This document shows positions 1 through 64,000 of a stretch of DNA of 64,000 nucleotides, piece by piece. Source of the stretch: an uncultured Pelagibacteraceae bacterium (lineage in GTDB: Bacteria > Pseudomonadota > Alphaproteobacteria > Pelagibacterales > Pelagibacteraceae). How positions within the stretch are numbered: the stretch's first letter is position 1; the number at the start of each line of letters is the position of its first letter. The stretch spans positions 1-64,000 of the forward strand of contig CACAFC010000002.1 in assembly GCA_902531765.1 (NCBI GenBank). The letters are read 5' to 3'. Made by a program: the position numbers and the translations under genes. The notes under the pieces were generated by a model. The model saw only the letters and a list, made by a program, of their open reading frames with translations, did not search any database and was not told the origin of the DNA.

Positions 1-135
1 GGTAATTTTCAAAAAGAGTTTAAGGTTTATGGTAGAGATAAAAAAAAATGCAAAAGACTTAGTTGTTCGGGAACAATTAATAAAATAACTCAATCAAATA
101 GATCAACATTTTTGTGTGAAATATGTCAAAAATAA
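1..135 (+). CDS. mutM: Formamidopyrimidine-DNA glycosylase, C-terminal zinc-finger fragment (truncated by window edge)
   Basis: Frame 1 reads GNFQKEFKVYGRDKKKCKRLSCSGTINKITQSNRSTFLCEICQK*, an Fpg-type C-x4-C...C-x2-C finger. Confidence 0.75.
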   Translation, partial: GNFQKEFKVYGRDKKKCKRLSCSGTINKITQSNRSTFLCEICQK

Positions 136-146
136 TAATTATATTA

Positions 147-175
147 TTGACCAGGCCTATTTAAGCGGTTATACC
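147..175 (+). promoter_or_regulatory. Sigma70-like promoter for rpsT (TTGACC-N17-TATACC)
   Basis: TTGACC 147-152, 17-nt spacer, TATACC 170-175; predicted start about 5 nt before the ATG at 187. Confidence 0.5.
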
Positions 176-186
176 CCTGCAAAATT

Positions 187-447
187 ATGGCTAATACAAG
201 ATCAGCAATTAAAAGAATTAGACGAATATCTAAACAGACTGCGGTTAACAAGGCGAGAAAAAGTAGATACAAAATTGCATTAAAAAAGATGAACGTTCTG
301 ATTGAAAGTAAAAAAAAGTCAGAGGCTTTAAAGTTCTTACCTAAGTTGAATTCCGAGTTAATGAAAATTGCCAAAACTGGAATTATAAAAAAACAAAATG
401 CATCAAGAAATGTATCGAGAATTACAAAAAAAATAAGTTCCTTGTAA
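187..447 (+). CDS. rpsT: 30S ribosomal protein S20
   Basis: MANTRSAIKRIR...; S20-like basic protein of 86 aa. Confidence 0.93.
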   Translation: MANTRSAIKRIRRISKQTAVNKARKSRYKIALKKMNVLIESKKKSEALKFLPKLNSELMKIAKTGIIKKQNASRNVSRITKKISSL

Positions 448-718
448 TTCTCTATACCTCAAGTTGATTCAACTAAAAGAATACACTTCATATATGTAGG
501 GTAGGTATTTGATTACAATATTTAGAATTAGTAAAAAAATATTATATTTAATTCAATCATAAATTTTATTTTTTTTTAATATATGAAAAAAAAAATTGTC
601 AAAGAAATTTTCAAAAAAAATTTTTTACACAATCCCAGATTTAATTTATTTTCAGTTTTGCAAAATTATTTGTTGCAATAACCGCCATTATTGATGTAAC
701 TGGACTCTCTCCATAAGA

Positions 719-2119
719 ATGAACAATACACATACAAATAAAAGTTTTGATAAAATTAATCTTGATTGGAAACTAATTCAATCCGAATTAAAACTTAAAT
801 TGGGAATAGAAGTTTACGATAGTTGGATAAAAAAAATTGATTTACTTGAAGAGTTTAATAATTATATTTTATTAACTGTCCCAACAAGATTTATCCGTGA
901 CTGGATTACATCAAGATATTTAGACCAAATTTTACAAACTATCAAAAAACATAAAAAACAAATTATAAGAATAGAATTTAATATTTTAGAAAAAAAGGAT
1001 GATAATAGAGAAAATTTGAATGATTTTAATCAGATAAACAAAACTCAAAATATCTCTTTTATAAAAGATTCTCATCTCCAATACAGTCGAATAGATCCCA
1101 ATAAAAGATTTGAAAATTTTCTAATCGGCCCAAGTAATAAGATTGCTTTCGAGGCTTCCTTAAAAGTATCAGAGAATATTTCCCATTATAATCCGCTTTA
1201 TATATATGGAGGTGTAGGTCTAGGAAAAACTCATCTTCTAAATTCAATAGGCCATGAAATGAGTAAAAATAAAAGAGTAATGTTTATTTCCGCTGAACGT
1301 TTCATGTATCAATTTGTAAAATCAATTAAATCTAACGATATGGTTAAATTTAAAGAGTATTTTAGAAATACAGATGTTTTATTAATTGACGATATTCAGT
1401 TCATGAATGGTAAAGAAGCTATGCAGGAAGAGTTTTTTCATACCTTTAATGCACTTTTGGATAAAGAATCACAAATAATAGTATCAGCAGACAGACCTCC
1501 TAATAAGTTATCTAGAATTCAAGAAAGAATTAAATCAAGATTCTCTGGAGGCTTAGTAGTGGACATTCAAAAACCTGAGTATGATTTAAGAAGAAAGATT
1601 ATCAATCATAAGATAGATGAATTAACGACGTTATACACTGGTAAATTAAATATTACTGATGAAATTCAAGATTTTATCAGTAGCAAAATTACAACTAATG
1701 TAAGGGAATTAGTAGGAGCAATAAATCGTGTAGTCTCATTTTCGAGGATTTACAACAAATTACCAAGCCTATCTGAGACAAAGATTATTCTGAAAGATTT
1801 ATTAAATCTAGCGGAAAATAATGTGACAATAGATTCAATACAAACCATTGTTTGTAAGTTTTTTAAAATTAGTAAAAATGAAATGCTATCTTCGAGAAGA
1901 TCGAGATATCTAGTTAGACCAAGACAGACAGCTATTTACTTAACTAAAATTTTAACTACAAAATCATTACCAGAAATTGGACGAGAATTTTCAAATAGAG
2001 ATCACACAACTATAATTCATTCTGTGAAAACAATAGAAAAGTTAAAAGAAAAAAATCCAGACATGAATGATAATATAAATAAATTAAAAAATATTATTTT
2101 ATACAATAAAGAAGGATGA
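719..2119 (+). CDS. dnaA: Chromosomal replication initiator DnaA
   Basis: Walker A YGGVGLGKTHLL, Walker B VLLIDDIQF, C-terminal DNA-binding motif REFSNRDHTTIIHS. Confidence 0.97.
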   Translation: MNNTHTNKSFDKINLDWKLIQSELKLKLGIEVYDSWIKKIDLLEEFNNYILLTVPTRFIRDWITSRYLDQILQTIKKHKKQIIRIEFNILEKKDDNRENLNDFNQINKTQNISFIKDSHLQYSRIDPNKRFENFLIGPSNKIAFEASLKVSENISHYNPLYIYGGVGLGKTHLLNSIGHEMSKNKRVMFISAERFMYQFVKSIKSNDMVKFKEYFRNTDVLLIDDIQFMNGKEAMQEEFFHTFNALLDKESQIIVSADRPPNKLSRIQERIKSRFSGGLVVDIQKPEYDLRRKIINHKIDELTTLYTGKLNITDEIQDFISSKITTNVRELVGAINRVVSFSRIYNKLPSLSETKIILKDLLNLAENNVTIDSIQTIVCKFFKISKNEMLSSRRSRYLVRPRQTAIYLTKILTTKSLPEIGREFSNRDHTTIIHSVKTIEKLKEKNPDMNDNINKLKNIILYNKEG

Positions 2120-3228
2120 AATTTAACGTTAATCAAAAAGAGCTTCAGGAAGCCCTAAGTTACTGTCAAGGTGTTATAGAAAAAAGGAGCACATTACAGA
2201 TACTTTCCAACGTTTTACTAAATGCAAGTAATTCAAAATTAACAATTACAGCCACAGATCTTGATTTGATTTTCATTCATCAAATCGAAAATGTCGAAAT
2301 TTTAGAGGAGGGAAATACAACCGTAACTTCCTCAATTATGTTTGATATTGTTAGAAAATTTTCTTCAGACAAAAAATTGAACTTATCCATGAGTAGTGAA
2401 AACAAACTTCAACTAGAATCTGAAAAATCAATATTTAATTTAAACTGTATAAATTCCTCAGAGTTTCCGCTTACTGACGAAAATTTTAATGATAATACTT
2501 TTGTAATAAACTCTAAACATTTTTTAAAATTACTTAATAAGTGCAAGTTTTCAATATCGAATGATGAAACACGCCATTACTTAAGTGGCATATATTTTCA
2601 TCAAACTGAAGTTGAAGATAAAATCTATTTGACTGCTGTCGCAACTGATAGTCATAGGATGTCAATTTCAAAAGTAAGATTAAGTGAAAAAATAAATTTT
2701 GACCCAATTATCCTTCCAAAAAAAACTATTTTTCAGCTTTGCTCTTTATTAGATAATTATGATGGTGATCTAAAGATATCTAACCTAAAATCAAAAATTA
2801 AATTTGAATTAACAAATAGTGTTTTAATTTCTAAATTAATTGATGGAAAATTTCCAAATTATGTACAAGTAATTCCTAAAAATAATCAAAAAAAATTAGA
2901 GACAAATCTTAAATCATTTTTAGGATCTATTGATAGAGTTGCATCAGTATCTCTAGATAAAAAAGATGGAGTTAAGTTTAAATTATCTAAGGATATATTG
3001 AATCTTTCCGTCAATAATACTACTAGTGGTGATGGTAATGAAACTTTAGGTGTTCAATTTGATCATGATTTAGAAATAAGTTTCAATTCAAGATATTTAA
3101 TAGATGTTGCCTCACAGCTTGATGGGGAAAAAATTGAGTTATTTTTAAATGACACAGGATCTCCAGCTTTAATAAAAGATCCGGGTGATTTTGATAGTAT
3201 CTATGTAGTGATGCCCATGAAAGGCTAA
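2116..3228 (+). CDS. dnaN: DNA polymerase III beta sliding clamp
   Basis: Clamp-like sequence, VMPMKG C-terminus, ATGA overlap with dnaA. Confidence 0.95.
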   Translation: MKFNVNQKELQEALSYCQGVIEKRSTLQILSNVLLNASNSKLTITATDLDLIFIHQIENVEILEEGNTTVTSSIMFDIVRKFSSDKKLNLSMSSENKLQLESEKSIFNLNCINSSEFPLTDENFNDNTFVINSKHFLKLLNKCKFSISNDETRHYLSGIYFHQTEVEDKIYLTAVATDSHRMSISKVRLSEKINFDPIILPKKTIFQLCSLLDNYDGDLKISNLKSKIKFELTNSVLISKLIDGKFPNYVQVIPKNNQKKLETNLKSFLGSIDRVASVSLDKKDGVKFKLSKDILNLSVNNTTSGDGNETLGVQFDHDLEISFNSRYLIDVASQLDGEKIELFLNDTGSPALIKDPGDFDSIYVVMPMKG

Positions 3229-3926
3229 TTAATAGAATTTAACTCTGAATAAATTTTATCCTCTAAAGTTTTAAGAAATATCTCTTTTTCTAAATCATTA
3301 TTTATTTTTGGCATTATAGATATAGTAATTGTTTTATTACTAATTTTTCTTCCTGATTTTGGCCACACATATCCAGAATTAATCGCAACTGGTTGACAAG
3401 CAATTTTAAGTTTCTCATAAATTCTAGAGGCTCCCTTTTTAAAAGGCGGTCTTTCATTTGGCAAAACCCTAGTTCCTTGAGGAAAAATAATTAGAGGTCT
3501 ATTTGAACTTGTAATTACACTTGAAATTTCATCATAAAAACTAAGATTATCTTTTGTAACTTGACCTCTTTTAATTGAAATGGACCCAATTTTTTTCAGG
3601 TACCATCCAAATATAGGTATGAGAAGTAATTCTTTTTTAAGAATAAATACCGGTGAGTTAAACAAAGTTTGAAGAAAGAAAGTTTCAAACATTGATTGAT
3701 GAGATGCAGCAATGAAAAATTTTTCATCATTAATAATATTTTCAGTTCCTTTGATTATTATTTTTGTTGAGAGAAAATATTTTAAACAAAAACCAGTCCA
3801 GTAACCCATTAACTTACCACCAACTATTACTACTTGTTTAGGTAAGAAAAATGACGGTAAAAAAATTATTGAAATAATAATAATTCCAGAAAAAAAAAAT
3901 AATGAAAATATGAAGTTTCTTAACAT
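3225..3926 (-). CDS. 1-acyl-sn-glycerol-3-phosphate acyltransferase (PlsC family)
   Basis: Motifs SHQSMFETF and IFPQGTR. Confidence 0.85.
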   Translation of the reverse strand: MLRNFIFSLFFFSGIIIISIIFLPSFFLPKQVVIVGGKLMGYWTGFCLKYFLSTKIIIKGTENIINDEKFFIAASHQSMFETFFLQTLFNSPVFILKKELLLIPIFGWYLKKIGSISIKRGQVTKDNLSFYDEISSVITSSNRPLIIFPQGTRVLPNERPPFKKGASRIYEKLKIACQPVAINSGYVWPKSGRKISNKTITISIMPKINNDLEKEIFLKTLEDKIYSELNSIN

Positions 3927-3937
3927 TTTGTTAAAAG

Positions 3938-5152
3938 CTAGATTATTTCAGTGTACTTTTGTCTTTTTCTAATTACGCTAATTTTTGAACCTTTAATTAA
4001 TAATTCTATTGGTTTAGGTCTTAAATTGTAATTAGAGCTTAAAGACATGCCATAAGCACCAACATCGCAAATAGCTATTAAATCTTTTTCTTCTAATTTT
4101 TGAAATTTTTTTAACGTTATAAATTTATCTGTACTTTCACATATGGGACCGACAAATTCGTAAGTTTTATTTAATATTTTATTAGATTTTATTACTGGCA
4201 ATGTTCGATGAGTTGCCCCATAAAGCGCAGGTCTCATAAGATCATTCATGGCAGCATCTAAAATTATAAATTCTTTTCTACCACTATCTTTAATATAAAT
4301 TACTTTACTAATTAATATACCGGTATTACCAATTATAGATCTGCCAGGTTCAAATATAATTTTTACTTTATGTTTTTTAAGAAAATTATTAATTGCAGTA
4401 TTGTACTTTTTATAATTAAGTTTTTTATTTGTTTGAGAATATTTAATTCCCATACCTCCACCTAAATCAATAAATTCGAACTGATGATTAGTTTTTTCTA
4501 GGATATGGCTAACAGCTTTAAGCATCTTTCCATATGGCTTATGGTCTAATATTTGACTACCTATATGAACACTCAAACATTTTAAGTCTATATTTTTTGA
4601 ACTATTGCAAAATTCTACAATTTTATGAAATGTATTTTTATTCACTCCAAATTTATTCTCCTTTTTTCCAGTAGAAATTTGATTAAGTGTTTTTGCATCT
4701 GTGTTGGGATTAAGTCTAACTCCAACTTTAACTTTTTTGTTTTTTAATTTTGCAATCCTGTTTATTTCCATTATCTCACTCAATGACTCAGCATTAATAA
4801 GTAGTATTTTTTTATTTATTGCAAAATTTAATTCGCTAGAAGTTTTTCCGACTCCAGAAAATACTATTTTATTTGGATTTATTCCTGCTTTTAAGGCTAT
4901 CATAAGTTCACCTTTAGAAACCACATCAGCCCCCAAACCAAATTTTTTAATTTCTCTAATTAAATTAACATTGGTATTAGATTTAACTGCAAAACAAATT
5001 AAAGGTGCAAAAGATTTAAAACTTTCTTTAAATTTATTAATATTTTCTTTTAGTTTTGAATATGAATAGCAATAAAAAGGAGTTCCAAACTTTTTAGCTA
5101 TTCTCAGGAAATTAACTTTTTCCACCGTTAGTCTTTTGTTAACGTATCTCAT
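3938..5152 (-). CDS. lysA: Diaminopimelate decarboxylase
   Basis: CFAVKSNTN PLP-lysine motif, CESTDKF, GAYGMSLSSNYN. Confidence 0.95.
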   Translation of the reverse strand: MRYVNKRLTVEKVNFLRIAKKFGTPFYCYSYSKLKENINKFKESFKSFAPLICFAVKSNTNVNLIREIKKFGLGADVVSKGELMIALKAGINPNKIVFSGVGKTSSELNFAINKKILLINAESLSEIMEINRIAKLKNKKVKVGVRLNPNTDAKTLNQISTGKKENKFGVNKNTFHKIVEFCNSSKNIDLKCLSVHIGSQILDHKPYGKMLKAVSHILEKTNHQFEFIDLGGGMGIKYSQTNKKLNYKKYNTAINNFLKKHKVKIIFEPGRSIIGNTGILISKVIYIKDSGRKEFIILDAAMNDLMRPALYGATHRTLPVIKSNKILNKTYEFVGPICESTDKFITLKKFQKLEEKDLIAICDVGAYGMSLSSNYNLRPKPIELLIKGSKISVIRKRQKYTEII

Positions 5153-5283
5153 GAAGTTTTGTTAAGTATAATTGTTGGTATTTTAATTTCTTTATTTAAA
5201 GCTTTATATTCAGGATCACCTTTCTTTCCGCAAGAAACTAAAATACAACAAACTAAAATAACAAATGTAATTTTTTTAATCAT
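5149..5283 (-). CDS. lptM: Small lipoprotein, LptM/YifL-like (44 aa; not in supplied ORF track)
   Basis: MIKKITFVILVCCILVSCGKKGDPEYKALNKEIKIPTIILNKTS*; lipobox LVSC followed by GKKGDPEY; overlaps the lysA start and argH stop by 4 nt each. Confidence 0.75.
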   Translation of the reverse strand: MIKKITFVILVCCILVSCGKKGDPEYKALNKEIKIPTIILNKTS

Positions 5284-6671
5284 TTTAATTTTCTATATTT
5301 TTTTATCATCTTTTTGATATTATCAAAAGATGTTCCACCATAAGATTTTTTGGAATTTACAGAATTCTTTAAATCAAAGACTTTTAGTACATCGTTTGTC
5401 AATGTAGGTTCTATTTTTTTTAAGTCACCCAAGGATAACTCGTTTAGTTTTTTCTTTTTTTTTTCAGCTAAATTCACTAATAAAGCTGTTTTTTGGTAAG
5501 CTTTTCGAAAAGACATTGAATTATTTTTAACAAGATAATCGGCTAAATCTGTTGCAGTGATATATCCTGAGTGTGCTAAATCAAGCATTCTTTTTTTATT
5601 AGGACTTATATTTTTAAGAATTTCATTAAATATCTTTAAACTTTCAAAGAGTACATCATAGGATTTAAAAATAATTTCCTTATCATCCTGAAGGTCCTTG
5701 AAGTACGAAAGAGGCAATCCTTTCAATATTGTGAACATTGAAAATAAATTACCAAAAGTAATTCCTGATTTACCTCTTAAGTATTCTAAAAGATCAGGAT
5801 TCTTTTTTTGTGGCATTATTGAGGAACCAGTTACTATTTTATCTGAAAGATTAATTAGATTAAAACCATCAGAGTTCCAGATAATTAATTCCTCAGCGAT
5901 TCTTGATAAATGCAATGAACAAACAGAAACACTATAAAGAAAATCCAAAACAAAATCTCTGTCCGCTACAGTATCGATTGAATTATTTGTAGGTCTTTCA
6001 AAACCGAGTTTTCTTGTTGTATAATTTCTGTCAATGCTAAATGAAGTTCCAGTTAGTGCTGCAACACCTAATGGATTTTCATTTAAGCTGTTAAGATTAT
6101 TCTTAAACCTGTCCTTGTCTCTTTTAAACATTTCCACGTATGCCATTAGATAGTGTGCAAATGAAACAGCTTGTGCATTTTTTAAGTGAGTAAAACCTGG
6201 CATAATAGTATCTACATTTTTTTCAGCTAAATTAATTGAATTATTAATAACGTTATTTAACAAAATGTTAATTTTATGATTTGCAGATTTAATCCAGATT
6301 TTAAAATCGGTTATTACTTGGTCGTTTCTAGATCTTGCTGTATGAACATACCCAGCTTCTTCACCAATTATTTGAAATAATCTTTTTTCGATATTTATAT
6401 GAATATCCTCATATTTTTTATTAAATTCAAATTTTTTATTAGATATTTCTTTTTCGATCTTATTTAGTCCATAAATAATCTTATTTTTTGTTCTAAAAGA
6501 AATTATTTTTTGTTTAAATAACATTTCTACATGAGCAATAGAACCAATTATATCTTCTTTATAAAGTCTTTTATCTACATCAATAGAGCTACCTATTTTT
6601 TGTGAGAGATTAGACGAATTATTTTTAATTCTTGTATTCCATATTGTCTGGTTGTTTTTATTTTTTACCAT
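5280..6671 (-). CDS. argH: Argininosuccinate lyase
   Basis: HTARSRNDQV, TGSSIMPQKKNPDLLE signature. Confidence 0.96.
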   Translation of the reverse strand: MVKNKNNQTIWNTRIKNNSSNLSQKIGSSIDVDKRLYKEDIIGSIAHVEMLFKQKIISFRTKNKIIYGLNKIEKEISNKKFEFNKKYEDIHINIEKRLFQIIGEEAGYVHTARSRNDQVITDFKIWIKSANHKINILLNNVINNSINLAEKNVDTIMPGFTHLKNAQAVSFAHYLMAYVEMFKRDKDRFKNNLNSLNENPLGVAALTGTSFSIDRNYTTRKLGFERPTNNSIDTVADRDFVLDFLYSVSVCSLHLSRIAEELIIWNSDGFNLINLSDKIVTGSSIMPQKKNPDLLEYLRGKSGITFGNLFSMFTILKGLPLSYFKDLQDDKEIIFKSYDVLFESLKIFNEILKNISPNKKRMLDLAHSGYITATDLADYLVKNNSMSFRKAYQKTALLVNLAEKKKKKLNELSLGDLKKIEPTLTNDVLKVFDLKNSVNSKKSYGGTSFDNIKKMIKKYRKLK

Positions 6672-6695
6672 GATAATTAATTATACCTATTTAAC

Positions 6696-7205
6696 ATGAG
6701 ATTATTAATAATATTTATTTTAATGCTATCAAATTCTATTGCTAGTCAAGCTACTGATATAAACAATTTAGTTATCAATAAAGAGTTAAAAAATTACAGT
6801 GATATAAGGTTTTTAGACATTAAAAATAAAGAATTAAACTTAAATGATTATAAGGGAAATTTAGTTATATTGAACTTTTGGGCAACTTGGTGTGCTCCAT
6901 GTAAAGATGAAATGCCATCTCTGGATTTATTAACTGAAAATCCTAATTTAGATAATCTTAAGATATTTCCTATAAACATTGGTATGGATACTAAAAAAAA
7001 ATCTTTAACTTTTTTTGAAGATTTGAAGATAAAAAATTTAGAAATATATTTTGACTCGCCAAATACACTGGCAAAGAAATTTAAATTAAGAGGTCTTCCC
7101 ACGACTATACTTTTTAATAAAGATGGACTTGAGTTTGCGAGAATAATTGGATCAATCGACTTCGTTGATGAAAAATTTATTAAGTGGTTGAGTAATTTTA
7201 ATTAA
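6696..7205 (+). CDS. TlpA/ResA-type thiol:disulfide oxidoreductase
   Basis: Signal-like N-terminus, NFWATWCAPCKDEMPSL. Confidence 0.88.
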   Translation: MRLLIIFILMLSNSIASQATDINNLVINKELKNYSDIRFLDIKNKELNLNDYKGNLVILNFWATWCAPCKDEMPSLDLLTENPNLDNLKIFPINIGMDTKKKSLTFFEDLKIKNLEIYFDSPNTLAKKFKLRGLPTTILFNKDGLEFARIIGSIDFVDEKFIKWLSNFN

Positions 7206-7405
7206 TTTTTAAAAAAATATGCAAAAGCTACTAAGGCTATAATTGCTATAAATTGTAGCAAGACTCTTAACTGCATTAATTTATTAGAGTATTTCTTACT
7301 TGTTTCTCCACCTTTAAATAAAGTTCCAATACCAAGAATTAGAACTAAACCAACAGCCACTAGTAAGATTATAGATAAAATTTTTACTAATATTCCAGAA
7401 ATCAT
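7202..7405 (-). CDS. HIG1-domain/twin transmembrane small protein (67 aa; internal start preferred over the 7522 ORF start)
   Basis: MISGILVKILSIILLVAVGLVLILGIGTLFKGGETSKKYSNKLMQLRVLLQFIAIIALVAFAYFFKN; two TM helices around a SNKLMQLRVLLQ motif. Confidence 0.65.
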   Translation of the reverse strand: MISGILVKILSIILLVAVGLVLILGIGTLFKGGETSKKYSNKLMQLRVLLQFIAIIALVAFAYFFKN

Positions 7406-7454
7406 AAAATTATAGTAGGTTGTTTTATAGATAAAAAAACATAAATCAATTACT

Positions 7455-8117
7455 ATGACATTTTGCCTTGATACAACCATTATAAAACCAGAAAAAGATG
7501 TAAAAATTGAAAACGCAGTCATTTTACTTCATGGGTACGGAGGTGATGGTAAAGATATAAGTATGCTTTCATTAAATTGGAAAAGACACCTTACAAATAC
7601 AATTTTTCTTTGCCCGAATGGTCATGAACCTTGTCCAATAAATCCATCTGGGTATCAATGGTTTGATCTTACAAAAGATGATCCAAAATATATTTTAAAT
7701 GAGACAATCAAGGCTGAAAAAAAACTCAATCAATTTATAGATGAAGTAAAAATTAGATATAATTTGGAAAACGATAAAATTTGTTTATCTGGTTTTAGTC
7801 AAGGATGTATGATGTCAATTAATTTAGGGCTTACATCTAAAAATAAATTTAGTTGTGTTGTAGGTTTTTCTGGTAAGATTATTAATCAAGAGGACCTCAA
7901 GCAAAGAAAGAGAACATCAACAAATATTCTTTTGATTCATGGTGACTCTGATCAAGTTGTCTCACCCAATTATATGTTAGAGGCAAAAGATTTCTTTATC
8001 AGATCTAATATTGAAATAGAGACCCATTTAATTAAGAATTGCGACCATCATATTCCCATTGAAGCTTCCAGCTTAGCATTAAATTATATTTTAAAAAAAA
8101 ATAAAATGAGCTCTTAA
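7455..8117 (+). CDS. Phospholipase/carboxylesterase-type alpha/beta hydrolase
   Basis: LLHGYGGDG, GFSQGCMMS nucleophile elbow, HGDSDQVV, CDHHIP. Confidence 0.85.
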   Translation: MTFCLDTTIIKPEKDVKIENAVILLHGYGGDGKDISMLSLNWKRHLTNTIFLCPNGHEPCPINPSGYQWFDLTKDDPKYILNETIKAEKKLNQFIDEVKIRYNLENDKICLSGFSQGCMMSINLGLTSKNKFSCVVGFSGKIINQEDLKQRKRTSTNILLIHGDSDQVVSPNYMLEAKDFFIRSNIEIETHLIKNCDHHIPIEASSLALNYILKKNKMSS

Positions 8118-8154
8118 TATTGAAATCATTTTTTATTTAAGTTAAAATTAACTT

Positions 8155-8724
8155 ATGAACAACTTTATTGAACAAGATGTATCATTAGAAAAATGTCCTG
8201 CATTAGTTTTAAATGCTGATTATAGACCTTTAAGCTATTACCCTTTATCATTATGGTCTTGGCAAGATACAGTAAAGTCAGTTTTTTTAGATAGAGTAAT
8301 TATAGTAAGTAGTTATGATAGAATTGTAAGAAGTCCGTCATTCAAAATGCAGCTTCCAAGTGTTATTGCTCTTAAAGATTACATAGTTCCACAATCCAAA
8401 CCAAGTTTCACAAGGTTTAATGTTTTTTTAAGGGACAAATTTTCTTGTCAATATTGTGGAAGTGGAGAGGAGTTAACTTTTGATCATTTGTTACCAAGAT
8501 CAAAAGGTGGGGAAACACACTGGGATAATGTTGTAACAGCATGTTCAGCATGTAATGTCAAAAAAGGTGGAAAATTATTAAAATCTTCAGGAATGAAACT
8601 CAATCAATATCCTTATCAACCATCAACTGAAGATTTACATAGAAATGGAAAGAATTTCCCTCCTAATTATCTACATAAAAGCTGGATGGACTATTTATAT
8701 TGGGATGTTGAGTTAGAAGCTTAA
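8155..8724 (+). CDS. HNH endonuclease
   Basis: CQYCG...LTFDHLLPRSKGGETHWDNVVTACSACNVKKG. Confidence 0.9.
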   Translation: MNNFIEQDVSLEKCPALVLNADYRPLSYYPLSLWSWQDTVKSVFLDRVIIVSSYDRIVRSPSFKMQLPSVIALKDYIVPQSKPSFTRFNVFLRDKFSCQYCGSGEELTFDHLLPRSKGGETHWDNVVTACSACNVKKGGKLLKSSGMKLNQYPYQPSTEDLHRNGKNFPPNYLHKSWMDYLYWDVELEA

Positions 8725-8726
8725 AA

Positions 8727-9257
8727 TTAAATTTTCTCAGAAATATTTATTGCTAATTTAGATCCGGTTTTGATAATTCTATCCATTATAGCGTAAAAGC
8801 CTTTTTTTGTTGCACCCTCTTCATAAGCAATATCCTTATGATCTAATTCATCTTGTCTAAATTTTATAATTTTCTTTTTTAATTCTTTCTCCTCAGGACC
8901 AAGCTGATTAATTTGATCTAAATAATGTTTATCAATAACTTCTTCAACGGATGCCGTGCATAACATTGCAGCTTTTTTGCCTAATAATGTAGAGCCAAAA
9001 CCCAATCCAACACCTAATAAATCCCATAAGGGTAAAAATTTTGTTGGTTCTATATTTCTTTTTTTAATTTCTTTTTCAAAAAATTGACAATGTTCTATTT
9101 CGTGTTCTTTCATATCTTCAATTGTTTTTTTTAAACTTTCATTTTTTACAATAGTGTTTAAAGCTAACAATTGACCTTCATAGATTTTAACAGCACCTCT
9201 TTCACCAGCATGATCAACTCTAATAAATTCCTGCACTCTTTTATTTGTTTTTTTCAT
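8727..9257 (-). CDS. coq7: Demethoxyubiquinone hydroxylase COQ7-like
   Basis: VDHAGERGAVKIYEGQ, EHEIEHCQFF, DELDHKDIA di-iron motifs. Confidence 0.9.
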   Translation of the reverse strand: MKKTNKRVQEFIRVDHAGERGAVKIYEGQLLALNTIVKNESLKKTIEDMKEHEIEHCQFFEKEIKKRNIEPTKFLPLWDLLGVGLGFGSTLLGKKAAMLCTASVEEVIDKHYLDQINQLGPEEKELKKKIIKFRQDELDHKDIAYEEGATKKGFYAIMDRIIKTGSKLAINISEKI

Positions 9258-9726
9258 ATTCTTTAAAAATTTTTAAAAGTGTTATAATAAACAATAAACT
9301 AATTACAATATTAATACTTGTAAGCGATAATCCAAAAATCCTAAATGTCACATCTTTACAGCTTATTGTTTTTTCACTTAATTGTTTAAGCAAATCTTCT
9401 TTGGTGATAATTTCTGTCAAACTCTTTACTCCACAAACAGATGACTCCTGAAAAAAACCTTGCTCAATTCCAAAATGATAAAATGAAATTACAAAAGAGA
9501 ATATAAAAGTAAGAATTAATAACATAACTAAGAATTTCTGATTTTTTTTAATTAAAAAGATCGTAATTATTATCATAATACTTAATATGTAAGGAATTCT
9601 CTCAATTAAACATAAATTACAAGGCTGATGTCCAAGAATATATTCTATAAAAAAAGCAGAAATTAAAGCAATAAAGCTAAACAGAAAAATTACCTTTAAA
9701 TAAAATTCAGCTTTAAAATTAAACAT
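9241..9726 (-). CDS. dsbB: Disulfide bond formation protein B
   Basis: LGHQPCNLCLIERIPY motif, multiple TM helices. Confidence 0.88.
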   Translation of the reverse strand: MFNFKAEFYLKVIFLFSFIALISAFFIEYILGHQPCNLCLIERIPYILSIMIIITIFLIKKNQKFLVMLLILTFIFSFVISFYHFGIEQGFFQESSVCGVKSLTEIITKEDLLKQLSEKTISCKDVTFRIFGLSLTSINIVISLLFIITLLKIFKEYEKNK

Positions 9727-10324
9727 TATATTTAAAAATTAGATAAACTACCATTCCAACAATAACAATTAATATCCCAATTATCGTAAACCATTTTGAA
9801 CCATGTTTATCCATAAATTCATTAAACAAGTCTCCAAACTTATAAGAGAGATATGATACTAAAAAAAATCTTAACCCTCTAGAAATTAAACTTATTAAAA
9901 CAAATATTAAAAAATTAAATCCTATGAGACCACTTGCAATCGTAAAAACTTTATAAGGAAGAGGGGTAAAACCTGCTAAAAAAAGTATTCCTAGCCAAGC
10001 ATAAAAACCATCATTTTTTATCAAGCTTTCTTTTAAATTATATAGTTTATCCTCATAACTATAAAAATTCATGATATGTGCTCCAAACTCGAAAAAAAAT
10101 GCTCCAATTACATAGCCGAACATACCACCTAAAACTGAAAATATTGTTGTTATAAAAAAAATTTTTTTAAAATCCGCTTTTTTGGATATTACCATCGGAA
10201 CAACCATAACGTCAGGAGGAATAGGAAAAATAGAACTTTCAACAAATGACACAATGGCTAAATAATATTTAGAACTTTTGTGACCCGCTAAATCTAAACA
10301 TTTTTTGTAAAGATTTTTAAACAT
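9719..10324 (-). CDS. YqaA/DedA-family membrane protein
   Basis: SFVESSIFPIPPDVMVVPM, FTPLPYKVFTIASG. Confidence 0.85.
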   Translation of the reverse strand: MFKNLYKKCLDLAGHKSSKYYLAIVSFVESSIFPIPPDVMVVPMVISKKADFKKIFFITTIFSVLGGMFGYVIGAFFFEFGAHIMNFYSYEDKLYNLKESLIKNDGFYAWLGILFLAGFTPLPYKVFTIASGLIGFNFLIFVLISLISRGLRFFLVSYLSYKFGDLFNEFMDKHGSKWFTIIGILIVIVGMVVYLIFKYNV

Positions 10325-10382
10325 TTTTTGGTTTTAATATAATTTTAGTTCTTATACTATTTAATAAATTATTAAACAATCG

Positions 10383-10467
10383 GGGCGAATGGCGGAACTG
10401 GTAGACGCGCACGACTCAAAATCGTGTTTCGCAAGAAGTGAGAGTTCGATTCTCTCTTCGCCCACCA
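10383..10467 (+). tRNA. tRNA-Leu(CAA)
   Basis: GGGCGAA/TTCGCCC acceptor, anticodon loop CTCAAAA, long variable arm, TTCGAT T-loop, encoded CCA. Confidence 0.93.
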
Positions 10468-10471
10468 AATT

Positions 10472-12172
10472 ATGCAATTAAGTAGAATAAACAGTTTAGT
10501 AGAACTTTTTTTTTCCAAGTATAAAGAAATAAACTCAGTTGCCGATAAGCCATTTTTAAAATCGTTAAAAGACAATGAAAAAGATTTTTTAACTTGGCAA
10601 CAGGTTGCATTAAAAATTCAAATTTTATCTGAATACCTAAGAACAAATTTAGCTGATGGAGACCGATGTATACTATTATCTGAAAATCGACCTGAATGGC
10701 TTATCTCTGATATATCAATAATGAATGCAGGCGGTGTCACAGTACCATTATTTACAACTTATTCAGAGAAAGATTATGAATACATCATTAATGATTGTAA
10801 GCCAAAAATTTGTATTGTCTCTAATGAAATCCAATTAAAAAAAATTGAAAAATTTATTTCAGAAGAGATTAAAGTTTTATCTATTGAAAATATAAATGAA
10901 AGAGTTGAAAACATAGAAAATATATTCGATGCATATTTAGAAAAAAAGAAATCAGATGCTCATATAAGTTTTAATCAAAATCTTGAAAGGAAAGATCTTG
11001 CTTGTATAATTTATACATCTGGAACGACTGGTAATCCTAAAGGGGTAATGCTTAGTCATGGAGGAATTTTATCAAATTGTGAAGGAGCTCAAGAAATATT
11101 AAATCAATTAGTTCAAAATAGTGAACCTACTTTTTTGACATGGTTACCGTTATCTCATTCGTATGAGCATGCAGTTCAATTTGTTCAAATCTCGCTTGGT
11201 GCAAAAATTTATTATGCTGAAAGCCTGGAGAAGTTGTTATCCAACATGTCTATTGCAAAACCCACAATTATGACAGCTGTCCCAAGATTTTACCAAAATT
11301 TGTACAGCAAAATTTCAATTAATTTTTCAAAGCAGAAAGGTTTAAAGAAAAAATTGATTTCATCCACGATTTCACTTGGAATTAAAAAACTTAATAATGA
11401 AAATTTTACACTTAGGGAAGAATTGATTAATTTCTTTTGTGAAAAACTAGTAAGAAAAAAGATCAAAAATCAGTTTGGTGCAAAACTAAAGGCCTTTGTA
11501 TCTGGGGGTGGTGCCTTAGACCAAAAAATTGGAGAATTTTTAAACGCTATAGGATTACCTACTCTTCAAGGTTACGGTCTTACCGAGGCCTCACCTGTTG
11601 TGAGCTGTAATATTCCTGGAAAAATCAGAATCGACACAGTTGGGCCCCCTTTTAAAACAAACCAGGTAAATATAGCTGAAGATGGTGAAATTTTAGTAAA
11701 AGGTGAAAATGTCATGCTTGGTTATTGGAATATGAAAAAAGAGACAGCTGATGTCATAAGGAATGGCTGGTTGCATACCGGTGACATTGGAGAGATCACT
11801 GAAGATGGAAATTTAAAAATCACCGATAGAAAAAAAGAAATAATCGTTAGTCTTGGTGGAGATAACATTTCACCATCTAAAATTGAAAATTTGTTATGTT
11901 TAAATGAAAAAATTAAACAAAGTTTTATTTATGGAGACAAAAAAACTTATTTAGTTGCATTAATTGTCTCTGAGAGTGATGAAAATAGGAAAGAAATTGA
12001 GTTTTTTTTAGAAAATTTAAATAAAACTTTATCTTTAGTCGAAAAAGTTAAAAAATTTAAATTAATTAAAGAAGAATTTTCAATTGAAAATGGAATGTTA
12101 ACACCAACATTAAAACTAAAAAGAAAAAAAATTTTAGAAAAATATAAAGATGATTTAGAAAAACTTTATTAA
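10472..12172 (+). CDS. Long-chain acyl-CoA synthetase (AMP-binding)
   Basis: IIYTSGTTGNPKGVMLSH, QGYGLTEASPVVS, TGDIGEI, DRKKEIIV. Confidence 0.9.
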   Translation: MQLSRINSLVELFFSKYKEINSVADKPFLKSLKDNEKDFLTWQQVALKIQILSEYLRTNLADGDRCILLSENRPEWLISDISIMNAGGVTVPLFTTYSEKDYEYIINDCKPKICIVSNEIQLKKIEKFISEEIKVLSIENINERVENIENIFDAYLEKKKSDAHISFNQNLERKDLACIIYTSGTTGNPKGVMLSHGGILSNCEGAQEILNQLVQNSEPTFLTWLPLSHSYEHAVQFVQISLGAKIYYAESLEKLLSNMSIAKPTIMTAVPRFYQNLYSKISINFSKQKGLKKKLISSTISLGIKKLNNENFTLREELINFFCEKLVRKKIKNQFGAKLKAFVSGGGALDQKIGEFLNAIGLPTLQGYGLTEASPVVSCNIPGKIRIDTVGPPFKTNQVNIAEDGEILVKGENVMLGYWNMKKETADVIRNGWLHTGDIGEITEDGNLKITDRKKEIIVSLGGDNISPSKIENLLCLNEKIKQSFIYGDKKTYLVALIVSESDENRKEIEFFLENLNKTLSLVEKVKKFKLIKEEFSIENGMLTPTLKLKRKKILEKYKDDLEKLY

Positions 12173-12290
12173 TTCATTAAAAATATATGATTATAAAGCG
12201 CATAAACATTAACTTTTTTACATATCTAAAAATATAAAAATAATATTTTGATTAAATTTTTTTTCAAAATTTTTTACTTTAATTAAAGAA

Positions 12291-12319
12291 TTGACATAAC
12301 GTGTATAAAAAAATAAAAA
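12291..12319 (+). promoter_or_regulatory. Putative sigma70 promoter for the 25-aa basic protein gene
   Basis: TTGACA at 12291-12296; weak -10 (TAAAAA, 12314-12319) at 17-nt spacing. Confidence 0.4.
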
Positions 12320-12330
12320 TAAGTTAATCG

Positions 12331-12347
12331 CGAATCAATTTGATTCG
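12331..12347. promoter_or_regulatory. Perfect 8-bp inverted repeat CGAATCAA-T-TTGATTCG
   Basis: Seen directly; outer GTTAA/TTAAC arms extend the dyad with a small asymmetric bulge. Confidence 0.6.
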
Positions 12348-12370
12348 TTTAACTAAAAAGGGAGCTAAAG

Positions 12371-12448
12371 ATGCCTAAGAGAAGAAAAAAAGCAAAGAAG
12401 GCTAAGAAAAAAGCTAAGAAAAAAGCTAAAAAAAGAAGAAGAAGATAA
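12371..12448 (+). CDS. 25-aa Lys/Ala/Arg-only basic protein, histone-H1-tail-like (not in ORF track)
   Basis: MPKRRKKAKKAKKKAKKKAKKRRRR*; purine-rich GGGAGC upstream, terminator downstream, TTGACA-type promoter. Confidence 0.7.
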   Translation: MPKRRKKAKKAKKKAKKKAKKRRRR

Positions 12449-12466
12449 TAACTTAGTATTCTTTAC

Positions 12467-12508
12467 AAAAAACGCTTCTCATAACTTTTTGTGTGAGAGG
12501 CGTTTTTT
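12467..12508. terminator. Rho-independent bidirectional terminator
   Basis: AAAAAACGCTTCTCA / TGAGAGGCGTTTTTT stem with one T-G wobble, 12-nt loop, T tract; between convergent genes. Confidence 0.9.
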
Positions 12509-12514
12509 TTACTC

Positions 12515-13372
12515 CTATATTTGTTCATCATCCTCTGAGATTGGCTCTTCAACAGTTAATTCACTTGTGCTTGAGGAAGAACCTGGTGTCTTAGCACCTT
12601 TATCTTCTTCCTTTACTTCCTTATTAAGATTTCTTTTAAGTGCTTTATCAAGTTTTTTTTGCGTATCTTCTCTTGAAACATTTAAAACAATTTGGAATTC
12701 AGAAAGAATCCGATCATAGGCTTTCTCAAACAGTTGTCTTTCACTATAAGATTGATCAATCATTAAATCATCACCTTTATTTAGATCTCTTACTACCTCG
12801 GTTAATTCATAAATTTTACCAGAAGAAATTTTTGACTCATATTCTTGAGCTCTTCTACTCCACATGGATCTTTTAATTTTTGGTTTGCTTTTTAAAATCG
12901 AAATACTTTTATTAACTTGATTAATTGTTGAAAGTGGACGTAAATGAGATTGTTTATTGACTGGCACCATACCGTTAGCTTTGTCTTTTTCAAACTTTAT
13001 AATATAGGTTTCAACATCAATACCACCAATATTAATTTTCTTAAATTCTGTAATTTGACCTACACCATGTTTAGGGTACACAACATAATCTTTAATTTTA
13101 TATTCTCTCTTTTCAGTATTTTGTTTTTTTACTTTTTTGATTTCAGGTTTAATTTCATTGCTCTTGGGAATTCTTAGATTCTCATTTGGAACTTCTGTTT
13201 TCTGTTTATTCTTTTTTCCAACTTTTTTTGGAATCTTTGAAATTTTCTTTACTTTTTTTAGGTTGATAGTTTTTGATTTTTTAACTTTTTTAGTTGTTTT
13301 TTTTTTGACTTTTGATTTGGTTTTTTTTTTAAAGGTTTTCTTTAAAATATTTTTCAAACTTATTTGGCTCAT
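12515..13372 (-). CDS. CarD/CdnL-family transcriptional regulator with Lys-rich N-terminal extension
   Basis: Core [17 protein letters not shown]...[40 protein letters not shown]. Confidence 0.88.
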
Positions 13373-13655
13373 TTTTATATTTTTCGTGATCCGAAGGTGG
13401 ATCTTTTTTCTCGCTTATGTTGGGCCAGATCTCAGAGTACTGTTTATTGATTTCTAACCATTTTTCGCTACCTGGCTCTATATCAGCTTTTATTGCATCA
13501 ACAGGACATTCAGGCTCGCAAACGCCACAATCTATACACTCATCAGGTTTAATTACAAGCATATTTTTTCCTTCATAGAAACAATCTACAGGACAAACTT
13601 CAACGCAGTCCATTAATTTACATTTAATACATTTATCATTTACAATGTAAGTCAT
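13329..13655 (-). CDS. fdxA: 7Fe-4S/bacterial ferredoxin FdxA
   Basis: [21 protein letters not shown]...[16 protein letters not shown]. Confidence 0.93.
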
Positions 13656-13657
13656 GA

Positions 13658-14062
13658 TCAGATTTTATTTTTAATTCTTTCTTTAATATCGCCCATTAAT
13701 TTACTGTCAATATAAAGTAGTCCGCCTAGTCTTCTCATTAAACTTGTTTCATAAATATCTGCTTCATTATTCGAGTAAATTATTCTCCAAAGTGTCTCAA
13801 CTATTTTTATTTTATCATTTTCTTCCATGTTTTTTACTTCTTTTGTAAATTCTAGAATTTGATTTGAGTTTTCTTCAATTTTTTTTCCATCTAAAAATAT
13901 TTTTTCTAAATTTTCATTCTTTACACCTATTTGTAAAAGAGCTTGTTTTATAATCGTTTCCTCACTTTTTGAAAAGTTTTCGTCAATTTTAGCTGCGTGA
14001 ATTAAAAGTGCAGCGACTTTGGAGAAATCATTATTTTCATTCTTATCCTTTTTAAAAAACAT
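13658..14062 (-). CDS. TerB-like (tellurite-resistance fold) protein
   Basis: [26 protein letters not shown]...[26 protein letters not shown]. Confidence 0.75.
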
Positions 14063-14066
14063 ACTT

Positions 14067-16544
14067 TTAATTAAGATTTAAATTTTTCAGAACACCAAAA
14101 GGATTTTCTTTGACATTCTCTTTATTTTGAAATTTTACCCTCTTTTTTGGATTATATTTAAAGAAAACTTCGTTATCTTTTTCCAAAATCTTATAACTCA
14201 TAGCCCTAAGTAGTTGCTTAAAGTCATCTTTTTTACATCCCAATAAATTTAACATCTCGGGTATCATTTTTATTTCCTTCATATCTTTTGTATCTGAATT
14301 TATAATTTGCACAAATAATCTCTCTAAAATGTCTATTCTAATATAGAAATTATTAAATTTTTCAAATCCACAAAGTAACATAAAATTTTTATTTTGAAAT
14401 TTATCATCATTCAGAAAATTTAAACCGAAAGTTGGGGGCTGTAAATTAAAGTATTTTTGATTATAATTTTTCCACAAAAGAGTTCTTAATGAAACTGGCT
14501 CTGGTTTTATCAATTTAAACAAAAAGACATGGTATCTTCCAAATTTTACGCCAAGGTCTCTTAAAATTTTTCTATCATTTTGATCTAACTTCTTTAAATA
14601 CTCAGACACCTTATCTCTTTTAAGAACACCATTATTTTCATAAAGCTGATAAGCTAAAGCTTTTATCGATGAGTTCTTATCTTTTATATCTTTTAAATCA
14701 TACAAACTTTTTAAAACTGACGTAATTTTATTTTTTAACCATTTTTCTAAAAAATTAATTAATTTACTTTTTTGATTTTGCTCTAACATATCATCTACTA
14801 ATAATTCTATGTTAGGACTCAAATAATCTTTACCAGGAATCAATTTACCAATTGTTGCATTATTCCAATATATCTGAGAGTCATTTTTTAACTCAATTAG
14901 ACCTGTATCAATTAAAATTTGGATTCTCTTTTCTAGTTCCGGCCCTATCGTCTTTCTTGCAGCTTTTTTTAGAGATTTAATATCAGTCTCTAAGGCACCT
15001 TTTTTAAGATCAAGTTCTAATTTAAGTCCATTTATTTTACCTATAAATTGATCATCGATCATAACATTATTGTTTTCTAAAATTTTAGTATCAAATTCCA
15101 TATCTTGTTTTAAACCTCTAGCAAGTACACTTGCTCTTTTATCGATGAATGTTTTTGTGAGTTCTTCATGAAGTCTATCTGAAAGTTTATCCTCTAGGAA
15201 TTTAGTTTTTTCAATCCAATAATTTTGATTTTCAATCCAATTGTTTTTATTTGAAACATATGACCAAGTTCTAACATTTGCAATTCTATTTGCTAAAGAA
15301 TCTACATTTCCCTCCAATTTATTAAGTTTCATGAGCTGTAAATGCATAAAATTATCTGTTATTTTTCCCTTATCACTATTTAAAAAATTGAATACCTTTT
15401 CTACAACATCAATGTGATTTCCATAAGTTTTCTTAACAAAATCAGGAATTTGACAGCATTCCCATAATAATGTCAGTGTTTCTTTTGCATTCGGTAAATT
15501 ATATAAGTCCAATTTTTTTAAAAAATACTTTAAAACTTTCTCATCTTCACACTCATGAATTTTTCTAAGCCAATCTTTATTTGGCTTTTCTTCAAGTGAT
15601 TTTAATAATGAAGCAGGGTTATTAAAATTTAAATCTGAATTTCTCCAAAATAATGTTCTAATATTTTCAAATGCATGATTTTCTAAAAGTTCAACCTCTT
15701 CAGCTGTAATTTCTTTACAATCGCCTGTGATACCAAAATTACCATCATTAAGATATCTACCTGCTCTTCCTGCAATTTGGCCTATCTCAGATAAATTTAG
15801 TTTCCTTAATTTTTTTCCATCAAACTTTTTTAGGTTTGAAAAATAAACTTGATCTAAATCCATATTTATACCCATTCCAATTGCATCAGTTGCCACTAAA
15901 AAATCAACATCACCTGATTGGTATAATTCTACTTGTGCATTCCTTGTTTTTGGACTTAGAGAACCCATAACAATTGCAGCTCCACCTTTTTGTCTTCTTA
16001 TTAACTCCGCTATTGCATAAACTTCTTCAGTTGAAAAAGCTATAATTGCTGTTTTTCTATTTATACGTGAAATTTTTTTGTGACCTGAGTAAGTAAGTTT
16101 AGATAATCTTTTTCTATCAATGAATTCTATATCGTCATTTAATTTTGAAACTATTCCTTTAATTGTGTTTGAACCCATAAACATTGTAAGTTTACTTCCT
16201 CTCATATTAAGTAATCTGTCTGTAAAAATATGTCCTCGTTCATGATCTGCGCACATTTGAATTTCATCAACACCTACAAATTCTAAATCTTTGTCTATTG
16301 GCATAGACTCTACTGTACATAAAAAATATTTTGCATTTGAAGGTATAATTTTTTCTTCACCAGTTATTAAAGCAACTTCATCGTATCTAGTTTTTTTAAT
16401 AACTTTGTCATAGACTTCCCTAGCTAAAAGTCTTAATGGAAAACCGATCATTCCAGTATCAAAAGAGAGCATCGTTTCTATTGCTAAATGGGTTTTGCCA
16501 GTATTTGTTGGACCAAGCACTGCTGTAATTTTATTTTTATTCAT
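14067..16544 (-). CDS. SUV3-like ATP-dependent RNA helicase
   Basis: AVLGPTNTGKTHLAIE, VDEIQMCADHERGH, DAIGMGINMDL, QIAGRAGRY. Confidence 0.88.
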   Translation of the reverse strand: MNKNKITAVLGPTNTGKTHLAIETMLSFDTGMIGFPLRLLAREVYDKVIKKTRYDEVALITGEEKIIPSNAKYFLCTVESMPIDKDLEFVGVDEIQMCADHERGHIFTDRLLNMRGSKLTMFMGSNTIKGIVSKLNDDIEFIDRKRLSKLTYSGHKKISRINRKTAIIAFSTEEVYAIAELIRRQKGGAAIVMGSLSPKTRNAQVELYQSGDVDFLVATDAIGMGINMDLDQVYFSNLKKFDGKKLRKLNLSEIGQIAGRAGRYLNDGNFGITGDCKEITAEEVELLENHAFENIRTLFWRNSDLNFNNPASLLKSLEEKPNKDWLRKIHECEDEKVLKYFLKKLDLYNLPNAKETLTLLWECCQIPDFVKKTYGNHIDVVEKVFNFLNSDKGKITDNFMHLQLMKLNKLEGNVDSLANRIANVRTWSYVSNKNNWIENQNYWIEKTKFLEDKLSDRLHEELTKTFIDKRASVLARGLKQDMEFDTKILENNNVMIDDQFIGKINGLKLELDLKKGALETDIKSLKKAARKTIGPELEKRIQILIDTGLIELKNDSQIYWNNATIGKLIPGKDYLSPNIELLVDDMLEQNQKSKLINFLEKWLKNKITSVLKSLYDLKDIKDKNSSIKALAYQLYENNGVLKRDKVSEYLKKLDQNDRKILRDLGVKFGRYHVFLFKLIKPEPVSLRTLLWKNYNQKYFNLQPPTFGLNFLNDDKFQNKNFMLLCGFEKFNNFYIRIDILERLFVQIINSDTKDMKEIKMIPEMLNLLGCKKDDFKQLLRAMSYKILEKDNEVFFKYNPKKRVKFQNKENVKENPFGVLKNLNLN

Positions 16545-16717
16545 TTCTATTTTTGGTATGTTTAATATTTAACCTACAAGATGTAGTTGCTCGTAAAGAA
16601 CAAAAATAGACTAAAACATGACCGAATCGTTTCAAAAAAAGTTCTCATTTTGGGTTCTTAAAAGTGAAGTCTAACATAATAAGATTTTTTGTCCAAATTA
16701 CTATTAAGCACAAAGTT

Positions 16718-17122
16718 TTAGGATTTTATTTTAAGAATTTTCCAAACTCCAGATGCAGAAGTAATAATTTTACTATTACATTTCAATTCACAAAATAAAA
16801 ATACTAAAGTTTTCGTTTTTTTTAGAATTTTTACATTCCCAATAATCTCATCACCAATTTTTGAAGCACCGATATATTTAAGATCTAATGAAATTGTTAC
16901 ACATGGAGCATTTTGAGCACTACGGTGTGCTGCCGTTCCTGCTCCGGCATCTATCAATGCTGCCAAGTATCCGCCATGGGTTATGCCTGCTGCGTTCAAA
17001 TGATTTTCATTAATAACCGATTTGAATTCATATTCATTTTCAGAAATACTTCTAAACATAACACCACCATTATGTTTCATAAAACCAGGCTTTAAGCTTA
17101 TTTGTTCAAATGAATTAGACAT
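16718..17122 (-). CDS. PaaI-family hotdog thioesterase
   Basis: HLNAAGITHGGYLAALIDAGAGTAAH. Confidence 0.85.
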   Translation of the reverse strand: MSNSFEQISLKPGFMKHNGGVMFRSISENEYEFKSVINENHLNAAGITHGGYLAALIDAGAGTAAHRSAQNAPCVTISLDLKYIGASKIGDEIIGNVKILKKTKTLVFLFCELKCNSKIITSASGVWKILKIKS

Positions 17123-17242
17123 TATTTTTCATAGTATAAATGTTAAAATTAATAAAATTATAAATATAATTATAAAAAAATAAATAACTGACATCTGAAG
17201 AGAGGATTTAGTCAGCCATTTCATCATAATTTATCTTACCAA

Positions 17243-17319
17243 TGGTGCGCCTGCTAGGAGTCGAACCCAGAACCTCCTGGTCCGTAGCCAAGCGCTCTAT
17301 CCAGTTGAGCTACAGGCGC
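17243..17319 (-). tRNA. tRNA-Arg(ACG)
   Basis: Reverse complement GCGCCTGTAGCTCAACTGGATAGAGCGCTTGGCTACGGACCAGGAGGTTCTGGGTTCGACTCCTAGCAGGCGCACCA. Confidence 0.94.
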
Positions 17320-17391
17320 ATTTTTAAATTTTATTTATTATTCTATATCATTTTTTAGTGTATTTTAACGTTAAGACAAATTTAAATTATT

Positions 17392-18567
17392 ATGAATAAT
17401 TCAATAAATGAAGTTGTAATTATAGAGGCTATTAGAACTCCAATTGGAGCTTATAAAGGCTCTCTTAAAGAATTAAGTGCTGATAAATTAGGATCAATTG
17501 TTATTAGGGAAATTTTAAGAAAAAGTAAATTTGATAAAGATGATATTGATGAGGTAATTATGGGCCAAGTGCTTACAGCTGGCGGAGGCCAAAATCCTGC
17601 AAGACAAGCTGCAATAAATGCAGGTATAAATATTTCCAAACCAGCCCACATAGTAAATCAAGTTTGTGGCTCTGGACTTAGAGCTGTAATCTCTGGTTAT
17701 CAATCAATCAAATTAGGAGAGGCAAAAAATATTATTTCAGGCGGCCAAGAAAACATGTCATTAGCTCCGCATTCAATCTTTTATCGAGATAGTAAGAAAA
17801 TTTCAGAGAAACATTTGATAGATACAATGATAAATGATGGATTGATAGACGCATTTAATAATTATCATATGGGCGTAACTGCTGAAAATGTTGCAAAAAA
17901 ATTTAATATTTCAAGGATTGATCAAGATAATTTTGCTTTAAATTCTCAAAAAAAAACAGAAATTGCAATTAACACTAATAGATTTGATAAAGAAATTATT
18001 AAAATTAACGAACCTGGTATCAATCTTGATATAGACGAACATCCAAGAAAAAAACTTACTAAATTAGATTTAGAAAAGTTAAAAGCAGTATTTCTTAAAG
18101 ATGGAACCGTGACACCTGGAAACTCATCAGGAATTAATGATGGTGCTGCCGTTTTACTATTAACAAGCTTAGATGAAGCTAAAAAAAAATCAATCCAACC
18201 GTTAGTAAAAATAATTTCATGGGCTTCAGTTGGAGTTGACCCAACCTTAATGGGTCTAGGGCCAATTGAGGCTGTGCGTGAAGCAGCTAAAAAAGCAAAA
18301 TGGAACTTGAATGACATAGATCTTTTTGAAATTAATGAAGCTTTTGCCGCTCAAAGCATTGCAGTAATACGTGAGTTAAATATTGATGAGAATAAAGTTA
18401 ATGTTAATGGAGGAGCCATAGCTTTAGGCCATCCCATAGGAGCATCAGGTGCCAGAATATTAGTTACGCTTATTCATGAAATGATAAAACAGAAAAAGAA
18501 TAAAGGTTGTGCTACACTATGCATAGGAGGTGGAATGGGCATAGCCATATGTGTTGAGAGAATTTAA
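17392..18567 (+). CDS. Acetyl-CoA C-acetyltransferase (thiolase)
   Basis: VNQVCGSGLRAV, NVNGGAIALGHPIGASGAR, CIGGGMGIA. Confidence 0.95.
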   Translation: MNNSINEVVIIEAIRTPIGAYKGSLKELSADKLGSIVIREILRKSKFDKDDIDEVIMGQVLTAGGGQNPARQAAINAGINISKPAHIVNQVCGSGLRAVISGYQSIKLGEAKNIISGGQENMSLAPHSIFYRDSKKISEKHLIDTMINDGLIDAFNNYHMGVTAENVAKKFNISRIDQDNFALNSQKKTEIAINTNRFDKEIIKINEPGINLDIDEHPRKKLTKLDLEKLKAVFLKDGTVTPGNSSGINDGAAVLLLTSLDEAKKKSIQPLVKIISWASVGVDPTLMGLGPIEAVREAAKKAKWNLNDIDLFEINEAFAAQSIAVIRELNIDENKVNVNGGAIALGHPIGASGARILVTLIHEMIKQKKNKGCATLCIGGGMGIAICVERI

Positions 18568-18680
18568 GAATTAATTTTTTTAAATTTCTCTTCAAGTAGA
18601 ATTTTTTGTATCCAAATTTTAGCATCAATATAAGTGCTTTCTTTTGGTTGTAAGAGTGTATTTAATAACTTTTTAATCAT
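18564..18680 (-). CDS. Possible small protein (38 aa)
   Basis: MIKKLLNTLLQPKESTYIDAKIWIQKILLEEKFKKINS*; fills the thiolase-aceE gap. Confidence 0.3.
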   Translation of the reverse strand: MIKKLLNTLLQPKESTYIDAKIWIQKILLEEKFKKINS

Positions 18681-18779
18681 TTTTGATAGATACATCAGAA
18701 GAGTGTCAAAAAATTGAGCAGAATGTGTTAAAATTAGCAATTAAGTAAAATTATATAGTGTATAAGATCTAAATATTAA

Positions 18780-21700
18780 ATGAGCGATAAACTATTAGTC
18801 CCTGATATAGGTGACTTCGAAAATGTAGAGGTCATTGAATTACTTGTCAAAGAAGGCCAAAAAATTGCCAAGAACGATCCAGTAGTTACTATTGAAAGTG
18901 ATAAATCGAGTGTTGAAATACCCTCAACGTTATCAGGTATAATTGAAACAATTAAAGTTAAAGTAGGTGACAAAGTTTCAAAAGGTGATTTAATTCTGAA
19001 TATTTTAGGGTCAAATGAAGAACTTTCTACAACAAAAGCTATTCCAAAAGACACTGAAAATCTGATTAAAGAGGCAGAAAAATCATTAGAAAAAAAACAA
19101 GAGCAAATTATCCATACAAATAATATTGAGAGAAAAAATTCAGAAATAATTCAAGTAGTTAATGACGGCGATATCGATCCATTAGAAACTAATGAGTGGT
19201 TAGAGTCACTCACTGCAGTAATTGAAAAAGATGGAAATCAAAGAGCCCATTATTTAATAAAGGAATTAATAAATAAAGCTTATATGGAGGGTGCAAATAT
19301 TCCCTACACGCAAAATACACCCTATATAAACACAATTCCAGTAAATGAAGAGAAAAAATCAAACGGTGATCAAAATATTGAGAGAAGAATTCGGTCATTG
19401 ATAAGATGGAATTCCGCAGCAATGGTTGTTCGTGCAAATAAAAAATTTCCTGAACTTGGAGGACATATTGGAACATTTGCATCAGCAGCTACACTTTATG
19501 ATGTAGGAATGAATCATTTTTGGAGAGCAAAAAATAATAAATTTGGTGGAGATTTAATTTATTTTCAAGGACATAGCGCTCCAGGTATGTACGCAAGAGC
19601 ATTTCTTGAAGGAAGACTTAATGAAAAACAATTAGATAGTTTTAGACAAGAAGTTAATCCAGGGGGTTTATCATCTTATCCACATCCTTGGTTGATGCCA
19701 AACTTTTGGCAATTTCCTACGGTCTCAATGGGTTTAGGACCGATGTTAGCTATCTATCAAGCAAGATATATGAAATACTTGATTAACAGGGGGCTCATCA
19801 AAGATGAGGGACGAAAAGTTTGGGCTTTTTTAGGAGATGGTGAAATGGATGAACCAGAGTCTTTAGGAGCAATTGGTTTAGCAGCAAGAGAAAAATTGGA
19901 TAACCTAATATTTGTGATCAATTGTAACCTTCAAAGATTGGACGGACCTGTGAGGGGTAATGGAAAAATCATACAAGAATTAGAGGGTATCTTTAGAGGA
20001 GCTGGATGGAATGTTATCAAAGTAATTTGGGGTTCTTATTGGGATCCGTTATTAGCTAACGATAAAACTGGTCATTTAATTAAAGCTATGAATGAAACTG
20101 TCGATGGCGAATATCAAGCAATGAAAGCAAGAGATGGAGCTTATGTGCGAGAAAAGTTTTTTGGTAAGTATCCTGAAACTAAAGAGTTAATCTCAAGCCT
20201 TTCAGACAAAGATATATGGAGATTGAATAGAGGTGGACATGATCCTCACAAAGTTTTTGCAGCTTATGATAAAGCCTCAAAAAATATCGGAAGCCCAACA
20301 GTTGTGATTGCTAAGACTATAAAGGGTTATGGAATGGGCAAAAGTGGAGAGAGTGTAAATACAACACATCAAACTAAAAAATTAGATATTGACGATTTGA
20401 TGTATTACAGAGATAGGTTTGATGTTCCTCTAACTGATAAACAGGTGCAAAATATTGAATATTATAAGCCAGACCAAAACTCACCTGAAATAAAATATAT
20501 CAAAGAAAGAAGACTTCAATTAGGAGGATTTATCCCAGAGAGAACTACTTATGCAAAACCCATTAAAGCTCCTCCAAAAAATATTTTTGATAATATGAAA
20601 GAGTCTACAGGAGATAAAGAGATGTCTACAACTATGGCATTAGTCAGAATGTTAACAAACCTTTTAAGGGATAAAAATGTTGCCCCAAGATTAGTACCAA
20701 TCATTCCTGATGAGGCGAGAACATTTGGTATGGAGGGTTTTTTTCAAAAAATTGGTATTTATGCTCACGAGGGACAAAAATATGAACCTGAGGACTCAGC
20801 ACAATTAAGTTCATATCGAGAAGAAAAAAGCGGACAAGTTTTGGAGGAAGGAATTAATGAGGCAGGTGCAATGTCTTCATGGATTGCTGCAGGCACTTCA
20901 TACACAAATCATGATATTGAAATGATCCCTATCTATCTTTTTTACTCAATGTTTGGTTTTCAAAGAATAGGTGATTTTGCTTGGGCAGGAGCAGACAGTC
21001 AATCAAGAGGGTTTTTAATTGGTGCTACTGCTGGGAGAACAACATTAGCGGGAGAAGGTTTACAGCACCAAGATGGACATAGTCATTTAATGGCATCAAC
21101 TATTCCAAACTGTAAGTCTTATGATCCAACATTTCATTATGAACTAGCAACAATCTTTAGAGAAGGATTGAAAAGAATGCATGAGAAGAAAGAAAATATT
21201 TTTTATTATATTACGACAATGAATGAAAATTATCCTCATCCTGCTATACCAACTGAAAAATCATGTGAAGAAGGCATTTTAAAAGGAATGTATAAAATTA
21301 AAGAATTTAACAAATATAAAAAAACCAAAATTCAATTTCTAGGATCAGGCACAATTTTAAGAGAAATGATAGCTGGTGCTGAGATTCTACAAAAGGAATA
21401 TCAAATTGATAGTGAAGTTTGGAGTGTAACTAGTTTTAATGAATTAAGAAGAGATGGCTTAGAGGTTGAAAGGTATAATTTATTAAATCCTGAAAAAGAA
21501 CCAAAAAAATCATATGTTGAAAGCTGTTTAGACAAAACTGAAGGTCCAATTTTGGCTGCATCAGATTATATGAGGATGAATTCAGACCAAATTAGACCTT
21601 ATATTAACAAGAGCTTTTATTCGTTAGGAACAGATGGATTTGGTAGAAGTGATACCAGAAAAAATTTGAGGAAGTTCTTTGAGGTTGATAAAGAACATGT

Positions 21701-21818
21701 TGTTGCATATGGACTTAGTGTTTTAGCTAAAGAACAATTAATTGCATCTAAATATGCTCAAGAGGCAATAAAAAAATATAAAATTGATAAAGAAAAACCA
21801 ATGCCAACAAAATTATAA
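18780..21818 (+). CDS. aceE: Pyruvate dehydrogenase E1 (homodimeric type) with N-terminal lipoyl domain
   Basis: Lipoyl domain ...ESDKSSVEIPS... then linker and AceE core (YFQGHSAPGMYARAFLEGR, VWAFLGDGEMDEPES). Confidence 0.95.
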   Translation: MSDKLLVPDIGDFENVEVIELLVKEGQKIAKNDPVVTIESDKSSVEIPSTLSGIIETIKVKVGDKVSKGDLILNILGSNEELSTTKAIPKDTENLIKEAEKSLEKKQEQIIHTNNIERKNSEIIQVVNDGDIDPLETNEWLESLTAVIEKDGNQRAHYLIKELINKAYMEGANIPYTQNTPYINTIPVNEEKKSNGDQNIERRIRSLIRWNSAAMVVRANKKFPELGGHIGTFASAATLYDVGMNHFWRAKNNKFGGDLIYFQGHSAPGMYARAFLEGRLNEKQLDSFRQEVNPGGLSSYPHPWLMPNFWQFPTVSMGLGPMLAIYQARYMKYLINRGLIKDEGRKVWAFLGDGEMDEPESLGAIGLAAREKLDNLIFVINCNLQRLDGPVRGNGKIIQELEGIFRGAGWNVIKVIWGSYWDPLLANDKTGHLIKAMNETVDGEYQAMKARDGAYVREKFFGKYPETKELISSLSDKDIWRLNRGGHDPHKVFAAYDKASKNIGSPTVVIAKTIKGYGMGKSGESVNTTHQTKKLDIDDLMYYRDRFDVPLTDKQVQNIEYYKPDQNSPEIKYIKERRLQLGGFIPERTTYAKPIKAPPKNIFDNMKESTGDKEMSTTMALVRMLTNLLRDKNVAPRLVPIIPDEARTFGMEGFFQKIGIYAHEGQKYEPEDSAQLSSYREEKSGQVLEEGINEAGAMSSWIAAGTSYTNHDIEMIPIYLFYSMFGFQRIGDFAWAGADSQSRGFLIGATAGRTTLAGEGLQHQDGHSHLMASTIPNCKSYDPTFHYELATIFREGLKRMHEKKENIFYYITTMNENYPHPAIPTEKSCEEGILKGMYKIKEFNKYKKTKIQFLGSGTILREMIAGAEILQKEYQIDSEVWSVTSFNELRRDGLEVERYNLLNPEKEPKKSYVESCLDKTEGPILAASDYMRMNSDQIRPYINKSFYSLGTDGFGRSDTRKNLRKFFEVDKEHVVAYGLSVLAKEQLIASKYAQEAIKKYKIDKEKPMPTKL

Positions 21819-23083
21819 TGTCCAAGAAAGATATAAAAGTTCCAAATATTGGTGAATTCAAAGATGTGGAAGTCATCGAAGTTTTAATTAAAAAAGGTCA
21901 AAAAATAAAAAAGAATGATCCACTTATAACTATAGAAAGTGATAAATCAAGTGTGGAAATACCATCTTCTGATGATGGAACCATAATTTCTTTGAATGTT
22001 AAAATTGGAGACAAGGTATCGGAAGGTGATAAAATTATTGAAATTGAAAGTGAGAAAGAAATAAAAGAAACAAGTGCTCAAGAATTACCAAAAAGTCAAT
22101 TACCAAAAGAAATAAAAAAAAATGATGTAAAAAAAACCAATAAGTCTGAAAATATAATAGTTAAAGATTTTTCTACAAAAGCTTCTGCTTCACCAAAAGT
22201 TAGAAAATTTGCGAGAGAACTTGGAGTTAATATCAACAAAGTCCCAGGTAGTGAAAGACATGGTAGAGTTACCGAGAGTGATGTAAAGTTATTTGTTGCA
22301 ACTAAATCTGATAAAAGTTTCAAAGATCAAAATACAACTGAACAAAAAATTGAACTAGAGTATTCCCATTCAGATTTTGGAGAAGTAGATATTAAAGACA
22401 TTCCCAGAGTGAAAAAGTTGTCATCTAAATATTTAATGAACTCTTGGACAAAAATTCCTCACGTAACCAATCATGATGAAGCTGATATAACCGAATTAGA
22501 GGAATTTAGAACCTCTCTTACGGACGTATATTCTGGTGAAAAAAAAAAAATTACACCATTAGCTTTCATCGTAAAAGCATTAACAACATCATTAAAAAAA
22601 TTTCCAAATTTTAATACCTCAATCGATCAAATTGAAAACGGTAAAATGACTGTTAAAAAGTATTATCATGTTGGCATAGCAGTGGATACACCACATGGTC
22701 TGATGGTTCCTAAATTAAGAAATGCAGATAATAAAAATATTTCTTTAATAAGTAAAGAATTAAAAAAAATCAGTCAGCAATGTAGAGATCTTAAAATTGA
22801 TAAAAAAGAGTTATTCGGAGGTTCTATGACGATAACAAGCCTAGGGGGAATCGGGGGATCTTTTTTTACCCCAATTATAAATTATCCTGAAGTTGCTATT
22901 TTAGGAGTAGGAAGAGCAGAAAAAAAACAAGTATTCATGGATGGAAAATTTGTAACGCGCACTATGTTGCCACTTTCACTATCTTATGATCATAGAATTA
23001 TTGATGGTGCGGAGGCAGCTCGATTTAATAATGATTTAAAAGAAAATCTTGGTAAAAATTTTGCTTATAAGTTAGCCGTTTGA
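21818..23083 (+). CDS. aceF: Dihydrolipoamide acetyltransferase (E2)
   Basis: Lipoyl ESDKSSVEIPSS, peripheral-subunit-binding domain ASPKVRKFARELGVNINKVPGSERHGRVTESDV, LSYDHRIIDGAEAARF. Confidence 0.96.
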   Translation: MSKKDIKVPNIGEFKDVEVIEVLIKKGQKIKKNDPLITIESDKSSVEIPSSDDGTIISLNVKIGDKVSEGDKIIEIESEKEIKETSAQELPKSQLPKEIKKNDVKKTNKSENIIVKDFSTKASASPKVRKFARELGVNINKVPGSERHGRVTESDVKLFVATKSDKSFKDQNTTEQKIELEYSHSDFGEVDIKDIPRVKKLSSKYLMNSWTKIPHVTNHDEADITELEEFRTSLTDVYSGEKKKITPLAFIVKALTTSLKKFPNFNTSIDQIENGKMTVKKYYHVGIAVDTPHGLMVPKLRNADNKNISLISKELKKISQQCRDLKIDKKELFGGSMTITSLGGIGGSFFTPIINYPEVAILGVGRAEKKQVFMDGKFVTRTMLPLSLSYDHRIIDGAEAARFNNDLKENLGKNFAYKLAV

Positions 23084-23988
23084 TAAAAATTATGTCTAAA
23101 AGCGTTTCATTGTTAAGTGCTTTGCTGTGTACATTTATTTGGGGAACTACATTTATTGCTCAAGACACTGGCATGGATGATATTGGTCCGTTTACATTTA
23201 ATGCAGTAAGATTTTTTGTAGGTTTTTTGGCAATTCTACCTTTAGCATTATTATTTGAGACTAAAAAATTTAAATTAGAATTTAAAACTGGTTTTAGATA
23301 TTTTGCTATTCTATCTTTTTTAATAGGGTTATCATTATTTTTAGGATCAGCATTGCAGCAAGTAGCTCTGCTTTACACAGATGTAGCTAATGCTGCTTTC
23401 TTTACGATTTTTTATGTTCCGATGGTGCCAATTATTATTTTTATATTTAAGAGAGACTCATTGCATTGGAGTGTATGGCCTTCAGTTATTTTATGTTTAA
23501 TTGGCGGATATCTTTTAACCAATTTTTATGATGCTACAGTTAGACTTGGAGACACATTGGTCATTCTTGGAGCATTATTCTGGAGCACTCACATAATATT
23601 TACCGGAATGATTGTTAAAACATATAACTTACCTTTAACATTAGGTGCAATCCAAACTTTATTAGTGGCTTTGTTTTCTTTTATTATTGGTTTGATTTAT
23701 GAAGAATTTGTAATTGAAAATATTCTCAACGAGATAGACTCTATACTCTATGCAGGAATTTTATCAGGTGGTTTTGCGTTCGTTTTACAAATTTACGCTC
23801 AAAAAAACATAACACCTGCACCAGCAGCCATAATTTTTTCATTAGAAGGTGTATTTGCAACTATCGCAGCATGGGTTTTATTAAGTCAAATTTTAGATTT
23901 TAATAATATATTAGGGTGCTTGTTCATATTGTGTGGTGTTTTAATTTCTCAATTATTACCCTTGATGAGGAAAATAAATTATCAATAA
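23080..23988 (+). CDS. EamA/DMT-family transporter
   Basis: About 10 TM helices; FIWGTTFIAQ and two EamA-like halves. Confidence 0.85.
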   Translation: MIKIMSKSVSLLSALLCTFIWGTTFIAQDTGMDDIGPFTFNAVRFFVGFLAILPLALLFETKKFKLEFKTGFRYFAILSFLIGLSLFLGSALQQVALLYTDVANAAFFTIFYVPMVPIIIFIFKRDSLHWSVWPSVILCLIGGYLLTNFYDATVRLGDTLVILGALFWSTHIIFTGMIVKTYNLPLTLGAIQTLLVALFSFIIGLIYEEFVIENILNEIDSILYAGILSGGFAFVLQIYAQKNITPAPAAIIFSLEGVFATIAAWVLLSQILDFNNILGCLFILCGVLISQLLPLMRKINYQ

Positions 23989-24753
23989 TAAAACTAAAGC
24001 AATAATAATTCTATAAATTACGAATACTGTTAAAGAAAAATTTCTTACATATCTTATAAAATATTTAACTGTGATAAATGAGAAGATAAAAGAAAGAGTA
24101 ACTGCAATTAATAATAAATAATTAAATTCAGTAGACTGTTGTACAGCATCTTGAAGACCTAAAAAACTTGCCCCTGCTAACGCGGGTATAGATAATAAAA
24201 AGGCGATTTTGCTTGAGTCAACTCTATTAAATTTTAGAAATCGAGCTGCTGTTAAAGTTATCCCTGCTCTACTCACACCAGGTATGAGTGCTAAAATTTG
24301 AAATAAACCTATGAATAATATTGATTTTATATTTAAGTTGGTTGATATATTTTGATCAGTATCTCTTTTATCTGATAAAAATAGGACTAAACCAAAAAAT
24401 AGAGTTGCCCATGCAATAATTTCTATATTTCTTAAAAGATTTATTATTTCGATCGAATATATTATATATCCAAAAATTATAAGAGGTATTGATCCAACTA
24501 AAATCAAAATCAATAGTTTTTGATTGTTTCTTAAATTTAGTAAATCTTTTTTAAAGTAATAGATTATTGCAAATAAAGAACCCAAGTGCAGACCAATATC
24601 AATGAATAAAGAGCTTGAGCTGAAATCATAAAAGCTTGATACTAAGATTAGATGAGCCGAAGAACTAATAGGTAAAAATTCAGAAATCCCCTGTATTGCA
24701 GAAAGAATTAGTATTTCTATAAAATCTTGAAGCATACAGATGTCGTAACTCAA
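23956..24753 (-). CDS. uppP: Undecaprenyl-diphosphatase (UppP/BacA)
   Basis: GISEFLPISSSAHLIL, PGVSRAGITLTAARFL. Confidence 0.93.
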   Translation of the reverse strand: MSYDICMLQDFIEILILSAIQGISEFLPISSSAHLILVSSFYDFSSSSLFIDIGLHLGSLFAIIYYFKKDLLNLRNNQKLLILILVGSIPLIIFGYIIYSIEIINLLRNIEIIAWATLFFGLVLFLSDKRDTDQNISTNLNIKSILFIGLFQILALIPGVSRAGITLTAARFLKFNRVDSSKIAFLLSIPALAGASFLGLQDAVQQSTEFNYLLLIAVTLSFIFSFITVKYFIRYVRNFSLTVFVIYRIIIALVLLLIIYFPHQG

Positions 24754-24918
24754 AAAATATTCATTTTAAACAATTCGATTTAATCATAATAGGTATGCAA
24801 AAAATAAATTTCACATATTCTATGCTAAATAATGCAAATAATAGGTTATAATTACTGACCTAAATAATACTTTTATTAGTAAAAACTATGTATAACTTGC
24901 CTAAAATTTAAAGATTCT

Positions 24919-26358
24919 ATGACTGATAAAATGTTAAAATTTGTAAAAATAGGTCAACAAACTCCACCTAAAAGAGAGACCGCCACTAGAAAAGAAGATT
25001 TTAATGAAATCTATGACGAATTTGTAAAGAAAAAAGCTGAGGAACAGTCGAGCAGATGTTCTCAGTGTGGGGTTCCATTCTGCCAAGTTCATTGCCCCTT
25101 AAGCAATAATATTCCGGATTGGTTAAAACTTACTGCTGAAGGGAGATTAAAAGAAGCCTATGAATTATCTCAAAGTACTAACAATATGCCAGAAGTATGC
25201 GGAAGGATTTGTCCTCAGGATAGATTATGTGAAGGTAACTGTGTTATTGAACAATCAGGTCATGGAACAGTAACTATTGGTTCAGTTGAGAAATATATTA
25301 ATGATACAGCGTGGGAACAAGGTTGGGTTAAGCCAATTTCTTTAAAACACGAAAAAAATCAAAGTGTTGGAATTATTGGTGCTGGGCCCGCAGGTTTAGC
25401 AGCAGCCGAACAGTTAAGAAAAAATGGATATAAAATTACCGTTTATGATCGATATGACCGTGCGGGTGGATTGTTGATTTATGGTATCCCCAATTTCAAA
25501 CTTGAAAAACATGTAGTTGAACGAAGAACAAAGTTATTAAAAGATGGTGGTATAGAATTTGTTCAAAATTTCGAAGTTGGTAAAGATGCAACCCTAGAAC
25601 AGTTACGAAAAAAACATGATGCAATTTTGATAGCGACGGGTGTATATAAACCAAGAGAAGTCGAATTACCTGGTAATGATTTAGGTAATATTTTCCCTGC
25701 AATGGAGTTTTTGACAGCATCAAATAAAAAGGGCCTTGGTGATAAAGTAGAATTATTTGACAAAGGAACTTTAAACGCAGAGGGAAAAGATGTTGTGGTA
25801 ATAGGTGGTGGTGACACAGCAATGGATTGTGTAAGAACTTCAGTAAGACAAAAAGCAAAGTCAGTAAAATGTTTGTACAGAAGAGATAAAGAAAATATGC
25901 CTGGATCTGCTAGAGAAGTTGCAAATGCTGAGGAGGAAGGTGTAGAATTTGTTTGGCTTTCTAGCCCAAAAGAATTTAAAGGAAAAAATAAAATTGAAAA
26001 TTTAGTTGTAAATCAAATTGAATTAGGTGAACCAGATGAATCAGGAAGACGAAAACCAGAAATTAAACAAGGTTCAGAATTTACAGTAAAAGCTGATATG
26101 GTAATCAAAGCTCTTGGATTTGATCCAGAAAATTTACCATTATTATTTGATGCACCAGAGTTACAAGTAACAAGATGGGGAACAATTAAAACTGACTTTG
26201 ATACGATGGAAACAAATCTAAAAGGCGTTTTTGCTGCAGGAGATATTGTAAGAGGAGCTTCGTTAGTAGTTTGGGCAATCAAAGATGGAAGAGATGCAGC
26301 TTCTTCTATGAAAGCCTATTTGGAAAATATTCAACTAAAAAAAACAAAAGTAGCATAA
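24919..26358 (+). CDS. gltD: Glutamate synthase small subunit
   Basis: CSQCGVPFCQVHCPLSNNIPDW, GAGPAGLAAAEQLR, GGGDTAMDC. Confidence 0.95.
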   Translation: MTDKMLKFVKIGQQTPPKRETATRKEDFNEIYDEFVKKKAEEQSSRCSQCGVPFCQVHCPLSNNIPDWLKLTAEGRLKEAYELSQSTNNMPEVCGRICPQDRLCEGNCVIEQSGHGTVTIGSVEKYINDTAWEQGWVKPISLKHEKNQSVGIIGAGPAGLAAAEQLRKNGYKITVYDRYDRAGGLLIYGIPNFKLEKHVVERRTKLLKDGGIEFVQNFEVGKDATLEQLRKKHDAILIATGVYKPREVELPGNDLGNIFPAMEFLTASNKKGLGDKVELFDKGTLNAEGKDVVVIGGGDTAMDCVRTSVRQKAKSVKCLYRRDKENMPGSAREVANAEEEGVEFVWLSSPKEFKGKNKIENLVVNQIELGEPDESGRRKPEIKQGSEFTVKADMVIKALGFDPENLPLLFDAPELQVTRWGTIKTDFDTMETNLKGVFAAGDIVRGASLVVWAIKDGRDAASSMKAYLENIQLKKTKVA

Positions 26359-29300
26359 TGAAAAATTATAAAAAAAATTTAGAGTTACTTACAAAAAATC
26401 ATGTTTATTCAAAAGAGATGGAACATGATGCTTGTGGAGTTGGTTTAATCGCATCTACAGAAGGAAAAAAATCTAGGGCTATAGTTGAGTATGGAATTGA
26501 GGCATTAAAAGCAGTTTGGCACAGGGGTGCTGTTGATGCAGATGGAAAAACGGGTGATGGAGCTGGAATACATGTCGAAATTCCGAAAGATTTTTTTATA
26601 GAAAAAATACAAGTTACCGGACACGATTATGATAATTCTGAAATCTGTGTAGGAATGATTTTTTTACCTAGAAATGACTATTCAGCTCAAGAGAGTTGCA
26701 AAACAATAGTTGAGAGTGAACTAACCAAGAATAATTTTAGTATATATGGTTGGCGACAAGTGCCAGTAAATTCAAAAGTTTTAGGAGAAAAAGCTCTTCG
26801 AACTATGCCAGAAATCATACAAGTTCTCTTTAAACCCAATGATCCAAATTTATTAGATAAAAATTTAGAGAGAAGAATTTATGAAACAAGAAAGAGAATT
26901 GAAAATAAAGCTTTTGATGCTTCACTAAATAATTTTTACATTTGTTCAATTAGTTCAAAATCTATAATTTATAAAGGGCTTTATTTAGCAGAGGCATTAT
27001 CTGATTTTTATTTAGATCTTAAAGACTCAAGATTTATTTCGAGATATGCAATTTTTCATCAAAGATTTTCAACAAACACTGCACCAAGTTGGAGCTTAGC
27101 TCAACCATTTAGGGCCATAGCGCACAATGGTGAGATAAATACTTATAAAGGAAATAAAAACTGGATGAAAGTCCACGAACAAGAAATGAGCAGCCCACTT
27201 TTCGAAGATATAGAAAATTTAAAACCAGTAATCCAAAAGGGTGTCTCTGACTCTGCAGCTTTAGATAATGTATTTGAATTATTAAATAAGTCAGGCCAAT
27301 CAGCGCCATTAGCTAAATTGATGCTAGTACCAGATGCATGGTCAAAGAAAAATAAAACGTTATCAAAAAGTCATCAGCAATTGTTCAATTTTTTAAATAG
27401 CACAATGGAACCTTGGGATGGACCTGCTGCTATTGCAGCTACTGACAATGAATGGGTTATAGCTGCTAATGATAGAAATGGTCTTAGACCTTTGAGATAT
27501 GCAATTACAAAAGACAAAATGATCTTTGCAGGCTCAGAAACAGGGATGATTGATTTAAATGAAAAAAAAATTTTAACCAAGGGAAGACTTGGTCCCGGTG
27601 AAATTATTGGGGTCAGAATTGAAAAAGGTAAAGTTTTTTCTAATAGTCAAATAAAAGATTATTTAGCTAAAGAATTTAAACATTTTAACTCTCAAATAAT
27701 TGATCTGGATGAAAAATTATCAATCTCCAATGAAAAACATAATTTTGATGGCGAAAGCTTAAGGAGAAGACAATATACTTTCGGGATAAGTTTAGAGGAT
27801 CTAGAACTTATCTTACATCCAATGGCAGAAGATGCGAAAGAAGCAACAGGTTCAATGGGTGATGATACCCCTTTAGCAGTGTTGTCTGATAAGTATAGAC
27901 CACTTTACCATTTTTTCAGACAAAATTTTAGCCAAGTAACTAATCCACCAATTGATTCTTTGAGAGAAAATAAAGTGATGAGTTTAAAAACTAGATTTGG
28001 AAATTTAGGTAATATTCTTGATTTTGATACTTTAACCAAAGAGAATATTTATGTTTTAAATAGCCCTATTCTATCAAATTCACAATTTAATAAGTTCACC
28101 AATTTTTTTGGTAAAAATTCAGTAATTATTGATTGCTCATTTTCACAAAATGACAATTTAGAAAATTCTATTAACAGAATCCAAAAGGAATCTGAAATTG
28201 CAGTAAGACAAGGTATTACTCAATTGGTTTTAAGTGATAAAAACCTTTCATCAGAAAGATTACCAATGCCAATGTTATTGTGTGTTGGAGCCATAAACAC
28301 ATTTTTAATACAAAAAAAATTAAGAGGTTATGTTTCTATCAATGTTCAGTCTGGAGAGGCTATAGATACTCATTCGTTTGCAACATTAATTGGAGTTGGA
28401 GCAACTACGGTAAATCCATATCTGGCTTTTGATAGTTTATATCAAAGATATGAAAAAAAACTTTTTGGCCAATTTAGTTTTGATGAGTGTGTACAACGCT
28501 ACATTAATTCAGTTAATGCAGGTTTACTAAAGATAATGTCAAAAATGGGGATTTCTGTTTTGAGTTCTTATAGAGGAGGATGTAATTTTGAAACTGTTGG
28601 ATTAAGCAGAACAGTTGTAGATGATTATTTTCCTGGAGTTACATCAAAAATTTCAGGTATTGGTTTGGTTGGAATTGAAAAAAAAATAAGACAAATTCAC
28701 AAAGAAGCATTTGAAAGCACAGAAACTGTATTACCGATTGGAGGTATTTATAGATATAGAAAAAATGGAGAGACACACCAATATCAAGGGAGGCTAATTC
28801 ATCTATTGCAGAGTGCAGTAGGTTCAAATTCATATGACAAATATAAAAAATATGTCGAGGGAATTTATAATTTACCTCCGATTAACTTGAGAGATTTAGT
28901 TGATTTTAGAAAAAAGAAACTAGGTCCCTCAATAGATATATCTGAAGTTGAGCCAATAGAAAAAATATTAAAAAGATTTGGTAGTGGAAGTATGTCTCAT
29001 GGTGCTTTATCTAAAGAAGCACACGAAACACTTGCTATTGGAATGAATAGAATTAAAGGAGCCTCTTGCAGTGGTGAGGGAGGAGAAGATGCAGAAAGAT
29101 TCAAGGTGATGGATAGTGGTGATAGTGCGAATTCTAGAGTTAAACAAATTGCATCAGCTAGATTTGGTGTGACTGTAAATTACCTAAATAATTGCAATGA
29201 AATAGAAATTAAAATGGCCCAAGGTGCTAAACCAGGGGAAGGTGGACAGTTACCTGGTTTTAAAGTAACAGAGGAAATTGCGAGACTTCGACATTCCACA

Positions 29301-30863
29301 CCAGGAGTAACATTAATTTCTCCACCTCCACATCATGATATTTATTCGATAGAAGATTTGGCACAACTGATTTACGATTTAAAGCAAACAAATCCAAAAG
29401 CACGAGTTGGTGTTAAGTTAGTTGCATCATCTGGAATTGGAACCATTGCTGCAGGTGTAGCTAAAGCAAAAGCAGATATTATTTTAATTTCAGGCCATAA
29501 TGGAGGAACGGGAGCAACTCCTCAAACAAGTGTCAAATATGTTGGAATACCATGGGAGATGGGTTTAACTGAGGCAAATCAAGTTTTAACACTAAATAAT
29601 TTAAGACACAAAGTTACATTGAGAACTGATGGTGGTATTAAAACTGGAAGAGATGTTGTTATGGCTGCAATGATGGGAGCAGAAGAATATGGAGTTGCTA
29701 CAACGGCTCTAGTGGCAATGGGATGTATAATGGTTAGACAGTGCCACTCAAATACTTGTCCAGTAGGTGTTTGTACACAAGATGAAAAATTAAGAGAAAA
29801 ATTCACTGGCACCCCAGACAAGGTTGTTAATTTATTCACCTTTATTGCCTCCGAAGTAAGAGAAATTTTAGCTGGACTAGGCTTTAAATCACTGGACGAT
29901 ATTATTGGAAGAACTGATTTGCTAATGCAAGTTAATAAAGCATCACCAAATTTAGATGACTTAGACCTAAACCCATTGTTTGTTCAGGCAGACCCAGGAA
30001 ATAATAAAAGATATTGTGAGTCTTTAGAGATAAATAAAGTACCTGAAACATTAGATCAAGAAATTTGGCCTGAAATTGAAAAGTCTTTGGATAATTCGCA
30101 AAAGATTGAGAAAGAATTCATTATCAAAAATACAAACAGAGCAGTCGGTACAAGAATTTCACACCATCTTTACAAAAAGTATGGTTATGAAAAACTAGAT
30201 GAAAATTATTTAACACTAAATTTTAAAGGCTCCGCAGGTCAGTCTTTTGGAGCTTTTTCATCGAAAGGATTAAGATTAAATCTTAAAGGTGATGCAAATG
30301 ATTATGTTGGTAAAGGATTGTCAGGTGCTACAATCTCAATAAAACTTTCGGATGAAAGTAATTTAGTTTCTAATGAAAATACAATCATTGGAAACACAGT
30401 ACTTTATGGAGCTACATCAGGTAAACTTTTTGCTGCAGGTCAAGCAGGCGATAGATTTGCCGTGAGAAATTCTGGTGCAACTACAGTTATTGAGGGATGT
30501 GACTCAAATGGTTGTGAATATATGACCGGGGGAACGGTGGTTATTTTGGGAGATGTTGGAGATAATTTTGCAGCCGGTATGACTGGTGGTATGGCATTTA
30601 TTTACGATAAATCTAATGAGTTTGAAAAAAAAGTAAATCCAGACTCAGTTATCTGGCAAAATGTTGAGACAGATTATTGGATCAGTTATTTAAAGGAATT
30701 AATTTCGGAACATTCAAAAGAAACAGATTCTTTGATATCAAAAAATATTTTTGAAAACTTTAAAGTTGAAATTAAAAATTTTGTTCAAGTTTGTCCAAAA
30801 GAGATGATCAATAAACTTAAAAATCCTATTACATTAAAGTCCAAGATAAAAGAAGTTAGCTAA
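26358..30863 (+). CDS. gltB: Glutamate synthase large subunit (start at 26358 preferred over ORF start 26271)
   Basis: MKNYKKNLELL...EHDACGVGLIAS; TAATG junction with gltD; FMN/Fe-S region CHSNTCPVGVCTQ; GltB C-terminal domain. Confidence 0.95.
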   Translation: MKNYKKNLELLTKNHVYSKEMEHDACGVGLIASTEGKKSRAIVEYGIEALKAVWHRGAVDADGKTGDGAGIHVEIPKDFFIEKIQVTGHDYDNSEICVGMIFLPRNDYSAQESCKTIVESELTKNNFSIYGWRQVPVNSKVLGEKALRTMPEIIQVLFKPNDPNLLDKNLERRIYETRKRIENKAFDASLNNFYICSISSKSIIYKGLYLAEALSDFYLDLKDSRFISRYAIFHQRFSTNTAPSWSLAQPFRAIAHNGEINTYKGNKNWMKVHEQEMSSPLFEDIENLKPVIQKGVSDSAALDNVFELLNKSGQSAPLAKLMLVPDAWSKKNKTLSKSHQQLFNFLNSTMEPWDGPAAIAATDNEWVIAANDRNGLRPLRYAITKDKMIFAGSETGMIDLNEKKILTKGRLGPGEIIGVRIEKGKVFSNSQIKDYLAKEFKHFNSQIIDLDEKLSISNEKHNFDGESLRRRQYTFGISLEDLELILHPMAEDAKEATGSMGDDTPLAVLSDKYRPLYHFFRQNFSQVTNPPIDSLRENKVMSLKTRFGNLGNILDFDTLTKENIYVLNSPILSNSQFNKFTNFFGKNSVIIDCSFSQNDNLENSINRIQKESEIAVRQGITQLVLSDKNLSSERLPMPMLLCVGAINTFLIQKKLRGYVSINVQSGEAIDTHSFATLIGVGATTVNPYLAFDSLYQRYEKKLFGQFSFDECVQRYINSVNAGLLKIMSKMGISVLSSYRGGCNFETVGLSRTVVDDYFPGVTSKISGIGLVGIEKKIRQIHKEAFESTETVLPIGGIYRYRKNGETHQYQGRLIHLLQSAVGSNSYDKYKKYVEGIYNLPPINLRDLVDFRKKKLGPSIDISEVEPIEKILKRFGSGSMSHGALSKEAHETLAIGMNRIKGASCSGEGGEDAERFKVMDSGDSANSRVKQIASARFGVTVNYLNNCNEIEIKMAQGAKPGEGGQLPGFKVTEEIARLRHSTPGVTLISPPPHHDIYSIEDLAQLIYDLKQTNPKARVGVKLVASSGIGTIAAGVAKAKADIILISGHNGGTGATPQTSVKYVGIPWEMGLTEANQVLTLNNLRHKVTLRTDGGIKTGRDVVMAAMMGAEEYGVATTALVAMGCIMVRQCHSNTCPVGVCTQDEKLREKFTGTPDKVVNLFTFIASEVREILAGLGFKSLDDIIGRTDLLMQVNKASPNLDDLDLNPLFVQADPGNNKRYCESLEINKVPETLDQEIWPEIEKSLDNSQKIEKEFIIKNTNRAVGTRISHHLYKKYGYEKLDENYLTLNFKGSAGQSFGAFSSKGLRLNLKGDANDYVGKGLSGATISIKLSDESNLVSNENTIIGNTVLYGATSGKLFAAGQAGDRFAVRNSGATTVIEGCDSNGCEYMTGGTVVILGDVGDNFAAGMTGGMAFIYDKSNEFEKKVNPDSVIWQNVETDYWISYLKELISEHSKETDSLISKNIFENFKVEIKNFVQVCPKEMINKLKNPITLKSKIKEVS

Positions 30864-31602
30864 TAATTATTTTTAACTCTTTTTTTAAAATATTTAAACA
30901 TTTTGGAGAAGATAGGCTGTGATCACCATTTTTAACTATAACTAGTTTTTTTTCAGAATTTACGAAAATTTTTAAAACTTTTTTTGAATAACTGATAGGA
31001 ACAGACTCATCCTTTTCCCCATGAACCATGGTAACTTTTAATTTGTCATAAATTTTTTTATTTAATACTTTATTTTTTTGGCCATCTTTAATTAATTGTA
31101 GAGAAATTGGATATTCATAATTGCCATGTTTTAAATAAATTATTTTATTTTGTGTTATTTCTTTTTTCATTTTTTTCGAAAATTTATTCCACATTAACCC
31201 GTCTAAAAATTGAGGTGCAGAACCTATTCCTAAAAACCCTACGATTTGTTTTTTAAAAAATTTAAATTGATTCAAAGAAATCCAAGATCCCATACTTGAA
31301 CCAACTAATATTATTCTATTTTCTTTAACAACTTTTTTAATTAATATAGTTGTTTCTCTAGTCCATTTTGTGATGTTCCCATCAGTAAATTTACCAGATG
31401 ATTTGCCGTGACCAGAGTATTCTAGTCCAAGAAAACCAAGTTTATTTTTTTTTGCAAAATTTAAAAATGCTTTAGGTTTTTTTCCCTCTAAATCAGACAT
31501 AAATCCATGTAAAAAAACAATGTAAGTTGCATTTTTTTGGTTGTATTTTGAGTATCTGATTTTTTTAAATTTATTTATTTTAAGGTAACTGAATTTGTTC
31601 AT
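30856..31602 (-). CDS. Alpha/beta hydrolase
   Basis: FLHGFMSDLEGKK, LVGSSMGSWISL, HGEKDESVP, NGDHSLS. Confidence 0.85.
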   Translation of the reverse strand: MNKFSYLKINKFKKIRYSKYNQKNATYIVFLHGFMSDLEGKKPKAFLNFAKKNKLGFLGLEYSGHGKSSGKFTDGNITKWTRETTILIKKVVKENRIILVGSSMGSWISLNQFKFFKKQIVGFLGIGSAPQFLDGLMWNKFSKKMKKEITQNKIIYLKHGNYEYPISLQLIKDGQKNKVLNKKIYDKLKVTMVHGEKDESVPISYSKKVLKIFVNSEKKLVIVKNGDHSLSSPKCLNILKKELKIIIS

Positions 31603-31644
31603 AAAAGTTTATTAGTTAACTCTATTATTATATAATCTTTTCAT

Positions 31645-32800
31645 ATGTCATCTAATATTAAAGTCTTACAAGTGATACCAAAATTAGGTTATGGAGGTGC
31701 AGAAACTGGCTGCTATGATATTGCTCATTATTTGCCAGAAAATGGGTGTGAATCTTTTATAGTAACAAGTGGTGGTGAACTAACTAAATTTGTTGATAAA
31801 AAAAAAGTAAAATTAATTAAACTTCCAGTACACAGCAAAAATCCTTTATTGATTTTAATTAATGCAATTTTATTGATTGGAATAATTTTATTTTTTAAAA
31901 TCTCAATTGTACATGCAAGAAGTAGAGCACCGGCCTGGTCTTGTTTGTTTGCAACAAAGCTAACAAATAGAAAGTTTGTTACCACATTTCACGGCACTTA
32001 TAATTTTAGTGGCAAGCTTAAAAAATTTTATAATTCAGTAATGGTAAGATCTGATTTAATAATTGCAGGATCAAATTTTATTTTTTCTCATATCAAAGAA
32101 AATTACTCTGAGTTTTTGTCAAATCAAAAAAAAATTTTTAGTTATTTTTAGGGGAATAAATGTTGATTATTATGACCCTTCTACAAAATTAGAAAATCAT
32201 GAAAAAAATTTGCTTCAAAAATGGAATATCAATGATGAAAAAAAAATAATTCTATTACCAGGTAGGCTTACTTCATGGAAAGGACAAGAATTATTTATTG
32301 AGGCGATTAATCTAGTTAAAATTGAATTAGGTTATGAAGCTTTCCATGCAGTTATACTTGGAAATGATCAAGGCAGAGATCTATATAAAAAAAAATTGAT
32401 ACGTCTCACAGAGCAATATCGTTTAACAAACCAAATCAAATTCATAGATCACTGTGAAGACATGGCCTTAGCCTATAAAGTTTCAGATATAATTGTATCA
32501 GCTTCAATAGAACCAGAAGCTTTTGGAAGAGTAGCAGTAGAGGCACAATCTATGGAAAAATTAATTATAGCTAGTAATATTGGAGGATCTAACGAGACAA
32601 TTAATGATGAAAAAACAGGCTTTCTATTTAAATCAGGAGACGTAGAATCTTTAAGTAAAAAAATAATTCGTGGATTAACAATGGACGAAACATCAATAAA
32701 TCTTATGGGCAAAGAAGGAAGAAGCAATATAATAAAAAAATTTAATGTTGAAAAAATGTGTTTTTCTACATATTCAGAGTATAAAAGATTATTAAACTAA
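31645..32800 (+). pseudogene. GT4-family glycosyltransferase interrupted by a 1-nt shift (ORFs 31645-32151 and 32063-32800)
   Basis: N-terminal LQVIPKLGYGGAETGCYDIA and C-terminal LLPGRLTSWKGQELFIEA / EPEAFGRVAVEAQSMEK halves in different frames, joined at A9 (32126-32134). Confidence 0.75.
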
Positions 32801-34720
32801 ATGCCAATAATTACATTACCTGATGGAAAAGATATTGAATTTTCAAAAGAGGTTACAGGGTTAGATATTGCAGAAAAAATAAGTAAGTCATTATTAAAAC
32901 AAGCATTAATTATGAGTGTTGATGGCGAACTAAAAGATTTATATTTTTCAATTAAAAAAAATTGTTCGGTAAAAATTTTTACCTCAAAAGACCCTGAGGG
33001 ACTTGAAGTTATTAGACATGATACAGCTCACATCATGGCGATGGCTGTTCAAGAATTATACCCCGGCACACAAGTAACTATTGGACCAGTAATTGAAAAT
33101 GGTTTTTACTATGATTTTGCTCGTAAAGAACCCTTCACAGAGAATGATTTAGAAAAAATAGAAAAAAGAATGTCAGAAATAATTGACAAAGATTTAAAAA
33201 CAAAAAGAGAGGTTTGGAAAAGAGATAAAGCAATAAGTCATTTTAAAAAAATTGGTGAAAAATATAAAGCAGAGATAATAGAAAGTATTCCAGAAAATGA
33301 AGAACTAACTGTTTATCATCACGGTGACACTTGGCATGACCTGTGTAGAGGTCCACACCTAGTTTCTTCTGGGAAAATTGGTAAGGCTTTCAAGCTCACA
33401 AAAGTTGCCGGAGCATATTGGCGTGGAGACTCAAAAAATGAAATGCTGCAAAGAATTTATGGGACTGGTTGGGCATCTCAAAAAGATTTAGATAATTATT
33501 TAAAAAGAATTGAGGAAGCTGAGAAAAGAGATCATAGGAAACTTGGTAAAGAAATGGATTTATTTCATTTTAGAGAAGAGAGCCCAGGATCTGTTTTCTG
33601 GCATGAAAAAGGTTGGGCATTATTTCAAAAATTAATTAATTACATGCGGGCACGTCAAGATGCAGCAGGATACAAAGAGGTAAATACTCCAGAGGTATTA
33701 GATAGATTATTATGGGAAAAATCAGGACATTGGGAAAAATATGGAGAAAACATGTATACGTCTGAGACTCCTGATGAAAAAGTCTTTGCTATAAAACCTA
33801 TGAATTGTCCAGGTCATATACAAGTTTTTAATCAAGGTTTAAAAAGTTATAGAGACTTACCATTAAGAATAACAGAATTTGGTAAAGTACATAGATATGA
33901 ACCCTCAGGTGCTTTGCATGGACTTCTAAGAGTTAGGGCTTTTACACAAGATGACGCTCATATTTTTTGTTCGGAAGATCAAATCACTAGTGAGTGTTTA
34001 AATGTAACTAATTTAATTTTGGATATTTATAAAGATTTAGGTTTTGAAAAAGTGGTATTAAAATATGCTGATAGGCCAGAAGTAAGAGTGGGTGAAGATA
34101 AAGTCTGGGATAAAGCTGAGGCATCATTATTAGAAGCAGTCAAAGCAACAAAATTAGAGTACAGTATAAATAAAGGAGAAGGTGCTTTTTATGGTCCCAA
34201 AATAGAATTTGTATTAAGAGATGCAATTGGTAGAGATTGGCAATGTGGAACAGTACAAGTTGATTTAAACTTACCTGGAAGGTTAGACGCTACTTATGTT
34301 GACAAAGATGGAACAAAAAAAGTTCCTGTGATGTTACACAGGGCATTGTTTGGATCGCTTGAAAGATTTATTGGAATTCTAATTGAGAATTATGCTGGTA
34401 AGTTTCCATTTTGGATATCTCCACTACAAACAGTAGTAATTCCAATCTCAGAAGATTTTGAGGAATATGCTAGTAAAGTTTCAAAGAAAATAAAAGAAGC
34501 TGGAATGAGCTCAATAGTGGATTTAAAAAATCATAATTTAAATTATAAAATAAGAGAACATTCTCTTGCAAAAGTCCCTATTTTATTAATTTGTGGTAAA
34601 AAAGAAGTTGACAGTAACTCCGTAACCATTAGAAGATTGGATTCTAATAAACAAGAAAATATGGAATTAAATAAATTTTTAAAAACATTTTCTGCTTTAA
34701 ATAAAGCGTCTTCAATTTAA
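32801..34720 (+). CDS. thrS: Threonyl-tRNA synthetase
   Basis: TGS, editing and class II core; AIKPMNCPGHIQVF, RVRAFTQDDAHIFC. Confidence 0.97.
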   Translation: MPIITLPDGKDIEFSKEVTGLDIAEKISKSLLKQALIMSVDGELKDLYFSIKKNCSVKIFTSKDPEGLEVIRHDTAHIMAMAVQELYPGTQVTIGPVIENGFYYDFARKEPFTENDLEKIEKRMSEIIDKDLKTKREVWKRDKAISHFKKIGEKYKAEIIESIPENEELTVYHHGDTWHDLCRGPHLVSSGKIGKAFKLTKVAGAYWRGDSKNEMLQRIYGTGWASQKDLDNYLKRIEEAEKRDHRKLGKEMDLFHFREESPGSVFWHEKGWALFQKLINYMRARQDAAGYKEVNTPEVLDRLLWEKSGHWEKYGENMYTSETPDEKVFAIKPMNCPGHIQVFNQGLKSYRDLPLRITEFGKVHRYEPSGALHGLLRVRAFTQDDAHIFCSEDQITSECLNVTNLILDIYKDLGFEKVVLKYADRPEVRVGEDKVWDKAEASLLEAVKATKLEYSINKGEGAFYGPKIEFVLRDAIGRDWQCGTVQVDLNLPGRLDATYVDKDGTKKVPVMLHRALFGSLERFIGILIENYAGKFPFWISPLQTVVIPISEDFEEYASKVSKKIKEAGMSSIVDLKNHNLNYKIREHSLAKVPILLICGKKEVDSNSVTIRRLDSNKQENMELNKFLKTFSALNKASSI

Positions 34721-35266
34721 GTGGCAGATTTTAAGCAAAACTATTTTCAGAGAAGAACTAAAGATCGAGGCCCGAGATCAAATAATAGAATTTCATCACC
34801 AGAAGTTCAAGTTATAGGTAATGATGGAGAAAATCTCGGTGTCATTAGCACAAACGAGGCAATATCGATGGCAAGGAATCAAGGTTTAGATTTAATTGAG
34901 ATTGCTCCGAATGCCAAACCACCAGTTTGCAAAATCATGGATATGGGAAAATATAAATATGATGCACAAAAAAAAGCAAATCTTGCCAAAAAAAAACAAA
35001 AAATTATCGCATTAAAAGAAATTAAAATGAGACCTGTTACTGAAACACATGATTATGAGTTTAAGGTAAAAAATGCAAAAAAATTTATTGCCAAAGGTGA
35101 TAAAGTAAAATTTACAATAAGATTCAAAGGTCGAGAACTTCAGCACTCACATTTAGGTAATGAGTTAATGACTAAAATTAAGGAAGATATGAAGGAAATT
35201 GGCAAGGTAGAACTTCACCCAAAGTTTGATGGAAAACAAATGATAATGGTAATTCAGCCTTTATAA
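34721..35266 (+). CDS. infC: Translation initiation factor IF-3 (GTG start)
   Basis: RISSPEVQVIGNDGENLGV, KEIKMRPVTETHDYEFKVKNAKKF. Confidence 0.95.
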   Translation: MADFKQNYFQRRTKDRGPRSNNRISSPEVQVIGNDGENLGVISTNEAISMARNQGLDLIEIAPNAKPPVCKIMDMGKYKYDAQKKANLAKKKQKIIALKEIKMRPVTETHDYEFKVKNAKKFIAKGDKVKFTIRFKGRELQHSHLGNELMTKIKEDMKEIGKVELHPKFDGKQMIMVIQPL

Positions 35267-35319
35267 GCTTTAATAGTAGTTGTAAATTAACAACATTCTT
35301 TGTATAAACTCGCAAAATT

Positions 35320-35526
35320 ATGCCAAAACTAAAAACAAAAAGCTCTGCAAAAAAAAGATTCAAAATATCTGCAAAAGGTAAAGTTATAATGGCCCAAGCC
35401 GGTAAAAGACATGGCATGATAAAACGAACAAATTCTCAAATAAGAAAATTAAGAGGCACAACAACAATGTCGAAACAAGACGGCAAGATTGTTAAGTCGT
35501 ATATGCCTTACAGTTTAAGAGGTTAA
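35320..35526 (+). CDS. rpmI: 50S ribosomal protein L35
   Basis: [22 protein letters not shown]. Confidence 0.95.
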
Positions 35527-35527
35527 T

Positions 35528-35884
35528 ATGGCAAGGGTTAAAAGAGGCGTAACTAGTAGAGCAAAACATAAAAAAGTTTTAAAAGCTGTTAAAGGTCAAT
35601 GGGGCAGAAGAAAGAATACTATCAGAGTTGCAAAGCAAGCTATGGAAAAAGCTATGCAATATGCCTACAGAGATCGTAGAAATAAGAAAAGAGATTTTAA
35701 ATCATTGTGGATACAAAGAATAAATGCTGGGGTAAGAGCAGAAGGTTTGACATATTCTAAGTTTATAAATGGATTAAATAAATGTGGAATAAAAATTGAT
35801 AGAAAAATTCTAGCTGAGATAGCGTATGATAGTCCAGAAGCCTTTAAAACTATTGTTCAAAAAGCTCAATCTGCTTTAAATTAA
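35528..35884 (+). CDS. rplT: 50S ribosomal protein L20
   Basis: [38 protein letters not shown]. Confidence 0.97.
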
Positions 35885-35927
35885 TCTTCACTATTGTTTT
35901 ATTTCTCTGAAGAAATAATCTGTAAAA

Positions 35928-36995
35928 ATGTCAGATCTTAAAAAAATAAAAGATGAATTTCTTTCAAAGCTTAAGGGAAAATTAAATATTGCAGAAATTA
36001 ACCAAATTAAATCTGATCTATTTGGTAAAAGTGGATTGATTTCAACTCAATTTAAAAAGATAGCAACAATAGCAGAGTCTGAAAGAAAAAAATTTGCCTC
36101 TGACTTAAACATTGTAAAAGATGAGCTCCAGGATTTAATAAGCTCAAAAATAAATGAAATTGAAAGTAATGAAATTAATAAGAAATTAGAAAAAGAAAAA
36201 ATTGACATCACATTACCTGAAAGACCATTCGTTCGAGGAAAAATTCATCCGGTTTCACAAACGATCGATGAAATATCATCAATTTTTTCTGAAATAGGTT
36301 TTAGCGTTGAGGAGGGGCCAGACGTAGAGAATGAGTATAATAATTTTACAGCACTAAATACACCAGAAAATCACCCAGCTAGAGATATGCATGATACTTT
36401 TTATCTAGATGAAAAAAAACAGAAACTATTACGAACACATACTTCCCCGGTTCAGATAAGAACTATGTTGAAAGGTAAACCACCATTTAAAATCATTGCA
36501 CCTGGAAGAACTTACAGATCAGATAGTGACCAAACTCACTCACCCATGTTTCATCAAGTTGAAGGATTGCATATTGATAAAAATATAAACATGGGTCATT
36601 TAAAGGGATGTTTAAATCATTTTATTAAAGAGTTTTTTGAAGTAGATAAAATTAAGATGAGATTTAGACCAAGCCATTTTCCTTTTACAGAACCATCTGC
36701 TGAAGTTGATATCGGATATGAGATGAAAGACGGAAAAATTATAATAGGGGAGGGAAATCAATGGTTAGAGATTTTAGGGTGTGGAATGGTTCATCCGAAT
36801 GTTTTAAAAAATGTAAAAGTAGATTCATCAAAGTTTCAGGGATACGCATTTGGCATTGGGATTGATAGACTTGCCATGCTGAAATATGGAATAAATGACC
36901 TGAGAGCTTTTTTTGATTGTGATTATAGATGGTTAAATCATTTTGGATTTGATCCATTGGATGTACCTTCGAATTATAGAGGCCTTAGTCGATGA
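35928..36995 (+). CDS. pheS: Phenylalanyl-tRNA synthetase alpha
   Basis: [34 protein letters not shown]. Confidence 0.97.
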
Positions 36996-39397
36996 TAATA
37001 ACATTTGATTGGTTAAAAGATCATCTTAAGACGAATCTGAAAGAAAAAAATCTTTTAGAACAACTTACCAACATAGGTCTAGAGGTAGAAAGTGTAGAGA
37101 GTATTTCTGCTAATAATGAGTTATTTAAAGTAGCTGAAATCATAAAAATTGAAAAACATCCAAATGCAGATCGACTAAAAGTTTGCGATGTAAATATCGG
37201 AGAAAATGAAATTAAAAAAGTTGTATGTGGTGCAGAAAATGCAAAAGAAGGATTGCTTACTATATATGCTCCCCCAGGTGCAATTATCCCAAAAACCAAG
37301 ACAAAATTAGTAGTCGCTAAAATAAGGGGTGTTACTTCTTATGGAATGCTTTGTTCTGAGTCTGAATTAAATTTATCTAATGAAAGCGATGGAATTACTG
37401 AATTAACCATGGAATTTAGAAAAAGCATTGGTAAAAGTTATTTTTCAAAATCAAAATCAAATCTTATTGATCTATCTATAACACCTAATAGACCAGATTG
37501 TCTTGGAATTAGAGGAATTGCTAGAGATCTGGCTGCATCAGGTTTTGGAAAGTTAGTAGATTTAGAAGAAAAAAAAATTCATTCAAAAAATAAACACACC
37601 TTAAGAGTAAAAATTAATAAGGAAAAAGGACAAGGATGTAATGTGTTTGGAAGCTGTTTAATAACAAATGTAAAAAATTGTGAAAGCCCTAAATGGCTTA
37701 AAGATAAATTAATTTCAATTGGTCAAAAACCCATCTCAGCAATAGTTGATATTACAAATTATGTTATGCTTGATATTAATCGTCCATTACATGCTTATGA
37801 CGCTGATAAAATTGAAAAAGGTATAATTGTTCGAAACTCTAAGTCTGGAGAAGAGTTTACAGCACTTGATAATAAAAATTATAAATTGGAGAATGGCATG
37901 TGTGTTATTAGCGATAATAAAGGTGTTTTAGGACTTGGAGGAATTATTGGTGGAACAAGATCTGGTACAGAATTTGATACAAAAAATATATTACTTGAGT
38001 CAGCTTATTTTGAACCAGGATCGATTAGAAATACAGCAAAAAAATTGAATCTTGATACTGATGCAAAGTTTAGATTTGAAAGAGGTATAGATCCGCTGTC
38101 AATTGAAGATGGTTTAAATAAAGCTGCAAAATTAATAAAAGAGATTTGTGGTGGTGCAATTAGCAAAATTGATATTCAAAAAATAGAAACTTACAAAACA
38201 AAAAAAATTATATTTGACACAAATATTTTTGAAAAAATATCTGGTTTTAAAATTTCTTTAAAAGAAATGATTAAAATTTTAGAGGATCTTGGTTTTGAAG
38301 TAAAAAAGGATAAGAAAAGACTCAAATTAGTTGTTCCTTCATGGAGACCCGATATTTCACAGGAAGTAGATATCGTTGAGGAGCTAGTAAGAATAAGTGG
38401 TTATGAAAAGATAAAGTACATAGAGCCAATTAAACAAAGAAAAAAATCTACTTTAAACAAATATCAGAAATTATTTCATTTTTTACAAAGATCAGTTGCT
38501 TCCAAAGGTTATATGGAGGCAATCACTTGGTCATTCACCGACAAACGTTATAATGATTATTTTAGGGATACAAAAAAAGAGATAAAAATTATTAATCCTA
38601 TTAGCTCAGAATTAGGAGTTTTAAGGAATTCAATTTTTTCAAATTTAATATTGTATATTAATAAAAACCTCGACAGAGGTTTTAAAGATTTATCAATATT
38701 TGAAATAGGTCCTGTTTTTGATGATTCTAATCCTGGTGAACAAAATACGGTAGTTTGTGGTTTGTCAGCAGGTAAAAAATCTAGATTATCTTGGATTGAA
38801 AAAGATAGAAATGTAGATGTATTTGATGTGAAAAGAGATGTTCTTCAAACTTTAGTTGAAGCAGGTTATGACTCTGAAAAATTTTTTGTCGATAGTGAAA
38901 CCCCCAGTTATTACCATCCTGGTAAATCAGGAAGATTATTTTTAAATAACAAAAAAAATCAAATTGCTGCATATTTTGGAGAAATTCACCCTAATATTTT
39001 AAAACAGATTGATATTAAAACAGAGGCTTTGGTTGGTTTTGAGATTTTTATGGAAAATTTAGAATTACCCAAAAAAACCCAAAAAGATCTAAAAGTAAAA
39101 TTTTCATTTTCAGATTATCAAAAATCTGAAAGAGATTTTGCATTTATCGTAAACAAAGAAGTGAAAGCCCAAGATTTAATTAATACTATTTCAAATGTAG
39201 ACAAAAGTTTAATAAAAAAAGTGAGAGTTTTTGACGTTTATGAGGGTGATAATATTCCTGAAAATCAAAAATCGATCGCAATCAGCGTAACAATACAATC
39301 ATCTGAAAGAACTTTAAATGATAATGATTTAGAGAAAATTAATAATTTGATAATCAAGACTGTTGAAAATAAAACTGGCGCAAAAATTCGATCTTAA
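36992..39397 (+). CDS. pheT: Phenylalanyl-tRNA synthetase beta
   Basis: tRNA-binding domain, B3/B5 domains, C-terminal FDX-ACB domain. Confidence 0.96.
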
Positions 39398-39405
39398 ATA
39401 TTCAA

Positions 39406-41211
39406 ATGAACACTATCGACAATATAAGAAATTTTTCAATAATTGCGCACATTGATCATGGTAAATCAACAATTGCAGATAGGATAATTCACAAATGTGG
39501 TGGTTTAACAGAAAGAGAAATGAAAGCTCAAGTTTTAGACTCTATGGATATTGAAAGAGAGAGAGGAATAACAATTAAAGCCCAAACAGTTAAGCTTAAC
39601 TACAAAGCCAAAAATGGAAAAGAATACATATTAAATATAATAGATACCCCAGGACATGTTGATTTTAGCTATGAAGTCAGCAGATCTCTTTATGCATGTG
39701 AGGGCTCCATACTTATTGTTGACAGTACCCAAGGTGTTGAAGCACAAACATTAGCTAATGTTTATCAAGCACTAGATACTAATCATGAAATAATTCCTGT
39801 TTTAAATAAGATTGATTTACCAGCATCAGATTTAGAGAGAACCAGTAAACAAATTGAAGATGTAATTGGTATTGATACAGAAAATGCCATTCCTTGTTCT
39901 GGAAAAACTGGTGAAGGTATCGATGAGATATTAGAACAAATAATAAATCAATTACCAGGACCAAAAGGTGATTTAGAGCAAAATTTAAAATGTTTATTAG
40001 TAGATAGCTGGTACGACACATACCTAGGAGTAGTTATATTAGTTAGAGTGATAAATGGAAAAATAACTAAAAATATGAAAATAAAGATGCTTTCAACAAA
40101 TCAAGATTATGTTGTTGAAAAAGTTGGTGTGTTTACACCCAAACCAAAAGATATAAATAAATTAAATGCTGGTGAGATTGGTTTCATAACAACGGGAATA
40201 AAGGTTTTATCTGACACAAAAGTTGGAGATACGATTTGTGATGCATCTAAGCCATTAGTAAATCCATTACCTGGCTTTAAACCAAGTAAGCCCGTTGTCT
40301 TTTGCGGTTTATTCCCAGTTGATAGTTCAGAATATCAAAAATTAAAAGATGGATTAGCAAAACTTCAATTAAATGATGCGAGTTTTTCATTTGAAGCTGA
40401 GTCATCATCTGCTCTAGGTTTGGGTTTTAGATGTGGCTTTTTAGGACTACTTCATCTAGAAATCATTACAGAGAGATTAGAGAGAGAGTTTGATGTAAAT
40501 TTACTTACTACAACTCCAGGTGTTGTTTATAAAGTGAATTTGAACAAAGGAAATACGATTGATTTACAAAACCCATCAAGTTTACCTGACCCTACATTGA
40601 TTAAGTCTATTGAAGAGCCTTGGATAAAAGCTACTATTATAACACCAGATCAATATTTAGGTTCAATAATAAAATTATGCCAAGATAAAAGAGGCATTCA
40701 AACTAATTTAACTTATTCGGGCAATAGGGCAGTTTTAAGTTATGAACTTCCTTTAAACGAAGTAGTATTTGACTTTAATGATAGAATAAAATCAATGACA
40801 AGCGGATATGCGAGCTTTGATTATGAAATAATTGAACATCGAGAGGGTAATTTAGTAAAACTAGGAATTCTAGTAAATGCCGAGCCAGTTGATGCTTTAG
40901 CCATGATGATTCATAAAGATTTTGCACAACGAACAGGGAGAGAAGTTTGTGAAAAATTAAAAGATTTAATTCCAAGGCATAACTTCATGATACCAGTTCA
41001 AGCTGCGATTGGAGGTAAAATTATCGCAAGAGAAACAATTAAAGGTTTCAAAAAAGACGTTTTGACAAAAATTCATGGAGGTGGAGCGACTGATAGGAAA
41101 AGAAAACTCCTTGAAAAACAAAAAAAAGGTAAAGCAAGATCTAAGCAGTTTGGGAGAGTCGAGATACCACAAGAAGCATTTATTGGTGTCCTCAAAATTC
41201 AAAAAGAATGA
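39406..41211 (+). CDS. lepA: Elongation factor 4
   Basis: [29 protein letters not shown]-terminal [26 protein letters not shown]. Confidence 0.97.
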
Positions 41212-41214
41212 TTT

Positions 41215-42252
41215 ATGAAAAAAATTAATTGGGGAATTATTGGTTTAGGAAATATTGCTCATGAATTTTCGAAAGCTTTTGCTGAAACAAATAATGCAAA
41301 ATTATTAGCAATATCAAGCAAAGATGAAAATAAACTAAAAAAATTTAAACTACTATATAATATTGAATCAAAATTTTCTTTCAAAAATTATCAAGATCTA
41401 ATCAATTGTGATGAAGTAGATATTGTTTATATAGCTTTACCAAACTCTCTTCATAAACAATGGATATTGAATGCAATTAATAATAAGAAACACATCTTAG
41501 TTGAAAAACCTGCAACAATTAATTTTTCTGAGGCTAACGAAATAAAAGATCATTTAAAAAAAACCAATATTTTTTTTAGTGAAGCTTTTATGTATAGATA
41601 TCATCCTCAAATACGATCGTTAATAAAAATAATAATGGATAATAAAATCGGAAATTTATTATCAATGGAATCTTCATTTGGAGAAGATATTCTCACAAAA
41701 AATAAATTATTTTTTTTTTTAAAAAAAAAAAAAATCGATCCAAAATCTAGAAAATTTGACAAAACTCTTGGTGGTGGATGCATTCTAGATCTTGGATGTT
41801 ACCCCTCTTCTTTCAGCTTATTAATTAGTTCATTAAAAAATAAATTAAATATGAATAGTTTTGAAATTAAAAATGTTTTGATAGAGAAAGGGGACACAGG
41901 GGTAGACATTGATTCTAGAGCAGAATTATTTTTTCAAGATGGTTTCAAATCAAAAATACATGCTTCATTCAAAAAAAATCTAGGCAGTAAAAGTTTAATT
42001 TATGGCGAAAAAGGGACAATACTTCTGGATAAAAGCTGGTCAGGTGGAAACATCATTATTCATTCAAAAACTAATTCTGAGCAAAAATTAAGTTTTGCAC
42101 ATAATAGAAATATTTATGGTTATCAAATTGAGGAAATAAGTAAAAATTTGATTGAGGGGTCAAATAAAATCAATTTTCCAATAATGACTTTAGAGGAAAC
42201 TTTTTTAAATATGAAAATAATAGATAATTGGTTAAATTATTGTGAAAAGTAA
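41215..42252 (+). CDS. Gfo/Idh/MocA-family oxidoreductase
   Basis: WGIIGLGNIAHEFSKA, VEKPATI, GGGCILDLGCYP. Confidence 0.88.
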   Translation: MKKINWGIIGLGNIAHEFSKAFAETNNAKLLAISSKDENKLKKFKLLYNIESKFSFKNYQDLINCDEVDIVYIALPNSLHKQWILNAINNKKHILVEKPATINFSEANEIKDHLKKTNIFFSEAFMYRYHPQIRSLIKIIMDNKIGNLLSMESSFGEDILTKNKLFFFLKKKKIDPKSRKFDKTLGGGCILDLGCYPSSFSLLISSLKNKLNMNSFEIKNVLIEKGDTGVDIDSRAELFFQDGFKSKIHASFKKNLGSKSLIYGEKGTILLDKSWSGGNIIIHSKTNSEQKLSFAHNRNIYGYQIEEISKNLIEGSNKINFPIMTLEETFLNMKIIDNWLNYCEK

Positions 42253-43042
42253 ATTAATAGATTGCATAACTTTTTTCCAAGAAAATTTTATTTTCAACTT
42301 AAGATATAAAATTTTAAAAGATTTAATTAATGAATTTATAGTATGTGAATCTATTTATGATCATAGAGGAAGAAAAAAAAAATTAAATTTTGATAAAAGA
42401 TTTATAAAGAAAAAAAAAATTAGATATCTAATTTATAAAAAAAAATTTCCTTTAGGAAATTCACCATGGCAAAACCAGGCTTTGCAAAGAGAGTTTATTT
42501 TAAAAAACTTGAGTCATTTAAGTGATGAAGATTATATTTTTTTTTCTGATCCTGATGAAATTCCCAATCCTGAAAAGCTTAAAAATATTAATTTGAAACG
42601 CAAATATGGAATATTTCTTCAAAAAAGCTTTAGTTATAAATTTAACTTATATAATAAATATGAAAGTCCATGGGAAGGTACGCGGGTATCAAAAAAAAGG
42701 AATTTGAAATCTATTGATTATTTGAGACAAAAAATCTTAGTCAAAAATCTAAAATATTCCTTTTGGAGAATAGATAAAGAAAAAGATATTGAAATTATTA
42801 ATAATGGGGGGTGGCATTTTAATAATATTTTATCACCAAAAAAAATTTCCCTTAAATTAAAATCTTTTGCACACACTGAGTTTTCTCATAAAAAATTTTC
42901 TAGCCTCAAAGTTATAAAATATAAAATTAAAAAAAGGTTTGATTTATTTAATAGAGGACATACTTTTAAAAAGATTAAATTAAATGTGTTTCCAAATATT
43001 ATTTTAAAAGAGATAAAAAATTATAAAAAATTTTTGTTATAA
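42242..43042 (+). CDS. GT17-like glycosyltransferase (GTG start)
   Basis: IDCITFFQEN...FIVCESIYDHRGRKK, PWQNQALQREFI, SDPDEIPNPEKL. Confidence 0.78.
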   Translation: MKSKLIDCITFFQENFIFNLRYKILKDLINEFIVCESIYDHRGRKKKLNFDKRFIKKKKIRYLIYKKKFPLGNSPWQNQALQREFILKNLSHLSDEDYIFFSDPDEIPNPEKLKNINLKRKYGIFLQKSFSYKFNLYNKYESPWEGTRVSKKRNLKSIDYLRQKILVKNLKYSFWRIDKEKDIEIINNGGWHFNNILSPKKISLKLKSFAHTEFSHKKFSSLKVIKYKIKKRFDLFNRGHTFKKIKLNVFPNIILKEIKNYKKFLL

Positions 43043-43091
43043 TTCAATTATATTTTATTTAACCCACTTATGATCTATATTAATCGTTAAA

Positions 43092-43973
43092 CTAATTTTT
43101 TGTTTTTTTCAGAAAACTATTGTACTTAAAAATTGCAGTGTATCTCGCAAAATAATATATAACTTTTTTAAATCTCATTGTAATTAAAGAAAAAAATATT
43201 TTTATTAAATAATTATTTTTTTTATTAATGACGTGATTCATCTTATTTTTATGTTTATCTGATTTACGGAAATAATGTAATTTATCTAATAAAAAATAAT
43301 GTTCTTTTAAATAAATTTTTTCGAGAACATTTTTAATTTTGCTTATGCCATGAGAATGAATACATTTGGACTCAAATACCTGAATTATATATTTATTTTT
43401 TTTTTTTATTTCTCTACACAAATCATCATCAGAAAAAAAAATGAAAAAAACTTCGTCAAATAAACCTATTTCAATAAAATCTTTCTTTCTTAAAAACATG
43501 CACGATCCTAATGTATTTTCGACACAAATATCCCCCTCAAGTTTAATAGGAAAATCTTTTTCCCCATTCTCAGGCAATAAGCCTCCTGCATATGTCAATT
43601 CATTATTTTCATTATAAGATGTAGATGTGGTTAAAAAGCAATTTTCATTGAGTGTTAGCGTCTCGTATAATTTTATGACACTTTTATTATCAACAATACA
43701 GTCTGGATTTAAAATCAATAAAAAATCTGTTTCACATAATTCAACACCCTGATTGTATCCGGCAGAGAAGCCAATATTTTTTTTATTCAATATATATTTC
43801 TCAATTTCAAAATTTGCTTTTATCTTATTTTTGAGCTCTAAATTATTTGAATTATCAATAATTATTTTTTTAAAGTCTCTTATTTTATCTAAAGTTTTAT
43901 AAAGAATGTTATAATCTTCACGATATAAAACTATTATTATTGTAATTTTATTTTTTAAATTATCTTGTTCCAT
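43092..43973 (-). CDS. GT2-family glycosyltransferase (rhamnosyltransferase-like)
   Basis: IIIVLYREDYN, NIGFSAGYNQGVE, LLILNPDC, FFIFFSDDDLCREIK. Confidence 0.85.
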   Translation of the reverse strand: MEQDNLKNKITIIIVLYREDYNILYKTLDKIRDFKKIIIDNSNNLELKNKIKANFEIEKYILNKKNIGFSAGYNQGVELCETDFLLILNPDCIVDNKSVIKLYETLTLNENCFLTTSTSYNENNELTYAGGLLPENGEKDFPIKLEGDICVENTLGSCMFLRKKDFIEIGLFDEVFFIFFSDDDLCREIKKKNKYIIQVFESKCIHSHGISKIKNVLEKIYLKEHYFLLDKLHYFRKSDKHKNKMNHVINKKNNYLIKIFFSLITMRFKKVIYYFARYTAIFKYNSFLKKTKN

Positions 43974-44036
43974 GAATTTTTTATACCATTTAATAAAACA
44001 ATTAGAATTATCAAAAAATTTGATAAATACATTAAT

Positions 44037-45134
44037 TTACAGAAAATTTTTTAAAACTGCTGTATCTAAAAAAATATCACCTTTTTCATCCTTATTTTTA
44101 AGCTCATCGGTTTCAATTAAATTAAAATCTAATTCTTTTAATTTTGAAATATGTTGATCAACAAAGTTTGGATGTTTTTTTGGCTTAATTTCTAAAATTT
44201 TTGTATTTTTTTTGCAAAATGCTAAATTAGCAAATGCTGCTCCTTGAGCGCCTATGATTATTTTTGCATTACTAAAAAGATATATTTGTTCTTGGAATGA
44301 TAGCTGTCCAATTTTATAACTTGTAAAACCTTCACTTTCTAAAAAATTTGTAATTTCTTTATTATTTACAAATTGACAATGAGAAAAAGCTGACTCACTT
44401 CTATCAATAAATATTTTTTCATTACAATCAAATTCTTTTGCGTGATTTATAAATGAGTCGCCAATCCAATTTATAATCCAAGAAGGTAATCTATTGGCCT
44501 CTTCCAATATAAAACCGTTTTTATACCAAGGGTGCTCTGAACAAATAATTTCATCTGCTTGTATATGTCTATCTTTGTTTGAATCAATTATTTTTAAATC
44601 ACCATAACCTAATATTTGAAGAGTTGACTTTTGATATTCTTCAAGTTTCGATACGTAAAAATAATCTATTTCTTTTAAGTCATAATTTTTGGAACAAATA
44701 TTAATTTTTGGCAAAATATCATATAGCCAGTGAAAATAATTTTTATGACCACTAGCTCCTTGAGTTAAAGATAATACTCTTCCATTAATTTTTTTTTTAA
44801 GATAAGGCGTTCCTCTGTAAAGGACTGAGTTATGATTTGCATCTTTTAATTCGCCATTTACTTGTTGATAAGAAATTTTATCAATAATTTTATTTCCAGA
44901 AATTATTGCAACATTTTCTACGAAATCAGTGAATATTTTTCCGTTTTTAATTTTATATATTGAGTAACTAAAATTATCTGGATCTTTAAGATTTTTATCT
45001 TTTATTTTCTCAATTGTAACATTTTTATCTTTTTCAGGATTTTGGCAAAAAATTATTCTGCCGTATAGAATTATGAATAATGATCTAATTAAACTTTTGT
45101 ATATAAAACTGAGTTTTTTTTTAATCTTATTCAT
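44037..45134 (-). CDS. GT61/DUF563-family glycosyltransferase
   Basis: GHKNYFHWLYDILPKI, SFQEQIYLFSNAKIIIGAQGAAFANLAF. Confidence 0.78.
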   Translation of the reverse strand: MNKIKKKLSFIYKSLIRSLFIILYGRIIFCQNPEKDKNVTIEKIKDKNLKDPDNFSYSIYKIKNGKIFTDFVENVAIISGNKIIDKISYQQVNGELKDANHNSVLYRGTPYLKKKINGRVLSLTQGASGHKNYFHWLYDILPKINICSKNYDLKEIDYFYVSKLEEYQKSTLQILGYGDLKIIDSNKDRHIQADEIICSEHPWYKNGFILEEANRLPSWIINWIGDSFINHAKEFDCNEKIFIDRSESAFSHCQFVNNKEITNFLESEGFTSYKIGQLSFQEQIYLFSNAKIIIGAQGAAFANLAFCKKNTKILEIKPKKHPNFVDQHISKLKELDFNLIETDELKNKDEKGDIFLDTAVLKNFL

Positions 45135-45198
45135 TTATTAGCATTTAAATTATTTAAATAATTACTTTGCTAAACATTTAGAATATAAATCAAATAAT

Positions 45199-46053
45199 AT
45201 GAAATTACGAACGTTTTATAAGATTTACTATAAGCATAGATTAGAAAAAGCGAATCATATTTTAAAATTTTATATTTTACTTGTTATCCCATTTAAATAT
45301 TTGATTAATTTACTTTACTTACCAAAAATTATTAATCTAGATGAATTTGATGATAGATTCGGTTTAAATGAAACAAAAGATTTAAGTAAATTATTTGATT
45401 TTTTTAATAGCGATAAAGGTAATAAATTTGAAAACCAATATACACATCCCTCTAAAAGAACTTCTACAAAAATAAAAGGGCATGGTTATAGTAATTTTTA
45501 TCAAAAACATTTTGAAAATTTAAAATTAAATAATTTGAATATACTAGAAATAGGATCATACCACGGTAATGCTTCAGCCGCTTTATTTTTTTATTTTAAA
45601 AACTCAAAATTTTTTGCTGCAGATATTTATCCCGATTTATTTAGATATAAATCAAATAGAATTAAAAATTTTTACGTTAATTCATCTGATGAAAACTCAA
45701 TCCAAGAAAATATCATCGATAAATTTTCAAATAATTTTGATATTATAATTGAGGATGCAGGACATTCTTTAAAAGATCAAATCATAAGCTTATTTATGCT
45801 TTTTAAAAAATTAAATAGAAAAGGTTTATTTATTATAGAAGAACTTGATTTTCCAGATACTAGAGATGATATGAATCTAAATAAGGAAAAGCCAACACTA
45901 AGAGAAATATTACTTAACTTCAAAAAAAATAAGACTTTATTAAATTCTGTGTATATTAAAAAAAATGATGGAAATAATTTTTTAAATGATGTAGCGGGTA
46001 TTGAAATTTACAAAGGTAATTTTAACGAAATAGCAATAATCAAAAAAAAATGA
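45199..46053 (+). CDS. Class I SAM-dependent methyltransferase
   Basis: LNILEIGSYHGNASAALFFYFKNSKFFAADI, IEDAGHSLKDQI. Confidence 0.72.
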   Translation: MKLRTFYKIYYKHRLEKANHILKFYILLVIPFKYLINLLYLPKIINLDEFDDRFGLNETKDLSKLFDFFNSDKGNKFENQYTHPSKRTSTKIKGHGYSNFYQKHFENLKLNNLNILEIGSYHGNASAALFFYFKNSKFFAADIYPDLFRYKSNRIKNFYVNSSDENSIQENIIDKFSNNFDIIIEDAGHSLKDQIISLFMLFKKLNRKGLFIIEELDFPDTRDDMNLNKEKPTLREILLNFKKNKTLLNSVYIKKNDGNNFLNDVAGIEIYKGNFNEIAIIKKK

Positions 46054-46766
46054 AAAAAAAAATAGTCGTTACTGGTGGATCAGGAAGATTCGGCCAATGT
46101 CTTAAAAACTATAAATCTGATCACAAAATGTTATTTCCTACAAAAAAAGAATTAGATATCTTAAACCTAAAAAAAATAGAGAAATATTTAAAAAAAAACA
46201 AAACTGATATCCTTATTCATTTAGCAGGCTTATCTAGACCAATGAAAATTCATGAAAATAATATTTCACAAAGCATAAATTTAAATATTATTGGAACAGC
46301 TAACATAACAAACGTATGCTCAAAATTGGGGATAAAACTAATTTATTTTTCTTCAAACTATGTTTACCCAGGAACAAAGGGAAATTACAAAGAAACTGAC
46401 CCATTATTACCAGTTAATAATTATGCATGGTCAAAGTTAGGAGGAGAGTCTTCTGTTCAGCTTTATAAAAATTCACTTATATTAAGAATATCAATGACTG
46501 AAAAACCTTTTATCCATAAAAAAGCATTTGCAAATGTAAAAAGTAGCTTTATTTACCATGAGGATGTCATTGAATATTTATTTAAAGTGATAAATAAGAA
46601 AGGAGTCTTAAATGTAGGAGGAAAAGCACAATTTATTTATGATTTTGCAAAAAAGAATAACAAAAAAGTTGTAAAGGATTATTTAAAAAAAAATTCAAAT
46701 CACAATATACCATTTGACTCTTCTTTAAATATTTCGAATTTAAAAAAGATTATAAAAAATAAATAG
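46050..46766 (+). CDS. RmlD-like NAD(P)-dependent sugar epimerase/reductase
   Basis: VTGGSGRFGQCL, YFSSNYVYPGTKGNYKETDPLLPVNNYAWSKLGGE. Confidence 0.82.
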   Translation: MKKKIVVTGGSGRFGQCLKNYKSDHKMLFPTKKELDILNLKKIEKYLKKNKTDILIHLAGLSRPMKIHENNISQSINLNIIGTANITNVCSKLGIKLIYFSSNYVYPGTKGNYKETDPLLPVNNYAWSKLGGESSVQLYKNSLILRISMTEKPFIHKKAFANVKSSFIYHEDVIEYLFKVINKKGVLNVGGKAQFIYDFAKKNNKKVVKDYLKKNSNHNIPFDSSLNISNLKKIIKNK

Positions 46767-46781
46767 TGTTTATCTAAAATT

Positions 46782-47582
46782 TTGATGAAAAAACTAAAAA
46801 TATTTTGTGTAACAAATGAGGAAATAAAACATTTAGAAAACTTGAATCTCACTTTAGTAGGAGTTGGAAAAAAAAGATTCAAAAAAAATTATATCACATG
46901 TTTTAATGGCAAAAATATTCAAGAAAAAGAAAAACATTACTCTGAGCTTACTTTTCATTATTGGTTTTGGAAAAACAAATTAAAAAATTTCAATGATGAT
47001 ACCTGGATTGGTTTTTGCCAAAAAAGAAGGTTTTGGGTTAAATCTGATGAAGAAATTAAAGATTTAAATGATTTAAAAAAAAATTTATTAAACACACCAC
47101 ATGCAAGTTGGAAAGATTATGAAAGTATTATTTGTACACCAATTAGATTAGACAATCCAAAAAAAATGAAACTAATTAAAAGAGGTCTGAAAAATATTCT
47201 CAAAGATCCTACAATTTTTTTTCTCAAAAAAAAACAAAATATCAAGCTTCATTTTGATATGCATCATGGTTATGGGATATTAGATAGATCTATAAAATAT
47301 CTTGAAAAAAAAGATAGAGAAGATTTTCAAAAATTCATTGAAGATAATTATAGTTTTAATCCACATATAATGTTTATTGCAAAAAAGAAAATTCTTAACA
47401 AATGGTTCAAAAGCCTTTTTCGGTGGCTTTTCAAATGTGAAAAAGAGTTCGGCTTTGTCAAATTAAAAGGTTATGATCAGCAAAGATTATACGCATATCT
47501 TGCTGAAAGATACTTATCTTATTGGTTTAAAAAAAATACTAGATATTTAGAGTGGCATTGGAGCTTTTTTGAGTTAAAGTAA
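46782..47582 (+). CDS. DUF4422-like putative glycosyltransferase
   Basis: HYSELTFHYWFWKNK, WIGFCQKRRFW. Confidence 0.6.
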   Translation: MMKKLKIFCVTNEEIKHLENLNLTLVGVGKKRFKKNYITCFNGKNIQEKEKHYSELTFHYWFWKNKLKNFNDDTWIGFCQKRRFWVKSDEEIKDLNDLKKNLLNTPHASWKDYESIICTPIRLDNPKKMKLIKRGLKNILKDPTIFFLKKKQNIKLHFDMHHGYGILDRSIKYLEKKDREDFQKFIEDNYSFNPHIMFIAKKKILNKWFKSLFRWLFKCEKEFGFVKLKGYDQQRLYAYLAERYLSYWFKKNTRYLEWHWSFFELK

Positions 47583-47607
47583 AAATACTTAAGCACATAA
47601 TTAATTG

Positions 47608-47696
47608 GAGAGGTGGCCGAGTGGTTGAAGGCGCACGCTTGGAAAGCGTGTAAAGGGGAAGCTCTTTCATGGGTTCGAATCCCATTCTCTCCGCCA
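47608..47696 (+). tRNA. tRNA-Ser(GGA)
   Basis: GGAGAG/CTCTCC acceptor, anticodon stem CACGC/GCGTG with loop TTGGAAA, long variable arm, GTTCGAATC, encoded CCA. Confidence 0.95.
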
Positions 47697-47782
47697 TCAA
47701 ATAAGCCTTGATATATCTATCTTATTTAAGATTTTTATTGGATATTTGTAATTATAATTGAGCAATTTTTATCAAAAAATGT

Positions 47783-47788
47783 TATAAT
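47783..47788 (+). promoter_or_regulatory. Candidate -10 (TATAAT) upstream of gyrB
   Basis: Exact TATAAT; the best -35-like hexamer, TTGAGC, is 19 nt upstream. Confidence 0.3.
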
Positions 47789-47807
47789 TTTTTTTTCCTT
47801 AATTTAA

Positions 47808-49868
<2,061 letters not shown>

Positions 49869-49871
49869 ATT

Positions 49872-51152
49872 ATGAAGTTTTTTGAAACTTCTAAATTTCA
49901 TACTTTAAAAAAATCTACTTATATTTCTTTAAGATGGATCGGTATAATAGGCCAATTAATTTCAGTTTACATTGTTTATTTTTTTCTAAATTTTGATTTT
50001 AATTTTATTTTATCAAATATAATTATCTTTATTGGAATTTTAAGTAATTTTTATTTGATTTTCATTTACAATAAAACGCAACTTTCTGATAGATCAGCAC
50101 TAATTTTTCTGATGATTGATATATTTCAATTAGGTTCTTTAATATATCTAACAGGAGGTATCGTAAATCCTTTTGTAATTTTTTTATTAATTCCTAGCGT
50201 GTTTGCGTCATCAAATTTAGGCATTAGAACTAATTTATTTCTCGTTATTACAACAATATTAATGATTATATTTCTGACATTTTATTCAGAGGATTTACCT
50301 GCGCCTTTAAACAACCACTTTCATGTTGATCCTTATTATTATTATTCAATTCCAATCGCTTTTATAATTGCTCTTATCTTTTTGAATTATTTTGCGATAG
50401 TATTTGGTTCAGAGTCTAGAAAAAGAAAAGAAGCTTTAAGTAAAATGGAGGAAATTATGGCTCAAGAACATGAGATGCTATCTTTAGGAGGTCAAGCAGC
50501 AGCAGCAGCCCATTCTCTTGGAACTCCTTTATCCACGATTAAAATTATTTCACAAGAGTTAAAACAACAGTTAAAGGACCATAAAGAACTGACTTCGGAC
50601 ATAGAATTATTATCAAGTCAAGTTGAAAGATGTAATCAAATTTTGAAAAGGTTGTCTCTAAATCCTATTGAAGAAGATGATTTTATAGATGAGGACTTAA
50701 ATTTTAAGAAATATATAAATCAAATTGTTAACTCATTTGAACAAACAAGTAATAAAAAATTTATCTTAAATTTTGACCAAGATTCGAGTCCTAGAAAAAT
50801 TCCAAAATCAATAGAGATTATTTATGGTTTAAGAAATTTTATTGGAAATGCAAATAAATTTGCTAAAGAAAAAATATTTATAACCCTTAAGAGTAACAAT
50901 GAATATACTGAAATTACTATCGAAGATGATGGTGAAGGATATCCTGGAGAGATATTGTCGAAAATAGGTGAACCTTATTTAAGATCACTTAAGAATCAAG
51001 ATAAAAGTCAATCGGGTTTGGGTCTAGGAATATTTATAGGTAAAAACTTACTTGAAAAAAATTTTGCGTCTTTAAATTGTGAAAATTCTAAAACAAGAAC
51101 TGGGGCTGAAGTGAATATAAGATGGAAAAATCAAGATTTAAAAAAAATTTAA
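49872..51152 (+). CDS. RegB/PrrB/ActS-type redox sensor histidine kinase
   Basis: Six TM region, [22 protein letters not shown]-box, Cys at H+40, [14 protein letters not shown]. Confidence 0.85.
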
Positions 51153-52948
51153 TGTAATTTTGCTTTTTTATCAAATAATGAGCTTAATTGGGAAATCATT
51201 ACATCACCAAGCTCATTTACATCAGTGATCTTAATTGCTCTTTTATAATATCTAGAAACATCATGACCAATCCCTATAGCTAAAATTTCTATTTCAGATT
51301 TATCCTCTATAAACTTAACCATTTTTTTCAAATGTTTCTCTAAAAAATCTCCTGAATTTACTGATAAGGTTGAGTCATCAACTGGCGCGCCATCTGAAAT
51401 TACCATTAAAATTTTTCTTTCCTCTTTTCTTTTCTTTATTCTATTGAAAGCCCATGTTATAGCCTCTCCATCTATATTTTCTTTTAGTAAACCTTCTTTC
51501 AACATTAGCCCAAGGTTATCTTTTGCCTGCCTCCAATGAGTATCAGCCCCTTTATAAATAATATGTCTTAAATCATTCAATCTTCCAGGTATCTTTGGTT
51601 TATTATTTTTATTCCATAACTCTCTACTTTGGCCACCTTTCCAATTTTTAGTTGTGAACCCTAATATTTCTACTTTCACCGAACAACGTTCTAAAGTTCT
51701 AGAGAGAATATCAGCGCAAATAGCTGCAATTGTAATTGGTCTACCTCTCATTGAGCCTGAGTTATCAATTAGGAGTGTTACTACAGTGTCCTTGAAGTCT
51801 AAATCTTTTTCCTTCTTAAAAGATAATGAATTATATGGATCCATTATAATTCTTGGTAACTTTGAACTATCAAGTAATCCTTCTTCTAAATCAAACTCCC
51901 AAGCTCTGTTCTGTTTTGCCAACAATTGTCTTTGAAGTTTATTAGCAAGTTTAGTTATAACATCTTGAAAACCAATTAATTGTTGATCTAAAGTTTTTCG
52001 AAGCTTATTTGCTTCATCTGCATTTTCAAGATTTTCAGCTTTCGTAATTTCATCAAATTGTGTGGTAAAAATTTTATAATCTACATTAATATCATTTAAG
52101 TTTTTCTTTTGAAGAACTTGCTCAGAGTTTTGCTCGTCTGATTCTGTATCTACAAGTTGTTCATCCAATTTATATTCATCAATGTTATAATCTGAATCTA
52201 AACTTGCTTCTGCTTCATCTTGCTTATCAGGATCTTTTTTGTCCTCATCCTCACTAACATCATTTTCACTTGACTGATTTTCTTGATTATCCTCTGGGTT
52301 TTCATCCTTTTTTTCCTCATTTTCCTCTGATTGAAAAATGTCCATTTCTTGTAATATCTGTGAGAACTTAGAACTATAAACATTTTGATCCTCTAAATTT
52401 TGTTTAAAAAATTCTATATGTTCAAAAATTGATTTATCAAAATCTTTCTCCCAGAAGTTTAACATTTTTGATGTTAAAGCATTGAGTTTGATATTGTGGA
52501 AGTTTTTCAGCATATATAATTCAAAAGCCTCAACTACAGGCACATCATCTTTGGATTTAATTTGATCTTTTCTTTTGTAATTAATTAATTGAGTATAGTT
52601 ATCTCTTAAATTTTTATCTATTCCTTTTAACATTTTTGACCCCAATTTTTCGTATCTTATTTTCTCTGTAATTGTATAAAGTGATTTACATGATGAGCTT
52701 GACGGTAAATTTTTCTTAAATATTGACTCATTAGAAAATTTTTTTTTAAGAGCTCTCGAATCTGTTTCCGCTCTAGCTTTTATAAAATCGTTTTTCGAAT
52801 TTAAATTCTCTAGTTCAATTAAATCTTGTTTTTCAGAACTTTTAATATTTTTTTTAGGATTGATACCCAAATCATCTGATATTACTCGTGCTGTAGAAGA
52901 TAGAGCTTGTCTAAGCTTTTCCTTTAAACTCTCAGTTTTGTTATTCAT
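51149..52948 (-). CDS. cobT: CobT-like VWA protein (aerobic cobaltochelatase subunit family)
   Basis: Acidic middle, [31 protein letters not shown]. Confidence 0.88.
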
Positions 52949-53922
52949 TAAATTTGAATATTTAACAAGGACTCTGGTAATTCCTCACCAAAACATCTTT
53001 GGTAATACTCTGCAATTATATTTTTTTCAATTTCATCACACTTATTTAAAAAAGTCACTCTAAAAGCATAACCTGTATCTTTAAAAATTTCTGCATTTTC
53101 AGCCCAGTGTAAAACTGTTCGTGGACTCATCACTGTAGATATATCCCCAGCTATAAATCCCTTTCTAGTTAATGATGCAACTTTAATCATATTTGAAACT
53201 TTTTCTTTGCCTTTTGCATTATCTAAACTTTTATTTTTTGCTAGGATAATTTCCATTTCTTTATCAAGGCTAAGATAATTTAAAGTTGTAACAATATTCC
53301 ATCTATCCATTTGTCCTTGATTTATTTGTTGCGTCCCATGGTAAAGTCCTGTTGTATCTCCTAAACCAACAGTGTTAGAGGTTGCAAATAATCTAAAAAA
53401 TTTATTTTGTTTAATTACTTTATTTTTATCTAAAAGAGTAAAATTACCTTCTGCTTCAAGTACTCTCTGGATAACAAACATTACATCAGGTCTTCCGGCA
53501 TCATACTCATCAAACACTAAAGCCACAGGGTTTTGTATTGACCAAGGTAAAATCCCTTCATTAAATTGTGTAACTTGTTTACCATTTTCTAAAACAATCG
53601 CATCCTTACCTATCAAATCTATACGACTTATGTGACTGTCTAAATTTACTCTGATGCATGGCCAATTTAACCTTGCAGCAATTTGTTCTATGTGAGTAGA
53701 TTTTCCTGTTCCATGATAACCTTGAACCAGAACCCTTTTGTTAAAAGCAAAACCTGAAATAATTGCCAAGGTAGTATCACGATCAAATTTATAATTTTTA
53801 TCAATTTCTGGCACATATTCACTTTTTTTTGAAAATGCATCCACCTCCATATTAGAATCTATCCCAAAAGTCTGTTTTATTGAGAGTTTTATGTCAGGTT
53901 GGTTGTTTATATTTGGTGTCAA
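52948..53922 (-). CDS. cobS: CobS-like AAA+/MoxR-type ATPase (aerobic cobaltochelatase subunit family)
   Basis: [45 protein letters not shown]. Confidence 0.9.
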
Positions 53923-54440
53923 TTTTTTTCTCTATAAGTATTTTTTAACTGGGTGTAAGCCAAAGTTATTGATTTAAGTTTTTCTTCAAATTTTTTGTTA
54001 CCAGAATTCATATCAGGGTGAAATTTTTTAACAAGTATTTTAAATTTATCATAAATTTTTTCCCATTTAGACCCTACTGAAATACCTAATATTTCAAAAG
54101 CTTTGATGTCTTTGTGATTATATATAAATTGTCCCATGTGATTAAAATCATTTTTTAACTTTTCTTTATCAAGGTCATCTCTCAAAGTATTGTTCCACAA
54201 GACTTTAAAAAAGTTATCTGAAGAACTAAAACTTTGCGTAGGTTTATGCCAAACCATATCTGATTTTAAAAAGTCAATTACTTGATCATCATTCATGCCT
54301 GAAAAATAATTCCAATTCTTATTGAATTCTTTGACATGATTTAAACATAACAATCTAAATTTTTTACTATTATCTTTTTCAACTGGTGCTTTATATTCAC
54401 CAATTTCATTGCAATTATCCCAGTCACAGATATTTTTCAT
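53919..54440 (-). CDS. J-domain protein
   Basis: C-terminal J domain with [30 protein letters not shown]. Confidence 0.85.
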
Positions 54441-54456
54441 GATATAATTTTATCAA

Positions 54457-54717
54457 ATGAATATAGATGAATTAATCACAAACGTAAAAAAAAAAATAGA
54501 AAAAAATATTATTATTGAAAATATTTTAATTGAAGACAAAACATTTTTACATAAAAATCATCCAGGACATGAAAGTAATAAATTTCATTTAAAAATAACT
54601 ATCAAGTCTGAAGAGCTAAAGAAATTAAATAAAATTGAAAGTAACAAAAAAATTTATAAAATATTAGAAAGGGAATTAAAAAATCATATTCACTCTTTAC
54701 AAATTTTAATTAATTAA
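54457..54717 (+). CDS. BolA-family protein
   Basis: IEDKTFLHKNHPGHESNKFHLKITI, HIHSLQI. Confidence 0.82.
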   Translation: MNIDELITNVKKKIEKNIIIENILIEDKTFLHKNHPGHESNKFHLKITIKSEELKKLNKIESNKKIYKILERELKNHIHSLQILIN

Positions 54718-55812
54718 TCTTTTTTTCAAAAAAAGTTTTATAGTGGCATGAGAAAATTCCTTTTCAATTATTGGACCACCAATTTTTCTTATAAGCATAA
54801 GCTTGATATTTTTTGAATTATTTTTTTTGTCCCTGATCATAAAAGATATGATCTGATTAATTTTTTTTATAGTAAAATAATTTTGAATAGAATCTGGAAA
54901 ATGAGAATTATTGAGATGTTTAATCGCAGAATTAAATTCTTTATAGGTAATCAACTTTTTATTATGACTAAATTCAAACGCTGATTTCATACCTAGAATT
55001 ACTGCCTCTCCATGATTTAATCTTTTAGAAAAATTTAAACTTGCCTCGTATGCATGAGCAAAAGTATGACCAAAATTTAAAATTTTTCTAAGATTTTTTT
55101 CTTTCTCATCCTTTTCAACTATTGATTTTTTGACTTTACAGCTTTCATGAATAGATTTTTCAATAGTTGGAGACTTAAGTTTAAGTATTTCATTAATATT
55201 TTTATCCAAGAAATTATAAAATTTTTTATTTGCAATTAATGCATGCTTTACTATTTCCGCGTAACCACAAACTATTTCTCTCAAAGGAAGACTTTTCAAA
55301 AAGTCTACATCACTGATAACAATTTTAGGTTGATAAAAAGTTCCAATTAAATTCTTACCTTGAGATGTGTTAATACCTGTTTTACCACCAACAGATGAGT
55401 CTACTTGCGATAGCAATGTTGTTGGAATATTTACAAACTTTAAACCTCTTTTGAATAAACTCGCAGCAAAACCTGCCACATCACCAGTAATTCCTCCTCC
55501 AATAGATATTAAACAGTCATCTCTTGAAAAATTTTTCTTAAGTAAAAGATCTAAAATTTTACTAACATTTTTCTGATTTTTATTTTTCTCATTGGCATTA
55601 TAAATAAATTTGTAAAGCTCATATTTCTTAAGGGAGTTTACAATTTGTTTGATATATCTATTTGGAATATTTTTATCTAAAACTAAAAAACATTTTTTAA
55701 AGTCTATAGAATTTTTTTTTAATATATGTGATAAATTAGAAATTAAATTTCTACCGATTATAATTGGATATTTCTCAGAATTAGTTTTAACTATCAGTTT
55801 AATTGGCCTCAT
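54706..55812 (-). CDS. aroB: 3-dehydroquinate synthase
   Basis: SIGGGITGDVAGFAASLFKRGLKFVNIPTTLLSQVDSSVGGKTGIN. Confidence 0.96.
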   Translation of the reverse strand: MRPIKLIVKTNSEKYPIIIGRNLISNLSHILKKNSIDFKKCFLVLDKNIPNRYIKQIVNSLKKYELYKFIYNANEKNKNQKNVSKILDLLLKKNFSRDDCLISIGGGITGDVAGFAASLFKRGLKFVNIPTTLLSQVDSSVGGKTGINTSQGKNLIGTFYQPKIVISDVDFLKSLPLREIVCGYAEIVKHALIANKKFYNFLDKNINEILKLKSPTIEKSIHESCKVKKSIVEKDEKEKNLRKILNFGHTFAHAYEASLNFSKRLNHGEAVILGMKSAFEFSHNKKLITYKEFNSAIKHLNNSHFPDSIQNYFTIKKINQIISFMIRDKKNNSKNIKLMLIRKIGGPIIEKEFSHATIKLFLKKRLIN

Positions 55813-56311
55813 AAATATCTATTATTTTTTTTGCGATTTGTTTTTTTGTAAAATTCTCACAATCTATTTTATACAGTGCTTTAGAATAAATAACTGAACG
55901 TTTTTTTATGATTTCTATTAGTTCATTTTTAGTGGAATTAACCGCTAATGGTCTTTTTTTGCTGTTTTTAATCCTTTTTACCAATGTATCGATATTCCAA
56001 TTAAGCCAAAATGATAAATGACTTTCTAGAACCTCATTTTTAATTTCTCTAGTTATAAACGCTCCTCCGCCAAGTGCAATTACACCCTTTTTACTTTTTA
56101 AAATATTAAGAGTTGTCTTTTTTTCAATATCCCGAAAAGCGACTTCTCCTTTTATTTCAAAGATTTTTGATATTTTCATTTTTTGATCATTTTCAATTAA
56201 TTGATCGATATCAAAAAAGTTAAGATTTAGTTTTTTTGAAACTATAGAGCCAATAGAGCTCTTTCCAGAACCCATCATTCCAATAAAAACTAAATTTTTC
56301 TTAGATTTCAT
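55799..56311 (-). CDS. aroK: Shikimate kinase (internal start MKSKKN preferred)
   Basis: LVFIGMMGSGKSSIGSIVSKKL, FFDIDQLIE, IALGGGAF. Confidence 0.9.
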   Translation of the reverse strand: MKSKKNLVFIGMMGSGKSSIGSIVSKKLNLNFFDIDQLIENDQKMKISKIFEIKGEVAFRDIEKKTTLNILKSKKGVIALGGGAFITREIKNEVLESHLSFWLNWNIDTLVKRIKNSKKRPLAVNSTKNELIEIIKKRSVIYSKALYKIDCENFTKKQIAKKIIDIYEAN

Positions 56312-56368
56312 AAGTTTCTTTATTGAAAAAACACAAATATGTCTTAATTTGAAATTAATTAAACCTAT

Positions 56369-56548
56369 ATGCAATTTACAAGAAAAACAAGTTATAGCAA
56401 AAGTATAATTGGATTATTGATAAAGTTATTTATAATCACAATTGTATTTATTGGAGTAGTTATTCTTTTAAATAAATTAGACTTCCCGGCACCAAAAAAA
56501 TCAATTGAAAAAATAATCCCTAATGAAAATTTTAAGATTGTTAAATAA
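56369..56548 (+). CDS. Small single-TM protein (59 aa; not in ORF track)
   Basis: MQFTRKTSYSKSIIGLLIKLFIITIVFIGVVILLNKLDFPAPKKSIEKIIPNENFKIVK*; overlaps next ORF by 26 nt. Confidence 0.6.
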   Translation: MQFTRKTSYSKSIIGLLIKLFIITIVFIGVVILLNKLDFPAPKKSIEKIIPNENFKIVK

Positions 56549-58295
56549 AATTTATTTATCAATTCTGATTATTTTTTTCCTTTCAATAGTCAATTCTTTT
56601 TCACAAGATGAGCCTGTAGATATATGGAATATCGATAAAGAGCAAATACAAGAAAATTCTGAAAATAAGGAATTAATTTCAACTTTAGAAAGTGAACTTG
56701 AAACTGAAAAAATTGATGTTTTTAATATGCAAACTAAAGATAGATCTGATTCAATTAAAGTTGATGAAACTCTAAATTCGAAAGAAATTAAAATAATAGG
56801 TCTCTACGATCCAGAAGATTTTGGATTAAAAATTGATATGTGGTCGAATTCTAATGGTGATCAATTAAAATACCTTTTCTCTAATTTAGCTAAAATAAAC
56901 TTATCACGAGATGCTTCAGAACTTATGAATATTGTTTTATTAACTAATGCTTATTATCCCAAAAAAAATATTAGTGAAAAAGATTTTTTAAGAATCAAAT
57001 CAGATTGGTTGATAAAACATAATGACTTAGAGCTGATAGAGGAGTATTTAATCAAGAATGATATTTTAAACTTCCACCCTAAACTAAGTAAATATCTAGT
57101 TGATAAGTATTTATCCGAATCTAAGCTTGATAAAGCTTGTAAAATCTTTTTAAATAATTCAGAACCAATTAAAAATAATTATTTGTCAAAGTTTAATATC
57201 TATTGTTTGATAAACAATGGAAAAAAAGATGAAGCACAATTAATTTTCGATTTAAAAAAAGAATTTGGTTTTAATGATCAGTATTTTGAAAATAAACTAA
57301 ATTATCTTTTTGGATATACAAATGAAATTGATAAAACTATTTCTGAAAAAAGTATTCTAGAGTTTCATTTGGCCCATAAAACAAACCCAGAATTTTCCTT
57401 TGAACCAAAAGAAAATACTAATCCATTAATATGGAAATATCTAGCTGCTTCAAATTTATTATACCAGACTAATGAAATTGACTTGGATGAATTAGAAAAG
57501 ATTGAATTAATTGAGTATGCCACACATAACAAGAATTATCTTGAAGATGATTTATTTCAAATTTATAAAAGATTTCAGTTTACGATTGATCAATTTTTAA
57601 ATGTTAAAACAGTATTCAAATCCTTAACTAATGTTGAGAGTAGGGCACTTTTATACCAAAGTGTATTACTAGAATCTGACATAAATAGAAAAATAGAGTT
57701 AATGAAACTTTTAAAAGAAGTATTCATCAAGGATAAAATTGGTAATGCTTTTGAGGAAAAACTAAAAGATCTGTTACAAGATATTGAATTAGATCAAATT
57801 TCATCAAAGCATACCAGTTTCTATCTAGAAAATATTAATACTGACGAAAAAAAACAAACCAAAATAAAGTATAATGATGATCTTTTGCATCAATCAAAAC
57901 TTATAAAATATTTTAATGGAGATTATAATCAGACAAAAATAGAAAAAGATCTCAACAATTTTCTTAAAAAAATAAAAAAAGATAAAAAGTATTCAATTTC
58001 AAAAAAGGATATCATTTTAATCGAGTCATTAAAATCAGATGGTATAAAAATTGATAAAAAATATGACAATTTATACAAAATTCTAGAATCTGAAATGCCA
58101 ACAGATATTCAAGTCATGATCAATAATAATGAGTCAGCTTCAACAATTCTTAGAATTATAGAGGTTATTGGTCAAGATGAGCTGAGTACTTTAGATGAGG
58201 ATACCTTATTTTTTATAATAAGTGCACTTAATCAATTAAACATAGACTCTTTACGAAATAAAATTCTATTAAAAGTTCTTCCTTTAAAAGTTTAA
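56523..58295 (+). CDS. Predicted exported protein of unknown function (590 aa)
   Basis: Signal-like N-terminus (LSILIIFFLSIVNSFSQ), long uninterrupted ORF, helical-repeat-like sequence. Confidence 0.7.
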   Translation: MKILRLLNKIYLSILIIFFLSIVNSFSQDEPVDIWNIDKEQIQENSENKELISTLESELETEKIDVFNMQTKDRSDSIKVDETLNSKEIKIIGLYDPEDFGLKIDMWSNSNGDQLKYLFSNLAKINLSRDASELMNIVLLTNAYYPKKNISEKDFLRIKSDWLIKHNDLELIEEYLIKNDILNFHPKLSKYLVDKYLSESKLDKACKIFLNNSEPIKNNYLSKFNIYCLINNGKKDEAQLIFDLKKEFGFNDQYFENKLNYLFGYTNEIDKTISEKSILEFHLAHKTNPEFSFEPKENTNPLIWKYLAASNLLYQTNEIDLDELEKIELIEYATHNKNYLEDDLFQIYKRFQFTIDQFLNVKTVFKSLTNVESRALLYQSVLLESDINRKIELMKLLKEVFIKDKIGNAFEEKLKDLLQDIELDQISSKHTSFYLENINTDEKKQTKIKYNDDLLHQSKLIKYFNGDYNQTKIEKDLNNFLKKIKKDKKYSISKKDIILIESLKSDGIKIDKKYDNLYKILESEMPTDIQVMINNNESASTILRIIEVIGQDELSTLDEDTLFFIISALNQLNIDSLRNKILLKVLPLKV

Positions 58296-58318
58296 AAATT
58301 AGTTTATTTATTTATCTA

Positions 58319-58843
58319 ATGAGCATTAAAGACATAATTACGGTTCCTGATGAAACCTTAAAAAAAATCTCAGAACCGTTAGAAAAAGTTAGCACTAACG
58401 AAAAAAAACTTATTAATGATTTATTTGACACAATGTACGCTTCGAAAGGCATCGGATTAGCTGCAGTACAAATAGGTATCCTGAAAAGAATTTTAGTAAT
58501 TGATGTATCTACTAAAGATGAAAAGAGGGAGCCTTTAAGTTTCATAAATCCTATTATTAAAAAAGTTAGTAATGAAACCTCAATTTATGAAGAGGGTTGT
58601 TTATCAATTCCAGATACATTTATAGAGATTGAAAGGCCAAAAATTTGTGAAGTGGAATATATTAATATAAATGGAGAAAAAAAAAATTTAAAATGTGATG
58701 GTCTTTTATCAACTTGTTTACAACATGAAATAAATCATTTAGATGGAAAATTAATAATTGATCATTTATCAAAATTAAAAAGAGATATCATCATTAAAAA
58801 AATTTCAAAAACAAAAAAAAATCCTGACAGAATATTAGTTTAG
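58319..58843 (+). CDS. def: Peptide deformylase
   Basis: GIGLAAVQIG, EEGCLSIP, QHEINHLDGKL. Confidence 0.96.
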   Translation: MSIKDIITVPDETLKKISEPLEKVSTNEKKLINDLFDTMYASKGIGLAAVQIGILKRILVIDVSTKDEKREPLSFINPIIKKVSNETSIYEEGCLSIPDTFIEIERPKICEVEYININGEKKNLKCDGLLSTCLQHEINHLDGKLIIDHLSKLKRDIIIKKISKTKKNPDRILV

Positions 58844-58845
58844 AA

Positions 58846-59778
58846 ATGCCTAAAAAAATCATTTTTATGGGTACACCCATGTTTGCAGTTCCAATATTGA
58901 AATCACTCTATCAAAATGGTTTTCCAATAAATTTGGTTTATACACGACCACCCCAAAAATCTCAACGAGGTCAGAGGATAAATAAATCACCAGTCCAAGG
59001 TATATCGGAAACTTTAAATATAGAATTCAGATCTCCACAGAACTTGAAAAACAACACTGAGGAATATGAGTTTTTAAAAAAAATGGAGGCTGATCTTGCA
59101 ATTGTTGTAGCCTATGGACAAATAATTCCTAAGGAATTCTTAAGTTTAACAAAAAAAGGTTTTATAAATGTTCATGCATCTATACTCCCAAAATGGAGAG
59201 GCGCTGCACCTATCCAGAGAGCTATAATGAATTTAGACACAGAAACAGGGATTAGTATAATGAAAATTAATGAAGAATTGGATAGTGGACCTGTCAGTAA
59301 CACTTATAAAATAAAACTTGATCAAAGTCTTAATGCAAAAGAGGTCTCAGAAAAACTTGCTTTAATAGCAGCGGATAAAATTTTAGATGTTGTAGATGAA
59401 ATTTTTGAGGGTAAATCAAATTTTGTTGATCAAGATAATTCTAAAGCCACTTATGCAAAAAAAATTACCAAAAATGAAGGGCAAATAGATTGGAAAAGCG
59501 ATGCTTTAGAAATAATTGGAAAAATTAATGGCTTATATCCCTCGCCGGGGGCTTTTTTTAATTTTAACGGACAAAGATATAAAATTTTAAAAGCAGAAAT
59601 TGGAAATGGGATTGGTAAAAATGGTGAGGTTATATCAGACAATCTTGAAATAGCGTGTGGAGGTGAAAAATCTATTAAAGTTGTTGAAATACAGAGAGAG
59701 GGGAAAAAGGTTCAAAAAATTGGAGAGTTTATGCTTGGATCTCAAATCAGAAAAGGCTCAATTATATCTAATGTTTAG
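58846..59778 (+). CDS. fmt: Methionyl-tRNA formyltransferase
   Basis: IFMGTPMFAVPIL, HASILPKWRGAAPIQRAI. Confidence 0.96.
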   Translation: MPKKIIFMGTPMFAVPILKSLYQNGFPINLVYTRPPQKSQRGQRINKSPVQGISETLNIEFRSPQNLKNNTEEYEFLKKMEADLAIVVAYGQIIPKEFLSLTKKGFINVHASILPKWRGAAPIQRAIMNLDTETGISIMKINEELDSGPVSNTYKIKLDQSLNAKEVSEKLALIAADKILDVVDEIFEGKSNFVDQDNSKATYAKKITKNEGQIDWKSDALEIIGKINGLYPSPGAFFNFNGQRYKILKAEIGNGIGKNGEVISDNLEIACGGEKSIKVVEIQREGKKVQKIGEFMLGSQIRKGSIISNV

Positions 59779-60511
59779 ATATCAAATATTGATAGAGTAT
59801 GTAGGCACCAATTTTAGAGGTTGGCAAATTCAAACAAAAGGCAAAACTATACAAGGATTTATCCAAGAGAGAATTTGTAAATTATTAAAAGAAAAAATTA
59901 TTTTGTTTGGTGCAGGTAGATTAGACAAAGGAGTGCACGCACTTGAACAATCTGCTCATTTCGAGTGTAAAAAAAAAATTGAAAATTCGAACAAGTTTGT
60001 CAAATCTTTAAATCATTTTTTAAATAAGGAAATGATTTCAATCATTAAAATCAAGAAAAGGGGTAATGATTTTCATGCGAGATTTTCTGCAAGAATGAGA
60101 ATATATAAGTATATAATCATTAATCGTCCTAGTAGACCGGTAATAGATGAAAATAGAGGATGGCACATTATTAATAAACTTGATTTAAAAGTAATGAAAA
60201 AAGCTGCAAAAAAATTAGTCGGTACTAAAGATTTTTCTACCTTCAGAGCTTCAAGCTGTAGAGCCAAAAGTCCAATCAAAACTATGAGATCCGTTAAAAT
60301 AAAATCTAGAAATAATAAAATAGAAATAGAATTTCAATCTCAATCTTTTCTACAACAACAGGTTCGTTCAATGGTTGGTAGTTTAAAATATGTAGGTGAA
60401 AAAAAATGGTCTTTAAAAAAATTCAATTTTATTATGAACTCAAAAAAACGGATTTTGTGTGCACCCCCAGCACCACCTGAAGGACTTTATTTAGCAAGAG
60501 TTATTTATTAA
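59771..60511 (+). CDS. truA: tRNA pseudouridine synthase A (start at 59771 preferred over 59657)
   Basis: MFRYQILIEYVGTNFRGWQIQ, GAGRLDKGVHALEQ, FLQQQVRSMVGSL. Confidence 0.92.
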   Translation: MFRYQILIEYVGTNFRGWQIQTKGKTIQGFIQERICKLLKEKIILFGAGRLDKGVHALEQSAHFECKKKIENSNKFVKSLNHFLNKEMISIIKIKKRGNDFHARFSARMRIYKYIIINRPSRPVIDENRGWHIINKLDLKVMKKAAKKLVGTKDFSTFRASSCRAKSPIKTMRSVKIKSRNNKIEIEFQSQSFLQQQVRSMVGSLKYVGEKKWSLKKFNFIMNSKKRILCAPPAPPEGLYLARVIY

Positions 60512-60982
60512 TTTTTTCTTGTTACTCATTGCAAATTTTTTATTTATTCTCCATCTAGATTCTGCTCTCACAATATAACCACAGCAATTTTTTGAACCAC
60601 ATTTGCAAGGAAATTGTTTATAATCTTCATCATAACCAAATCCATAATCACACGTAAACTCCTCTCCTTTTTTAATATCACGAATTGCAGTAATCCATAC
60701 TTTTAGACCTTTGCCATTATAATCGCAGTTATTATTACAACTATGATTTATTAGACCTGCGATATTCCATGAAAAATCTCCATCGAGAGTATATTTTTGA
60801 TTTAATGTGAATAAGTATATAGGTTTTTTATTATCAAACTTAGTTGACTCGTCTACCTGTTTATTTGTAATAATTTTGCCAACGTAATTTATTATTTTTG
60901 TTCCCTCTTTAATATCACGCGCAGCATAAAGACCTCGTCCTTTCTTATCAATTTTAGATCTTTTAATTCTATAAAGTTTCAT
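60491..60982 (-). CDS. SET-domain protein-lysine methyltransferase
   Basis: GRGLYAARDIKEGTKIINYVG, GLINHSCNNNCDY, GEEFTCDYGF, post-SET-like CKCGSKNCCGYI. Confidence 0.88.
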   Translation of the reverse strand: MKLYRIKRSKIDKKGRGLYAARDIKEGTKIINYVGKIITNKQVDESTKFDNKKPIYLFTLNQKYTLDGDFSWNIAGLINHSCNNNCDYNGKGLKVWITAIRDIKKGEEFTCDYGFGYDEDYKQFPCKCGSKNCCGYIVRAESRWRINKKFAMSNKKKLINNSC

Positions 60983-61012
60983 GTGAGAGATTTATTATTT
61001 ATTTAGTTTAAA

Positions 61013-61936
61013 TTAATTGAATTCTACAAGTGCGTTAACATGTTCATTAGCACTTTCAGATAACGCATTTAAATCATAACCACCTTCAAGAATAGAAATA
61101 GCTTTCCCTTTAGTAAACTCGTTAGTAGCAGCTAAAGTTCTTTTGGTAATTTCGTAGAAATCTTTTGATTTTAATTTAAATTGAGCTAAAGGATCATCTT
61201 TATGTGCATCAAAACCTGCTGAGAATATAAGAAAATCAGGTTTATAATTGACTAATCTATCTAAAACTCTATCGAATGCATTAAAGTATTCTTCAGAGTT
61301 TGTGCCTGCTGGTAAAGGTATATTTAAAGAATTATTAAAGTCACCCTTATCTTTGTCCGTGCCTCCTCCGGGATAAAAAGGATACTGATGTGTTGAAATA
61401 TATAGCGAATTTTTGTTATTACGCATGACATCATAATTTCCATTTCCCCAATGCACATCAAAATCTACACATACGACTCTTTTATATTTATAATTTTTAA
61501 TCAAATAATTAGTGGCTACCCCAGCATTTGATATACAACAAAATCCCATTGCCTTATCTTTTTCTGCATGATGTCCAGGAGGTCTTGCTAAACAAAACCC
61601 GTTCTTAAACTCTTTATTTTCTATTCCGTCAATGGCCCTAATTGTTGAGCCAGCTGCATCAAATACTGCTTTTTTACTGTCTGGTGATATTACAGTATCT
61701 CCATCTAAAAATTTTAGACCTTGTTGAGGAAAGGAACTATTTAAGTTATTGATATATTCTTTTGAATGTGTCATTGCCAATATATCATCTGGCACATTAC
61801 CTGGTTTTTTCCAAATCAGATCACTTCTTTTTTTTAATTTTTCTTTTATGGCAATTACTCTTTTAGGCTGTTCAGGATGGCCGTTACCAGTGTCATGTTT
61901 TTCATAAGAGTCAGAATTTATAATCGCTGTATTCAT
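61013..61936 (-). CDS. Class II histone-deacetylase-like family protein (substrate unknown)
   Basis: ARPPGHHAEKDKAMGFCCISNAGVA, VCVDFDVHWGNG, FSAGFDAHKDDPLA, LEGGYD. Confidence 0.9.
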   Translation of the reverse strand: MNTAIINSDSYEKHDTGNGHPEQPKRVIAIKEKLKKRSDLIWKKPGNVPDDILAMTHSKEYINNLNSSFPQQGLKFLDGDTVISPDSKKAVFDAAGSTIRAIDGIENKEFKNGFCLARPPGHHAEKDKAMGFCCISNAGVATNYLIKNYKYKRVVCVDFDVHWGNGNYDVMRNNKNSLYISTHQYPFYPGGGTDKDKGDFNNSLNIPLPAGTNSEEYFNAFDRVLDRLVNYKPDFLIFSAGFDAHKDDPLAQFKLKSKDFYEITKRTLAATNEFTKGKAISILEGGYDLNALSESANEHVNALVEFN

Positions 61937-63090
61937 TTGAAATAATTTTTTAAAATACTTTCATAAATTTTAGTTAAATTTTTTAAATCTTTTAAAGATA
62001 CTGCCTCATCAACTTTGTGCATAGTTTTTCCAACTAAACCAAATTCAAGACCAGGACATATTGTTCTTATAAATCTCAAGTCTGAAGTTCCACCTGTTGT
62101 AGATAATTTTGGCTTTAACTTAGTGATCTTTTTAATGACATTTTGTATCATAAATGTTGTTTTATTTGGTTTTGTTAAAAAAGCTTCACCAGAAACTCTA
62201 TACTCAATTTTAAATTTTGATTTATGCTTTTTGGTTATTTTTCTGAAAATCTGATTAAGTTTTTTTTTTAGAGAATTAGAGGAATGTTTGTTGTTAAATC
62301 TTATATTAAATGTTGCTTCAGCTGTTGCTGGAATAACATTATCTGCATTATTATTTATGTTAATCTTAGTAACTTCCAAGTTTGTAGGCTGAAAATCTTT
62401 AGTTCCTTTATCAAACTTAATTTCTTTTAATTCTTTTAGAATATTAACAATTATGGTTGAAGGATTATTTGCTCTAGAAGGATATGCAACATGACCTTGG
62501 TGGCCGATTATATTTAATTTCCCAGTCAAACTTCCCCTACGCCCGATTTTAATCATTTCACCTAATTTATTTGGATTAGTTGGCTCACCAACTAGACAAA
62601 AATTTATCTTCTCTCTCTTTTTTTTTAAATATTCTACAACTTTTTTGGTACCATTTATTGCATCACCTTCTTCATCTCCAGTAATCAATAAACTAATTGA
62701 TCCATTAAATTTTTTATTTTTTGATAAAAAAGTGCTTACAGCAGAAACAAAAGCTGCAACAGAACTTTTCATATCATTTGCACCTCTTCCAATTAAATGA
62801 TTATTTTTTACAGAGGGTTTAAATGGATTTATCGTCCAATCTTTTATATTACCTGGGGGAACAACATCTAGATGACCCGCATAACAAAAATTAGGTCCTT
62901 TTGTTCCCAACCTTGCATATAAATTTTTTACTGGTTTGAAATCTTTTTGTTTAAATTCAAGCAATTTTGTTTTGAAACCAATTTTTTTTAATTTTTTTTC
63001 TAAAAATTTCATCACCCCAGCGTCTGTTGGAGTAACAGTTGGAAACCTAATTAGCTCTTTAGCTAATTGTAACTCATTAATTTTTTGCAT
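61933..63090 (-). CDS. dapE: Succinyl-diaminopimelate desuccinylase
   Basis: YAGHLDVVPPG, GRGANDMKSSVAAFV, GDEEGDAINGT. Confidence 0.93.
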   Translation of the reverse strand: MQKINELQLAKELIRFPTVTPTDAGVMKFLEKKLKKIGFKTKLLEFKQKDFKPVKNLYARLGTKGPNFCYAGHLDVVPPGNIKDWTINPFKPSVKNNHLIGRGANDMKSSVAAFVSAVSTFLSKNKKFNGSISLLITGDEEGDAINGTKKVVEYLKKKREKINFCLVGEPTNPNKLGEMIKIGRRGSLTGKLNIIGHQGHVAYPSRANNPSTIIVNILKELKEIKFDKGTKDFQPTNLEVTKININNNADNVIPATAEATFNIRFNNKHSSNSLKKKLNQIFRKITKKHKSKFKIEYRVSGEAFLTKPNKTTFMIQNVIKKITKLKPKLSTTGGTSDLRFIRTICPGLEFGLVGKTMHKVDEAVSLKDLKNLTKIYESILKNYFK

Positions 63091-63093
63091 GTT

Positions 63094-63921
63094 TTAATCT
63101 CTCAAAAGATCATTAATTGATGTCTTTGATCTAGTCTTTTCGTCTACTTGCTTGATTATTACTGCACAGCTTAGTGATGGAGCAGATGGATTTTTTTTAT
63201 CTGGAAGAGATCCTGGTACAACAACTGAGTATGGAGGAATTTTTCCATACGTGATCTCACCAGTTGATCTATTTACAATTTTTGTAGATTGTGTAATCAG
63301 CATTCCCATGCTTAATACAGAACCTTCTCCAACAATCACTCCTTCAACTACCTCAGACATCGCTCCTAAAAATACATTATCTTCTATTATTGTAGGTAAT
63401 GCTTGAGCAGGTTCTAGCACCCCCCCAACTCCTGACCCAGCAGATATGTGGCAATTCTTCCCAATTTGGCAACAACTACCAGCACGACTGAATGTATCCA
63501 TCATCGTTTTAGCCCCGATGTAAGCACCAATGTTTACATAACATGGCATAAGAACAGCATCTTTACCTACGAATGATCCTTTTCTAACAGGTGAGTTTGG
63601 AACCATTCTAAAACCCGCTCTCTCATGATCCTCCTTTGTCCAGCCAGCTGTTTTTCCTTTTAACAAGTGTGCCTTATCATACCAACTGGAATAAGGTCCA
63701 TTTAAATTTTCCATTGGATAAATTCTAAAGCTTAGCATGATTGCTTTCTTTAAGTGTTGATGAGTTACCCATTCTCCATTTATTTTTTCAGCAACTCTTA
63801 ATTTACCACTATCCAAGTCACTTATTACTTGATTGATTGTATCCTTTAAAGATTGATCCGAATTTGGATTTACTTGATCTTTGTTTTCCCAAGCATCATT
63901 TATAATTTTTTCTATAGACAT
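63094..63921 (-). CDS. dapD: Tetrahydrodipicolinate N-succinyltransferase
   Basis: Hexapeptide-repeat acyltransferase; CYVNIGAYIGAKTMMDTF. Confidence 0.95.
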   Translation of the reverse strand: MSIEKIINDAWENKDQVNPNSDQSLKDTINQVISDLDSGKLRVAEKINGEWVTHQHLKKAIMLSFRIYPMENLNGPYSSWYDKAHLLKGKTAGWTKEDHERAGFRMVPNSPVRKGSFVGKDAVLMPCYVNIGAYIGAKTMMDTFSRAGSCCQIGKNCHISAGSGVGGVLEPAQALPTIIEDNVFLGAMSEVVEGVIVGEGSVLSMGMLITQSTKIVNRSTGEITYGKIPPYSVVVPGSLPDKKNPSAPSLSCAVIIKQVDEKTRSKTSINDLLRD

Positions 63922-63924
63922 AAT

Positions 63925-64000
63925 TTATTGAGTTTTTAATAACCTTATTTCCTTAAGAAATAAAGACAGATTTTCAATTTTATGAGAAATATAATCTTTA
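63925..64000 (-). CDS. C-terminal end of an unidentified CDS (cut by window edge)
   Basis: Reverse frame reads KDYISHKIENLSLFLKEIRLLKTQ* just upstream of dapD. Confidence 0.4.
   Translation of the reverse strand, partial: KDYISHKIENLSLFLKEIRLLKTQ

Follow-up and report, generated by a model that had tools for sequence, protein, structure and literature searches.

The stretch of DNA analyzed here (the window, 64,000 nt) contains on its plus strand a short open reading frame (12371..12448, stop included; ATG at 12371, TAA at 12448) that encodes the 25-residue peptide MPKRRKKAKKAKKKAKKKAKKRRRR and remains open in relatives. The frame lies between an upstream gene on the same strand (10472-12172), named as an acyl-CoA ligase by the original prediction only, and carD (12515..13372, minus strand), to which it is convergent; the large genes that follow carD, up to 17122, are likewise on the minus strand. 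The carD gene, which we do not claim as part of the micro-gene, belongs to the CarD/CdnL family according to Pfam domains CarD_C and CarD_TRCF_RID, and its synteny with the micro-gene holds in both families considered below. The window derives from a Pelagibacteraceae (SAR11) genome: all matches to this CarD in the collection of named genomes were from SAR11 (Pelagibacteraceae, Candidatus Pelagibacter), the closest isolate being AG-390-I17 (95% over residues 59-285). No ORF of 20–40 aa with at least 85% K+R+A occurred in thirty 64-kb sequences simulated with an order-2 Markov model of the window’s trinucleotide composition, indicating that such a frame is not expected by chance, and the frame at 12371 is the sole ATG-started ORF of 20–40 aa in the window even at 60% K+R+A.

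Signals for separate transcription and for translation surround the frame. The promoter (12291..12320, plus strand) consists of TTGACA at 12291-12296, which is kept in nearly all Pelagibacteraceae units and also in the sister family, and a weak AT-rich −10 element at ~12315-12320 located by consensus scan. A Shine-Dalgarno sequence, AGGGAG (12359..12364, plus strand), stands 6 nt before the ATG within AGGGAGCTAAAG, a motif present in 132 of 136 units. Downstream, a strong GC hairpin followed by a T-run, conserved in relatives, forms an intrinsic terminator (about 12467..12510; z = −4.4 for the folded stretch), which can also serve carD on the opposite strand because an A-run lies upstream and the stem sits between both stop codons. 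The original prediction had thus correctly placed a 25-aa frame of Lys, Arg, and Ala plus Met-Pro between a TTGACA −35 and a terminator directly after it; its “long” leader measures only ~50 nt, which is not unusual, and its GGGAGC element (12360-12365) exists but is part of an ordinary Shine-Dalgarno sequence with nothing special about it.

Near the 5′ end of the mRNA, the leader is predicted to fold into a hairpin (12323..12353, plus strand; GUUAA..CGAAUC-loop-GAUUCG..UUAAC; −13.6 kcal/mol, z −2.05). The CGAATC/GATTCG arms occur in almost all Pelagibacter leaders around a variable loop, and a 5′ arm CGAATCA followed by a paired arm is seen in both families. The 3′ arm changes among genera with pairing kept (CGAATC/GATTCG in Pelagibacter, CACTTAG/CTAAGTG in g7, ATCACATA/TATGTGAT in g5, and a G-U pair in g9), as judged by inspection without a covariation statistic. 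The hairpin probably stabilizes or regulates the message, and constitutes a candidate RNA element without an Rfam match (12323-12353 in the window; L031-L053 and L212-L223). Two other explanations of the palindrome were rejected: GAATC-n-GATTC does not mark a regulon, since each genome holds just 2–3 such palindromes, of which about one lies at the micro-gene, and CcrM GANTC sites do not explain it, since other genera lose GANTC in the 3′ arm while pairing persists. Leaders of the sister family (L031-L050) carry a near-invariant AACCTCTAACTAAACCC ahead of a GGGGGGAG Shine-Dalgarno sequence, which the C-rich part of AACCTCTAACTAAACCC could pair with and mask.

Loss of the reading frame in relatives had been named beforehand as an observation that would refute a protein product. 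The prediction withstood this check: of 147 complete carD loci in Pelagibacteraceae (a few genomes were counted twice), 146 contain the gene with its frame open, and four further loci were interrupted by contig ends inside the ORF. A first round of 140 same-family loci, again with a few genomes counted twice, yielded 136 complete and four contig-cut ORFs; these comprise 67 different DNA sequences, which translate into 40 different proteins of 21–38 aa, with no residues after Met other than K, R, A, and a few T, S, P, and G. A second set, drawn from genomes picked because the search pattern had missed them, added 11 family loci: nine with an ATG-started frame of 20–58 aa (in L213 from an inner MAKRRKK... 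start), one with a GTG start (L221, 31 aa), and the sole broken copy (L214 in draft genome G554; reverse strand, ~1400-1470), in which a frameshift falls at an A8 run near the ORF end and sequencing error, slippage, and real loss cannot be told apart. Lengths across the family therefore span 20–58 aa, mostly 20–38 aa, and indels preserve the frame. Of 344 family genomes, 284 gave exactly one match to the pattern; the rest were incomplete or had variant starts, and several of them were shown to have the gene at the locus. No genome matched the reversed control. One pattern match, in G134, lay at the beginning of a 455-aa glutamate-synthase-like ORF and was discarded as a non-member.

Substitutions among these genes follow a coding pattern. 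Across 34 nearest-neighbor pairs of equal length, third positions accounted for 36 of 48 differences, and 37 differences were synonymous versus 11 non-synonymous, giving a dN/dS of 0.09–0.12 at an assumed transition bias of 2–8; the figure is rough because pairs were compared without tree correction. Amino-acid replacements were mostly between K and R, and although 37% of random single changes would introduce a residue other than K, R, A, T, S, P, or G, none was found in the 40 distinct proteins. The micro-gene is under selection, for positive charge. Lysine is encoded by AAG in 29% of lysine codons in the micro-gene family versus 13% in the window’s long ORFs, as if runs of A were being broken up. 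With the frame, a dN/dS near 0.1, and the conservation of promoter, Shine-Dalgarno sequence, and terminator in agreement, we regard 12371-12448 as almost certainly a real gene, single-copy and separately transcribed, of Pelagibacterales; the real product anticipated at the outset is borne out to that extent, in the absence of expression data. The gene is likely absent from annotation, which we have not shown, and RefSeq hypothetical-protein entries could exist.

Longer counterparts were found in f2, a sister family in the same order, where all 18 carD loci that reach the site carry a gene for MEELKVIFAKARKKAKKKAAPKKKRKAAKRKPAKKK... of 40–91 aa in the same position and orientation, and one additional locus with such a gene was found later. 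The f2 form is a KAAPKKK-repeat protein in the style of histone H1 tails and AlgP, preceded by a leader hairpin of the same kind. Within the window’s own family, genus g7 has intermediate KPAAKK forms of 34–58 aa (e.g., MAKKRKKAAKKKVAKKPAKRKVAKKKPAAKKRKPAAKKKAPAKKRKPAKKKTAKKRKR). The kinship of short and long forms is based only on position, leader, and composition, because low complexity permits no significant alignment; a profile search with the short-form alignment was likewise too low in complexity to score (best E 0.02). No comparable K-rich ORF lay beside carD in 40 loci of other alphaproteobacterial families, where such genes may exist elsewhere in the genomes. The short form of 20–38 aa is best read, on this positional evidence, as a putative reduction of a longer H1-tail-like polypeptide.

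Neither the short nor the long forms matched Pfam or NCBIfam at E values up to 1, and Rfam gave only sub-threshold matches. The element is not among the structured-RNA candidates reported for P. ubique by Meyer et al. (2009), and the open-access papers searched contained nothing relevant on lysine-rich, histone-like, nucleoid, or small-ORF proteins of SAR11; a single apparent match to a CarD/Pelagibacter transcriptome turned out to concern CARD-FISH.

We propose, with a probability of roughly two in three, that the micro-protein is a free-standing, H1-tail-like polypeptide that packs nucleic acid; its expression, DNA or RNA binding, and target are inferred and not supported by data. A disordered polycation acting by charge is suggested by the composition, the lack of hydrophobic residues, the changes in length by repeat unit, and the kinship to KAAP forms, as in H1 tails, Hc2, and AlgP. 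Such a peptide, with an inferred charge of ~+20, would bind DNA, and possibly also RNA, irrespective of sequence, and may neutralize and compact the nucleoid; HU/IHF-family proteins are present, so it would do this alongside them. A 25-mer lacks any domain that could direct it to a specific target, and its true partner could instead be RNA, the ribosome, or some other polyanion. We advance only tentatively the fuller hypothesis that a protamine-sized, tail-only H1-like peptide serves SAR11 as a core chromosome compactor; on this view it arose by shortening of a longer H1-like ancestor, and gene callers overlook it because it is so small, while proteomics misses it because of trypsin cleavage.

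The main rival, which we consider unlikely, is that the peptide belongs to the ribosome or associates with it, as a very small protein threading through rRNA. The protein eL41 has 25 aa and mycobacterial bL37 ~24 aa, and these and other ribosomal micro-proteins resemble the SAR11 peptide in being K/R-rich products of free-standing genes; single-copy status, family-wide conservation, the strong Shine-Dalgarno sequence, and the conserved leader would also suit such a role. However, ribosomal micro-proteins have a fixed length and specific non-basic anchor residues, whereas the SAR11 form varies freely in length and residues by repeat units, has no fixed anchors beyond charged residues, and has a 40–91 aa KAAP repeat as its sister form. 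No PDB chain matched the micro-protein, albeit in phmmer searches, which are weak on such sequences.

Somewhat less probable still is that the polycation serves a different polyanion or assembly, for example polyphosphate granules, or is a partner of CarD/RNA polymerase. AlgP, with similar KPAA repeats, organizes polyphosphate granules (PMC9239181), but PP_kinase was not found in four near-complete genomes that all have the micro-gene (G012, G061, G190, and G065), which disfavors polyphosphate as the common target. Polyphosphate kinase is patchy in SAR11 (G000, G012, G061, G190, G065, G037, and G038), occurring in the window’s genome and in G037 and not in five other near-complete genomes. A partnership with CarD would fit the conserved convergence of the two genes, the lysine-rich N-terminal extension of the CarD product, and the finding that Myxococcus CarD is fully active only with its HMGA-like tail (PMC4374960); the link is possible but consists only of synteny and the common terminator. 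The extension comprises ~85 residues (13120-13372, minus strand) before the RNA-polymerase-binding domain, is lysine-rich in the sister family too (L040), and possibly represents another H1-like tail encoded in this neighborhood. Finally, a small RNA or attenuator with an accidental ORF, which the conserved leader hairpin and terminator and the sub-threshold Rfam matches might suggest, is very improbable given the third-position variation, the low dN/dS, the in-frame indels, and the lack of an Rfam match at gathering score, and attenuation of an adjacent gene is excluded because a leader peptide requires a downstream gene on the same strand, while carD is convergent and the genes that follow it are also on the opposite strand.

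Few cell types on Earth are as numerous as SAR11, the most abundant bacteria of the ocean, and their genomes hold very little non-coding DNA; a gene kept across their species yet apparently unannotated therefore likely matters. If the proposed packing role is correct, few known nucleoid proteins would be as small as a tail-only H1-like peptide of 20–25 aa, and the lengths from 20 to 91 aa form a natural series in which to ask how little tail suffices for DNA packing. Standard marine metaproteomics could hardly detect the peptide, as trypsin, cleaving behind almost every residue, leaves pieces only a few residues long, and the same over-cutting problem has been noted for the lysine-dense tails of AlgP (PMC9239181).

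Compared with known systems, the micro-protein is likely a minimal form of the histone H1-like lysine-rich protein type (AlgP/Hc2/BpH1). The 40 distinct proteins have the defining composition of K/R and A(/P/T) without acidic or hydrophobic residues, and repeat units with in-frame length variation occur in both families (20–58 aa and 40–91 aa). Strict membership in chlamydial Hc1/Hc2 would call for a match to a curated profile, which is lacking; the histone H1/Hc1-like composition first proposed has thus gained strength as a likeness to H1 tails, because positional orthologs in f2 and g7 are longer KAAP/KPAA-repeat proteins, and remains without Pfam support as Hc1 homology. Chlamydia Hc1/Hc2 and Bordetella BpH1 share lysine/arginine-alanine repeats and frame-keeping length variation by repeat unit, as described for Hc2 (PMC2848022), but Hc2 has 165–237 aa and Hc1 a conserved N-terminal domain. 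Protamines are similar in composition and in presumed charge-driven compaction, but the micro-protein has no globular domain and there is no evidence of common descent. The KPAA-repeat C-terminal domains of Pseudomonas AlgP and PhaF are tails on structured N-terminal domains, in a protein of 352 aa, whereas the SAR11 form is free-standing, as short as 20–25 aa, and mostly proline-free, and no polyphosphate kinase was found in several of its hosts. Both nevertheless consist of Lys/Ala(/Pro)-rich, low-complexity repeats, disordered in AlgP/PhaF and by inference in the SAR11 form, the sister-family and g7 forms being alike in style, and AlgP/PhaF peptides of such composition bind DNA (PMC9239181).
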